A program made the translations under genes and the position numbers. The notes under the pieces were generated by a model. The model ran no database searches. It was not told the origin of the DNA and saw nothing but the letters and a program-made list of their open reading frames with translations. Below, piece after piece: positions 1-64,000 of a DNA stretch of 64,000 bases. The stretch spans positions 310,001-374,000 of the forward strand of contig OY783208.1 of NCBI GenBank assembly GCA_963678705.1, written 5' to 3'. The stretch comes from Panorpa germanica. Its lineage: Eukaryota; Arthropoda; Insecta; Mecoptera; Panorpidae. Numbering within the stretch: position 1 is the stretch's first letter; the number at the start of each line of letters is the position of its first letter.

Positions 1-423
<423 letters not shown>

Positions 424-2947
424 TTTTTAAATATTTAATTGATAATTTATTTAATTTCCCAAATGATCAATCAATTTCCAACAAGTGTCAAAAAAATACG
501 CGGTAAAATAACGTAAAAATTATATAAAGATTACAAATTTATCGACAGAGATGTCACAGAAAAAGATTATTCAATAATAAGACGATTAATATATAAACAA
601 TATCGATTAAGATAATTATAAATACATTTAATGGGTTACACAAATATTTTAAATGTGATTTAATTTATAATAGTTAACAATATTTAAACTATTTGTTATT
701 AATGGTATTGCAAATGTCAAAAAACTGTTGGTCACAATTGTTGCCTACAAGTCAGGGGTTAATTTATTTTTAATTATATTTATAATTAAAAATATATATA
801 TATTTGCTTATAGCTCAAAAATTAATTAACCGAATTAAATGTAGTTTTTGCATATCACGTAAAATATCAATAGAAAGGATTTAAGCTATAAATTAATCAC
901 CTAGACCTTTAAGGAGCTGAGTAATACGCTTTTAAACATTAAAGTAAGAAAACTTAATTGTTTCTTTAAGGGAAATAATAAAGAAAAACTTACCAATACT
1001 TGTGAATATGTTTTGTATTCGTTTCGTTTATTAATTGGCTTACACTTTTGTAAATCGTAAACTTTTAGAATATGCGTATTACGCAGTATACGAATATTTG
1101 TAATAAACATTTTGTAAGTAATTAAAGTAAGTCTTGCTTTAGTTTTATGTGATTTTATGTAAGCAGTGAGATAATAAAATATATGCAATAGTAAGCAAAT
1201 TTATTTTAATTTAAAAAATCTAAAGTTTACGTAAACTAAGGACACACACTAATTTAGCAGAGATCATCATCAAAATAACTAATGGCGTCATCTATTATCG
1301 ATAATAGAAACCTTAGCGAGGAACATATTGACAAATACTTTTATAAAATTATAGATGATATAGTGAATTATATTTTATTGAAATATCACTTACCCTTTGC
1401 AGCAAATTATCTAATTAACATAGAGTACACACTTATTTAATTAAAGTTATAAAGTGTCATAGTTTTAAACAACACACATTCACTTCACTGTACACTGAAC
1501 ACTTTTTGGTTGGAAATCTACTTATTGCCAAATTTATATTAAATAACACTTTAAACAAGTACTTTATTTAAATATAAAACAAATTTTACAATAACTTTAA
1601 CTTATATTGTTTTAGCACCGTTTGAATATTAGCACTGAGTCTATGATTTTAACTTTGAAGGTCACAACAAATCTGAAATAGATAATGAAGGAGGTTGTTA
1701 AACATTAAATAAATACTTTGTAATCGATTATTAGATAAATATCTTTATATTTAATAGCTTTTATATTTACATTTTGCAAAAATGAACCCGAGTTTGACAG
1801 AGATATGTCCACTATGCACCGAGATAAAATTGAAACTACCTCCAAATCAAAATGGCGGCCTTCAAAGTAACACCGGCGGAATATTTAAAAGCAAATAGTC
1901 GAAACTTTTAATTATATAGTTTATATACTAAATAATACATAAATTAAGTTACAAAATAAACTATTTAATATTATAAACTAAAACATTTAATATAGTTGTG
2001 CAGGGTTTATTATTAATATGTATTCGCTAATTGTTACTTTCGATCAACCAACACTAAGTGTTGCCAATGGTATTTAATTAAACATCAATGCAAGTTTATA
2101 AATAATAATATTTAATTCAATTTATATTTGTATTTGTTTTATTTATTTATGTTTTAAGCTTTATAAATATTATAATACGGTCCTGTATTTTATAGTAATA
2201 ACTAAATAAACCAATAATGAAAGGTCGATGTGTAATTATTTGTTTTGGCATTAGTGCTGCCAGATTATGCTACTAACAGCTAATACATTTTATATTATTT
2301 ATTTTATTAGAGACTACTAATAACTACTGGAGTGAAATTATTTGTAAGTGTTTTTGTATTTTTATTGTTTTTTATAATAAGATTATAATTCTTGGTCTAA
2401 AACTAAAGAACTGTGCAATATTTTGATGAAGTTGGCTATCAGGACCTCAAATATTCAATTATTTCTTAGTAAATCGCAAAATTTTAAGAGATATTAACAA
2501 TTAAAATAGTCACTGCTTCTGATATCCGACTTTTTAGTGGGGGTATAGTCGCATTAGCACACTTTATAATGAGATTATGTTTCTATTTTAATATTTATCA
2601 ATCGTTGTGACGTAAAAACTATATACAGACAACCAAAATGCACTTTTATAGTATTGTTATTGATAATATTAAAGTAGATATTTTATGTATTGATAAAGTG
2701 TGCTAATGTGAAACAACTCCAATGTCGACTACAGTATGAGAGCGCCTTTGCATGCTGAAACGTCAGATACTAGTTACAGTTGTCTTAAGCAACACTTAAA
2801 GTTTGATTTTATAAACAGAAATTCAAATTTTAAATAGCTATATCTCATTAACTTAAATTCATAAGTTCTTTTTAATTTAATTTATTTACCGTTGCCATAT
2901 AAAAAACCAATAGATTTAAAATTATTTAACGTAATTTTTATTTTTCA
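424..2947. other. Intergenic region between thymidylate synthase and F-box gene
   Basis: About 2.5 kb, very AT-rich, between divergently transcribed genes, so it should contain both promoters. No recognisable gene was found. A short relatively GC-rich island at about 1782-1900 contains CAAAATGGCGGCC, which resembles the YY1/Pho core-promoter motif, and a 38-codon ORF described separately. A possible 5' exon of the downstream gene ends at about 2341-2345 with a GTAAGT donor. At 2640-2710 there is a faint similarity to the end of family A (text such as attgataaagtgtgctaat). Confidence 0.4.
1782..1898 (+). CDS. Possible 38-aa small ORF with a CPLC motif
   Basis: ATG preceded by GCAAAA and followed by 37 further codons before TAG. 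The product begins MNPSLTEICPLCTEIKLKL and contains one C-x-x-C pair. It sits in the only GC-richer island of this intergenic region, which also holds a YY1/Pho-like CAAAATGGCGGC. It could be a real short peptide, a uORF or first exon, or simply transcribed leader sequence. No homologue is recognised and no clear splice donor follows. Confidence 0.15.
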   Translation: MNPSLTEICPLCTEIKLKLPPNQNGGLQSNTGGIFKSK

Positions 2948-2954
2948 GATACTA

Positions 2955-2981
2955 ATGAAATTTTTAAAAATTTTGCCATGA
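2955..2981 (+). promoter_or_regulatory. Eight-codon uORF overlapping the F-box start codon
   Basis: After the splice acceptor at 2948 an ATG opens an eight-codon frame whose TGA overlaps the main ATG as ATGA (2978-2981). If transcription or splicing begins the leader here, ribosomes would meet this uORF first. The alternative is that the segment is coding in the main frame from an upstream exon. Confidence 0.3.
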
Positions 2982-4278
2982 AAACTTTACAAAATTTGGA
3001 CGTATTATGTATAACGCAAATTTTATCATTTTTGCCAGAGCCTGACATATACAGATTTGTAGAAAGTTATCCCGCAATGCCCGTAAACATAAATTCTATA
3101 TGGAACCAAAAGAAAATAATAAATGTGGACAAAATTTGTTACCAAGATATCAAAATTTTGCTAAAAATATTAAAATTATGCAAAAATATTAAAACGATAT
3201 TATTAAAAAATATTTCTATAGAGGAAGACTTTGATAATTTCACATTTACTATTGGAAATTATTGTAAAAATTTAGAAATTTTGAATTTGACTGGAATTTT
3301 GCTTTGGAATGACGATATTTTGAATTTAAGTCAGTGTACTAAATTAAGGAAACTGTCAATCAGAATTGTGGCAAGTGACACATCTCTAAAAGTGTTGTTT
3401 AGAAATAATTCCTGTTTAGAAGAATTAGAAATTAGAGACATTTTCGAAAAAGTGACCGGTGCTTGTTTTAAAGAACTACCAAAATCTTTAACGGTATTTA
3501 AATTACACAATGCGCAAAATGTGAACGCAGAAGAATTTTTAAACTCGGTACAAAATTGGAACCTCAAAATTTTGACGCTTGATAAAGCCTTTTGTAATTT
3601 TGAAAATTTTATACAAAATTTAGTAAACAAAGCACCACGCCTTGAAGAACTAAATTTAATAAGCAGCAAATTTAAACAATTAGATCATATTAGATATCTA
3701 AAATGTTTAAAAATTTTGACCCTATATGGCGAATTTGATGGAGAAATTTTGGAAAAAATATCAAGAAATTGTACTTTATTACAAAAAATTGACTTACGCT
3801 TTTCTGACGATGTTAAATCAACTGAGATTAATCTGGATTTCTTAACATGGCTTCCAAATTTGGTGGAATTTCGTTTACAAAATTTTCCTGATTTAGAGGT
3901 TGCTGATATTTTAATAAAATGTTTAAATCTTCGTAAACTTGGATTTAAATTTTGTAATGTTGACGATAGCAAACTTATAAAAATAATAAAAGGTTGTCAA
4001 AATTTAGCGGTAAGTAATAGTGTTTGCGTTTCCAAATTCGCAGGGGCTAGTGACGTATACTTTTTAATTTTCAGTTTCTAGAGGTTGTGAACTGCCCTAT
4101 TAGTACAGAAATCGTAGACAGTGCAATGGAGGAGCTACAAAAACAATCAAAAAGGATTATAGTTCTTGAAATGGACATCCAGAATTTGGGCTCAAAAAAA
4201 CACTCGTTGTTAAAGCTACAAGTGGTGGAAATTTCCTTAAGAAAGAACGATGACAAAAAAATTAATATAATTTTCTAA
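2978..4278 (+). CDS. F-box and leucine-rich-repeat protein
   Basis: Probable substrate-recognition subunit of an SCF (Skp1-Cullin-F-box) ubiquitin ligase. Two exons: 2978-4009 and 4075-4278, donor GTAAGT, acceptor TTTTCAG, 411 aa in total. Residues 3-40 form an F-box-like helix bundle (LDVLCITQILSFLPEPDIYR). From about residue 50 to 390 there are degenerate leucine-rich repeats of the L-x-x-L-x-L type, such as NLEILNLTG, KLRKLSIR, CLEELEIRD, LKILTLDK, RLEELNLIS and NLRKLGFKFC. Lysine and asparagine are abundant, following the AT bias. An acceptor at 2948 lies just upstream, and the frame is open back to it, so an upstream exon could extend the N-terminus; the ATG used here gives the shorter form. 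The substrate cannot be named from sequence. Confidence 0.85.
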
Positions 4279-4769
4279 ATTTGCATTTTACATTTTAAAT
4301 AATAATATCTTGATAACACATATAATTTGTAATTAATCAAAAAATAATTAAGCAAAGTTTAGTTAATATAACAACCTATACTTTAAATGGTTTGTATCTT
4401 TACTACATCGAATATCGAAATAAATTTCTCTTCACTAGTTGTATGACAATAAAAATGTTTGAAATAAATTAAATATTTAAAAAGTACAAGGTAAATGAAT
4501 TAGAACAAATGAAACAGATATATAAATAGATATAAACTTTAATGTGATAGAGTGAGACAGATATATTTATATATTAATACAATTACAAATTTATAATAAG
4601 TGTATTATGTTTTCAAGTTTATTGTCACTTTAATGATGAAGATAACATGTCAGTAAAACTTTGAATTCTTCACATATGTGTGAGTGGTTTAGATTATGTG
4701 TGTAAGCTGCGTTTACATGCTAAGATTTATATTTAGTTAAATATATTAATTTAGTACTTTTAAAATATA
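4279..4769. other. 3' flank of the F-box gene
   Basis: AT-rich. AATAAA-type polyadenylation signals occur at about 4421, 4449 and 4464, fitting the 3' end of the F-box transcript. No further gene was seen. Confidence 0.4.
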
Positions 4770-5870
4770 ATTAATCTTCTTCTTGATATTGATAAAATTA
4801 GTTACTAGAACTCGTTATATGTTAGAAGATATTAACAATTAAAAAAGTCATTTTGTCTCTTTAATTATTAAAGGGATTCAACGTTGTACAACATTTCAAG
4901 ACATGTGACCTCACGTCCGCTATGTTGCTATCTCTTTTATACAACACGGCGTAAAAGAGCTATTTCAAGGAACAATAAAGTTTCAATATTATGTCTGTCG
5001 TAACAGGGTTAAATAAAATAAAAACTTATTATTGCACAGGACTACCAACACCTATAAAACATGTTACGTCATAAATACGGCCGACATCTCTAGCGCTAAA
5101 ACTACAATTCAAACTTTTAATTGCTATATCTCCGTCAACATTTAGATATTTAATAAAATAGACACACCAATACACATCAAAGTGAAATACAAGGACCAAG
5201 TTGTGATTATTTCAAAAACTATAGCTCGCACAAAAATTTTGTTAACAACTTTTTTGTAGATAATAATATTGTCTTCAACTTTTGTTAATAACTTTTTTTT
5301 GTAACTTTATTAACAAAAAAGTTATAAGCGCAACAATGAAATTCATCAAATACGATTTTTATTTTAAATTTGGCGCCTAAGAGAATCTGATACAAGTGCC
5401 TCACCCCCCTCCACACTATCAGCGTCCACCCACCACCCACACACCAGCACGTTTCAACTTGCAAACGAATCAAATATTTATTTCAAATTCAAATATTTTG
5501 TTAGATTGATCTGGAAACTATATCCATCTCTTTCCTTCAACAGGCAGTTGAACAAAGTGTCTCAAGCTCGTCTTTATCTGTAACACGTCCACCGACATAA
5601 CCCTAACACTAAATTCAATTGTTTACTTTAGAAATATTTTTAAAACAATATTGCTGTCTCTTTCTGTTATATAGAAAAATCTTATGCACTGCTCTAACAC
5701 ATTGTAATAATTTTACTCTAAAATGAAACATTACAAAATAATGAATAGAACTTGTGATACATAAACAAAACATGATGCGTTGTTGCCATATTTACATTAT
5801 TAAAATTAAAGTTATGTTTTAATGAATTTACAATGTTGCACGATCTATATTTAAGAATAATTTTGATTCT
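4770..5870 (-). mobile_element. Family A DNA element, long version, reversed copy
   Basis: Shares the family A core (text such as ctagcgctaaaactacaatt and tatatctccgtcaacattta) and adds the longer GC-richer module at about 5380-5640 (gcctcacccccctccacact) also present at 28490, 41525 and, reversed, at 9400-9600. The intact terminal GGGCTTGTGTCCT is not seen here, so the copy is truncated or rearranged. Short ORFs inside are not conserved coding sequence. Confidence 0.6.
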
Positions 5871-6110
5871 AATTAATTGGTTTTAATCCGCTTTAAATGT
5901 TGTTATAGACGCGCCTTTACCACAAACGTGTTGCTTGCTTAATATTCGAAGATATGACAATGTTCCGTCTTAGAGTAATGCAGGTGAATTCGGTGTTTAG
6001 TTTTTTGATCGTTTCTGACCATACCGGTCTTAAAGCAAAGAAAACGCACGAGAATAATATTACAAATAATAAAATAATAGTGAAAAATAATAATTAATTA
6101 CAATAGAAAA

Positions 6111-9100
6111 ATGTCAGGTGTTGAAAATAAGAGTTTTGAATCGGTAAGTTAATAATTAGTTTCATAATATTTACTTTTTCTTAAATATTTTGTTTCATAT
6201 TCAAACAGGTTTTATGTGTCGAATTCTTGACATTTATGTTTTGTGTTTCACATTCTTAAACATTGACAGTGTGTAAATATACAGAAAATAATATAAACGT
6301 ACAGAATACGTCTCTTGAAGTGTTACTAGAATTAAAAATGCTATAACTTTGTTAATTATGCACCGATTTAATTAATATTTTAAGACAATGTTAAAAATAG
6401 ATTAAACTTCACGAAAAATATGTCACTGCGCGATTTGGTTACTTCTAGCGTAACATATCAAGTTTATTGTGTGAAAATTAGAAGTCGATTGGAGTAAAAC
6501 TGTCGGAGATATAGAGTTTTAAGTCTTCACCTCTCTGGTCTGGTTTCGTCTTTCTTTGAAACTTTTAAACGCGTTTTTCTCACACTTAGCTTTTTCAGAG
6601 TCTAGCTCAAAATCTAGTGCACCGATCCGCAATGAAATTTTGCACACTCTTTCTTTACATAAATGCCGAGGTAACGCTGTCGAGTTACTTAACAGGGTGT
6701 CCTGCAGAAACTTATCAACTAATGAAATCATTTTGGTTTTTTGATTTCAAATAATCCAGTGATGAGTTATGAGTTACTTTTTTTTGTGACGTCACCGGAG
6801 ATTCGCTGTCAATGGCTCATTTCTTGATATTTATTTATGAAAATTTCACAAAGTATTCTTTAAATGTTATTTTATCATGTAGTAATTATAGAAATAATTA
6901 TATATTAACAGTGTCGTCAAAAAACATTAGCGAAAATATGTATTGTTTTGGACAATGTTTCACAGTACCGGGCAACACCGGGTAATAACTAATTTATTCA
7001 TTGTGAAGACAATTAACAAATAGTTATTTTTGCATGCGCTGATAATTATAGATTGCTGTGCATTTATTTATTTCCTTTTGTGATAATAGTTTTAATTTAT
7101 TTTTGTTTAGAATATTTGAATAATGATTATATTAAAATGCAGACTCTGTCATACGTGGTTTCGTGTTCGAATATTCGGCTTTCGTGTACAAATACACATG
7201 CGTAGAAGACTATGACATTAAAACATAACCTCACTTTTTATGTAAAATAATCGTATAAATTGTAAAAGATATAAAAAATTATGGGAAAATAATGTGCCTC
7301 AGTACCTTATAGAAAAAGACATAAAACACATAAGAAGAACAGCAAGGTTTAGATTGGGAAATGAGGAAAAAGGAAACAGATACTGGGAAAAGAGTGAGGA
7401 AAGAAAGTGTAGAGTGTGCGGAGGGGAGGACGAAACACTGGAGCACATTAAGTTTGAGTGTAAGGAAAAAGTAGCGAGCGAAAGGAATATTGGCCAGCTA
7501 TTAAAGGGAGGCAGTGAAGGAAAGAGGTGGATGGCGGAAATAGTAAGAAGGAAAGAAAAACAGGAGAATAATTAAGTTGGTGGCTGGGTTGCACAAGGAA
7601 CAGGAAGAGAAAGGAAGTACTAAAAGAGGCAGTGAAGGGAAGCAGGAGAAAGAAAGAAGTAGCGAGGAAACAGTTAAACTTCAGCCCAGAAAAATAGACT
7701 AGGGAATAGATTAGTACAGAAGGAAGACTAGGAAAAATGAAGGAAGAGGGTCAAGAGAAGAAGAAGCAGAAAGTACTTTTGGAAATAAAAAGGTCTAGAA
7801 TAATGTAAATTTAATTGTCTGCGAAGTGACCGTCGTTCATATATAAAATCCAGTTATCTGGTCCAGCTCGTTATCTAGTTTGCATGGAGAACATGAAGAG
7901 AGAGGGTCAAGAGAAGAAGAAGCAGAAAGCACTTTTTGGAAGGACTAAAAGTCTAGAATAAGTTTTTTTTATTTTTTAGTTTTAAGTTTAGTTTTAAGGT
8001 TGAATTGTTAAGATAAGAATGAAATGTAACAAGAAATAGAATACGGTAGATTGTAAAGCCGAAAGGCACACACAATTAACAATAAAATATGTAAAATAAT
8101 TGTATTTTTGAGGTTACAAAAACCAACTTTGTTTGTCAGAGGTGTGACAAAGGATTGGCAACAATAATTAACCAATCTTGACCTTTACACAGCTTTAAAA
8201 AGTCATAATAGAATCAATCAATCTTTTAGGTTATTATTTCAATTACTGTTTAATGTAGTATATCAAAAACCCCTGGTAGAATCAATCAAATTGATAGGTT
8301 CTATCTTATCAATCCTTTGTTTCCAAGATTACAAGAAGCTATACCTACTATCGATTTATCTTGATATCTACGGAAAAGATATTGTGATACGAAACCAACT
8401 TCAATTGATAAGAAATGTTCAATCATCGTTTTGCAATCTTCAGAAAGTGTTAAGTAATAGGTACTTCAGTTTTATAGAAAAATAATAAACTATTTCCTGT
8501 AGCCTATAGATTAAAAGTGTGCGAGAGAGAAAGGTATATGTTCATATTTGTTCTCTATGCGCATGCGTCGAAAGTGACAGCTGTCTAGTTATAATAAATA
8601 TTAAATATGTAAAGAAATTATATTTCTTTAGTTGGTACAAAGCTCGTCTGTCGGTAAAACAGTTTATTTATATTTATACATATCTACATTATTCTACATC
8701 AATATAATGTCATATTTAACAACTGTCACGTATTATATCTAGACAGCTCTGACTTGACAACTGTCACTTTCGACGCATGCGCATAGAGAACAAATCGAGA
8801 CATATACCTTTTTCTCTCGCACACTTACAGGATCAGCTCAAGGTTGCTCTTATGTTGTATCTTATGGAAATAAGAAAAGAGATGTTTGTTTTTGTTAAAA
8901 GTCCTGTATTAATATCTATTTTCTTTTCTAGAATGGCGAAGATCTTGAAAATGGAAGCATGGAGCTGAGGAAACGTAAATCTAGTAAACAAATTGAGGAA
9001 TCAGTAAGTTAATCTATTTTATCAAATATCTAAATGTAGACGGAGATATAGCAATTAAAAGTTTGAATTGTAGTTTTAGCGCTAGAAATGGTCGGCCATA

Positions 9101-12100
9101 TTTGTATGACGTAACATGTAGTGGGATAGGTCAGTTCATTATTACAATTATTTATCTTTAAATATTTCGATCGTGTTTTGTTTATGTTTGCACACCTGCA
9201 CCGAGGTCAATGACCGGTAAGTCATCACAAGTTCTGTTCATTATTTTGCAATGTTTCATTTTATAGAAAAATTATTACAATGTGTTAGAGCAGTGCATAA
9301 CATTTTTATATGTAACAGAAAGAGACAGCAATATTGTTTTAAAAATATTTCTAAAGTAAACAATTGAATTTAGTGTTAGGGTTATGTCGGTGGATGTGTT
9401 ACAGATAAAGACGAGCTTGAGACACTTTGTTCAACTGCCTGTTGAAGGAAAGAGATGGATATAGTTTCCAGATCAATCTAACAAAATATTTGAATTTGAA
9501 ATAAATATTTGATTCGTTTGCAAGTTGAAACGTGCTGATGTGTGGGTGGTGGGTGGACGCTGATAGTGTGGAGGGGGGTGAGGCACTTGTATCAGATTCT
9601 CTTAGGCGCCAAATTTAAAATTGAAATCAAGTGTTTGGTTTGTGAGTGGGAGGGGAAAGGGGGAAGAGGTAGTCCTGTGTATCTAGTACGCAAAGAATAA
9701 TAAGTTTTTATTTTATTTAACCCTGCTAAGGCAGACATAATATTGAAATTTGATTGTTCCTTGAAATAGCTGTAAATAATATTTGATATTTTGATATATA
9801 AATACATATAGGCTGTAAACTTGTCAGAGTTCTGTCTATTTAAAGTGTGGTTATGTTTCAGAATGAACTCCTGGATGAACAAGCAGAAAAACCTCCCGAT
9901 AATTTCGTGTCAAGGACTCTTGGTGCTTTTTGGACGGCAATAGGACGACAAATAAAGACACACAAGAAAGTTACCTTAGGGATAGTGTTGGTGGTCCTAA
10001 ATATCCTAATCTTTGCCTATTTTGCCGCCGCTACTGTTTATTGGGTGGATAACAGTAAGTACACCAGTCTAAGCTTGTGACAAATTCATTTAAATAAAAT
10101 AAAAGTGACGTTATGACAGTGACTCGTTCAATGATGGGAAATAAACGTTCTGAGCATTGTAGGTTGTGTTTTGCTAACCCTACTAATTTAAAGTTTGTGT
10201 TTTTTTTGGCAGATGTGGCCTGCCAGTTCGAATGGTGCAACGGATATGGAATGCTGATGATTCTGATGATACTGGTTTACCTGGGACTCTTTTATTTTCA
10301 AATAGTGAAGCGATATTTCGGCAACTCAATAAACAACGCCGTTTTAAAACCTGTCGGCAAAGTTTGGAACACTGTGACTAATATTCGGTAAAGTTTGACT
10401 CCATACACAAGTTTTTATTTTAGTTTTAGTTGCGTATAAACACCACTAGAGTTTACCCCCGACTTTTTGGCGTGTATCATTTGAATCCAATAAAATAATT
10501 CGTAATTATATTTCATATTTAATTCTATTTTTAAATTGAAATAATAAACTCGCACAATAATAATATTTTCAATTTATGCGTTATTTGACCAACTTTTATT
10601 CAAAATTTGGGATTTTTTTTTTTCGATTCGTACATTAGTTACCAAGATCAGCCTATATACAAAATTTCAACTTTCTAGCACAATTTTTACTCTCGGTAAA
10701 TACTGCCCCCGTGCCCCCAAATAAAATTTTGAAATTTTGAATTTTTTTTCATTAATAATATACTTAATTATTCTAGAATCCAGAATATGAACTTTCTCCA
10801 AAGTTCCCCTCTGGGCCCCCGAATTTCTTCAACCCCCACTTTTTCAATTTTTGAATTTCTAATTTTTGAGAAATGTCATACCTTAATACACATGCAAAAT
10901 TTCAACTTTCTATCTTTTACGAATTAAAAGTAATACAGCAAAAGTTTATTTCCAGTTTTTCCAAAATTATGGGTTTCTAGGAAACTCAGGGGAAAATCCA
11001 GGGACGCCAAAAGTCTTAGAATTTTTTTCTCTACAAAATAGGAAATTTTCAAAAACATTGACGGGGCCGATTTCATTTCACCATACGACATACTTTCTTC
11101 CTTTCTGTCCAAGCATTTAAACCTGTGCCACCACGATATATATATTGGATTATAATTATTAATTAATCTTACTTTACAAGAACGTTTAAGAAAGCAACAA
11201 AATATGATGTTTTACCTAATTAAATTCAATCGCTAAAACCTAACCCCTTACTATTACGAAATGCAACACACATAACTCCTCTATTTATCAAAGTGTTTAA
11301 CCTTCTTGTTACAGGTTTGTATCCTTCTTAGCTTCCCTCGCCGTCCTTGCGGCATTCCTTGCTTTTATCCTGGTTGACACATGGGACGATTTCACCAGGC
11401 TACGATCTCTATTAGGGATAGTCATCTTACTATTCCTTGGTTTCATCTTCTCCAAACATCCAGGACACGTAAGTTGGTTTATTTCTGTGATAACCTCCAT
11501 TTTGAACAAGAAGTTTGTACCTTTGCTAACGCGTTGCTCATAGTTCCACTTAGGACTGTTTTAAATATTTAAAAAGTTAAAGAAGTGAATTATTTTTTAG
11601 ATAAAATGGCGGCCTGTCGTTTGTGGACTTAGTCTTCAATTTCTTCTTGGGATTTTGACCATCAGATGGACGGTGGGAAGAGATATATTCAGGTAAAAAT
11701 CAGTTTTACAATCAAAATGCAATTTATTAAAAGAGAAATAAAGCTTATCAAAATATGGTCGCAAGTATTTTAAATATTTCTGAATTTATTAGGCCATTTA
11801 AAAAAGTTAAATTAACGACAATCGAAATTTGCGGACAGTACTTGCGGCCATATTTTAATAAGCCTGTCGATAGGACAGTCACTTTTATTACCCATGCATT
11901 AGTGGATTGATAAACATTAAAGTAAAAAATTTAATCTCATTATAAAGTGTGCTAATACGAAACAATCTTCAATATGCAGCCACTGTCATATAGGTTTCTA
12001 TATTTTGCAGATGTCTAGGAGAAAAAGTGACCACTTTCCTGCAGTATTCCTATACCGGAAGTGCGTTTGTTTTCTCCGATTTTCTCGTCTATGAAAATCC

Positions 12101-14433
12101 AGTTTTCGCTTTCCAGGTAATACATTTTAAATTAGATACCATACCACAAAAAGTTCTGCATTTAAATTATATAGGTAGATGTCTTTGATAAGGTTCTATT
12201 CTTAGCTAATTAAATAATAATTTTCTAGGTTCTTCCTGTAATCTTCTTCTTCAGCTTTATGATTAGTGTCTTGTACTATTGGGGGGCCATGCAGTGGATA
12301 GTTATGAAGCTAGGATGGATCCTACAATCTATTCTTGGTACAACTGTCTGCGAGAGTGTTAATTCTTCAGCAAATATCTTCTTGGGAATGGTAAAAATAA
12401 CCAATGGGCTTGTGTCCTCATTTTTTAGTGGTCGATTTTTCAATTGTTGATTGAACTTGATGTTAATAAATGTGTATTGGCGTGTCTATTTTATTAAATA
12501 TCTAAATGTTGACGGAGATATAGCAATTAAAAGTTTGAATTGTAGTTTTAGCGCTAGAAATGGTCGGCCATATTTGTATGACATGAAATGCATTTTAACG
12601 TCAATTATTTGTTGAGTAGGTCAGTGCTGTGGTAATGTTTTGTAGCTGTTGGTAGTCAAATAATCAAGTCAAGTCAAAGAATAATAAGTTTTCATTTTAT
12701 TTAACCCTGCTAAGGCAGACATAATATTGGAATTTTATTGTTTCTTGAAATAGCTGTAAATAATATTTGATATTTTGATATATAAATACATATAGCAGAG
12801 ATTTATGAGCTGTAAGGTTGACAGCGGTTGTGATGTCATATGCATTTGGAATGTGTACAACGTTGAATCCCTTTAATAATTAAAGAGACACAATGACTTT
12901 TTTAATTGTTAATATCTCTTAACATATAAGGAGTTCTAGTAACCCACTTTATCAATATGTGGTACACTTTTATAGAAATTTAGACATAGGACACAAGCCC
13001 ATTATATTTAGAAGCTAGAAGGATTCCTATTTACGAAAATAATGAATAAAACAATTAAATAGAAGTGCCCCTGATTAGTATGCAATGTATTTAACGCCAA
13101 AATGTTTTTCAGAGCGAATCGCCGTTATTAATTAAGCCGTATATTAAAGACTTAACAAAGTCTGAAATCCATGCAATTATGGCTTCCGGTTTTGCTACAG
13201 TATCCGGTAAAAATCTTATTTACTATAAGTAACACTTCAAGTGACGGTCACTATATTTTTGTTTCTTTGTTTACAGGTACAGTCCTGGCTGCCTATATTA
13301 GTTTCGGAGCTGAGGCGTCACATTTAATAACATCTAGTGTATTAGCTGCGCCAGGAGCACTATGCTTCAGCAAATTATTTTTCCCTGAAACACAGAAATC
13401 AAAAACTACTTCGGAAAATATTGAAATTGCAAAAGCGTAAGTGACAGTGGTTTAGATATTAGATAATATGTTGGTAATAAAGATATCTGCTTATTATTGT
13501 GTTGTGATTCTAGAACAGACAGTTCAGTTCTCGATGCTGCCACCAATGGCGCTCTAACTGCTATCAGTTTGGTGCTTGGAATCATTGCAAATATCGTGGC
13601 TTTTGTTTCCTTTGTAACTTTTCTTAATGGAATTGTTAGCTGGCTTGGAGTTCTTCTAGGGAATGATGACATCACATTTCAGAAAATCTTCAGTTATATC
13701 TTCACGCCGCTGAGTTGGATCATGGGTAATTGCCGCCAATATTCAAAAACTTCTTGTGGCTAGTTTCCAATAAGTATTAATTCTTTTCAGGTGTTGATTG
13801 GGTAGAATGTGAATACGTGGGAGAACTTATTGGGCTCAAGACAATTGTTAATGAGTTTGCAGCGTATAAAAGGTTAGGCGAGTTAAAAGAAGCTGGGTTC
13901 CTGTCGGTAAGTTAGAAATTATGGTTTGGATATTTGATAAAATTTTGTAATTTTAGAAGAGTATACATTTGTTGGTTTAAATTCCAAACGTAATGCAGGA
14001 ACTTCATGAAAATTTGATGTGTTATAAAAATCGTAGTCACAGACGTCATAAAGAAAAATGAACATTATTGATCACGTCGTTATCGAGATATTGCTATTTA
14101 AAATGTGAATTTTTCAGCCCAGGAGTGCAGCGATTGCAACATACGCAATTTGTGGGTTTGCCAACCCTAGTTCCTTAGGTATAATGATTGGGGCCCTCGG
14201 AGCTATGGCCCCCGCAAAGAAACCGGATATTACGTCGGTTGCAATCAGGGCCTTCATCACCGGAAGCGCTGTTTGCTTTCTGACGGCCAGTATAGCAGGT
14301 AGAGTACTAATTTAAAAAATTCTGCACAGTTCGGATTTCTTTTACCAATTATTTGCATTTTCCAGGGCTTCTTATGGATGGTGACAGTTTCCCCACACCG
14401 GAAGTGACTACCATAGCAACATTAATTTCTTAG
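6111..14433 (+). CDS. Concentrative nucleoside transporter (SLC28/CNT family)
   Basis: Multi-pass plasma-membrane cation-coupled nucleoside importer. Fourteen exons: 6111-6143, 8932-9003, 9862-10054, 10213-10387, 11315-11468, 11601-11692, 12011-12116, 12229-12390, 13113-13206, 13277-13436, 13514-13725, 13791-13906, 14118-14298, 14366-14433. Coding sum 1815 nt, 605 aa, with all phases consistent; usual family length is about 600-700. The cytosolic N-terminus is acidic/basic, then come hydrophobic helices from about residue 80. Family signatures include [93 protein letters not shown] and [20 protein letters not shown]. The position usually reading GQTEAP reads GMSESP, split across the exon 8/9 junction. 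Introns are loaded with mobile elements. Ion and substrate preference cannot be read from sequence alone. Confidence 0.95.
6480..6965 (-). repeat. Family C interspersed repeat, reversed copy
   Basis: Near-identical in reverse to 27030-27495, 49815-50222 and 60905-61310. It contains the segments cctgcagaaacttatcaact and gtgacgtcaccggagattcg. It lies in intron 1 of the nucleoside transporter. A ~70-codon frame (6731-6519, minus) beginning [14 protein letters not shown] stays open in three of the copies. Confidence 0.7.
7258..8105 (+). mobile_element. 3' end of a non-LTR retrotransposon (5'-truncated)
   Basis: Frame 7258-7575 encodes the C-terminus of a non-LTR retrotransposon ORF2. It includes a zinc-binding [18 protein letters not shown] segment (C-x2-C-xn-H-x4-C) typical of the region after reverse transcriptase/RNase H in R1/I/Jockey-like elements. 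Base use (purine-rich, GAGGAAAG) is clearly unlike the neighbourhood. A 3' UTR-like stretch follows, with a ~75-bp near-duplicate (about 7735-7805 and 7890-7960, sharing gagggtcaagagaagaagaa), ending near aataaaatatgtaaaataat. It sits in intron 1 of the transporter. Upstream reverse transcriptase sequence is absent. Confidence 0.7.
8519..8823. mobile_element. Family B palindromic MITE
   Basis: Terminal inverted repeats start TGTGCGAGAGAGAAAGGTAT and end with the complement. Inner arms continue as TTCTCTATGCGCATGCGTCG and its inverse, so about 80 bp at each end can fold back. Related copies lie at 40427-40756 and 42793-43183, with a fragment at 48373-48430. No coding capacity. In intron 1 of the transporter. 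Confidence 0.85.
9030..9841 (+). mobile_element. Family A element, long version, in transporter intron 2
   Basis: Contains the core (gacggagatatagcaattaa, agcgctagaaatggtcggcc), the GC-richer long module in this orientation (gtggtgggtggacgctgata) and the tail (aaccctgctaaggcagacat). It lacks both intact GGGCTTGTGTCC ends. It fills nearly all of intron 2 (9004-9861), stopping just before the exon 3 acceptor. Confidence 0.7.
10440..11115 (+). repeat. Family E interspersed repeat in transporter intron 4
   Basis: Begins near ctagagtttacccccgactt and contains atttatgcgttatttgacca and a C-rich segment cctctgggcccccgaatttc. The same sequence recurs at 25570-26190 (same strand) and 62490-63235 (reversed), with partial matches at 31175-31250 and 36010-36260. 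Non-coding. Confidence 0.7.
12403..13003 (+). mobile_element. Family A MITE, complete copy, in transporter intron 8
   Basis: Complete element of about 600 bp with inverted ends AATGGGCTTGTGTCCT and AGGACACAAGCCCATT. It starts only 12 nt after the exon 8 boundary. The rest of the intron (13004-13112) is ordinary AT-rich sequence, so the element landed immediately downstream of the splice donor. Confidence 0.85.
13955..14117 (+). repeat. Repeat segment forming the 3' half of transporter intron 12
   Basis: About 160 bp (from agtatacatttgttggttta to atttaaaatgtgaattt) closely matches 58250-58405, which is joined there to a family A copy. Here the repeat runs directly into the splice acceptor TTTTTCAG at 14110-14117. 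Confidence 0.65.
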
Positions 14434-14867
14434 TTAACAAATTACTTAAATATATTATATACTTAATATAAAGAATTATATAAAAATGTATTTATTTTTA
14501 TAATGCTGTGTTTTAATTATTAGTTGAACTATGGGTATGTACCGCGCCTGAATTATAGGCAACTTAACATACTTCTCATTTCTCTTCGTCCCATTGCCTA
14601 GCAACGAGTGTGTGTAACAAGTTTGTTATAGAAAGAGAAACTTCTAGAGCGATGAACATTTCTTTGCTAATCCTTATTTCTTTTTTGCTAATTTTTAATA
14701 GGGTAATATCCGCTACACGGTAAATTGATAAATTGTTTAATTAAAATTTTAAATATGTACAATTTTCTGGCTTTTTGTAAACATTTCTATATTTATAGGC
14801 TTTTTCAAAAAAAAAAGTTTATTTGTTTTTCACGGTTTGATGCAACTGCTTTATTACACTTTCTATG
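14434..14867. other. 3' flank of the nucleoside transporter
   Basis: AT-rich. AATATA/ATAAAA-like motifs follow the stop within about 60 bp and could serve in 3' end formation. No gene seen. The foldback element begins at its right edge. Confidence 0.35.
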
Positions 14868-14991
14868 CGACCTTTTTTAAATTCATGGACATTTTTTTCT
14901 AGAGAAAATTTAGGATCTTTGAAAATTTTGGATGCAGTTATATCCACTAAACTTTATGAAGACGAACTGCGTTAAAAAATTATATATAGTA

Positions 14992-15690
14992 TAGTAGGAC
15001 AATAAAAGAGTACATTCATTTATATAGACAGCAGTCAGTTGACTTTAGTAGTGTGTGGGTGATGGGTTGCATCGAATCAGGCGTTACAATAATAAAAATA
15101 TAAAATACGTCACTCGAAGTGTTACTAAATAAAAACGCTGTACATGCGTTAATTATTAATCTTATTAATTAATATCTTAAGACAATGTTGAAAATAATTA
15201 ATGTTTAGTTAGCAAGATAAAGAAATCATAGAAACAAATGAAAAACATTGCGCAACAAATTAGGTTTATGGACATCACTGTGCCTGCATGTTATGCAACT
15301 AAAGTAACACCACAATTAGAACACGCTGTCACGTCCAAGTAATATACAAGATTTAACTTCTATTATTTTAGCTGGTACATTGAACCTGCTGTGTTTATAA
15401 CAAGTTTATGATTCAAATTTCCCGCGGTATACCTATAGACAATTTCATTGGTTGGTTTTTAAATGAATATGTTAATGGTGTTTATACTATTACCATACAT
15501 TAATTAATTTGCATAAATGTGTCATTTTTAGCCATCTGGGTATTTGGAAAGATAACGCAAATAAAACAGAGAAATAATATGACAAGAAATTAAATTAAAT
15601 TAGATTAGGAAAGCAATAGTAAGTTTATTATTTTATAAAACACATTTCCTCCTTGTTTCTTGAATATGTAGCTATTAAAATCAGAATTTA
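14992..15690. repeat. Left unique flank of the foldback element
   Basis: Single-copy sequence whose reverse complement is at about 23305-24010 with only scattered differences (for example ctggtacattgaacctgctg here and cagcaggttcaatgtaccag there). It separates the outer monomer from the tandem array. Confidence 0.85.
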
Positions 15691-18600
15691 AAGAAAAATT
15701 ATTCATTTCTTAATATTTTTTGATGCAGTTATATTCGTTTATATTTAAGAAGACGAACTGCATTAAATTTTTTTAAATATCTTAAGTATTTTGGATTTTA
15801 TAGGGGGTTCTAAAAATTCATGGACTTTTTTTTTAAAAAGAAAAATTATTGATTTCCTAATATTTTTTGATGCAGTTATATTCATTTATATTTAAGAAGA
15901 CGAACTGCATTAGAATTTTTTTAATATCTTAAATATTTTGGATTTTATAGGGGGTTCTAAAAATTCATGGACTTTTTTTTTAAAAAGAAAAATTATTGAT
16001 TTCTTAATATTTTTTGATGCAGTTATATTCATTTATATTTAAGAAGACGAACTGCATTAGAATTTTTTAAACATCTTAAATATTTTGGATTTTATAGGGA
16101 GTTCTAAAAATTCATGGACTTTTTTTTTAAAAAGAAAAATTATTGATTTCTTAATATATTTTGATGCAGTTATATTCATTTATATTTAAGAAGACGAACT
16201 GCATTAGAATTTTTTAAACATCTTAAATATTTTGGATTTTATAGGGAGTTCTAAAAATTCATGGACTTTTTTTTTAAAAAGAAAAATTATTGATTTCTTA
16301 ATATTTTTTGATGCAGTTATATTCATTTATATTTAAGAAGACGAACTGCATTAGAATTTTTTTAATATCTTAAATATTTTGGATTTTATAGGGGGTTCTA
16401 AAAATTCATGGACTTTTTTTTTAAAAAGAAAAATTATTGATTTCTTAATATTTTTTGATGCAGTTATATTCATTTATATTTAAGAAGACGAACTGCATTA
16501 GAATTTTTTTAATATCTTAAATATTTTGGATTTTATAGGGGGTTCTAAAAATTCATGGACTTTTTTTTTAAAAAGAAAAATTATTGATTTCTTAATATTT
16601 TTTGATGCAGTTATATTCATTTATATTTAAGAAGACGAACTGCATTAGAATTTTTTAAATATCTTAAATATTTTGGATTTTATAGGGGGTTCTAAAAATT
16701 CATGGACTTTTTTTTTAAAAAGAAGAATTATTGATTTCTTAATATATTTTGATGCAGTTATATTCATTTATATTTAAGAAGACGAACTGCATTAGAATTT
16801 TTGAAATATCTTAAATATTTTGGATTTTATAGGGGGTTCTAAAAATTCATGGACTTTTTTTTTAAAAAGAAAAATTATTGATTTCTTAATATATTTTGAT
16901 GCAGTTATATTCATTTATATTTAAGAAGACGAACTGCATTAAAATTTTTTAAATATCTTAAATATTTTGGATTTTATAGGGAGTTCTAAAAATTCATGGA
17001 CTTTTTTTTTAAAAAGAAAAATTATTGATTTCCTAATATTTTTTGATGCAGTTATATTCATTTATATTTAAGAAGACGAACTGCATTAGAATTTTTTAAA
17101 TATCTTAAATATTTTAGATTTTATAGGGGGTTCTAAAAATTCATGGCCTTTTTTTTTAAAAAGAAAAATTATTGATTTCTTAATATTTTTTGATGCAGTT
17201 ATATTCATTTATATTTAAGAAGACGAACTGCATTAGAATTTTTTTAATATCTTATATATTTTGGATTTTATAGGGGGTCTAAAAATTCATGGACTTTTTT
17301 TTTAAAAAGAAAAATTATTGATTTCTTAATATTTTTTGATGCAGTTATATTCATTTATATTTAAGAAGACGAACTGCATTAGAATTTTTTTAATATCTTA
17401 AATATTTTGGATTTTATAGGGAGTTCTAAAAATTCATGGACTTTTTTTTTAAAAAGAAAAATTATTGATTTCTTAATATTTTTTGATGCAGTTATATTCA
17501 TTTATATTTAAGAAGACGAACTGCATTAGAATTTTTTAAATATCTTAAATATTTTGGATTTTATAGGGAGTTCTAAAAATTCATGGACTTTTTTTTTAAA
17601 AAGAAAAATTATTGATTTCTTAATATTTTTTGATGCAGTTATATTCATTTATATTTAAGAAGACGAACTGCATTGGAATTTTTTAAAATATCTTAAATAT
17701 TTTGGATTTTATATGGGGTTCTAAAAATTCATGGACTTTTCTTTAAAAAAGAAAAATTATTGATTTCTTAATATTTTTTGAAGCAGTTATATTCATTTAT
17801 ATTTAAGAAGACGAACTGCATTAAAATTTTTTAAATATCTTAAATATTTTGGATTTTATAAGGGGTTCTAAAAATTCATGGACTTTTTTTTTAAAAAGAA
17901 AAATTATTGATTTCCTAATATTTTTTGAAGCAGTTTAATTCATTTATATTTAAGAAGACGAACTGCATTAAAATTCTTTAAATATCTTAAATATTTTGGA
18001 TTTTATAGGGGGTTCTAAAAATTCATGGACTTTTTTTTTAAAAAGAAAAATTATTGATTTCTTAATATTTTTTGATGCAGTTATATTCATTTATATTTAA
18101 GAAGACGAACTGCATTAGAATTTTTTTAATATCTTATATATTTTGGATTTTATAGGGGGTTCTAAAAGTTCATGGACTTTTTTTTTAAAAAGAAAAATTA
18201 CTGATTTCTTAATATTTTCTGATGCAGTTATATTCATTTATATTTAAGAAGACGAACTGCATTAGAATTTTTTAAATATCTTAAATATTTTGGATTTTAT
18301 AGGGGGTTCTAAAAATTCATGGACTTTTTTTTTAAAAAGAAAAATTATTGATTTCTTAATATTTTTTGATGCAGTTATATTCATTTATATTTAAGAAGAC
18401 GAACTGCATTAGAATTTTTTTAATATTTTATATATTTTGGATTTTATAGGGGGTTCTAAAAATTCATGGACTTTTTTTTTAAAAAGAAAAATTATTGATT
18501 TCTTAATATTTTTTGATGCAGTTATATTCATTTATATTTAAGAAGACGAAGTGCATTAGAATTTTTTTAATATCTTAAATATTTTGGATTTTATAGGGGG

Positions 18601-19190
18601 TTCTAAAAATTCATGGACTTTTTTTTTAAAAAGAAAAATTATTGATTTCTTAATATTTTTTGATGCAGTTATATCCATTTATATTTAAAAAGACGAACTG
18701 CATTAAATTTTTTAAAATAATTTAGATATTTTGGATTTTATAAGGGTTTCTAAAAATTCATGGACTTTTTTTTTAAAAAGGAAAATTATTGATTTCTTAA
18801 TATTTTTTGATGCAGTTATATTCATTTATATTTAAGAAGACGAAGTGCATTAGAATTTTTTTAATATCTTAAATATTTTGGATTTTATAGGGGGTTCTAA
18901 AAATTCATGGACTTTTTTTTTAAAAAGAAAAATTATTGATTTCTTAATATTTTTTGATGCAGTTATATCCATTTATATTTAAAAAGACGAACTGCATTAA
19001 ATTTTTTAAAATAATTTAGATATTTTGGATTTTATAAGGGTTTCTAAAAATTCATGGACTTTTTTTTTAAAAAGGAAAATTATTGATTTCTTAAAATTTT
19101 TTGATGCAGTTATATTCATTTATATTTAAGAAGACGAACTGCTTTAAAAAATTTGAAAAATCTCAAGTAGTTTGGATTTTCTAGGGGTTG
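15691..19190 (+). repeat. Forward array: 24 monomers of 147 bp
   Basis: The marker GATGCAGTTATATTCATT recurs at 15722, 15869, 16016, 16163, 16310, 16457, 16604 and onward to 19103, a distance of exactly 23 x 147 bp. Each monomer has an A/T-tract module (gactttttttttaaaaagaa), a TATAGGGGGTTCTAAAAATT module, and a short dyad TGCAGTT ... AACTGCA enclosing about 25 bp. Divergence is low, with a few shared variants; the last four full monomers form a 294-bp two-monomer higher-order repeat. Confidence 0.95.
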
Positions 19191-19214
19191 CTAAAAATTA
19201 ATGGACACAATAAG

Positions 19215-22200
19215 GATCCCCTTATAAAATCCAAAATACTTAAGATTTTTCAAAAATTTTAATGCAGTTCGTCTTCTTAAATATAAACGAATATAACTGC
19301 ATCAAAAAATATTAAGAAATCAATAATTTTTCTTTTTAAAAAAAAAGTCCATGAATTTTTAGAACCCCCTATAAAATCCAAAATATATAAGATATTAAAA
19401 AAATTCTAATGCAGTTCGTCTACTTAAATATAAATGAATATAACTGCATCAAAAAATATTAAGAAATCAATAATTTTTCTTTTTAAAAAAAAAGTCCATG
19501 AATTTTTAGAACCCCCTATAAAATCCAAAATATATAAGATATTAAAAAAATTCTAATGCAGTTCGTCTACTTAAATATAAATGAATATAACTGCATCAAA
19601 AAATATTAAGAAATCAATAATTTTTCTTTTTAAAAAAAAAGTCCATGAATTTTTAGAACCCCCTATAAAATCCAAAATATTTAAGATATTAAAAAAATTC
19701 TAATGCAGTTCGTCTTCTTAAATATAAATGAATATAACTGCATCAAAAAATATTAAGAAATCAATAATTTTTCTTTTTAAAAAAAAAGTCCATGAATTTT
19801 TAGAACCCCCTATAAAATCCAAAATATATAAGATATTAAAAAAATTCTAATGCAGTTCGTCTACTTAAATATAAATGAATATAACTGCATCAAAAAATAT
19901 TAAGAAATCAATAATTTTTCTTTTTAAAAAAAAAGTCCATGAATTTTTAGAACCCCCTATAAAATCCAAAATATTTAAGATATTAAAAAAATTCTAATGC
20001 AGTTCGTCTTCTTAAATATAAATGAATATAACTGCATCAAAAAATATTAAGAAATCAATAATTTTTCTTTTTAAAAAAAAAGTCCATGAATTTTTAGAAC
20101 CCCCTATAAAATCCAAAATATTTAAGATATTAAAAAAATTCTAATGCAGTTCGTCTTCTTAAATATAAATGAATATAACTGCATCAAAAAATATTAAGAA
20201 ATCAATAATTTTTCTTTTTAAAAAAAAAGTCCATGAATTTTTAGAACCCCCTATAAAATCCAAAATATTTAAGATATTAAAAAAATTCTAATGCAGTTCG
20301 TCTTCTTAAATATAAATGAATATAACTGCATCAAAAAATATTAAGAAATCAATAATTTTTCTTTTTAAAAAAAAAGTCCATGAATTTTTAGAACCCCCTA
20401 TAAAATCCAAAATATTTAAGATATTAAAAAAATTCTAATGCAGTTCGTCTTCTTAAATATAAATGAATATAACTGCATCAAAAAATATTAAGAAATCAAT
20501 AATTTTTCTTTTTAAAAAAAAAGTCCATGAATTTTTAGAACCCCCTATAAAATCCAAAATATTTAAGATATTAAAAAAATTCTAATGCAGTTCGTCTTCT
20601 TAAATATAAATGAATATAACTGCATCAAAAAATATTAAGAAATCAATAATTTTTCTTTTTAAAAAAAAAGTCCATGAATTTTTAGAACCCCCTATAAAAT
20701 CCAAAATATTTAAGATATTAAAAAAATTCTAATGCAGTTCGTCTTCTTAAATATAAATGAATATAACTGCATCAAAAAATATTAAGAAATCAATAATTTT
20801 TCTTTTTAAAAAAAAAGTCCATGAATTTTTAGAACCCCCTATAAAATCCAAAATATTTAAGATATTAAAAAAATTCTAATGCAGTTCGTCTTCTTAAAAA
20901 TAAATGAATATAACTGCATCAAAAAATATTAAGAAATCAATAATTTTTCTTTTTAAAAAAAAAGTCCATGAATTTTTAGAACCCCCTATAAAATCCAAAA
21001 TATTTAAGATATTAAAAAAATTCTAATGCAGTTCGTCTTCTTAAATATAAATGAATATAACTGCATCAAAAAATATTAAGAAATCAATAATTTTTCTTTT
21101 TAAAAAAAAAGTCCATGAATTTTTAGAACCCCCTATAAAATCCAAAATATATAAGATATTAAAAAAATTCTAATGCAGTTCGTCTACTTAAATATAAATG
21201 AATATAACTGCATCAAAAAATATTAAGAAATCAATAATTTTTCTTTTTAAAAAAAAAGTCCATGAATTTTTAGAACCCCCTATAAAATCCAAAATATTTA
21301 AGATATTAAAAAAATTCTAATGCAGTTCGTCTTCTTAAATATAAATGAATATAACTGCATCAAAAAATATTAAGAAATCAATAATTTTTCTTTTTAAAAA
21401 AAAAGTCCATGAATTTTTAGAACCCCCTATAAAATCCAAAATATTTAAGATATTAAAAAAATTCTAATGCAGTTCGTCTTTTTAAATATAAATGAATATA
21501 ACTGCATCAAAAAATATTAAGAAATCAATAATTTTTCTTTTTAAAAAAAAAGTCCATGAATTTTTAGAACCCCCTATAAAATCCAAAATATATAAGATAT
21601 TAAAAAAATTCTAATGCAGTTCGTCTACTTAAATATAAATGAATATAACTGCATCAAAAAATATTAAGAAATCAATAATTTTTCTTTTTAAAAAAAAAGT
21701 CCATGAATTTTTAGAACCCCCTATAAAATCCAAAATATTTAAGATATTAAAAAAATTCTAATGCAGTTCGTCTTCTTAAATATAAATGAATATAACTGCA
21801 TCAAAAAATATTAAGAAATCAATAATTTTTCTTTTAAAAAAAAAAGTCCATGAATTTTTAGAACCCCCTATAAAATCCAAAATATTTAAGATATTAAAAA
21901 ATTTTTAATGCAGTTCGTCTTCTTAAATATAAATGGATATAACTGCATCAAAAAATATTAAGAAATCAATAATTTTCCTTTTTGAAAAAAAGTCCATGAA
22001 TTTTTAGAACCCCCTATAAAATCCAAAATATTTAAGATATTAAAACTTTTTTAATGCAGTTCGTCTTCTTAAATATAAATAAATATAACTGCATCAAAAA
22101 ATTTTAAGAAATCAATAATTTTCCTTTTTAAAAGAAAAGTCCATGAATTTTTAGAACCCCCTATAAAATCCAAAATATATAAGATATTAAAAAAATTCTA

Positions 22201-23300
22201 ATGCAGTTCGTCTTCCTAAATATAAATAAATATAACTGCATCAAAAAATTTTAAGAAATCAATAATTTTCCTTTTTAAAAGAAAAGTCCATGAATTTTTA
22301 GAACCCCCTATAAAATCCAAAATATATAAGATATTAAAAAAATTCTAATGCAGTTCGTCTTCCTAAATATAAATGAATATAACTGCATCAAAAAATATTA
22401 AGAAATCAATAATTTTTCTTTTTTAAAAAAAAGTCCATGAATTTTTAGAACCCCCCATAAAATCCAAAATATTTAAGTTTTTAAAAAAATTCTAATGCAG
22501 TTCGTCTTCTTAAATATAAATGAATATAACTGCATCAAAAAATATTAAGAAATCAATAATTTTTCTTTTTAAAAAAAAAGTCCATGAATTTTTAGAACCC
22601 CCTATAAAATCCAAAATATTTAAGTTTTTAAAAAAATTCTAATGCAGTTCGTCTTCTTAAGTATAAATGAATATAACTGCATCAAAAAATATTAATAAAT
22701 CAATAATTTTTCTTTTTAAAAAAAAAGTCCATGAATTCTTAGAACCCCCTATAAAATCCAAAATATTTAAGTTTTTAAAAAAATTCTAATGCAGTTCGTC
22801 TTCTTAAATATAAATGAATATAACTGCATCAAAAAATATTAAGAAATCAATAATTTTTCTTTTTAAAAAAAAAGTCCATGAATTTTTAGAACCCCCTATA
22901 AAATCCAAAATATTTAAGTTTTTAAAAAAATTCTAATGCAGTTCGTCTTCTTAAGTATAAATGAATATAACTGCATCAAAAAATATTAATAAATCAATAA
23001 TTTTTCTTTTTAAAAAAAAAGTCCATGAATTTTTAGAACCCCCTATAAAATCCAAAATATTTAAGTTTTTAAAAAAATTCTAATGCAGTTCGTCTTCTTA
23101 AATATAAATGAATATAACTGCATCAAAAAATATTAAGAAATCAATAATTTTTCTTTTTAAAAGAAAAGTCTATGAATTTTTAGAACCCCCTATAAAATCC
23201 AAAATACTTAAGATATTTAAAAAAATTTAATGCAGTTCGTCTTGTTAAATATAAATGAATATAACTGCATCAAAAAATATTAAGAAATCAATAATTTTTC
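19215..23300 (-). repeat. Reversed array: 28 monomers of 147 bp
   Basis: The reversed marker AACTGCATCAAAAAAT recurs from about 19296 to 23265, exactly 27 x 147 bp. Many successive monomers are identical, so this array is more homogeneous than the forward one. Variant monomers (AATATATAAG paired with GTCTACTTAA) recur at intervals, and near 22480-23100 two variants alternate (TTAAGTATAAATG with ATTAATAAATC) as a 294-bp higher-order unit. Confidence 0.95.
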
Positions 23301-24010
23301 TTAAAATTCTGATTTTAATAGCTACATATTCAAGAAACATGGAGGAAATGTGTTTTATAAAATAATAAACTTGCTATTGCTTTCCTAATTTAATTTAATT
23401 TAATTTCTTGTCATATTATTTCTCTGTTTTATTTGCGTTATCTTTCCAAATACCCAGATGGCTGAAAATGACGCATTTATGCAAATTAATTAATATATGG
23501 TAATAATATAAACACCATTAACATATTCAATTAAAAACCAACCAATGAAATTGTCTCTAGGTATACCGCGGGAAATTTGAATCATAAACTTGTTATAAAC
23601 ACAGCAGGTTCAATGTACCAGCTAAAATAATAGAAGTTAAATCTTGTATATTACTTGGACGTGACAGCGTGTTCTATTTGTGGTGTAAGTTTAGTTGCAT
23701 AACCTGCAGGCGCAGTGATGTCCATAAACTTAATTTGTTGCGCAAAGTTTTTCATTTGTTTCTATGATTTCTTTATCTTGCTAACTAAACATTAATTATT
23801 TTCAACATTGTCTTAAGATATTAATTAATAAGATTAATAATTAACGCAAGTACAATGTTTTTATTTAGTAACACTTCGAGTGCCGTGTTTTATATTTTTA
23901 TTATTGTAACGCCTGATTCAATGCAACCCATCACACACTACTAAAGTCAACTGACTGCTTTCTATATAAATGAATGTACTATTTTATTGTACTACTACCT
24001 ATATATAATA
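23301..24010. repeat. Right unique flank of the foldback element (inverted)
   Basis: Reverse complement of 14992-15690 with scattered substitutions and small indels. Together with the single outer monomer at 24020-24161 it mirrors the left end. Confidence 0.85.
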
Positions 24011-24161
24011 TACTATATTTAAGTTTTTAACGCAGTTCGTCTTCTTAAATATAATTGGATATAACTGCATTAAAAAATATTAGGAAATCAATAATTTTTC
24101 TTTATTAAAAAAAAGTCCATGAATTTTTGGAACCCCCTATAAAATCCAAAATAGTTGAGAT

Positions 24162-25569
24162 GTGGACATGGGGCCCCATTATTGAAGTAATTCCCTATAC
24201 CGCATTTCATTAAAAACCCCGTGATGGATGACGCATGTGGTTTTTTAGAAATCGGGCAATTCTACCGCAATACTTTGGTATATATATATGTCATAGGGCT
24301 GAGAAAATCTATGTAATATATAAATTCGAAATTGACTGGTGGTTCTGAATTCTGAGACACGAACCAATTGTAAATGTAGTTTGTTTCTCTGCTAATACTT
24401 CACAAATGATAAGTTTCAAAATTCTGTAACCATAATTTTATATTATTAAATTTATAAATCTGTGTTCAAACTATTGTGAACTAATAAATATATAAGCTAT
24501 GTGTAGTAAGGATTACAACCTAAATAAAGGAATACTATCTAAGATGTCTAGGAGCTCACATCCTGGCACACGCTCCAACCTTTTCATTTATAAAAAGTAA
24601 TACAGAGTAGGAATATATTAAAAGAAATCATTTTTATTAAATTGTGTAATATACCTACTACTAGTGACATCTATGTAAAACAGATGAAAACATTATAAGG
24701 TTCTCGAATTGTTCAACAGATGGCAGATAAATAAATTTCTTTACGCCTAGATGCTATGCAAGCTAAGTAACACTGCTATGTTTTATTTTTGATCGTACTT
24801 TTTTAAAACTAAATATGTAATTTCTTTGTGGAATAACTTCATCTAACTATAAATGATAAGATACTTTTACATTTTTAAATATCTTTATGTGAATTTCTTA
24901 AAATTAGGAGAAGCTACATTTTTGTTATTTCTTTTGATGAAAGAAGACAGAATGAAGAAACAAAATAAAATTAAATAAGGATACAGCAAAAAGTTTATTT
25001 TCATTATCTAATTAATATATTAATGATTACTTTTAATAAATTATTTAATTAGCAAATATTATAATATTATAATACAGATGAATTAAACGCCTGATACGCA
25101 TGCTACTATAATAACTCACGCTAATATACTACCTATACTAAAAACATTTACTTATATAAAAAGCAGTAGTAATATGGCTCTAAAATGTAAAATATATAAT
25201 ATTTAAGTTATGTACTGTCATTAATACGTACACACAAGGTTCCAAGTGCCTGTTATCACCAAGAATCACATAGTTAAAGATAGACATTTATTATTATTCA
25301 TTTTTTTTTTTGTTTTTATATTTTTTTCTAATTATTCGTATAAACAAGATCATCATCACTTTGTCGTTGATATTTGATCATTGTCTGTTTCAACTAGTTT
25401 GTATATCTGTTTCACTCACACATATATATAGTCCAGGCAAGGTATGGAATTAGACGATAATTATTAAATAAATTTTAGTGTTTTTATATATTTATTTTAA
25501 AGCTATATTCTGCTTCCTAGGTTTACAGACCTATTTTTGATATTTGTGATTTTATATATGTACTAGAGT
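24162..25569. other. AT-rich intergenic stretch without a gene
   Basis: No coding frame, RNA gene or family member was recognised. The sequence begins gtggacatggggccccatta directly beyond the foldback element. Confidence 0.4.
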
Positions 25570-26190
25570 TTAACTTTTGTGTCTTAATTTATTAATTTAA
25601 TTTCAAATTTTAATTCCATTTTTAAATTGAAATATTTAACTCGTTTTATATAAATTTTACATATAAAAACAAATAAATTTTCATATAAATTGACCAAAAA
25701 AATATATTTTTTTTTCAAAATAAATAATATTTTCAATTTATGCGTTAGTTGACAAATTTTTTTTCAAAAATTAAATTTTAAATAAAAAATATCAACTTTC
25801 TAGCACAATTTTTACCCTCTGTAAAAACCGCCCCCATGCCCCCAATTTTTTTTAAATATTTTATTCAATTATTACACAATTCAAAATTTGAGCTTTTCCA
25901 AAGTTTCCTACCGGGCCCCCTAATTTTCTCAGAGCCCCTTTTATTAAATTTTGAATTTCTATGTTTTCAAATATGTTCGCATTTAAAAGCGTAATACACA
26001 TGCAAAATTGCACCGTCTTTCAGTTTTTTCAAAATTACGGGTTTCCAGGAAATTCGGGGAAAAATCCGGGGACGCCAAAAGTCTTAGAATCTTTTTCTCT
26101 ACGAAATAGGAACTTTTCAAAAACTTCCACGGAGCTGTTTTCGAGCTACCATACAAAATTCAGTACCAAACATATAAGAATAGAAACATA
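25570..26190 (+). repeat. Family E interspersed repeat
   Basis: Diverged copy of 10440-11115: it shares ttttcaatttatgcgttagt, the segment around gggccccctaattttctcag, and the end around ggggacgccaaaagtcttag. Non-coding. Confidence 0.65.
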
Positions 26191-26989
26191 CAGTTGGAAC
26201 ATTATAATATAGAAGTCAAATGGACCCAAATATGGTAAATACGACAAAAAATGTTAATGATTGATAACAAACGTTCTGATACGTTCACACTGAGCATTGT
26301 AGGTTATGTTTTAATATTATAGTCGTCAACGCATGTGTGTACGGTACCCCGAATATTCGCTCTATTTATTAAATTTTATTTATTTTCTTCTGTGCTAATC
26401 CATACTTCGCCTGGACTATTAAGTTAGTGCTTCAGTTTCCTCCCCCCACCACTTTAACGATAGTCTGAACAATTTGCTTGTGTCGTAGTACTTGAAAAAA
26501 AATGCAAAACTCTAGACGCTGTCTATAGCGCTATGGGAACCTTAGCGAACACGAACTCCACGAACCGAAACTAACCGAACAGTGGCGAAGTCACTCGCAT
26601 CAAAAAACATATACAGTGAATGAAAGAGATAGCAATATTATATATATAATTATAAGTAAACTTGTTAAAGAGGGATAGGTATATACTTGTTTCTTTGTCA
26701 GTGGATTGCACTCGCAGTAAAGTATGAGAGATAGTATGTATAAAGTATGATGTTGGAAAGAGAAGGAAGGGGTATTATTTATGAATAATTCAACAGCGCC
26801 TGTGGTATATGTGACACATCCAACACTTCCTGTAATATATTAAATTAAAGCGCAATATTTCTGTGTTTATGAACAGTTTCCGCAATCCATGGGGTCATTT
26901 TTCAGCTTCGGTTTGAAAATTATGAAAAAGTACGACGTTTAAATAACAATAGCATCAAATTCTGAAGTCGTAGTTTCTTATTTTCGCAG
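26191..26989. other. Intergenic stretch, nothing recognised
   Basis: Mixed AT-rich sequence. Small GC-richer patches at 26440-26600 give no open frame or known motif. Confidence 0.35.
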
Positions 26990-27029
26990 GTTTTGCAATT
27001 CTTGATAAATATTTCTGCATTCTAATACA

Positions 27030-27495
27030 TTTTCGATAATGTTTTCTGACGACACAGTTAATATATAATTAATTCTATAATTACTACATGATAAAATAAC
27101 ATTTAAAGAATACTTTGTGAAATTTTCATAAATAAATATCAAGAAATGAGCCATTGACAGCGAATCTCCGGTGACGTCACAAAAAAACACTCATAACTCA
27201 TCACTGGAATATTTGAAATCAAAAAACCAAAATGATTTCATTAGTTGATAAGTTTCTGCAGGACACCCTGTTAGGTAACCCGACAGCGTTACCTCGGCAT
27301 TTATGTAAAGAAAGAGTGTGCAAAATTTCATTGCGGATCGGTGCAGTAGATTTTGAGCTAGACTCTGAAAAAGCTAAGTGTGAGAAAAACGCGTTTAAAA
27401 GTTTCAAAGACAGACGAAACCAGACCAGAGAGGTGAAGACTTAAAACTCTATATCTCCGACAGTTTTACTCCAATCGACTTCAAATTTTCACACA
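27030..27495 (+). repeat. Family C interspersed repeat
   Basis: Near-identical to 60905-61310 and the reverse of 6480-6965. A 70-codon frame (27232-27444) starting [14 protein letters not shown] and ending [10 protein letters not shown] is open, as it is in two other copies. No known protein family is recognised. Confidence 0.7.
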
Positions 27496-27519
27496 ATAAA
27501 CTTAATATGTTGTACATTT

Positions 27520-27690
27520 ATATCGATATATCTCCTTATTTGTGGGTCCTATGATAAAAATAGTTAGAATCAATTTTATTAAGGACAAAATTTGCTACAA
27601 TTTTTGTTTACAACATTTTTTTGTATCTTTAACGGGTATAAAGATACAGCGCTGCAAAGTTGGACACTTTCCTGAAGATAAAATAATTCT
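27520..27690 (+). repeat. Family F repeat, diverged fragment
   Basis: Resembles 50640-50850, 51455-51600 and 54640-54925 (reversed): tcctatgataaaaatagtta, then ctacaatttttgtttacaac, then an atacagcgctgcaaagttgg segment. Confidence 0.45.
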
Positions 27691-28125
27691 CAATTTCAAC
27701 ATAACCTAAAAAATATTACGAAATCAGTAGACTATTGGTGACAAATGACTAAACTGTCCAGACTGTTTGACCAAAACAACATCCATCACACCACCGAGGG
27801 GGGCTACCAGAAATTAGCTCTGTTACATTTGATTTCAATAAATAAACTCACATCTAAATAAATGTTTTTTTAATTTGAATGTTTCAGCAGAACAGTCTGA
27901 TAAATAATAATAAAAAATACACATCGTTTAACTTGAAAGGTTAGTGTCAAATTTAAATTGGATGAAGACAGTAGCGCGCTTAAATTAGGGGCCCCATGAA
28001 TATATGTTTTGATATTTAATTTACTAAATATTTTAATCTACATTTGAGGTTAGTTAATTCAGTTGGTGCGCATGCGTCGTTAGTAATATAAATTTTGACA
28101 GTTCGATTGAATGTGGAATAATTAA

Positions 28126-28265
28126 AATTGCTGTTTTTAATAACAATTAGTAATAGAAATTGTTTTTACTTCTTTATTTTTGACAAACTGACATTGAACT
28201 TCTTTTAAAAATAAATCCCACTGCGTTTTGACAGATTGTCACGTTTTTGAGGTTAGAATATAATA
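28126..28265. repeat. 140-bp repeat also found at 60376-60520
   Basis: Near-identical to 60376-60520 (ttaataacaattagtaatag ... actgcgttttgacagattgt). In both places a family A element lies alongside, on opposite sides. Confidence 0.65.
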
Positions 28266-29160
28266 TAGTATAGCTATATGTATTTATATATCAAATAATA
28301 ATTATAGCTGTTTCGAGGAACAATCAAATTTCAATATTATGTCTGCCTTAGTAGGGTTAAATAAAATAAAAACTTATTATTCTTTGCGTACTAGGTACAC
28401 AGGACTTCCCCTGCCCCCGTTCCCCCTCCCACTCACCGACCAAACACTTGATTTTAAATTTGGCGCCTGTATGTCTATAGAAGAATCTGATACAAGTGCC
28501 TCACCCCCCTCCACACTATCAGCGTCCACCCACCACCCACACACCAGCACGTTTCAACTTGCAAACGAATCAAATATTTATTTCAAATTCAAATATTTTG
28601 TTAGATTGATCTGGAAACTATATCCATCTCTTTCCTTCAACAGGCAGTTGAACAAAGTGTCTCAAGCTCGTCTTTATCTGTAACACATCCACCGACATAA
28701 CCCTAACACTAAATTCAATTGTTTACTTTAGAAATATTTTTAAAACAATATTGCTGTCTCTTTCTGTTACATATAAAAATCTTATGCACTGCTCTAACAC
28801 ATTGTAATAATTTTTCTCTAAAATGAAACATTGCAAAATAATGAACAGAACTTGTGATGACTTACCGGTCATTGACCTCGGTGCAGGTGTGCAAACATAA
28901 ACAAAACACGATGCGTTGTTGCCATATTTACATTATTAAAATTAAAGTCATGTTTTAATGAATTTACAATGTTGCACGATAGAAATATTTAAAGGTAATG
29001 AACTGACCTATCCCAGTACATGTTACGTCACAAATATGGCCGACCATTTCTAGCGCTAAAACTACAATTCAAACTTTTAATTGCTATATCTCCGTCAACA
29101 TTTAGATATTTAGTGAAATAGACACGCCAATACACATTTATTAACATCAAGTTCTATATT
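28262..29160 (-). mobile_element. Family A element, long version, reversed copy
   Basis: Starts at ctatatgtatttatatatca, contains the GC-richer long module (28430-28700) and the core, and ends near the acatttattaacatcaagtt segment. The terminal GGGCTTGTGTCC sequences are missing. The 114-codon frame inside (28339-28683) is not conserved between copies and is not a gene. Confidence 0.7.
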
Positions 29161-29474
29161 ACGAAGGTTGTGAACAAGGACCTTATAAATCTTCGGGGCG
29201 TACGCCACTGCGTTCTGTATATCATTGCTGGAAGACTAATGGCACTAAATGAATATATGTAATAGATTTTAGCACACATGGTCGCAATAAATCAGTCTCG
29301 GTCTCGGGGCCCAGACGTGTCTCAGACGGAGATGGTGAATTTGCATTTGCAGAACTCCAGCACCATTGTACTCGTGCAAATAAATATTATTACACATTTC
29401 CTAGTTTCGTTACTGCGTTGGTAACATATGGTTACTCTCCAAAAGACAGAGGCGGATTACCGTTTTGAAATATT
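29161..29474. other. Short intergenic stretch, nothing recognised
   Basis: A relatively GC-rich patch (29180-29400) without an open frame; possibly a decayed fragment of a gene or element. Confidence 0.3.
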
Positions 29475-29915
29475 AGGTTGGCAAGAAAGTAATTTCGGTC
29501 AATTTTCTGTTTGACACAAAAGAAGTTTCGGTTAACCGAAAAACCAAATGTTTTTCGAAACCGAAAAAAAAAATAGATAATTAAGCGAAATTACTTTTGT
29601 GCCAACATAGAAATTTAACCGAAATTACTTTTGTGCCAACATAGAAAATTGACCGAAATTACTTTTGTGCCAAATATAGATAATTAACCGAAATTACTTT
29701 TGTGCCAACAGAGATAATTAACCGAAATTACTTTTGTGCCAACACAGATAATTAACCGAAATTACTTTTGTGCCAAACAGAAAATTGCCCGAAATTACTT
29801 TTGTGCCAACATAGATAATTAACCGAAATTACTTTTGTGCCAAACAGAAAATTGACCGAAATTACTTTTGTGCCAAACAGAAAATTGACCGAAACTACTT
29901 TTGTGCCAACATATA
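29475..29915. repeat. Tandem array of mariner-like terminal repeats
   Basis: The left end reads TTAGGTTGGCAAGAAAGTAA then TTTCGGT, close to the terminal repeat of cecropia-type mariner elements such as Hsmar1. A second unit in the same orientation follows (ACACAAAAGAAGTTTCGGTT). Then come ten units in the opposite orientation: ACTTTTGTGCCAA starts at 29593, 29627, 29661, 29697, 29730, 29764, 29797, 29831, 29864 and 29897 (spacing 33-36 bp), each preceded by CCGAAATT or similar. No transposase remains. Confidence 0.75.
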
Positions 29916-30189
29916 AAGAAATATTTTCTTATACCGTTATCAAAATGATTGATTTTTTTATCACTGCATTCCATGATTTAAATTTCTTTTATTTTTTTTA
30001 TAATGATGAAATCAACTAATAACAATTCAATAATATTTTAAAATAGTTTTGTTTATTGATTATTGGAAATGCTGGCGTAGGTTGAAAATGTAACGAATGG
30101 AAATAACTAAAATAGCAAAGTCAGTTAACACGTGTACCAACTTAATATGCGCAGAAAATTAAATTGTACTACAATGTAGTTAGAGTTAA
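29916..30189. other. AT-rich intergenic stretch, nothing recognised
   Basis: No open frame of interest and no known repeat. Confidence 0.3.
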
Positions 30190-30585
30190 AATAGTACACA
30201 GTGTTCCAAATGGGGTGATACCATTTACACTTGCTATATCTTTTAAACTAAATATTAAAACAAGGTTTTGTTTTTTACAAATTATTAACCTAATTAATAA
30301 CATTATGTATAGGAGATTACACATTTCTACAACCACACCTGGAGGAGAAATTCAATAAGAACTGTATGGGCTACACATCGTAAAAGTCTGGAGCCGTAAC
30401 GACGAAATTCATTTTGCTTGTTTCTGATTCTTAGAAAAGCGTTTTTACAATTTCTATAACACGTAAAAATTTGTTATAAGACTGTACTAAACACCTACAA
30501 AATTTTAGCCGTCGGAGTTGCATACAATAAAAACGGCGCGCAAATAAAAAGGTATCGCTTTATTTAGAACACGTTCTGATAGTTA
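30190..30585. mobile_element. Family H MITE
   Basis: Ends are inverted: acacagtgttccaaatgggg / tgataccatt at the left, and aaaggtatcgctttatttag / aacacgttct at the right, with ACGGCGCGCAAATAAAA inside. Related sequence lies at 32470-32620 and 43270-43415. Confidence 0.55.
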
Positions 30586-30617
30586 ACTTTATCAGTACAT
30601 GTAATATACATTTCTAG

Positions 30618-31170
30618 AGTGGGCTTGTGTCCTCATTTTTTAGTGGTCATTTGAAAAATCAATTGTTGATTGAACTTGATGTTAATAAATGTGTATTGGC
30701 GTGTCTATTTTATTAAATATCTAAATATTGACGAAGATATAGCAATTAAAAGTTTGAATTGTAGTTTTAGCGCTAGAAATGTCGGCCATATTTGTATGAC
30801 GTGAAATGTATTTTAACGTCAGTTACTTGTTGTGCTGTGGTAATGTTTTGTAGCTGTTGGTAGTCAAATAATCAAGTCAAGTCAAAGAATAATAAGTTTT
30901 CATTTTATTTAACCCTGCTAAGGCAGACATAATATTGAAACTTTATTGTTCCTTGCAATAGCTGTAAATAATATTTGATATTTTGATATATAAATACATA
31001 TAGCAGAGATTTATGAGCTGTAAGGTTGTGATGTCACATGCAATTGGAATGTGTATAACGTTGAATCCCTTTAATAATTAAAGAGACAAAATGACTAGTT
31101 TAATTGTTAATATCTCCTAACATATAAGGAGTTCTAGTAACCAACTTTATCAATATGTAGTACACTTTTA
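30618..31170 (+). mobile_element. Family A MITE, right end replaced
   Basis: Left end GTGGGCTTGTGTCCTCATTT at about 30619 and all internal modules are present. The copy breaks off at ttttatagaaatt (about 31170), where a family E fragment (cgccaaatttcaactttcta) begins instead of the TAAGACATAGGACACAAGCC end. Confidence 0.75.
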
Positions 31171-31716
31171 TAGAAATTCACGCGCCAAATTTCAACTTTC
31201 TATCTCTTTCGCGAAAATCAGTTCCAAATATATAAGAAATATATAATAGAAGCTTTATTTTACAAATTAGTGATTTCTCAATTTGTCTCTGACAAGCGCA
31301 AGTCACTCTAAAGACAGTTTGCAATTAATTTTATATAAAAAACAGGACAATAACAAATTGAGTAAATAAATTAACCTCAAAAACATGAGAAATGTACTTA
31401 ATGTAATATTAATATATCTAAAGTTATTCTTGTGTATATATATATGTATACACATACTAGCGTAATGTATATGTGTGTGTGCAAGATCAGAATGGTATAT
31501 AAATAGTTTTTTAAAGAGTAAAATCTTATTATTATTTTGAAGACAACGCGTTGAAGAAATTAACATCGTTTTTCCTTCGGATAAGAAATAATTTGTTGTA
31601 TTTAAGAAATATTAAATAAAAGTGTTATTTTTATATAAAATAATATAATAATTATATATTTATATATATAAATAATAAATATAGTGTTACAAATATATAA
31701 AAGTGAATTTTTAAAA
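31171..31716. other. Upstream region of the TGF-beta propeptide-like gene
   Basis: Contains a ~70-bp family E fragment at its left edge, then AT-rich sequence with TATATA runs (31435-31450, 31655-31690) that precede the start codon. The leader and promoter presumably lie here, but no exact start can be set. Confidence 0.35.
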
Positions 31717-34700
31717 ATGTATTTTTTTTGGTTTGTGTCTTTGCTGTTTTTGACAACAATTTCGTCGTACCCATCAAAAAGATCAACTTCATCAAATGAT
31801 GAATTAATAAATGAGATATTAAACATAATTAAAGACTACAACGCTGCAGATTACTACGAAATTCGTCAGCATCTTCAAGAAGATGAGTTGGTTGTTTTGA
31901 TGAATATTGTTAAAAGATTGACAACGCAAAGAAATGATGAATTTGATGAGGATAGGATGATGGGAGATGGTCCAGCTGATGATGAAGAAGGTCCCAGTCA
32001 AAGTACCAGCGAATCTGGAACTATAATCCTAAGCAGAAATTCAAATGTTGATGAAATTGATCCGACCATTTTAAGAAATTTTAATATTACCAAGGAATCG
32101 ATTAAAAGAATTCGTGATAGGACTAGAAATTTGCAGGCTGGTGGTGATGGGAATATTGGCGCGAATTTGGAAGAATTGGCGCAAAGTGGGAGCCCTGCTC
32201 CTGGAGGAGAGACCACTAGAGTCAACGCTAGAACTTTGTGAGTAATTTTAAATAAATAATAAATTATTGGATATAGGGTTTATGTACTTAAAATGGTGGA
32301 GGGATTGTGAAATTGGGCCATTTGTTGGTTTCTTTTTGAAATCGCTGTTAAAACTACACCGCTGCTTATTTTTAAATGATTATTACCTTATTCAAAAGAT
32401 GAAACCTTCCGATTATTTATAGAGAAAAGAAAAGGTAGTACCCTAATTTTAACCTTAATTTTAACCTTAATTTTAACCCAGTACAAAGTGTTCCAAATGA
32501 GACGATACCTTTTCATTTGCGCGCCGTTTTTGTTGCACGCAATTTTAGCGGATCAAATTTTGCAAATGTGTAGTACAGACTTTGACAATTTTTTATACTA
32601 TCATAGATAATTTAATAATCTTTTTTTTAATTATAAAAAATAATAAATAAAAATAATTGTTATTCAAAATGGGCCACCTGTTGGTTTCTTTTTTTAAGTA
32701 ATTATTATATATACGTTGACAACACTATTTTAAAAATATTTCACTAAATGTATATATGTATAAATGTATAAATGTGTTATTCAAATTTTACATATTCTAG
32801 TAAATAATTTTTTAATTTTCAATTTATTTTGGATGTAGAATTTTTTTTCGCTCCGCTGTATTTCTTAAACTTTCCTCTATTAGATTCCATGAAAATTAGT
32901 AACCCCCTCCCCCCGTGCCCCATTTCTTTGTAAATAATTATTTCTTTTACTATTTTAAGAGATTTTTGACAAAAGGCGCATTTTACCATACAAGGAAGTG
33001 ATTTAGTTTCCAAAATTATTTACCATAAGAAATCGGTAGATATACTTTCTTTAAAAAAGCAAGAACCAGTAATAAATAAGCAGCGGTGTGGTTTTAACAG
33101 CAGTTTAAAAAAGAAACCACCTACTGACCCACGCTCTCTAATTTAAATAATTTCTTTTTGCAATAACTACCAATATTTCCAGTGACATTTTTACACTGTA
33201 TCATTAAGAAAGATAACTGCATTTCAAATTTCACATCTCGTCAAAAAAATGCATCAAAACAGATAAATTAAAAAATAACGAAATTCTATTTTTTTTTAAT
33301 TATGTTTTATATATGCATCAACTACCTACAACATTCTAGCACTCCCCCCTCCCCCTTCCCCTCCGCGTCTATGATTACTTAACATACCACTTGTTGGTCT
33401 AGCTGTCTGCGGCCATGCTTCGTCTAGCATCTAGAATTTGTGTCTAGCACAGAGGTTGGCAACCTTACAGCTCATAAATCTCTGCTATATGTATTTATAT
33501 ATCAAAATATCAAATATTATTTACAGCTATTTCAAGGAACAATCAAATTTCAATATTATGTCTGCCTTAGCAGGGTTAAATAAAATAAAAACTTATTATT
33601 CTTTGCGTACTAGATACACAGGACTACCAACAGCTACAAAACATGTTACGTCAAAAATATGGCCGACCATTTCTAGCGCTAAAACTACAATTCAAGTTTG
33701 TAATTGCTATATCTCCGTCAACATTTAGATATTTAATAAAATAGACACGCCTATACACATCAAAGTGAAATACAAAGATCAAGTTGTGATTATCTCAAAA
33801 GCTACAGCTCGCACAAAAATTTTGTAAATAACTTTTTTGTAGATAATAAAATTGTCTACAACTTTTGTCAATAACTTTTTGTTGTAACTTTAATAACAAA
33901 AAAGTTATAAGCGCAACAATGAAACTCATCAAATTCGATTTTGATTTTAAATTTGGCGCCTGTATGTCTATAGAAGAATCTGATACAAGTGCCTCACCCC
34001 CCTCCACACTATCAGCGTCCACCCACCACCCACACACGACAGCTACAAAACATCACAACAAATCAACAAATAACTGACCTATCCCAGTACATGTTACGTC
34101 ACAAATATGGCCGACCATTTCTAGTGCTAAAACTACAATTCAAATTTTTAATTGCTATATCTCCGTCAATATTTAGATATTTAATAAAATAGACACGCCA
34201 ATACACATTTATTAACATCAATTGAAAAATCGACTACTAAAAAATGAGGACACCAGCCCATTTGCTTTTCCTGAAATTTGAGAAAATGAACTTAAATGTA
34301 TAACTAATAATTTGGATATTTCAAAAATAGAAACACTAATTGATGATTGGCCGAAATAATAGAATTTATTGATGACTTTCTAGGTTAGAATTAATACATC
34401 GAAAGAAATAATTTTGTTACATTTGCTAATGGAATCTAAAATGAATTAAGATGATGATTGATGATTTTAAGAATTCTTCAATTTTCACACTTGCACTATT
34501 TTACCCCCTTTTTCCTTGATGAAATCTATGACGGACAAGATGTTAACGTGAATGTCCGGGTATTCTGGGTATCCACATCCTTTGCGGTAACCAATAATTC
34601 CAATTAATACTAAAATTTCTTTTTCTTCGCCGATGGGTTGATACCAAACAATAACTGGACCGCCATCATCTCCAGAGCAGGCTCCTGATCCGCGCTTATG

Positions 34701-37257
34701 GGTACAAAAGAACAATTCCTCATCAAGATTTTCATCAGGATATTTTTCTCGGCACTCATCCATTAATATTATTTGAGGGTCTCCTCTCTGCATGATGTAT
34801 TCATTAGGGAAGTTTTCCCTTGAAGATCCCCAGCCTAAAATTATAACTCCTTTTCCTGCGGAAATAAGATCATTCTTATTTTTCGGTAAACACAATACTG
34901 GCGTGTCCTTCGGGAATTTATCCGTCGTTATGAGAATTGCACAATCGTGGTCTGGTTTCTCATAATCCCAGTCGCCATGCTTCACAAGTTGCTTAATATG
35001 ATAACTATTCTTACGGACCCTTCGATCTTTGTTGAATACTCTAGCAAAGAGCGCCATCCTGTGTTTTTCGTTAATTTCGCCTTCCTTGAAGTCTGCGTAG
35101 TATCCTAAACAGGAAGCGGAAGTTACTATTGCATCAGCTGATATTATAGATCCTGTGCAGATGTAATCATGTCTGGAGTTGTAGATAGCAGCCGAAGTTG
35201 TCAGATAATTTTGTGGTTCTGTTCCACCGGAAATACCATCTGGAACACAAACATTACATTAATAAAATAAAAACTAAAACACTTCCGGTAGGAAAAATCC
35301 ACTAGGAACAATCCAACAAATATCAGAATTAAGAATTTCCCGTCCATAATTAATGCCTTAGCGTTTATATTTAGGGACGAGATGAACGTGATTGTCCTTT
35401 GTTTTCAGAAATCGGAGTCTACTAAGTTAAAATCTATGAGATTTTAAAAATAAACATGGCGGACTTTTCCAAATTGGTTTGAATCTTTGAACAGCGGAAA
35501 GTTGGGTTGTGAACCATTATGGAATGGTCTTAATTTCTATAAAAGTGTACTACATATTGATAAAGTGGGTTACTAGAACTCCTTATATGTTAAGAGATAT
35601 TAACAATTAAAAAAGTCATTTTGTCTCTTTAATTATTAAAGGGATTCAACGTTGTACACATTCCAAATGCATGTGACATCACAAACGCTGCCAACCTTAC
35701 ACCTCATAAATGTCTGCTATATGTATTTATATATCAAAATATCAAATATTATTTACAGCTATTTCAAGGAACAATCAAATTTCAATATTATGTCTGCCTT
35801 AGCAGGGTTAAATAAAATAAAAATTTGTTATTCTTTGACTTGACTTGATTATTTGACTACCAACAGCTACAAAACATTACCACAGCACTGACCTACTCAA
35901 CAAATAACTGACCTAGTGCTAAAACTACAATTCAAACTTTTAATTGCTATATCTGCGTCAACATTTAGATATTCAATAAAATAGACACGCCAATACACAT
36001 TTATTAATTTAATTTGGGCCCCTAATTTTCTGAACGAAATTTCTAAATTTCGATATACGTTCACAAACAAAATTTCAGCCTTCTATCTCTTACAAAATAA
36101 AAGTTATTCACCAAAAAGAGCTTGTTTTGTTTTCCAAAATCACAGGTTTCCAGGAATTTTAGTGAAAAATCCAAGTCTTGGAATATTTCCCTCTATAAAA
36201 TAGGAAATTTTTAAAAACATTGTAGAAGACTTTTCCGAACCACGATACGAAATTTAATTTAATCGTATGACGTATTTCAATAAAAATTAAAAAATCGACC
36301 AAACCAAGTGTAAGGTTGGCAACCCCAGGTCCTGGTGCAAGTAGATTTGTGTCCACCAGGCCAAGGAGGTAGCGTCGGCCTCAACAAATTCTCCATGGTC
36401 TATGGCCTCCTCTTGCTGCATGGGCAAACGACAAATTCTTAGACCGGCACTTAAAGCCGGTATTTGCATATGTCAACCGGCTCTGTCTTGTCTATGTATT
36501 TGTAAACATTAAGGGGAAGGTATCCGTAAAAACAGCCTTAACAAATTCATAATCAGTAAAGAAATATTAGCACACATAGAAATTGCTTAGCGAAGAAACA
36601 CACCATGAGCTTGTGTCCTCATTTTTAGTGGTCGATTTTTCAATTGTTGATTGAAATTGATGTTAATAAATGTGTATTGGCGTGTCTATTTTATTAAATA
36701 TCTAAATGTTGACGGAGATATAGCAATTAAAAGTTTGAATTGTAGTTTTAGCGCTAGAAATGGTCGGCCATATTTATGACGTAACATGTTTTGTAGCTGT
36801 TGGTAGTCCTGTGTATCTAGTACGTAAAGAATAATAAGTTTTTATTTTATTTATCCCTGTTACGACAGACATAATATTGAAACTTTATTGTTACTCGAAA
36901 TAGCTGTAAATAATATTTGATATACTCACAAACGATTTGTTTTTCTAATAAAAATAAAACGCATTGTCAATTAATGCGAACTTTGATTTCAATTATCTCG
37001 AGTACGAAACGGTCAATTGTTTCCAAATTTTGAGAATAATTAGCTAATAATATACTTTATAATTGGTAAAAATTTGAAGTTCCTAAAACAAACAAGTCTC
37101 TTTAAAAAAAATTAATTATTCTTTCACTTCCTCCACCTTAAAAATTATTTATTTAAATTTTTTTTTAATACACGCGCATTGAATATTTTTTAGTCTGGTT
37201 TTTTTATTTGTCTGGTGATATTTACAAACTCTTTTTTATCTATTTATAAAAAACATT

Positions 37258-37301
<44 letters not shown>

Positions 37302-40300
37302 TTAAAAAGTAAAATTATTATGAATTTAGAAAATTATTAATTTTTTTTTTTTTTTTACATTTTTTTACAGTGACACTGAAGGAACTTCCCAACGGTAAAT
37401 AATATACTACACTGCTTGCGGCATTAATTAATTAACTAATTAATGATTTTTTTTAATTAATAATAACTAACTTTTATTACAGCATCAATTTTTTTGCATG
37501 GCATGTTCAACATATATAAATTTATTGTTTTGGCATGAAAGTAATTTCGGTTTTATTGTGTTAAATAAAAGTAATTTTTTTTATTGAATGGTTAAACTTT
37601 GGTTAAATATTTATTTGCCATTTTGTTCGATGACCTATTGTTGTACTTTTAGCAAGTTTAGGATTTTGTGGTCTTAGAACTGTAGTCGTTATCAGCAAAA
37701 GACTTAACCAAGTACACTTAGAAATAAATAAAAATCGTTATAACAATATGGGAATGTCCATTCCTTAACATTTTGGAAGTTTTTCAACAAAATAATTTAA
37801 AAAACATTCAAAATTTTTGTAATTTATGCTCCTACATTACATTAAATCAGTTTCTTAAACAAATCTAAAGAATTAAATGATGATAAAACGATGCCGCACT
37901 TTTTTATATTTTGTAGGCCTCTTGCTTGACAATAACTTACATACTCTTATATTAAGGTGAAACGATACTTGGCCATTTTTTCTCGCGAAATAAAGATGGC
38001 GATACTATACAGCAGATTAAATATTATCAGAAAAACCATGTTTTTTTATGTTTAAATCGTTTTATGTAAGTAACTATAAACGCGAATCAAAATCTAAAGC
38101 TGCAATTAGTTAGATGAATAACGTATCTACATTTTAAGCTTTCTTCCACTGACTTTTAATGAGTTGGAACCGCAAAAATAAATTTTAAAAATGAATTTCT
38201 AAATATTTAAATAATTCACTAATTAATTTTGAATCACTTAACAAAAATTTAGTATTAACAGTAAAAGTTTTAATCACATCTAATATTTCACTATTGAATT
38301 TAGATCTTTCTAAACTATAATTTATGCATTCAAATATAATATGATCCAAAGTTCCTTCTTCACCACATTGACATCTATCGTCGGATTTAATATTAATTTT
38401 GTACAGGTGAGCTGGACAGGTGAGTTTTACAATGATTACTTTTGATTCTGATTATAGTTGATATCATTTTGCGGGACTCATTTCTAAACCATCTTTTCTT
38501 ACTTAAATTTGGATGTAACATATAATAATCTCTTCCTTTTAACTGACTTTTGTTAATGAAATCTTGGTTTCTCAAATTGAAGTTTAATTTTCTGATTATA
38601 TTAAAAATTTCATATGAAGGTAATTTCACTTTCATCTCAATTTCTAAATTTATTGGTTCCTTTGCCAATTTATCCGCAATTTCGTTTCCTCTTATTCCAC
38701 AATGTCCCGGTATCCACATCAATTTTATGGTATTATTTTTATTTATTAAATTGAAATACACCCCCTTAATTTTGCGTGTCCAAATATCATTATTTGATTT
38801 GTTATCATTAGAATTTAAATTTTTTAAAACACTTAAAGAATCCGTTATTATTATAATTTTATTATTGTTGATATTTTCATTAATTTCCAGTGCTTTTAAT
38901 ATTGCTAATTGTTCTCCAGTATAAGAGCTAACTTTGTTATTTCATTTAAATTTATCAAATAATAAATGTGTTTGTACATATTTCTCAGTGGAAGAAAGCT
39001 TAAAATGTAGATACGTTATTCATCTAACTAATTGCAGCTTTAGATTTTGATTCGCGTTTATAGTTACTTACATAAAACGATTTAAACATAAAAAAACATT
39101 TGCGAATCAAAATTGGCTAAACATCGTTCCACCTTAATCACCATATTTAAGTTTTAAAGCATGTCTGCTAATAATTTTAACAAGTTGCTTAATCCACCTA
39201 AAAATTGACGCCATCTTTATTAATTTTATGAAATTCCATTCACAGCAAACGCCTAATGCATATCGACAATATAAAACGCAACGTGCAGGAATTGATACAG
39301 CGCCAGGGTCCAGAAAGGGGCGCCCAAAATTCAGGTGAAGCTCTGAATGAGCATGATAGATTTACGATTGGATTGCACCAGACTTTTGTAGACAATGCTT
39401 TGACCAGTGGACAGGAAGAGCAAAACTTTCACACTGATGACAGCCAAGACTTCGCAGAAAAAAGTACAGCGTTCAATGCAGATTGTAAGTAAATCTGAAA
39501 CGTGTTAAATAAGTTGCATAAGAATCAGGGGCAAGATAATATTTGTCTATGCAAAAAGTTTATCTCTCGGTAATACGAAATGCAAAATACGAAGTACATG
39601 AGGGACGAGCAAATATTGGGACTGTACCTTTGAAAATGAATTTTTCAATTCCCTATTAAACTGCTTTTTGCTTGTTAAAATGATTTTTTTATGCATATAA
39701 TAGTTTAATAAATTAAAAATTACCTGTAATTAATATCAAATTTATATTAATTCAATTTAATTTCAAATTAAATATTTTGAAAAAGGAATAATAAATTTGG
39801 CAACGCTGTTGACGCATGCGTGATTTGGTTCTTTGACTAATAAATTGTTATATTTTATATAACATTTATTCCGATTTTGAATTTCCCGCTCAAATTGGCA
39901 TTTGCAACGTTGCCGCCTTATAACCTACATTTACTGTTTCTTAAAGGTTTTATTTAAATATTTTCGTAAATAGGTATCCTTTTGATAATTTTCTTTTTGC
40001 AATAGTTACAGAAAAGATTCTTTTATATACACCTAGTTTTTGAAAGCCGTGTCACTATTTTTTTATAGTTAAAAGTTATATTATGTGGTGAAATTGAGCT
40101 AAAAATTATGATTTGTATGGAAAATGACTATTTTTAATCATGTATAAAAAGAAAACTATGAACCCTAGGTCTCTAAAATTTTGAGACAGCATGTATTTTA
40201 ACTATTTGTATCGACCCTTTAAATTTCACAACGTTTTCATCATTTACGTGAACGTCCTATACCTCCTTAATAAATTTTCAGGTGATGCCCCAGGTAGGAC

Positions 40301-42369
40301 TGATGTAGAAATGTGGAACGAAGGACCTGTAGCCAATTATCTCTTCAACGTGTCCTCCTATTTAAGCATCCATCCAAGTCTCCACGTGGAATCAGCAACT
40401 TTAAGGTAAAAACAAACCACAGAATATGTGCGAGAGAGAAAGGTATATGTCTCGATTTGTTCTCTATGCGCATGCGTCGAAAGTGACAGTTGTCAAGTCA
40501 GAGCTGTCTAGATATAATACGTGACAGTTGTTAAATATGACATTATATTGATGTAGAATAATGTAGATATGTATAAATATAAATATATTTATTAGTTTTC
40601 ACTGAACGATCACTGTTTTACCGACAGACGAGCTTTGTACCAACTAAAGAAATATAATTTCTTTACATATTTAATATTTATTATATCTAGACAGCTGTCA
40701 CTTTAGACGCATGCGCATAGAGAACAAATGGAACATATACCTTTCTCTCTCGCACATTTTTTAACTATAGGAAACATAGGCTGTATTATATTCTCCAATT
40801 TTCAGGGTTTTTAAAATTGCCAATGCTTCAATCCCGATGGAAAATAACTGTGAAAACGGCGAGCCCAATTTACTGCGAATCTCAGCTTATTGGTATACAA
40901 GAGCCCTAAAAAGACATGGAGCAAGTAAATGAAAAACAATTTAGTAAAGATTACAACCATATATATAGAACACTAAATTACCTGCTTTTTCTAGTTAAGC
41001 GTAGAATTTCTGATTCAGTAATGGTTTCTGCAAGGGAAGAGAAATGGGTGGACCTTGATTTACGTGCTGCTGTTCTTTATTGGAGCCGAAAAACAAATTT
41101 TGGTGTTGGAATCGCTGTTGAAGACCAAGAAGGGAATCCTATATCTACTGCATCTGTAATCCATCCGCCATCTTGTGATAAGGCATGTGAGTCCATCATA
41201 TTTTTCATAACCTTAAAAATTCTCAAAATGTTGTATCAAAAAGACAAAGAAATAAATGGGCTTGTGTCCTATGTCTTAATTTCTATAAAATCAGGTTCAA
41301 GTTCAATCAAAGTGAAATACAAAGACCGAGTTGTGAATATCTTGAAAACTATAGCTCCCACAAAAATTTGGTAAATAACTTTTTTGTAGATAATAATATT
41401 GTCTACAACTTTTGTTAATGACTTTTTGTTGTAACTTTAAAAACAAAAAAGTTATAAGCGCAACAATGAAACTCATCAAATTCGATTTTGATTTCAAATT
41501 TGGCGCCTAAGAGAATCTGCTACAAATGCCTCACCCCCCTCCACACTATCAGCGTCCACCCACCACCCACACACCAACACGTTTCAACTTGCAAACGAAT
41601 CAAATATTTATTTCAAATTCAAATATTTTGTTAGATTGATCTGGAAACTATATCCATCTCTTTCCTTCAACAGGCAGTTGAACAAAGTGTCTCAAGCTCG
41701 TCTTTATCTGTAACACATCCACCGACATAACCCTAACACTAAATTCAATTGTTTACTTTAGAAATATTTTTAAAATAATTTTACCCTCTCTTTCTTTCAC
41801 GTATAAAAATCTTATGCACTGCTCTAACACATTGTAATAATTTTTCTCCAAAATGAAACATTGCAAAATAATGAACAGAACTTGTGATGACTTACCGGTC
41901 ATTGACCTCGGTGCAGGTGTGCGAACATAAACAAATCACGATGCGTTGTTGCCATATTTACATTATTAAAATTAAAGTTATGTTTTAATTAATTTACAAT
42001 GTACAGGCGAAATATTTTTAATTATAGATTTCTTTTTAATTATAGCTTCCCCGCCACTACCCTGGCTCGCGCAAGGAAGTGCTAGGGGTTTTAAATATAA
42101 TCTCGAGAAATTGCCCAGGTAATTACTTAATTAATAATATTACTAATATAATTGGTTTGAACCTTGACTAAAATTTTTCATTTTTCATTTTCAGGCACCC
42201 TCGCTTAGATCTATATATCAGAACACCCTTTGAATACATTTCAGATCCTTCATTTACACAATTATACAATACTGAAGGATTACAACAATCAAATACAGTA
42301 ACAATAATCCCAAGAATTCGGCATAGAAGACATTATAACAGAATATATAACAAAAGAAATTTTGTATGA
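31717..42369 (+). CDS. Secreted TGF-beta propeptide-like protein without ligand domain
   Basis: Eight exons: 31717-32237, 37371-37394, 39246-39484, 40282-40405, 40806-40924, 40995-41186, 42046-42118, 42195-42369; 488 aa, all phases agree. Start chosen at AAAAATG because a signal peptide follows (MYFFWFVSLLFLTTISSYP). Residues ~20-170 are acidic and low-complexity. From ~185 the sequence follows the TGF-beta latency/propeptide fold: an amphipathic HIDNIKRNVQELIQR helix, YLFNVSSYL, LHVESATLRVFKIANAS, LLRISAYWYTRAL, and WVDLDLRAAVLYWSRKT with NFGVGIAVEDQEGNPIS. The end has HPRLDLYIRT and a furin-type site IRHRR, then only HYNRIYNKRNFV and stop. No cystine-knot domain was found in the following 3 kb; AATAAA occurs at about 42464. 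A protease homologue is nested in intron 1 on the other strand. It may be a free prodomain, a peptide precursor, or a gene missing a distant exon. Confidence 0.8.
32315..33125. mobile_element. DNA element with ~70-bp inverted ends in intron 1 of the propeptide gene
   Basis: Left end GGGCCATTTGTTGGTTTCTT continues to aaactacaccgctgcttatt; the right end (33055-33125) is its inverse (aataagcagcggtgtggttt ... aaagaaaccacctactgacc). Inside are a family H fragment (about 32470-32620) and a further copy of the left end at about 32666. A similar end fragment lies at 54285-54360. Non-coding. Confidence 0.6.
33126..33439. other. Intron 1 sequence, no feature recognised
   Basis: AT-rich with a C-rich patch at 33340-33365. 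No open frame. Confidence 0.3.
33440..34262 (-). mobile_element. Family A element, rearranged reversed copy
   Basis: Contains the tail and core modules twice (33480-33760 and 34070-34220) around a fragment of the long module (33950-34040), and ends AAAATGAGGACACCAGCCCA, an altered version of the family terminus. The other end is missing. Likely one element inserted into or recombined with another. Confidence 0.65.
34485..35347 (-). CDS. Serine protease homologue (catalytically dead trypsin fold)
   Basis: Secreted S1-family protein nested in intron 1 of the propeptide gene on the opposite strand. The main exon 35239-34485 begins at acceptor TTCCAG and encodes GISGGTEP, the equivalent of the mature N-terminus. 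Where active enzymes have TAAHC this reads VTSASC, so the catalytic His is Ser, while the flanking Cys pair (YICTGS / SASC) is kept. DHDCAILI keeps the Asp. The GDSGGP motif reads CSGDDGGP, so the catalytic Ser is Asp. The C-terminus ends IVQV. Two triad residues are lost, so proteolysis is not expected; such homologues act as cofactors or decoys in insect immune cascades. The first exon, MDGKFLILIFVGLFLVDFSY from 35347, is a good signal peptide, but joining it in frame needs a ~41-nt intron with a weak donor near 35280, so that junction is uncertain. About 273 aa. Confidence 0.8.
35520..36010 (-). mobile_element. Family A element, reversed copy lacking one end
   Basis: Runs from taatttctataaaagtgtac through the tail (agcagggttaaataaaataa) and core to acacatttattaatttaatt. 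Family E-like sequence (gggcccctaattttctgaac) follows immediately. No intact terminal repeat. Confidence 0.65.
36010..36290 (+). repeat. Family E fragment
   Basis: Shares the C-rich segment (gggcccctaattttctgaac) and the tttccaggaattttagtgaa segment with 10800-11050 and 25910-26110. Confidence 0.5.
36300..36480. other. GC-richer unassigned patch
   Basis: About 180 bp much richer in GC than its surroundings (caggccaaggaggtagcgtc and neighbours), inside intron 1 of the propeptide gene. Open on the minus strand, but no family is recognised. It may be a fragment of a retroposed transcript or a SINE-like sequence. Confidence 0.25.
36604..36930 (+). mobile_element. Family A MITE, 3'-truncated
   Basis: Left end GAGCTTGTGTCCTCATTTTT, then core modules, ending in the ctgtaaataatatttgatat segment. 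The right terminus is absent. Confidence 0.75.
37263..37298. repeat. (TA)n microsatellite
   Basis: About 18 TA dinucleotides in intron 1 of the propeptide gene, shortly before the 24-nt exon 2. Confidence 0.9.
37526..37565 (+). repeat. Solo mariner-like terminal repeat
   Basis: TTTTGGCATGAAAGTAATTT then CGGTTTTATTG matches the unit of the array at 29475-29915. It is a single unit in intron 2 of the propeptide gene, with no transposase nearby. Confidence 0.5.
37955..39140. mobile_element. Inverted-repeat DNA element enclosing a retrotransposon fragment
   Basis: Left arm from TTAAGGTGAAACGATACTTG through the aaatcgttttatgtaagtaa segment to agctttcttccactg (about 37955-38152). The right arm (about 38985-39140) is the inverse, ending ATCGTTCCACCTTAA. 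The arms are about 110-150 bp and nearly identical in their inner part. Between them lies, reversed, the RNase H and 3' end of a non-LTR retrotransposon. Located in intron 2 of the propeptide gene. Confidence 0.75.
38165..38960 (-). pseudogene. Non-LTR retrotransposon RNase H / C-terminal fragment
   Basis: Minus-strand frames encode an RNase H domain: SSYTGEQLAILKALEINEN (catalytic Glu region), IIIITDSLSVLKNL (Asp), and KLMWIPGHCGIRGNEIADKL (terminal Asp with the HCGIRGNE motif). Then comes a zinc-binding tail with CQCGEEGTLDHI. Reading shifts frame at about 38393-38410, and the 5' reverse transcriptase part is absent, so it is dead. A second, longer copy lies at 48595-49575. Both stop at the same 3' end (gaaatatttagaaatt). 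Confidence 0.8.
39594..40230 (+). repeat. Family D direct repeat (with 61313-61965)
   Basis: About 640 bp nearly identical to 61313-61965, starting gtacatgagggacgagcaaa and ending tcgaccctttaaatttcac. It includes cgctgttgacgcatgcgtga and aacgttgccgccttataacc. A diverged relative lies at 51640-51730. Fills most of intron 3 (39485-40281). No coding capacity. Confidence 0.8.
40427..40756. mobile_element. Family B palindromic MITE
   Basis: TGTGCGAGAGAGAAAGGTAT at the left and its inverse at the right, with long inner complementary arms. Fills most of intron 4 (40406-40805) of the propeptide gene. Confidence 0.85.
41255..42010 (-). mobile_element. Family A element, long version, reversed copy
   Basis: Begins AATGGGCTTGTGTCCTATGT (the complete right terminus in reverse orientation), jumps into a caaagtgaaatacaaagacc module and the long GC-richer module, and fades out near 42010. 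Fills nearly all of intron 6 (41187-42045). Confidence 0.75.
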
Positions 42370-42792
42370 AGAAGGTCGATAAAACAGTTTACTGTTATTT
42401 TAGTTTAAATATTGGCTGGAGAAAATAATTACTATAATTTAAAATTGAATTTATTGTTTTATAATAAAAGAAAAAATTAGACAGTAATAATTTTTAGATA
42501 ACAAATATATATTTGTATTTAGAATTAGTATAGTATAAAATAATTTAAGTTTTTATTGTATAATAAAATTTATATAAAATATAATACTTTGTTTTTAGTT
42601 TTTGAAGAACTTTTCTACAAATATTTGACAGCTAAATTAAAGGATATTTTTTGTTGCTACTTTAACAAACTTTAAGGACTTGTTTTAGGTCCTTAAATGT
42701 ATTTTATCCTTCAAATTTATGAACAATAACTGCACTAAAAATTGATAAAGTTGGCTAGCTATCATAACCTCAAATATCCAATAGTACAGCGA
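42370..42792. other. 3' flank of the propeptide gene
   Basis: AATAAA-type signals at about 42464 and 42563. Nothing resembling a cystine-knot ligand exon was seen in any frame here or further on to 45680. Confidence 0.45.
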
Positions 42793-43183
42793 TTAAAAGT
42801 GTGTCCAAAAAGTGTGCGAGAGAGAAAGGTATATGTTCTTATTTGTTCTCTATGCGCATGCGTCGAAAGTGACAGTTGTCTAGATATAATAAATATTAAA
42901 TATGCAAAGAAATTATATTTCTTTATTTGGTACAAAGCTCGTCTGTCGGTAAAGCAGTGACCGTTTAGTGGAAACTAATAAATATATTTATATTTATATA
43001 TAGTTTATTTATATTAATACATACCTACATTATTCTACATCAATATAATGTCATATTTAACAACTGTCATGTATTATATCTAGACAGCTCTGACTTGACA
43101 ACTGTCACTTTCGACGCATGCGCATAGAGAACAAATCGAGACATATACCTTTCTCTCTCGTACTTATTTTGGACACACTTTTA
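42793..43183. mobile_element. Family B palindromic MITE with extended ends
   Basis: The usual TGTGCGAGAGAG arms are flanked by a further inverted pair, TTAAAAGTGTGTCCAAAAAG and CTTATTTTGGACACACTTTT, so this copy is longer than its relatives. Non-coding. Confidence 0.8.
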
Positions 43184-43269
43184 ATTTATAGGAGTATATG
43201 TTTCCTATATAGAAGTACTATTGCATGTAGAGTAACAATAATTTTTATTAATTACTTTTTATAATTAAA

Positions 43270-43415
43270 ACAAAACGTTGTTTAATTATCTATGGTACCT
43301 TAAAAAATTGTCAAAGTCTGTACTACATACTTGCAAAATATGAACCCATAAAATACCATGCAACAAAAACGGCGTGGAAATAAAAAGGTATCGCCTCATT
43401 TGGAACACGTTGTTT
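43270..43415. repeat. Family H fragment
   Basis: Contains caaaaacggcgtggaaataa and ggtatcgcctcatttggaac, matching 30510-30580 and, reversed, 32480-32540. Confidence 0.5.
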
Positions 43416-45080
43416 AATTCTTTTTTGACATATGTATTGTTAAAATACAATTTTTAACGTAGTACAGTAAAAAATGAAACAATTAAAAGTCAACAATGAC
43501 TAGCAAAGCGTCGGTATGCAATGACTTTGAAAAATGAACAATAGACAAGGTTAGTAAAGGTTAAACATACACCTGGTTCTTCTATTATAACAAAAATGCT
43601 GAATATTCACTTCGTTACAACCCAAGGAAAATATAAAAATATAAATAGAGAAATAATAGGGGTGCTAAAGTGTGAAATAGGGAAGGAATGAGGGGTGATG
43701 GGAGGGGAGAAATGTAGAAGAAGTAATAATAGAAATAAACGTGAAGTATATACAACAATTAAGTATGTAATAAATCGATTAGGATGAAAATAATAAAAGA
43801 TACAAGATTAGCCCCTGAATTACTGCAACCATTATAACGACAATATTTGTCATATTTTCAATGAATGATTCTTAGTTTTTCAAAAGAATCGTAAGAAAAT
43901 GACCATATATTTATTGAAATTTTCAAGATTTTTACTTTCTTAGACTTTCTATATCTATTCACTCGTAAAACAGAATTTGACAAAATTTAAATATGTTGTT
44001 AATATAAGTGTCCTTAATTTATTGAAAAAATTTCACAAGTTTTGACCAGCTGTAAAGCGAGATATTATTAATAAAAGTGCGTACATTTGAAACCTACACA
44101 AAATAAAAAGAGAGGTCGTTTTTTTAACGTATATCTCAAGAACGATTCAACATATTTAAAAAAAGAAACTAACATAATGTAGACGAAGAAATAAGGAAAC
44201 TTTTGACTAGTTTTTAGAATGTTTGACCGGTTAGTTAAGAAGATATAAAGGTCGAAAGAATGGATGACAATTTTGTCAATATATCTTACACCGATTATAG
44301 GATATAAACTTGTGATTTTTGACGTTCTATTTTAAGATTTTTATAATAAATTAATAGTTTACTTATAAATGTATTAATTCTTTTCATCTTATATTACCTT
44401 TGGATTCACTAACTGTCAAAAAAACGCTGTCAAATACATTTTCTTTGCAACTACAACAACAAATAGATATTTTCTTGAATTAAAATAGCACTGTTCACTG
44501 CTTGCACGTATTAACTCGGTAATTCTTAATGCAAATGACATAAATTCATTTACATATTATTAAAATAGTATACGCATTTATTTTCTGATACTTTATAATT
44601 CAGTTGCAAAGATACTTTCATTGCAAGAACATCTTTTATACCTGCTGTTGACAGAAGGTCGTGTAAGAACGAGATAAAATATATAAGTAGTGTAGCGAGA
44701 GTGAGATAGATATATTTAATAACATCAAGGTAAGAAATGCAGTACAATAAGTGCATTGATTTTGAGGTTATATTTTGAATAACTAAATAATATGCACTAA
44801 TTATTAATTTGTTTAACGAAATAATAGTGTCAATGTGTTTTGTTATTAACTAAATACGATATTTGTTGTTATTTTCTTCTGGAATCGAGTTTGTAAAGGT
44901 ATATACTTAAGAAACTATACGAGTTAATATTAATTGTCTTATCTCATTACAAACATAATGAAATGATTATTTATAATTGTCATAGTGTTAATAATTAATT
45001 TTCTTATAAATAATCAAGTTTAGAAAAGTCAAAACATCTTAAAATAAGTTAAATTAAACACTAAGACTCACCTAGCTTCT
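43416..45080. other. Intergenic, upstream of the fatty acyl-CoA reductase
   Basis: AT-rich with no coding frame. A possible non-coding first exon of the reductase could end at about 44728 (CATCAAG followed by GTAAGAA), preceded by aaatatataagtagtg, a TATA-like stretch. Splicing to TTTTAG at about 45672 would complete a leader. This is speculative. Confidence 0.3.
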
Positions 45081-45083
45081 GAA

Positions 45084-45672
45084 TATAATATCTCCAGGAG
45101 TCACTGTTAGAAAATTAACATATTTTACGAACCATTGCACTTTTGATTGTTAAATATTTCACAAAAATTATCTATAAGTTGTCACACACTTTAAATTAAG
45201 AACACTTCTTTTTATTTGTCATTGATTAGCTTTTTAAAAAGAGGTTAATTGAGAAACTTTAATGACATTTATAAATAATTAATTCCTGAGCTATTTTAAA
45301 AGATTGTAGCCCCCTTACTTCTAGAGATATGTACATTTTTCTTAGAGCATCTTTAAAAGAATGTTTATTTGAATAGTACTAATGTCATTTAAATATAATA
45401 TCTCCAAGAGTCACTGTTTTTAGAAAACACTGCACTTTTGATTGTTTAATACTTCACAAAAATTAACCTCAAATTTAGAACAAAACACTCGTCTTTATTT
45501 GTCACTTATTAGCATTTTAAAAAGAGGTTAATTAAGAAACTTTAATGACGTTTTGTAAACAATTGAATCCTTTTTCTCCTGAGCTATATTAAAAGATTGT
45601 AGCCCCCTTACTTCTTGAGATATGCACATTTTTCTTAGAGCATCATTTGAATACTGCTAATGTCATTTTAGA
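45084..45672. repeat. Two-copy tandem duplication (~300 bp) upstream of the reductase
   Basis: The block starting taatatctccaggagtcact is repeated from about 45394 (taatatctccaagagtcact). Both copies contain ttttaaaaagaggttaatt and gattgtagcccccttacttc and end in atttttcttagagcatc. The second copy ends at the acceptor-like TTTTAG before the start codon. Confidence 0.75.
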
Positions 45673-45684
45673 TACATATTCAGT

Positions 45685-48600
45685 ATGGACGAACCAGATC
45701 TTCAAGGGGGCGATATTTCTTACAGGGATATGGTCCCCAACGTGTGCGTAGCCCCTTCTGTGTTACGAGAATTATACGAAGACTCAGTTGTCTTCATAAC
45801 TGGAGGAACAGGATTCTTGGGGAAGATTTTAATTGAGAAACTACTGAGGTATGTAACTTATAACATTAGAAGAAGTTCAGACTGAATTCAAGATGGCGGA
45901 GATAAATTTTAGTGTTGCATAGTGAGAACTATTTGGACTATGTGTGGCAAATGTTTGGAATTCGTACACGAAGACGAACATTTCAATTGTTGATTGAACT
46001 TGATGTTAATAAATGTGTATTGGCGTGTCTATTTTATTAAATATCTAAATGTTGACGGAGATATAGCAATTAAAAGTTTGTATTGTAGTTTTAGCGCTAG
46101 AAATGGTCGGCCATATTTATGACGTAACATGTAGTGGGATAGGTCAGTTCATTATTACAATTATTTATCTTTAAATATTATTATTTTGCAATGTTTCATT
46201 TTAGAGAAAAATTATTACAATGTGTTAGAGCAGTGCATAAGATTTTTATGTGTAACAGAAAGAGACAGCAATATTGTTTTAAAAATATTTCTAAAGTAAA
46301 CAATTGAATTTAGTGTTAGGGTTATGTCGGTGGAGGGGTAGGATAGTGTGGGGGCGGGTGAGGCACTTGTATCTGATTCTTCTATAGACATACAGGCGCC
46401 AAATTTAAAATCAAAATCAAATGTTTAATCGGTGAATGGGAGGGGAAAGGGGGCAGGGGAAGTCCTGTGTATCTAATACACAAAGAATAATAAGTTTTTA
46501 TATTATTTAACCCTGCTAAGGCAGACATAATATTGAAACTTGTAAATAATATTTGATATTTTGATATATAAATACATATAGCAGAGATTTATGAGCTGTA
46601 AGGTTGGTAACCTGTAAACTTGTCAGAGTTCTGTCATGAATATGCTATTTCTTTTACGCTTTGTTGTATAAAAGAGATAGCAAGTTCTAGTAACTCACTT
46701 TATCAATATGTAGTACACTTTTATAGCAATTAAGACATAGTACACAAGCCCATTGCTAAAATTTTTCAGATCATGTCCGTACATAAGAAAGATATACGTC
46801 CTAGTCCGCCCAAAAAAGGGAAAAACCATGGAAGAAAGATTCGCAGAAATGTTTAAAGAGCCAGTGAGTATCTCTCTCAAATTCCACAACACAAATACTC
46901 GAAACTTTCTAAAAATTCATCTGTTTTAGGTGTTTGAAAGATTAATGGGAGAGAGAGAAGACCCCCCTGACAATATCTTTCCAATCGCTGGTGATTGCGG
47001 TATTTTGGGCCTTGGATTATCTTCAGAAGATCGTAAACTACTTGAAGAACAAGTTTCGGTTGTTTTTCATGCTGCGGCAACTGTCAGATTCGATGAAAAG
47101 CTTGACCACGCTGTTAATACAAATGTTCGTGGAGTTCGGGAAATGCTGGCCTTATGTAAAAGCATGCGACAGTTTAAGGTTTGTGTCTCTACTATTCTTA
47201 AACTTATTTCCCTGATGTAATGCATCTTATTCATTTTAGGTATTGGTCCATATAAGTACAGCTTTCTCACACTGTCCTAAAATGTTTATCGAAGAGAAGT
47301 TCTATCCGACACCAATCGAACCTGAAAAGTTAATAGACCTGGTGCAAGGAATGAAACCGGAAACAGTTGAAATGATGACACCGTCGTAAGCTATATTTAG
47401 TAACGATTTAAACCACTTTTTTATATAAAAACGTAATGGGCTTGTGTCCTCATTTTTTAGTGGTCGATTCTTCAATAGATGTTAATAAATGTGTATTGGC
47501 GTGTCTATTTTATTAAATATCTAAATGTTGACGGAGATATAGCAATTAAACATGTAGTGGGATAGGTCAGTTATGTTTTGTAGCTGTTGGTAGTCGAAAT
47601 AATCAAGTCAAATCAAAGAATAATAAGTTTTCATTTTATTTAACCTGTTACGACAGACATAATATTGAAATTTTATTGTTCCTTGAAACAGCTGTAAATA
47701 ATATTTGATATTTTGATATATAAATACATATAGCAGAGATTTATGAGCTGTAAGGTTGGCAGCGGTTGTGATGTCACATGCATTTGGAATGTGTACAACG
47801 TTGAATCCCTTTAATAATTAAAGAGACAAAATGACTTTTTTAATTGTTAATATCTCTTAACATATAAGGAGTTCTAGTAACCCACTTTATCAATATGTAG
47901 TACACTTTTATAGAAATTAAGACATAGGACACAAGCCCATTTTAAATATAAATTATTCTATTTAGAATTATTCATCCATGGCCAAATACTTATGCATATA
48001 CAAAAGCAGTTGCTGAGGAGCTGCTAAGAACTATGGGAAATCGAATGGCAATTGCTATAATACGACCATCTATTGGTAAATAAGAGAATTAATAAATTTG
48101 TAACCTTAACCAAGAAACAAACCTTTTTAATTTCTTTTTTATGATTTTAGTTATTGCAACAGCCCGAGAACCTCTTGCTGGTTGGATTGATAATTTGTAT
48201 GGAGCAACTGGAGTCGTTATAGCCGCTGCTGCAGGCCTCCTCCGAACTCTTCATTGCGATCCTAAAGCTGTCGCAGATTTGGTGCCTGCTGATTTGGTTG
48301 TCAATGCTGCAATTGTAGGCGCATATGATGTTGCTAAAGAAAAGTAAGGATCAAATAATGTGTTCAAAATTTGTGCGAGAGAGAAAAGTATATATTGCTG
48401 TTTGTTCTTTATGCGCATGCGTCATTAATAATTTTTAATATCTGTTCTATTTATTTCAGGAGTCTTAATGACAATGTGGAAAACCCAGAAATAGTGGAAA
48501 CGGAACCTAAAATTTATAATTATGTTAGCTGTACTCAAAAACCAATCACTTGGGGTAAGAAAATATTTTTTTAATAAGAAAAATTAAGTTATAATGAATA

Positions 48601-50589
48601 AATTAAATAATAATAAATTAAAGGATCTAAATAGACAAAGAAATTCCAAATCTCTTTTGAATCATTAATTAAACCTATGGATATATATGAACACACAATT
48701 ATTATCAAATAATATACACAGATGCATTGGTCCATTGATTTAGAAAGAAATAAATCAGGATTTGCTAAATATGAACAAATACATTTATTATTTGATAAAT
48801 TTAAATGAAATAACAAAGTTAGCTCTTATACTGGAGAACAATTAGCAATATTAAAAGCACTGGAAATTAATGAAAATATCAACAATAATAAAATTATAAT
48901 AATAACGGATTCTTTAAGTGTTTTAAAAAATTTAAATTCTAATGATAACAAATCAAATAATGATATTTGGACACGCAAAATTAAGGGGGTGTATTTCAAT
49001 ATAATAAATAAGAATAATACCATAAAATTGATGTGGATACCAGGACATTGTGGAATAAGAGGAAACGAAATTGCGGATAAATTGGCAAAGGAATCAATAA
49101 ATTAGGAAATTGAGATGAAAGTGAAATTACTTTCATATGAAATTTTTAATATAATCAAAAAATTAAACTTCAATTTGAGAAACCAAGATTTCATTAACAA
49201 AAGTCAGTTAAAAGGAAGAGATTATTATATGTTACATCCAAATTTAAGTAAGAAGAGATGGTTTAGAAATGAGCCCCACAAAATGATATCAACTATAATC
49301 AGAATCAAAAGTAATCATTGTAAAACTCACCTGTCCAGCTCACCTGTACAAAATTAATATTAAATCCGACGATAGATGTCAATGTGGTGAAGAAGGAACT
49401 TTGGATCATATTATATTTGAATGCATAAATTATAGTTTAGAAATATCTAAATTCAATAGTGAAATATTAGATGTGATTAAAACTTTTACTGTTAATACTA
49501 AATTTTTGTTAAGTGATTCAAAATTAATTAGTGAATTATTGAAATATTTAGAAATTTGTAAAATAGAATTATAAATTGATCAATTTATATATTTTTTGGT
49601 TGTTTCAGGTGAATTTATGGATTTGACTTTGTTCTTTGGAACTGCGGTGCCCCTGATGGTCACTTTGTGGTACCCTGATTTTGCGTTGACAAAATACAAA
49701 ATATGGCACCAATTAAAAGTTTTATTCTTGCACATGGTACCAGCGCATATAGTCGACACCATAGCTAAGATACTAGGACGACCACCCTTGTAAGTAAAAC
49801 GATAAAAGAAAGTATATTTTCGATAATGTTTTTTGACGACACAGTTAATATATAATTATTTCTATAATTACTACATGATAAAATAACATTTAAAGAATAC
49901 TTTGTGAAATTTTCATAAATAAATATCAAGAAATGAGCCATTGACAGCGAATCTCCGGTGACGTCACAAAAAAAGTAACTCATAACTCATCACTGGATTA
50001 TTTGAAATCAAAAAACCAAAATGATTTTATTAGTTGATAAGTTTCTGCAGGACACCCTGTTAAGTAACTCGACAGCGTTACCTCGGCATTTATGTAAAGA
50101 AAGAGTGTGCAAAATTGCATTGCGGATCGGTGCAGTAGATTTTGAGCTACACTCTGAAAAAGCCGACAGTTTTACTCCAATCGACTTCTAATTTTCACAC
50201 AATAAACTTAATATGTTGTACAATATTCTCCATATTTTTCCAGATTAGTCAATGGGTATCGAAAGGTAAACAAATTCGCTGACGTCATCTCATATTTTTG
50301 CACCCAGCAATGGCGATTCACGAATACAAACACCAGGAGGCTCACGGAGATGCTGTCCATGGAAGATCGTAAGGAGTTCGACTGCGACATGGCTAGAATA
50401 ACGTGGACTGATTATTTTTACACTTATGTTCGAGGAATGCGAGTTTATTTGCGCCGAGATGGTTTAGAGACAGTTCCGGCAGCTCAGAAGCGTTTCCGAA
50501 GACTTCAAATTGCGCACTACCTCCTGGTGTCATCCACGTGGGGTCTGGTGTTCTTTCTAAGTTACAAATTGTATCAGTGTATATTTTAA
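45685..50589 (+). CDS. Fatty acyl-CoA reductase (alcohol-forming)
   Basis: Reduces fatty acyl-CoA to fatty alcohol with NADPH, for waxes, cuticular lipids or pheromone. Nine exons: 45685-45848, 46770-46863, 46930-47178, 47240-47385, 47966-48075, 48151-48343, 48460-48554, 49609-49789, 50244-50589; 525 aa, normal for the family, with all phases consistent. The Rossmann part has ITGGTGFLGKILIEKLLR (residues ~38-55), VLVRPKKGKTMEERF, VFHAAATVRFDE, VHISTAFSHC, the YAYTKAVAEELL catalytic Tyr/Lys pair, IIRPSIV, EPLAGWIDN and DLVPADLVVNA. The C-terminal FAR/sterile domain follows (DYFYTYVRGMRVYLRRDG), and the end is hydrophobic (STWGLVFFLSYKLYQ), suggesting membrane association. Four introns each contain a single mobile element. 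AATAAA at about 50617. Chain-length preference cannot be inferred. Confidence 0.95.
45979..46754 (+). mobile_element. Family A element in reductase intron 1
   Basis: Begins within the caattgttgattgaacttga module, carries part of the long GC-richer module (46330-46470), and ends AAGACATAGTACACAAGCCC, an intact but mutated right terminus 16 nt before exon 2. Confidence 0.75.
47435..47941 (+). mobile_element. Family A MITE, complete copy, in reductase intron 4
   Basis: Both ends intact: AATGGGCTTGTGTCCTCATT and GGACACAAGCCCATT. It has internal deletions relative to the 600-bp copies. Removing it would leave an intron of about 73 bp. Confidence 0.9.
48373..48430 (+). repeat. Family B fragment in reductase intron 6
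   Basis: TGTGCGAGAGAGAAAAGTAT and TTCTTTATGCGCATGCGTCA: one arm only, 30 bp before the exon 7 acceptor. Confidence 0.65.
48595..49575 (+). pseudogene. Non-LTR retrotransposon RNase H / 3' end in reductase intron 7
   Basis: Second copy of the fragment at 38165-38960, extending further 5' (48600-48840). It shows a YTD-like start of RNase H near 48716, SSYTGEQLAILKALEINEN with the catalytic Glu, ITDSLSVLKNL, and KLMWIPGHCGIRGNEIADKL. A TAG interrupts it at about 49103 and a frame change near 49357 leads into the CQCGEEGTLDHIIFEC tail. It ends at the same 3' position as the other copy and occupies almost the whole intron (48555-49608). Not functional. Confidence 0.8.
49815..50222 (+). repeat. 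Family C repeat in reductase intron 8
   Basis: Same sequence as 27030-27495 with an internal deletion (about 70 bp lost after ttttgagctacactctgaaa). It occupies nearly all of intron 8 (49790-50243) and ends about 20 bp before the last exon's acceptor. Confidence 0.75.
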
Positions 50590-50634
50590 AACTAAGTTAT
50601 TTTTGTTTTTGGTGTAAATAAATGGTTGCCAACA

Positions 50635-50960
50635 TATATTTCTTGAAATATCTCCTAACCAGTGCGTCCTACGGTAAAAATAGTTCTTATCATTCTGATA
50701 GAGGGCTCAATTTCCTACAATTTGTGTTTACAACATTTTTCTGTATGTCTGATAGATATTGTGCTACACCGCTGTAAAGTTGAACACTTCACTACGAGTG
50801 CATGCGCTTACTATTTTACCGATATCTCTTAAACCCGTTACAGTATCTAAACTTATCAGCCATCATTTTAAAGGTTTTTTAACGCTCTACAACTTTTATT
50901 TCAACATTTTTTTGATAACTCTAATAGTTTACTTAGAAATGTGTAACAGATCGTACCATA
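50635..50960 (+). repeat. Family F repeat
   Basis: Starts atctcctaaccagtgcgtcc, then attgtgctacaccgctgtaa, then cgagtgcatgcgcttact and cttaaacccgttacagtatc. Other copies: 51455-52110 (interrupted) and 54640-54925 (reversed). Confidence 0.65.
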
Positions 50961-51454
50961 TATTTCAATATACGCAAAACGCTCGGTGACCCGAACATTA
51001 ACGAGATTAACCGACACCTGCACCACAAGTAATAACTTCTACTACATATTGAAAAACCTAAAACAAATCCTAGTGACCACTGAGTACTGTGTTGAACAGC
51101 TAGCAGGTAATCCCGATCATTCACGAGTCAACCCGAACGATGAATTCGTTGTTAACACAAGCAATTCCTCGAAACAAGACACGAAAACAAAAATTCGTAT
51201 TTTTGATTGTGAACAAATAATTTTTGAATGAGATTTATTATTTATGAATTTATAACGTGCATAAACTTGTCTGTTTCTGCGGGGGGTGGGATTAAAAAAT
51301 GAAGCCAACCAATAGGAGCGTTTTGTTAATTACACAAAGTACACTTACCCTTGAAATTAACTTTAAATTAAATATTATAAATTAAACGAACATTTATTCC
51401 GTAATACAAGAAAAGTTGAATTTTTAAAATTTGCTGAACTCATAATTATGAATT
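50961..51454. other. Intergenic stretch, no gene recognised
   Basis: Short frames on both strands overlap and match no family known to me. Confidence 0.3.
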
Positions 51455-52110
51455 TGCTAATATCTCGTTACCAGTGCGTCCTACGGTAAAATCAGTTATC
51501 ATCAATCTGATAGAGGACTCAATTTTCTACAATTTATGTATACAACATTCTTTTGTATGTCTGATAGATATTGTGCTACACCGCTTTAAAGTTGACCACT
51601 TTGTAAATAGGTTTTATATAGACGTGGCTTTTATGATAAATGTAAATTGGTTATTTTTAATCATTTAAAGGTAAAACTATAACCCTAACATCACTAAAAT
51701 GTTCAGACAACATGTATTTCATTATTTAAACGTTAATGCTGGTCCATTAGTCTATTTAGCGCAATTAAAAATGCATTATTTAATGAGACTAATAATGTAT
51801 TTGTAAATATATTTAATAAAAATAAATTGACTTGGAATTTGAACCGGTGCAGACTTGAAGAAACCTACTGGTAACAAGAAAGTAATGACCAAGGTTATAC
51901 TAATTAAATAATTTCGTTTTATGATTTCTAATTTATAAGACGTTGCAAAATCTTACATAAGATTGAACGAGCAATCTCTTCGAGTGCATGCGCTTACAAA
52001 AATGCTCATATCTCTTAAACCCGTTACAGTATCTAAACTTATCATCCACCATTTTAAAGGATTTTTAACGTTCTACAACTTTCATTTTTTCGATAAAATC
52101 AATACTTTAC
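51455..52110 (+). repeat. Family F repeat interrupted by other sequence
   Basis: The F sequence (ctcgttaccagtgcgtccta ... ccgctttaaagttgaccact) stops at about 51602 and resumes at about 51975 (cgagtgcatgcgcttacaaa). The insert contains a diverged family D end (ggttatttttaatcatttaa, gttcagacaacatgtatttc). Confidence 0.55.
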
Positions 52111-52818
52111 GTATATTTATTAAATTAAAAATATCTTAACATATTTTTGTTATTAGTAAAGTTTCAAACCAGGAAGTATAGAAGCATGTAGAAGTCGATT
52201 TTTATGATTTTTTTGCAGCTAAATGAAAGCTTATTTCTTATTTCTGTTTAAACATCTTCTTAGGGCACGTCTTCACCTTCTTAAAAGTATTTTTGGAACG
52301 TAAGAATATTAATTATTACCTGAGATATATCCATACGCAAGTCACCTTGTTTTTCAGGCAATTATACTATATTATCTATTCTAGAAATCGCATTATTTTT
52401 CGATTCACTAATTATCTATTAATTAATCATTTTAAGAGAATATTTTTGCACCACGTTGGATTGTTATTCACAAACAGTGTGTGAGCAAAATTTGAGCCCG
52501 ATAGCTTATCATTTACTTGTTTTAATCATTTATTGACTACTTGACAATTGATTTTTTCTTTATTATTAACATTTCTGTAAATATTAAGGAAAACGATTGT
52601 AATTTATTCTATATAAGTTATTTTTCAACTTTACAAATTCCTTTTGCTTAGTTCCGAAGAATTTATTGTAAGAACAATGCTTTCTTGGTGTCAACAAATA
52701 TAAATTTAAGGAGAAGTCATTAATCAACTATTTATTAACTCTGTTATCGATCCCAAATGATTATAATATCATTATTGAAAAGAAATTCAATAAATAAAGT
52801 TCGAAATAGATTGAGACA
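52111..52818. other. Upstream region of the alpha-mannosidase
   Basis: AT-rich, no coding frame. Promoter and leader are presumed but not locatable. Confidence 0.3.
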
Positions 52819-55800
52819 ATGATGGTGCAGTTAAAAATTAATTTGGTTCGTATCTTGGTCTTGTTTTTGGTGGTGAATCAGACATATTCTCATGAGAATA
52901 ACAACAGGTAAGAATAGGTTAGTGTCCTATGTCTTAATGGGCTTGTGTCCTCATTTTTTAGTGGTCAATTTTTCAATTGTTGATTGAACTTGATGTTAAT
53001 AAATGTGTATTGGCGTGTCTATTTTATTAAATATCTAAATGTTGACGGAGATATAGCAATTAAAAATTTGAATTGTAGTTTTAGCGCTAGAAATGGTCAC
53101 CCATATTTGTATGACGTTAAGTCAGTTATTTGTTGAGTAGGTCAGTGCAGTAGTAATGTTTTGTAGCTGTTGGTAGTCGAAATAATCAAGTCAAGTCAAA
53201 GAATAATAAGTTTTTATTTTATTTAACCCTGCTAAGGCAGACATAATACTGAAATTTTATTATTCCTTGAAATAGCTGTTAATAATATTTGATATTTTGA
53301 TGTATAAATACATATAGCAGAGATTTATGAGCTGTAAGGTTGGCAGCGGTTGTGATGTCACATGCATTTGGAATGTGTACAACGTTGAATCCCTTTAATA
53401 ATTAAAGAGACAAAATGCCTTTTTTAATTGTTAATATCTCCTAACATATAAGGAGTTCTAGTAACCCACTTTATCAATATGTAGTACACTTTTATAGAAA
53501 TTAAGACATAGGACACAAGCCCAATCTCTGCTATATGGATTTATATATCAAAATATCAAATATTATTTACAGCTATTTCAAGGAACAATAAAATTCCAAT
53601 ATTATGTCTGCCGTAACAGAGTTAAATAAAATGAAAACTTATTATTCTTTGCGTACTAGATACGCAGGACTACCAACAGCTACAAAACATGTTACGTCAT
53701 ACAAATATGGTCGACATTTCTAGCGCTAAAACTATAATTCAAATTTTTAATTGCTATATCTCCGTCAACATTTAGATATTTAATAAAATAGACACGCCAA
53801 TACACATTTATTGACATCAATTTCAATTAACAATTGAAATGAGAACACATAAAACTGCTTCTAACTTATAAACCATTAGTTTTTTGAAAGAATGTCACTC
53901 TTAATAAATTTTGCGTAGTTTAATCAGCTTTCATTTGCCGTAACAGTAATTAAAATATATTAAGCGATTACTTAGATATCGCATTTTTAATGGTGGCAGC
54001 CATTTTGAATCTTGAATAAAACCGAGAAGGGTGCGAAATTTTAATTGACTCCATATGTTAAAAATCATCCACTTATTAAACCCTTTCGCTGTAAGAATGA
54101 ATTAATTTGCTTTTTTGTTTTCTCTTTGCTTTTTTGACAGTTACAAAATAAAAGTTGACTTCATGGACATAGCGCCTGTTTTTTCCGATGCTGCAACCTG
54201 CCAAACGCTTGTGGTTAACACTGCTAACATTGACACTTTGAAAATATTTCCGTCGCTTAATTTTACGGTAAGAAAACCAGAACCATCTGATAGTTTCTTT
54301 TTTAAATTGCTGTATTAACTACACCGTTGTTTATTTTTTAATGGTTCTTGTTCTATTCAAGAGAGTATTCCATAATAAATATGTGTGTGACGTCACAGAT
54401 ATGTGACGAAATTGAAATTGAAATTTTTAATAGCTATATCTTTGTCATCTTTGAGATATTTATAAAAATAAAAACGTCAATATACTTATATTAACCTATA
54501 TTTTAATTAAAGTTAAAAAAAAACTTAAAGCTGAAATTTTTCTTTAGTATACTGGAAAAATTGATGATATATGGGATGAAGAAACAGAAAAAGATTTTAG
54601 AACTGAAATGAGACATCCGCGTAAACAACCACTGCAGGTAAAGTAAACAAACTAACTTTTCTAAGTAAACTATTAGTTTTATGAAAAAAATGTTTATATG
54701 AAAGTTGTAGAACGTTAAAAGACCTTTAAAATGAAGTTTAGATACCGTAACGGGTTTAAGAGTTATAGGCAAAATTGTAACCGTATGCACTCGAAGTGTA
54801 GTGGTCAACTTTAAAGCGGTGTAGCTCAATATCTATCAGACATAGAAAAAAATGTTGTATATAAAAATTGTAGCAAATTGAGTCCTCTATTGACTATTTT
54901 TATCGTAAGACGCACTGGTAAAGAGATATCACTAAAATACTGCTTATTTGTCATCTCTTTTATACAACATAAATTTCGTTAATTCTTCTTTTATGGTTAA
55001 TTTCAGGTGATGATCATTCCTCATTCGCACAACGATGCAGGGTGGCTTAAAAGTTTTAATGATTACTACATCACTAGTACCAGAGACATTTTAAATTCAT
55101 TGGTTACAAATATGGTAAAATATGAAAATTTAACATTCGTTTGGAATGATATGGCCTTCCTTAGCGAGTGGTGGAAAACAGCACCCGTATCTATGAAGCA
55201 GGTAAAGTTAGAACAAAAAGTTACTTATAAAAGTTGTAAATAATATTATTAGCCACAAAAAAGCTCTTTACAAATTTTTTGTAGGAGCTATAGTTTCTAA
55301 GATATACAGAAGAAACTGGTTACATGTTATTTTCAATATGGCGTCTTCTCAATTTCAGAATATAAGAGATTTGGTTAAATCCGGACGTCTTGAGTTGACC
55401 ACAGGAGGTTGGGTCATGCCAGATGAAGCTACCACGCATCTCTTCGGGTTGCTGGACCAATTAATCGAAGGCCACGAATGGCTGCATCTAAATCTAAACG
55501 CTACTCCAATAACCGCTTGGTCGATCGATGCGTTTGGTCATGGCAGCACCTTGCCTTACCTCCTCTCAATATCCGGACTAAATTACACATTTATCCAACG
55601 AATATCCTACACGTGGAAACGTTGGTTCGTCAAAGTGAAGGTCGAAGATTTCCAGTGGATTCCTTCCTGGAAGATGGAAGCCTTGGATTGTCCAAACCCT
55701 CATTGCCAGAAAACTACCAGAGGATCAATCCTTACGCATCACAGACCTTTCAACTTGTACACGTTCCATAGTTCCGGGCCAAATAAAGATAAATGTATAA

Positions 55801-58055
55801 AGCATCTTCCTTTAGGTAACAAGAAATTACTAAAGAAAAATGCCAAAAATTTGATGCATCAATTCCAAAAGGCAGGTTATTTGTTTCCTCACAATGTTCT
55901 GCCTATTTTAATAGGAGGAGATTTTTCCTACAAATCGGACAGCGACTTTCACAACACTTACACTTTTGTCAACACCTTAGCGAAATTTGCGAGGGACAAC
56001 CTGAAGAAGTATAACGTAGAGGTAATGTTTGGAACCCCTAGAATGTATTTCGAGAAGATTCTTCGAAGACAATCGGTGTATCCAACTTTGTCGGGCGATT
56101 TTTTCGTTTATGCAGAGACTGACATCCCTTCACTAACTTATTGGTCCGGTTTCTTCACAACGCGGCCATTTATGAAGAAGCTGGGACGTGAATTAGAGCA
56201 CCAGGTTCGAAATGCAGAGATTTTGTTCACCATTGCGCTAAACGATGCTCGACAAAGTAGGAATTTCGACAATGTCTTCAAACTGGAGCTGTTGTACAAC
56301 ACGTTGGTGGCTTCGAGGAGACATTTGGCACTTTTTCAACATCATGATGGCGTCACAGGCACATCTACAAAGGCAGTTATGCAAGATTTTGGTCAAGGTT
56401 TATTTTGCGGTCTTAGTAATGCAATCGACGTCCAAAAATCGGCAGTGGAAGCTTTGTTGAGCGAGAAAATTGACAACAAGTACTCTTTGGACACTTTCCG
56501 AACACACCAGGACGATATTCCTGAGAAATTACCGATTTTAGTATCGGATAATCTACGGGAGATTGCCCTTTTTAATTCCTTAGCTCAGCATCGTACGGAA
56601 CTTGTCATAATTAGGACAAATTCCTCACAAATTAAAGTAGTAAATTCCAATAACATCACGATCCAATTCCAGATAAATCCTGTATGGTTAACGCCAAGTG
56701 TTAACAAGGATATTATGAAGGTAACTGAAAAAGAATTCGAGGTTATCTTCGTGGCAAAATTACCACCGCTAAGTCTTTCGAGATATTACGTCACCATAGA
56801 TAAGGACACAAGGGAGCGAACAGGAATTACGAAAATTTATTGCAAGAATTGCACACAGAAAGGGGATGCCTTCGTAATCAAGGAATTAACACCAGATAAA
56901 TTGGAACTTGAGAATTTTCATATTAGGCTATCGTTCAATGAGTCAACAGGGATGTTAAAATCAATAACGAAGAAGAAATCGAAAAAGATAATCAAATGCA
57001 ACATTTCTTTTGGTTCTTACTTTGCCCAGAAAGGGGCTTATATCTTAAATATTGACAGACAAGAACCAAAATTTAATATTCTGACGAGTTTCTCAAAGAA
57101 AATTAAAATTATTCGGACTACAGGTTATATCACCAACGAAATTACAGTTATTCATGGAAAGAACTTCCTCCACACCATCAGAATTTTTAATAATCAACTT
57201 GGCACCGTTTCAAAAGCTGTTTATGTGGAAAATGAAGTCAATTTGCAGTTTAACAACACAGAAATGTTCATGCGGTTTTCAACAAACATTAAAAATAGGA
57301 ATCCACCAGTTTTCTACACGGATTCCAACGGTTTTCAATTCCAAAAACGGGTTTTTGTTGATAAACCATTAAAAACTGAAGCTAATGTTTACCCAAGTAC
57401 AACAATGACGTTTATCCAAGACACGAACCAACGTCTTACAGTAATAAGTAATCATGCTAAAGGTGTTACAAGCTTAAAAACAGGAACCCTAGACTTAATG
57501 ATAGATAGAAGGCTGTCATCTGCAGATGGTAAAGGTGTAAATGAAGGTGTTTCAGACAATGTACCAACATTACATCAATATTGGTTCGTTTTTGAAGATG
57601 GTACCAACCAAACAAGAAAGCGGGAGAGAGTTTACGAAGTTCCAACTATGTTTGCTAATTACCTAAGCAATACTTTGAACTACCCGATTAATATCTACTT
57701 TAATAAAGTCCTCCAGAAGGTGACCAAGAAGGATTTGACGATGTTGATGACTTCCTTTCCTTGTGATATCCATTTGGTTAACCTCAGGAGTAGAACTGTA
57801 TCGGGCAATCAGGTTGGGTTTGAAGCTTTGATGATTCTACAAAAGCAAGGATTCACGTGTGAATATGGACATGACATTAACTTCCGTTGTGAAGCGGTAC
57901 AAAACTTTAAGGAGAATCAAATCTTTGAATTTATTGACGTAAATTTGCTAACGGAGTGTTCCTTGACAGGAATTTATGACGAACAGGTTATACAAAATTT
58001 AGATCACTTGAAAATTGATCCCATGGAGATTAAAACAGTTAAAATTTTGTTTTAA
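52819..58055 (+). CDS. Alpha-mannosidase, GH38, Golgi II type
   Basis: Trims mannose residues during N-glycan processing in the Golgi. Five exons: 52819-52907, 54141-54267, 54548-54637, 55007-55201, 55359-58055; 1065 aa, close to the usual 1100. A short basic start and one hydrophobic segment (INLVRILVLFLVVNQTYS) suit a signal anchor or signal peptide. The GH38 domain starts at about residue 103 with IIPHSHNDAGWL (His108 and Asp112 as zinc ligands). GGWVMPDEA and WSIDAFGH follow, with the nucleophile Asp at about 224; then GDFFVYAETD--YWSGFFTTRP, and FQHHDGVTGT at about 495 with the third zinc ligand. Middle and C-terminal beta domains follow. Many N-x-S/T sites occur. HSHND is the Golgi/II form, but Pro is replaced by Ala in both HSHNDPGW and IDPFG. 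All catalytic residues I can see are present. AATAAA lies right after the stop. Confidence 0.93.
52917..53830 (-). mobile_element. Older family A copy split by a younger one
   Basis: Left remnant 52917-52935 (agtgtcctatgtctt, the reversed right terminus) and right remnant 53526-53830 (tail, core, then acatttattgacatcaattt) in reversed orientation around the element at 52936-53525. Confidence 0.65.
52936..53525 (+). mobile_element. Family A MITE, complete copy, nested in another family A copy
   Basis: Intact ends AATGGGCTTGTGTCCTCATT and GGACACAAGCCCAAT. It is flanked on the left by agtgtcctatgtctt and on the right by tctctgctatatggatttat, which are parts of a reversed family A element. It therefore inserted into an older copy. 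In mannosidase intron 1. Confidence 0.85.
54285..54365 (+). repeat. End fragment of the 32315-33125 element
   Basis: Shares tagtttcttttttaaattgc and actacaccgttgtttatttt with the terminal repeat of that element. In mannosidase intron 2. Confidence 0.5.
54640..54925 (-). repeat. Family F repeat in mannosidase intron 3
   Basis: Reverse of the 50635 copy: gtttagataccgtaacgggt, cactcgaagtgtagtggtca, ctcaatatctatcagacata, cgtaagacgcactggtaaag. It starts just after the donor and fills most of intron 3 (54638-55006). Confidence 0.7.
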
Positions 58056-58249
58056 AATAAACCAAGATGGCCGCCCTGGAACACTAAAATAAAAAACATG
58101 TTTCTTCCTCTACTCTGTGTATTTAATGCTGGATTTTAAAAAAACTTTGCTGAATTGATCTTAGATTAATTACTAATCATACCAACCTAATTATTTTAAA
58201 AATGACCACGCCGTTTCTATAAAAAACGAAATTAAAATTTAGGCTCTTA

Positions 58250-58893
58250 TGGAGAATACACATGTGTTGGTTTAAATTCCAAACGTAATGCAGGAACTTC
58301 ATGAAAATTTGATATGTTATAAAAATCGTAGTCACAGACCTCATAAAGAAAAATGAACATTATTGACCACGTTGTTATCGAGATATAGCTATTTAAAATG
58401 TGAATTGTAGTTTTAGCGCTAGAAATGGGCGGCCATATTTGTATGACGTGAAATGCATTTTAACATCAGTTATTTGTTGAGTAGGTCAGTGCTGTGGTAA
58501 TGTTTTGTAGCTGTTGGTAGTTAAATAATCAAGTCAAGTCAAAGAATAATAAGTTTTTATTTCATTTAACCCTGCTAAGGCAGACATAATATTGAAATTT
58601 GATTGTTCCTTGAAATAGCTGTAAATAATATTTGATATTTTGATATATAAATACATATAGCAGAGATTTATGAGCTGTAAGGTTGGCAGCGATTGTGATG
58701 TCACATACATTTGGAATGTGTACAACGTTGAATCCCTTTAATAATTAAAGAGACAAAATGACTTTATTAATTGTTAATATCTCTTAACATATAAGGAGTT
58801 ATTAACAAATAATTGAACATTTGAGGTTCTAGTAACCCACTTTATCAATATGTAGTACACTTTTATAGAAATTAAGACATAGGACACAATCCC
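58250..58893 (+). mobile_element. Family A element downstream of the mannosidase
   Basis: The left part (58250-58405) is the segment also found in transporter intron 12. It continues with the core (agcgctagaaatgggcggcc), tail and AGGACACAATCCCATTA, a mutated right terminus. Confidence 0.75.
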
Positions 58894-59346
58894 ATTAATA
58901 TTTTTGGTTACAAAATATTATTATTATAATATTGCACACATGGCAACACTTCTCCTTCGCTCCTATTGGTCGACGCCATTTTGTGTTTAGTTATTGAAAC
59001 GTCAGCGGTGCTTTTGAGTTCTCCGTTTTCAAACATTGTTTTATATAATTAGAAGTACTTTGTTAATTATAAATTGTTGTTGTAATTATCAATAAGCATC
59101 TAGTGTTTCATTTTAAGTAATTAGTTTTTCTTTAAACGTAATTTTATTGTTGTAAATAAGTTCTGTTACTTAGTACCTTGTCAAAGGACTTGCCGCCGGT
59201 GTACTTAGTGATTTACTTCTATAAAATTATACTATGCTTAGTGAGGTGTTGTTAATTATTAATTAATAAGTGATTATAAACTTAATTAATAACTTTTTAG
59301 AATTAACTTTGAAATTTACAGTGAAGTGATATATATAGTTTAAAAA
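58894..59346 (+). promoter_or_regulatory. Probable promoter and leader of the gene starting at 59347
   Basis: Contains CCTATTGGTCGACGCCATTT (an inverted CCAAT box and a GC-richer patch) at about 58969 and AACGTCAGC at about 58998, followed by a long AT-rich leader up to AAAAAATG. Inferred from position and composition only. Confidence 0.35.
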
Positions 59347-59392
59347 ATGACAGTGGCTGCCATCTTTTGTGGTTATGAAGAACCATGTAAAG
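59347..59392 (+). CDS. Probable first coding exon of an unidentified gene
   Basis: ATG in a strong AAAAAATGAC context, then MTVAAIFCGYEEPCK and a good AAAG/GTAAGA donor at 59393 (phase 1). Exon composition is clearly richer in GC than its surroundings. No partner exon was found before 64000, where the sequence is mostly repeats, so the gene presumably continues past a long intron beyond the window. The peptide is too short to assign. Confidence 0.4.
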
Positions 59393-59785
59393 GTAAGAAT
59401 TGTTTTCAATTATATATTTATTAATTAATACTTAATATAGTGATTGATATGAATGTAATACATCTTTACTTGCTTCTAAATAATAATAACGTCTTAAGAA
59501 TTCGACTACGTTTGTGAAATATGAATAATTTTCTTTTGGTTCATGACTTTGCTTTAAGTAAACCTGTATTTAAATTTGTTGCTATTTTTTATTAACAATT
59601 GTTTTTTATGATTTATTAATTAGTTAAAGATAATATTTTTAATTCAGTTAAAGTTGGGTTTTTGTTTTTATGTCTTATAATTAACAAAATAAATAATTAA
59701 CCAGCAGAGAAACATACCATTTGCATATAGGGATCTATACACCAAAGATTCATTTAAATATCTTTGTGAGAATCTTAAATCTAAT

Positions 59786-60378
59786 AATAGGCTTGTGTCC
59801 TATGTCTTAATTTCTATAAAAGTGTACTACATATTGATAAAGTTGGTTACTAGAACTCCTCATATGTTAGGAGATATTAACAATTAAAAAAGTCATTTTG
59901 TCTCTTTAATTATTAAAGGGATTCAACGCTGTACACATTCCAAATACATGTGACATCACACAACCTTACAGCTCATAAATCTCTGCTATATGTATTTATA
60001 TATCGAAATATCAAATATTATTTACAGCTGTTTCAAGGAACAATCAAATTTCAATATTATGTCTGCCGTAACAGGGTTAAATAAAATAAAAACTTATTAT
60101 TCTTTGACTTGACTTGATTATTTGACTACCAACAGCTACAAAACATTACCACAGCACTGACCTACTCAACAAATACCTGACGTTAAAATGCATTTCACGT
60201 CATACAAATACGGTCGACCATTTCTAGCGCTAAATCTACAATTCAAATTTTTAATTGCTATATCTCCGTCAACATTTAGATATTTAATAAAATAGACACG
60301 CCAATACACATTTATTAACATCAATTTCAATCAACAATTGAAAAATCGATCACTAAAAAATGAGGACACAAGCCCATT
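59786..60378 (-). mobile_element. Family A MITE, complete reversed copy
   Basis: Ends AATAGGCTTGTGTCCTATGT and TGAGGACACAAGCCCATT. All modules are present, about 593 bp. It lies beside the 140-bp repeat shared with 28126-28265. Confidence 0.9.
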
Positions 60379-60520
60379 GCTGTTTTTAATAACAATTAGT
60401 AATAGAAATTGTTTTTACTTCTTTATTTTTGACAAACTGACATTGAACTTCTTTTAAAAATAAATCCTACTGCGTTTTGACAGATTGTCACATTTTGGAG
60501 GTTATAATATAATATAGAAA
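60379..60520. repeat. 140-bp repeat also found at 28126-28265
   Basis: Near-identical to that segment; see the entry there. Confidence 0.65.
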
Positions 60521-60904
60521 CGTAAATTAAATTGTAAATTAAAACAATGCATGCATAAACCATTTATGATTTCCTTTTTGTCTATCTTTACTTTTATAAT
60601 TCATATATTATACAATTTATTGTAGTGTATACCTTTCTCTTTCACTCTTCAAGGTACTTATATACTTTCTCCCTTTTCGAATGTAACATGATGTTTTGTA
60701 TGAAAGCGAACTCACAATTTTCATAATTATATTAAATTACAAATACATGAACAAGCAACGCATCTGTGTTTGTGTATACGTATAGGCATACGTTGGCTAT
60801 GTATTAGTAATGCTAGTAAGATGTTGGTCAATTGCATTTGTGCCCATAATGTAAGATTAAAGTTATACAACAAGTAAATAGTTCGTTTCACTGTTTGACT
60901 GAAT
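60521..60904. other. Intron or intergenic stretch, nothing recognised
   Basis: AT-rich, no coding frame with recognisable homology. Confidence 0.3.
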
Positions 60905-61310
60905 TGTGTTTTTGACGTCACACTTAATATATAATTATTTCTATAATTACTACATGATAAAATAACATTTAAAGAATACTTTGTGAAATTTTCATTAATA
61001 AATATCAAGAAATGAGCCATTGACAGCGAATCTCCGGTGACGTCACAAAAAAAGTAACTCATAACTCATCACTGGATTATTTGAAATCAAAAAACCAAAA
61101 TGATTTCATTAGTTGATAAGTTTCTGCAGGACACCCTGTTAAGTAACTTGACAGCGTTACCTCGGCATTTATGTAAAGAAAGAGTGTGCAAAATTTCATT
61201 GCGGATCGGTGCAGTAGATTTTGAGCTAGACACTGAGCTGAAAGCTAAGTGTGAGAAAAACGCGTTTAAAAGTTTCAAAGAAAGACGAAACCAGACCAGA
61301 GAGGTGCGAG
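60905..61310 (+). repeat. Family C interspersed repeat
   Basis: Matches 27030-27495 closely. The open frame 61100-61318 ([14 protein letters not shown] start) carries a small insertion near DTELKAK relative to the other copies. Family D follows immediately at 61313. Confidence 0.75.
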
Positions 61311-61312
61311 GT

Positions 61313-61965
61313 ACATGAGGGACGAGCAAATATTGGGACTGTACCTTTGAAAATGAATTTTTCAATTCCCTATTAAACTGCTTTTTGCTTGTTAAAATGA
61401 TTTTTTATGCATATAATAGTTTAATAAATGAAAAATTACCTATAATTAATATCAAATTTATATTAATTCAATTTAAATTCAAATTAAATATTTTGAAAAA
61501 GGAATAATAAATTTGGCAACGCTGTAAATTTACGTGTGTTGACGCATGCGTGATTTGGTTCTTTGACCAATAAATTGTTAATATATTTTATATAACATTT
61601 ATTCCGATTTTGAATTTCCCGCTCAAATTGGCATTTGCAACGTTGCCGGCTTATAACCTACATTTACTGTTTCTTAAAGGTTTTATTTAAATATTTTCGT
61701 AAATAGGTATCCTTTTGATAATTTTCTTTTTGCAATAGTTACAGAAAAGATTCTTTTATATACACCTAGTTTTTGAAAGCCGTGTCACCATTTTTTTATA
61801 GTTAAAAGTTATATTATGTGGTGAAATTGAGCTAAAAATTATGATTTGTATGGAAAATGACTATTTTTAATCAGGTATAAAAAGAAAACTATGAACCCTA
61901 GGTATCTAAAATTTTGAGACAGCATGTATTTTAACTATTTGTATCGATCCTCCAAATTTCACGAC
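61313..61965 (+). repeat. Family D direct repeat (with 39594-40230)
   Basis: About 650 bp, nearly identical to the copy in intron 3 of the propeptide gene, with a few small insertions (for example taaatttacgtgtgttgacg). Confidence 0.8.
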
Positions 61966-62489
61966 GTAAGAAAGGGATTTTCTTGTGAATGTAAATTATT
62001 TCTACGGTGTAACCAACTACAACGTTCTGGCTACTCGACCGACCAGCCGCAAAACTTTTCTGAACTTTTTGTTAGTTTTAGCATAGTTACTTTATTGTAT
62101 ATGATATAAGCTAAGAATATTTCAGCCGTGTCCCACTACTGACTTGTAAACACAGATCAGGTGAAGAAATTTCATTCCGCAAATGAATTAACCACCAGTC
62201 GCGGTCTGAACTCCTTTAAAAACTTATCTAGCTCCGAAATTCATCACGGAGAATTTGGTGTTGAAATATTTTTATTGATTATTGATTTTATTGATTATTT
62301 TTTAAAAAAGAAATGTGCTAATTATATAATTATTATTTTTACAAGTGTTTAATAAGTGTTAATTGAATTTTGTGCTTAATTTAATTATGTGAAAATTATA
62401 AAAAATTAGTTTTTGTTAATTGGTTTACTAATTAGTGATAAATTATTTATTATTTATTTAAATAAAGGTAGGATTTTTTTTATTTTACC
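61966..62489. other. Unassigned stretch
   Basis: A GC-richer patch at 61990-62250 has short frames without recognisable homology. No splice-flanked coding exon could be supported. Confidence 0.3.
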
Positions 62490-63235
62490 TTCTAAAGATA
62501 GGTGTCAAAATTTCACGACATTCCAACTATTAGTTTGGGAGTACAGTAATTTTTTAAAACAATGGAAAAATCTGATTTTTTTTGATATTTTGAAATTGGT
62601 TAATATATATGTTTTTGAAAATTTCCTATTTCCTAAGACTATTGGCGTCCCTGAATTTCCTGGAAACCCGTAATTTTGGAAAAACTGGCCCCTTTTTTGC
62701 TGTATTACTTTAAATTCGTAAAAGATAGAAAGTTGAAATTTTGCATGTGTATTAAGGTATTCAATGCAGACATTTCTCAAAAATTAGAAATTCAAAAATT
62801 GAAAAAGGGGGCGTTGAAGAAATTCGGGGGCCCGGTAGGGAACTTTGGAGAAAGTTCTTATTCTGGATTCTAAAATAATTAAGTATATTATTAATAAAAA
62901 AAAATTCAAAATTTCAAAATTTTATTTGGGGGCACGGGGGCAGTATTTGCCGAGAGTAAAAATTGTGCTAGAAAGTTGAAATTTTGTATATAGACTAACC
63001 TTGGTAACTTATTTACGAATCAAAAATAAAAATCCCAAATTTTGAATAAAAAGTTGGTCAAATAACGCATAAATTGAAAATATTTTTTATTTTGATAAAT
63101 TGAAAAATTATTTTATTATTGTGCGAGTTTATTATTTCAATTTAAAAATAGAATTAAATATGAAATGTAATTACGAATTATTTTATTGGATTCAAATCAT
63201 ACACGCCAAAAAGACGGGGGTAAACTCTAGTTTAT
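62490..63235 (-). repeat. Family E interspersed repeat, reversed copy
   Basis: Reverse of 10440-11115, ending cacgccaaaaagacgggggt / aaactctag, the complement of that copy's start. The C-rich core appears as gaaattcgggggcccggtag. Confidence 0.75.
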
Positions 63236-64000
63236 ATATATAAGTGCTATTAATTTTATAACAAAATTTCAAATGTTTGAAGCCTACGTTTTAAAGTATA
63301 TCTCAAGAACGGTTCTTTGCGACGGGGGTAAATAATAATTTCGTATTTTTTTCATTAAATAACTGGTAAAAAAACCACAGTTTTTTAATTTCAATTTGAA
63401 AAGCGCGCCATTTTGTCAATTTTTTAATTTTTTTCTGTTTTCTCTTGTTCAGACCATAACTGTACTTATACTTAAAATTTCAAAAAAGATTTTTTTGTAT
63501 GTAGAATAAGCCTAAAAAGTTAAAATATCTTTTTTCACTTTTTTATTATAAAAAAACAATCCTCAAAATTTTCGAACTCTTGACCACTGTCCCCCCTTAC
63601 AACACAATACTTTTGGGGCACACTTTCCCTTTATTCGATTCGGAGTTTACATAAGATTTGTACTTAATCTCGGACTACACTTTTGCCTCCGATTGTAACT
63701 AGTAGACAACTTTCATAACCTAAGAAATAAATTATATAATTTTGTTTTCAAATTTATTTCCAAAAAGGTGCAAAACTAGGTTAAAACTGTCACAGTATTT
63801 TTACATTTTATTAATAATATCAGGGTCTATGTTCTGAGACTACATAACTAGCAAACTCGTTAAGGAATCTGCTCAAGCAGGTTTGTAATAAATAGAGTAC
63901 TATCCCAAAGCCCCCAGACCCAAGTCTGAAATTATGAGAATAAATAGCGTAATACGAGGCGTGTTTTTTAAGTGAGTACCGTTTTGGAATTAAAAAAAGA
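63236..64000. other. Right edge of window, nothing recognised
   Basis: AT-rich, no open frame with recognisable homology. gaaaagcgcgccattttgtc at 63400 is a small GC-richer spot. Confidence 0.3.

Follow-up and report, generated by a model that had tools for sequence, protein, structure and literature searches.

The 64,000-nucleotide stretch of Panorpa germanica chromosome 5 analyzed here (hereafter, the window) contains a long palindrome that probably belongs to a non-autonomous foldback family, derived from Helitrons and dispersed through the genome, and that was probably transposed via its 3′ terminus. The body of this family consists of two opposed 147-bp arrays that meet at a family-specific asymmetric joint, and the end that defines it is of the Helitron 3′ type, with a hairpin and a CTAG next to an outside A. 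The terminus lies at both ends in some copies and at one end only in most copies with a detected terminus, the other end of the one-ended copies being cut at varying positions inside the array. The family, which comprises roughly a hundred mobile copies, is best read as lacking a recognized 5′ end, which an inverted 3′ end replaces in some copies.

In the window copy, Tandem Repeats Finder identified a left array of period 147 with 23.9 monomer copies (15690–19206, + strand) and an opposed right array with 27.8 copies (19218–23302, − strand), whose consensus is the reverse complement of the first. A BLAST search of the window against itself aligned 14879–19206 with 24126–19788 in inverted orientation over 4347 bases at 95.4% identity (E = 0), which is far above chance. 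This bears out the two opposed arrays that had been proposed from the letters of this DNA without database searches (the sequence-only reading); they have a period of 147 bp and form an inverted repeat of 4.3 kb, and the characteristic anatomy of foldback elements, long inverted arms that contain tandem repeats, is present. Between the arrays lies the family-wide joint ATGGACACAATAAGGATCCCCTTATAAAATCC (19201–19232, + strand; C5:329201-329232), which has one mismatch to the family pattern and makes the center of the palindrome asymmetric, with no perfect mirror. From the outside inward, the left arm is composed of a terminus that resembles a Helitron 3′ end, with its 3′ side outward (14578–14633, −; aligned with 17 family termini), an AT-rich terminal (subterminal) domain common to sister copies (14634–14867, −), a terminal monomer variant that has diverged from the 147-bp unit (14868–14991, +; about 74–79% identical to the left-array monomers of the window), and the left copy of a ~700-bp insert (14992–15689, +). 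On the right, the array is followed by the second copy of the insert (23303–24013, −; 95.8% identical to the left copy) and by a cut-off outer piece of ordinary monomer (24014–24161, −; monomer positions 91–145 and 2–101), which matches the ordinary monomer at 94.5% over its outer 55 bases and at 86.4% over the next hundred. The earlier arm layout was therefore right about the opposed arrays and the 700-bp copies and wrong about the start of the left arm, which had been placed at 14868 and really lies at ~14578; an outer boundary at ~14582 is common to the homologous arms of many loci. Likewise, the “outer monomer” that it had assigned to both arms is the diverged terminal variant on the left and a cut-off ordinary monomer on the right, and the two are 81% identical, against 95.8% for the insert. 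A search of the window for the terminal domain to the right of 24161 returned array cross-matches only; we therefore regard the right arm of the window copy as cut short and its right terminus as absent. No open frame of at least 110 aa was found inside the element, and no hits were returned when the window was scanned with Rfam and for tRNAs.

The ~700-bp stretch had been described as a unique flank, with the single monomer outside it as the diagnostic feature of an undescribed family. This arrangement is not supported by the 20 fetched sister loci, among which the stretch is present in one only (L024 at C5:753 kb, on the same chromosome as the window), while the terminal monomer directly adjoins the array in L009, L027, and several sampled termini. 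Since it is missing from 19 of the 20 sister loci, we rejected the stretch as a candidate element end; it is an insert in the window copy. The proposal of a dispersed foldback family as such holds up: sister copies lie on many chromosomes, so the flank is not the once-only occurrence that the sequence-only reading had named as evidence against itself. What that reading overlooked is the element end, which looks like a Helitron 3′ end and unlike that of a classical terminal-inverted-repeat transposon.

The hallmarks of Helitrons are an A just outside the element and a hairpin-CTAG end. Read from the outside, the family terminus has the form A|CTAG-CTCTTCG followed by the hairpin CCCATTGCC..GGCAATGGG; reverse-complemented, this has the form of a Helitron 3′ end. 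Alignment of 17 termini in 15 of 21 loci gave A|CTAGCTCTTCGCCCCATTGCC(T/A)(G/A)GCAATGGG, with one additional, partial L014 match and four chance matches (E of 0.16 to 8.2) left out of the count. The hairpin is 19 nt long and reaches z = −3.66 when folded as single-stranded DNA, in agreement with the 16–20-nt palindrome ~11 nt from the 3′ end of canonical Helitrons, and the CTAG present in most termini read agrees with their 3′ CTRR. The expected A (T on the other strand) stands just outside 29 of the 33 termini read, pooled from three samples (14/17, 7/8, and 8/8), against a chance expectation of about one third in this very AT-rich genome; in three of the four exceptions, the CTAG itself is mutated. 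Genome-wide, the terminus pattern gave 164 matches (78 + 86) at three or fewer mismatches and none for the reversed control, with zero mismatches in 26 among the 100 matches listed; a second search counted 159, and the unique places among the matches listed number 133. The left terminus of the window copy is degraded, with ATTT at the CTAG position (14578–14581), CTCTTCGT next to it, and the hairpin arms within 14590–14608, and this degenerate form is absent among the terminus-pattern matches listed.

The opposed-array joint was matched at 75 places on 20 of the 21 chromosomes, and its control at none. Long palindromes are hard to assemble, and one arm of the window copy might in principle be an assembly artifact; however, the recurrence of this joint at 75 places in the assembly argues against this, as do the arms themselves, which differ by about 4–5% and in array copy number, and we find such an origin scarcely credible. 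With the 133 unique termini among the matches listed, at least 31 of the 75 joints have within 9 kb a terminus that faces them, and wrong-facing termini number zero, compared with a mean of 0.24 and a maximum of 2 in 200 random shifts. The facing terminus is on the left only at 12 of these 31 joints, on the right only at 16, and on both sides at 3; that termini occur to the left as well as to the right of a joint that is itself asymmetric suggests an ancestor with twin ends. Among the matches listed, 44 of the 75 joints have no terminus, and only 34 of the 133 termini have a joint of this first type within 9 kb, counts that weigh against the proposed reading. Neighboring terminus pairs less than 15 kb apart are convergent in six cases, tandem in one, and divergent in none (among the matches listed); the six convergent pairs mark twin-ended copies, three of which coincide with listed joints, a small number beside the 28 one-sided joints. 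A younger subfamily of 16 dispersed copies carries a second joint of its own, identical in 13 (control, 0), and has a terminus in all 16, on one side in 15 and on the other side in 1, a distribution that would not on its own call for twin ends. Three kinds of palindromic joint were seen in all; when three joint hairpins were compared with shuffles, one was no better and another only moderately better.

We consider it unlikely that the family consists of one-ended or once-canonical Helitrons carrying an array, in which ectopic recombination and gene conversion between arrays, or circular DNA, produced and spread the opposed arrays with no transposition of the palindrome. Such an origin would accord with arrays that vary in length and are partly homogenized within loci, with the local inverted duplication seen as inverted flank copies in L012 and L050/51, and with the position of window-like arrays by chromosome ends, 17 of 24 hand-picked places lying within 5% of an end. 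It is harder to square with one joint at 75 places where the outer flanks compared (46) have only short repeat matches of 17–88 bp in common, with termini that face the joint wherever they were found within range, and with second-joint copies that are near-identical and dispersed. Two points nevertheless speak for this alternative and against our main reading: a joint could be carried from array to array by ectopic gene conversion, with no need for transposition, and the right cut end of the window copy (~24161), read inward, is A|TCTCAAC, the A|TC with which a Helitron 5′ end would read. When 21 ends without terminus were read, they lay at varied monomer positions, with A|TC in the window’s only, and no common 5′ TC end was found among them. 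Mean left–right monomer identity in the window copy is 0.961, compared with 0.910 to other loci. Arm-by-rank similarity, considered as proof of recent palindrome formation, gave no clear rank signal and was set aside.

The far ends of two second-joint copies that were read stop at different monomer positions, and the far flank of L027 is single-copy sequence next to the array, with a 420-bp repeat also present there. One constant and one variable end, as found in most fetched copies, are also what would be displayed by a retroposed family of LINE or SINE type, constant at its 3′ end and truncated to varying degrees at its 5′ end. We regard retroposition as very improbable, given that neither a poly-A or microsatellite tail outside the termini read nor target duplications were seen, that the outside A and the hairpin-CTAG are Helitron hallmarks, and that twin-ended copies do not fit it.

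The insertion sites bear on a further alternative, in which a cut-and-paste transposase would move a classical foldback transposon with terminal inverted repeats. In FB elements, long inverted arms carry a terminal domain and then tandem repeats, and the same arrangement makes Galileo comparable to the Panorpa family as far as the available descriptions of it go. The accessible parts of the report on Tetris describe a matching anatomy, with opposed long inverted arms, a terminal domain followed by tandem repeats, and a satellite source, together with 8–10-bp target duplications that led its authors to suggest Mutator (PMC4079207). The six convergent terminus pairs would then be the inverted ends of single copies. 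Unlike Tetris, the Panorpa family has Helitron-type ends, whose hairpin-CTAG|T form is shared with autonomous Helitrons of the same genome, and inserts without target duplication: in 19 copies tested (13 one-ended and 6 twin-ended), no Tetris-like duplication of 8–10 bp was found, and abutting direct repeats measured 0–3 bp in 18 and 4 bp (ATAT) in L012, where the flanks are palindromic. On these grounds a classical foldback transposon seems decidedly unlikely. Longer direct repeats occurred in palindromic flanks (L012 and L050/51) or did not abut (L016 and L054/55), the 7-bp repeat of L016 lying 3 and 8 bases off the ends and being equaled in 5 of 300 shuffles. Insertion takes the form A|CTAG..CTAG|T, with A..T on both sides in three of four twin-ended copies (the only ones in which it can be checked), and not the T-rich or TT target of Helentrons. 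Inverted flank was found in two twin-ended copies, over 26 bp and about 205 bp. Comparison of five joined flank pairs with local sequences revealed no empty sites, the join in L013 being three bases off.

Autonomous Helitrons are abundant in the genome (Helitron_like_N; 150 matches scored of 893 candidates), with open frames of up to 1489 aa. The three autonomous 3′ ends recognized, which we take as two families (L049 and L068 + L069), have a GC-rich palindrome-like stretch and GCTAG|T, while no element end was recognized in L066 and L067. A hairpin identical to that of the foldback family was seen in none of these three ends, and since no autonomous element with the same hairpin was found, mobilization in trans is something that we infer. 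In the Helitron-derived family proposed here, the Rep/helicase of the autonomous elements would act in trans on the terminus. CTAG and the AT target are self-complementary, and the missing 5′ (TC) start could for this reason be replaced by a 3′ end in inverted form. Copying would start exactly at one terminus and run inward, yielding a twin-ended copy if it gets as far as the second terminus and otherwise a one-ended copy. The palindrome probably arose by fold-back of a single-stranded intermediate that then served as its own template; later, array lengths may have changed and the two arms been made partly alike, which might also be why both arms of the window copy carry the 700-bp insert. It is tempting to speculate that the family has dispensed with a 5′ start altogether, the inverted 3′ terminator hairpin being both origin and terminator, with copying from either end and repeated snap-back joints, although we lean slightly against this.

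In Helitron models, the 5′ start is required and the 3′ hairpin is the stop. For Helraiser, a reconstructed element tested experimentally, the available text describes an essential 5′ end and a dispensable 3′ end (PMC4778049), the opposite of what the Panorpa family retains. It also describes precise cleavage of both strands by the enzyme at the 3′ end (PMC4778049), which would in principle allow an inverted 3′ end to act as a start. As far as the accessible sections go, canonical Helitrons (Helitron1 and Helraiser/Helibat) share with the Panorpa family a 3′ hairpin about a dozen bases from the CTAG end, the outside A, and no visible target duplication (PMC4778049, PMC4067079); the Panorpa family differs in that no common 5′ TC end was found, some copies have an inverted 3′ terminus at both ends, and two opposed arrays meet at a conserved joint. 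HINE/DINE-1 and the oyster Cg_HINE are likewise rolling-circle-type, non-autonomous, and dispersed with satellite-like repeats, being described in the parts available as non-autonomous Helentrons with central satellite repeats, which in the related Pearl elements are about 160 bp long (PMC4067079, PMC7492417). According to the same sections, they have subterminal inverted repeats, T-rich targets, and arrays flanked by left and right modules, whereas the Panorpa family has CTAG|T ends, opposed arrays, and twin 3′ ends in some copies. Composite or self-inserted Helitrons in Fusarium and adjacent ones in maize show multiple termini and opposite-orientation composites, but the accessible accounts describe extra 5′ termini, reversed reading frames, and neighboring different elements; a propagated palindrome with two 3′ ends, as in the Panorpa family, lies outside them (PMC5148889, PMC2267711). 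Open-access literature other than preprints was searched for scorpionfly transposons, for opposed arrays, and for Helitrons whose ends are inverted or twinned; within the available text (including that of PMC5714489) no match emerged, and twin Helitron-like 3′ ends on opposed arrays were not found described.

A natural family showing only 3′ ends, mirror-oriented in some copies, makes the idea of a start from the 3′ end directly testable, links rolling-circle transposons to foldback elements, and offers a route by which satellite arrays might spread and become palindromic. If the reading is correct, Helitrons would be capable of one-ended transposition and of giving birth to palindromes, scattering mirror-image satellite arrays; effects on hairpin RNA, genome instability, and chromosome-end sequence are conceivable. 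Bacterial IS91 elements undergo one-ended transposition, with one constant and one variable end, and serve here as an analogy only. Partial copies of the 700-bp insert occur at five further places (C5:23.1–24.2 Mb), free of the array in the 3.5 kb examined around them.

The window occupies C5:310001-374000, on chromosome 5 of assembly GCA_963678705.1. The two opposed 147-bp arrays that the sequence-only reading had described in it are present (15690-19206 and 19218-23302), their arms sharing 95.4% identity over 4347 bases. The left arm had been taken to begin at 14868; the homology between the arms runs further outward, to ~14582. Querying the Panorpa germanica genome with this arm returned at least 485 matches, many of which are opposed array pairs. 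As a sister sample, we fetched 20 regions around listed matches (21 loci with the window), and all 20 contain opposed arrays, with ~0.8 (L024) to 38 monomers per arm; in L009, L019, and L026, the fetched region cuts an arm or stops close to it. The 46 outer flanks of at least 100 bp that were compared have only short repeat matches (17-88 bp) in common; the exceptions are the inverted flanks of two twin-ended copies, copies with an outer terminus at each end. Left and right arms resemble each other more than they resemble arms of other loci in 17 of the 20 loci compared (marginally in 3 of the 17), the exceptions being L009, L021, and L027.

The outer ends of the copies carry a constant terminus. 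We identified 17 termini in 15 of the 21 loci, reading A|CTAGCTCTTCGCCCCATTGCC(T/A)(G/A)GCAATGGGTGTG with variations. In reverse complement, they present a 19-nt hairpin and then GCGAAGAG-CTAG|T, which is the canonical Helitron 3' end by the definition in PMC4067079. The window copy's own terminus is degraded. Only inner parts of the terminal domain were found in L019 (a region cut short), L024, and L028, and no part of it in L010, L022, or L026, the last region again being cut short. Of eight further termini, six match the pattern exactly and two belong to the GTGTA type; every one has an A outside and the 147-bp array inside (two monomers only in L060); over three sets combined, the expected flanking base is present at 29 of 33 termini. 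A short TATTATAATGTYCCAGGTGTATGTTTATATT-like sequence, perhaps a favoured target repeat, is common to L053, L057, L018, L024, L028, and window positions 26149-26220, lying just outside several termini or near elements. In L010 (C10:17568500-17578400), both arm ends lie at the same monomer position beside the same short sequence, ACTTGGTGTTYTTAATTAT, without a Helitron terminus, possibly representing another kind of end.

Two genome searches counted 164 and 159 termini, from which 133 unique places were listed. Among the listed termini, six neighbouring pairs are convergent, with 4.9 to 11.0 kb between the two termini; neighbours less than 15 kb apart include no divergent and one tandem pair. 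The flanks were read in four of these twin-ended pairs: each has A|CTAG on the left, and three have CTAG|T on the right, where the remaining pair has CTAG|CTAG-T. Inverted flanks outside the ends of two twin-ended copies (26 bp in one, ~205 bp in L012) point to local inverted duplication there. Abutting direct repeats measure 0-2 bp in five of the six twin-ended copies and 4 bp in the sixth, L012, where the flanks are palindromic; in 13 one-ended copies, they measure 0-3 bp. Among these 13, only L016 has a repeat near the ends (within 12 bases of each) that is longer than expected by chance, at 7 bp (equalled by 5 of 300 shuffles), and it does not abut the ends.

As judged by eye, 19 of the 21 loci, counting the window, have their arrays connected at the centre by ..ATGGACACGATAAGGAACCCCTTATAAAATCC.. 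or a diverged version of this joint; L011 and L027 have different joints. The pattern of this first joint has 75 genome matches (38+37) on 20 of the 21 chromosomes, against none for the reversed control. These matches include 17 of the 21 loci, L016 and L026 being too diverged. A facing terminus lies within 9 kb of 31 of the 75 joints, on the left only in 12, on the right only in 16, and on both sides in 3, with no wrong-facing case (random shifts: mean 0.24, maximum 2 in 200). Had the ancestor possessed one terminus, it would be expected always on the same side of this asymmetric joint; the simplest account of termini on either side is an ancestor with both, each copy having lost one. Of the 133 listed places, none provides a facing terminus within 9 kb of 44 of the 75 joints, and 99 have no listed first-type joint within 9 kb, 16 of these being copies with a second joint.

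This second joint, that of L027, has 16 genome matches (13 identical; control 0), each with a GTGTA-ending terminus 1.7-7.2 kb away, 15 on one side and 1 on the other. The hairpin end of these copies is thus constant, whereas the far end, in the two copies where it was read, is ragged and falls within the array: L027 stops at monomer position 66, where its flank is single-copy beside the array, and a copy at C20:3.754 Mb stops at ~123. The latter, of this younger subfamily (C20:3751314 to ~3753790), adjoins exons that we take to resemble argininosuccinate lyase and is probably inside or beside a gene. Across 21 ends without a terminus, monomer positions vary, and 11 fall in 112-147, the A/T-run part.

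The data establish a Helitron-like 3' terminus that is constant, arrays in opposed orientation, joints that are heritable, copies with either twin ends or one end, and no abutting target duplication. We consider the copies best explained, with fair confidence, as a dispersed, non-autonomous, Helitron-derived foldback family, twin- or one-ended. Of the 21 ends without a terminus, one, the cut end of the window copy, has the sequence A|TCTC; taken alone, it could pass as a Helitron 5' end. This A|TC makes the foldback family slightly less likely and slightly favors another account, in which ordinary one-ended (or once canonical) array-bearing Helitrons had their opposed arrays spread by ectopic recombination, gene conversion, or circular DNA instead of transposition; we nevertheless regard that account as unlikely.

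The foldback family resembles canonical Helitrons at its terminus but has no shared 5' TC end, and it resembles the Tetris foldback element, as portrayed in PMC4079207, in build but has no target duplication. Since one tested definition of each kind fails, we class it as a Helitron-derived variant rather than a canonical member of either. In the open-access journal papers searched, we came across no account of an element that combines opposed arrays and a pair of Helitron 3' ends. Its palindromes may have been born by snap-back copying, after which the arrays would change in monomer number. Of three joints folded, that of L011 contains a hairpin far better than shuffles (z -7.55), the first joint a moderate one (z -1.90; equalled by 10 of 200 shuffles), and the second joint one that does not exceed shuffles (z 0.33). 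In L011, the arrays meet at ~3783 at an inverted repeat within the monomer itself (TTTTTTGATGCAGTT..AACTGCATCAAAAAA), with a strong hairpin, and this joint was probably made independently. Copying might start from an inverted 3' end; according to PMC4778049, the Helraiser enzyme cleaves both 3'-end strands precisely, which supports such a start, whereas deletion of the Helraiser 5' end abolishes transposition, which speaks against it.

The genome holds 150 scored Helitron_like_N matches of 893 candidates, with open frames of up to 1489 aa. Three autonomous Helitrons were followed to the 3' end (L049, its helicase tail recognized by eye only, L068, and L069); each has a GC-rich palindrome-like stretch and GCTAG|T, and the family hairpin sequence is in none of the three. 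L068 and L069 diverge soon after CTAG, and the imperfect L049 palindrome has no folding advantage over shuffles, 47 of 200 doing as well. Judging from their sequences, Helitrons appear to have been recently active in this species, because Rep copies (L029-L048) are very abundant and similar (mostly 97-98% identical within two groups compared), many with long open frames.

The 700-bp "unique flank" of the sequence-only reading (14992-15689; inverted at 23303-24013) does occur in both window arms (95.8% identity) and has copies elsewhere, but is not part of the family, as only L024 of the 20 sister loci carries it, in one arm. Partial copies lie at five places in C5:23.1-24.2 Mb, two of them identical over 3471 bases; the 3.5 kb examined around each contains no array. 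From this distribution, missing from every fetched array locus other than the window and L024 and standing elsewhere without an array, we read it as an insert. Because the two window arms differ immediately beyond it, its occurrence at one and the same site in both suggests that it was copied from one arm to the other.

Of 24 hand-picked array places most like the window's, 17 are within 5% of a chromosome end, compared with a mild 23 of 100 listed termini near chromosome ends. This bias may reflect homogenization among chromosome ends or a sampling effect, the query itself being a chromosome-end copy. The window also contains a separate dispersed ~600-bp repeat (12394-13005, 30620-31178, 52936-53523, 59784-60387, and others; several copies 90-94% identical) and ten copies of a 34-bp tandem repeat (29573-29917). 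An abundant 420-bp repeat recurs with 93-94% identity, for example at C11:3270510 and C5:24638211; setting aside the query's own place, 39 places are listed, of which 14 lie on chromosome 5.
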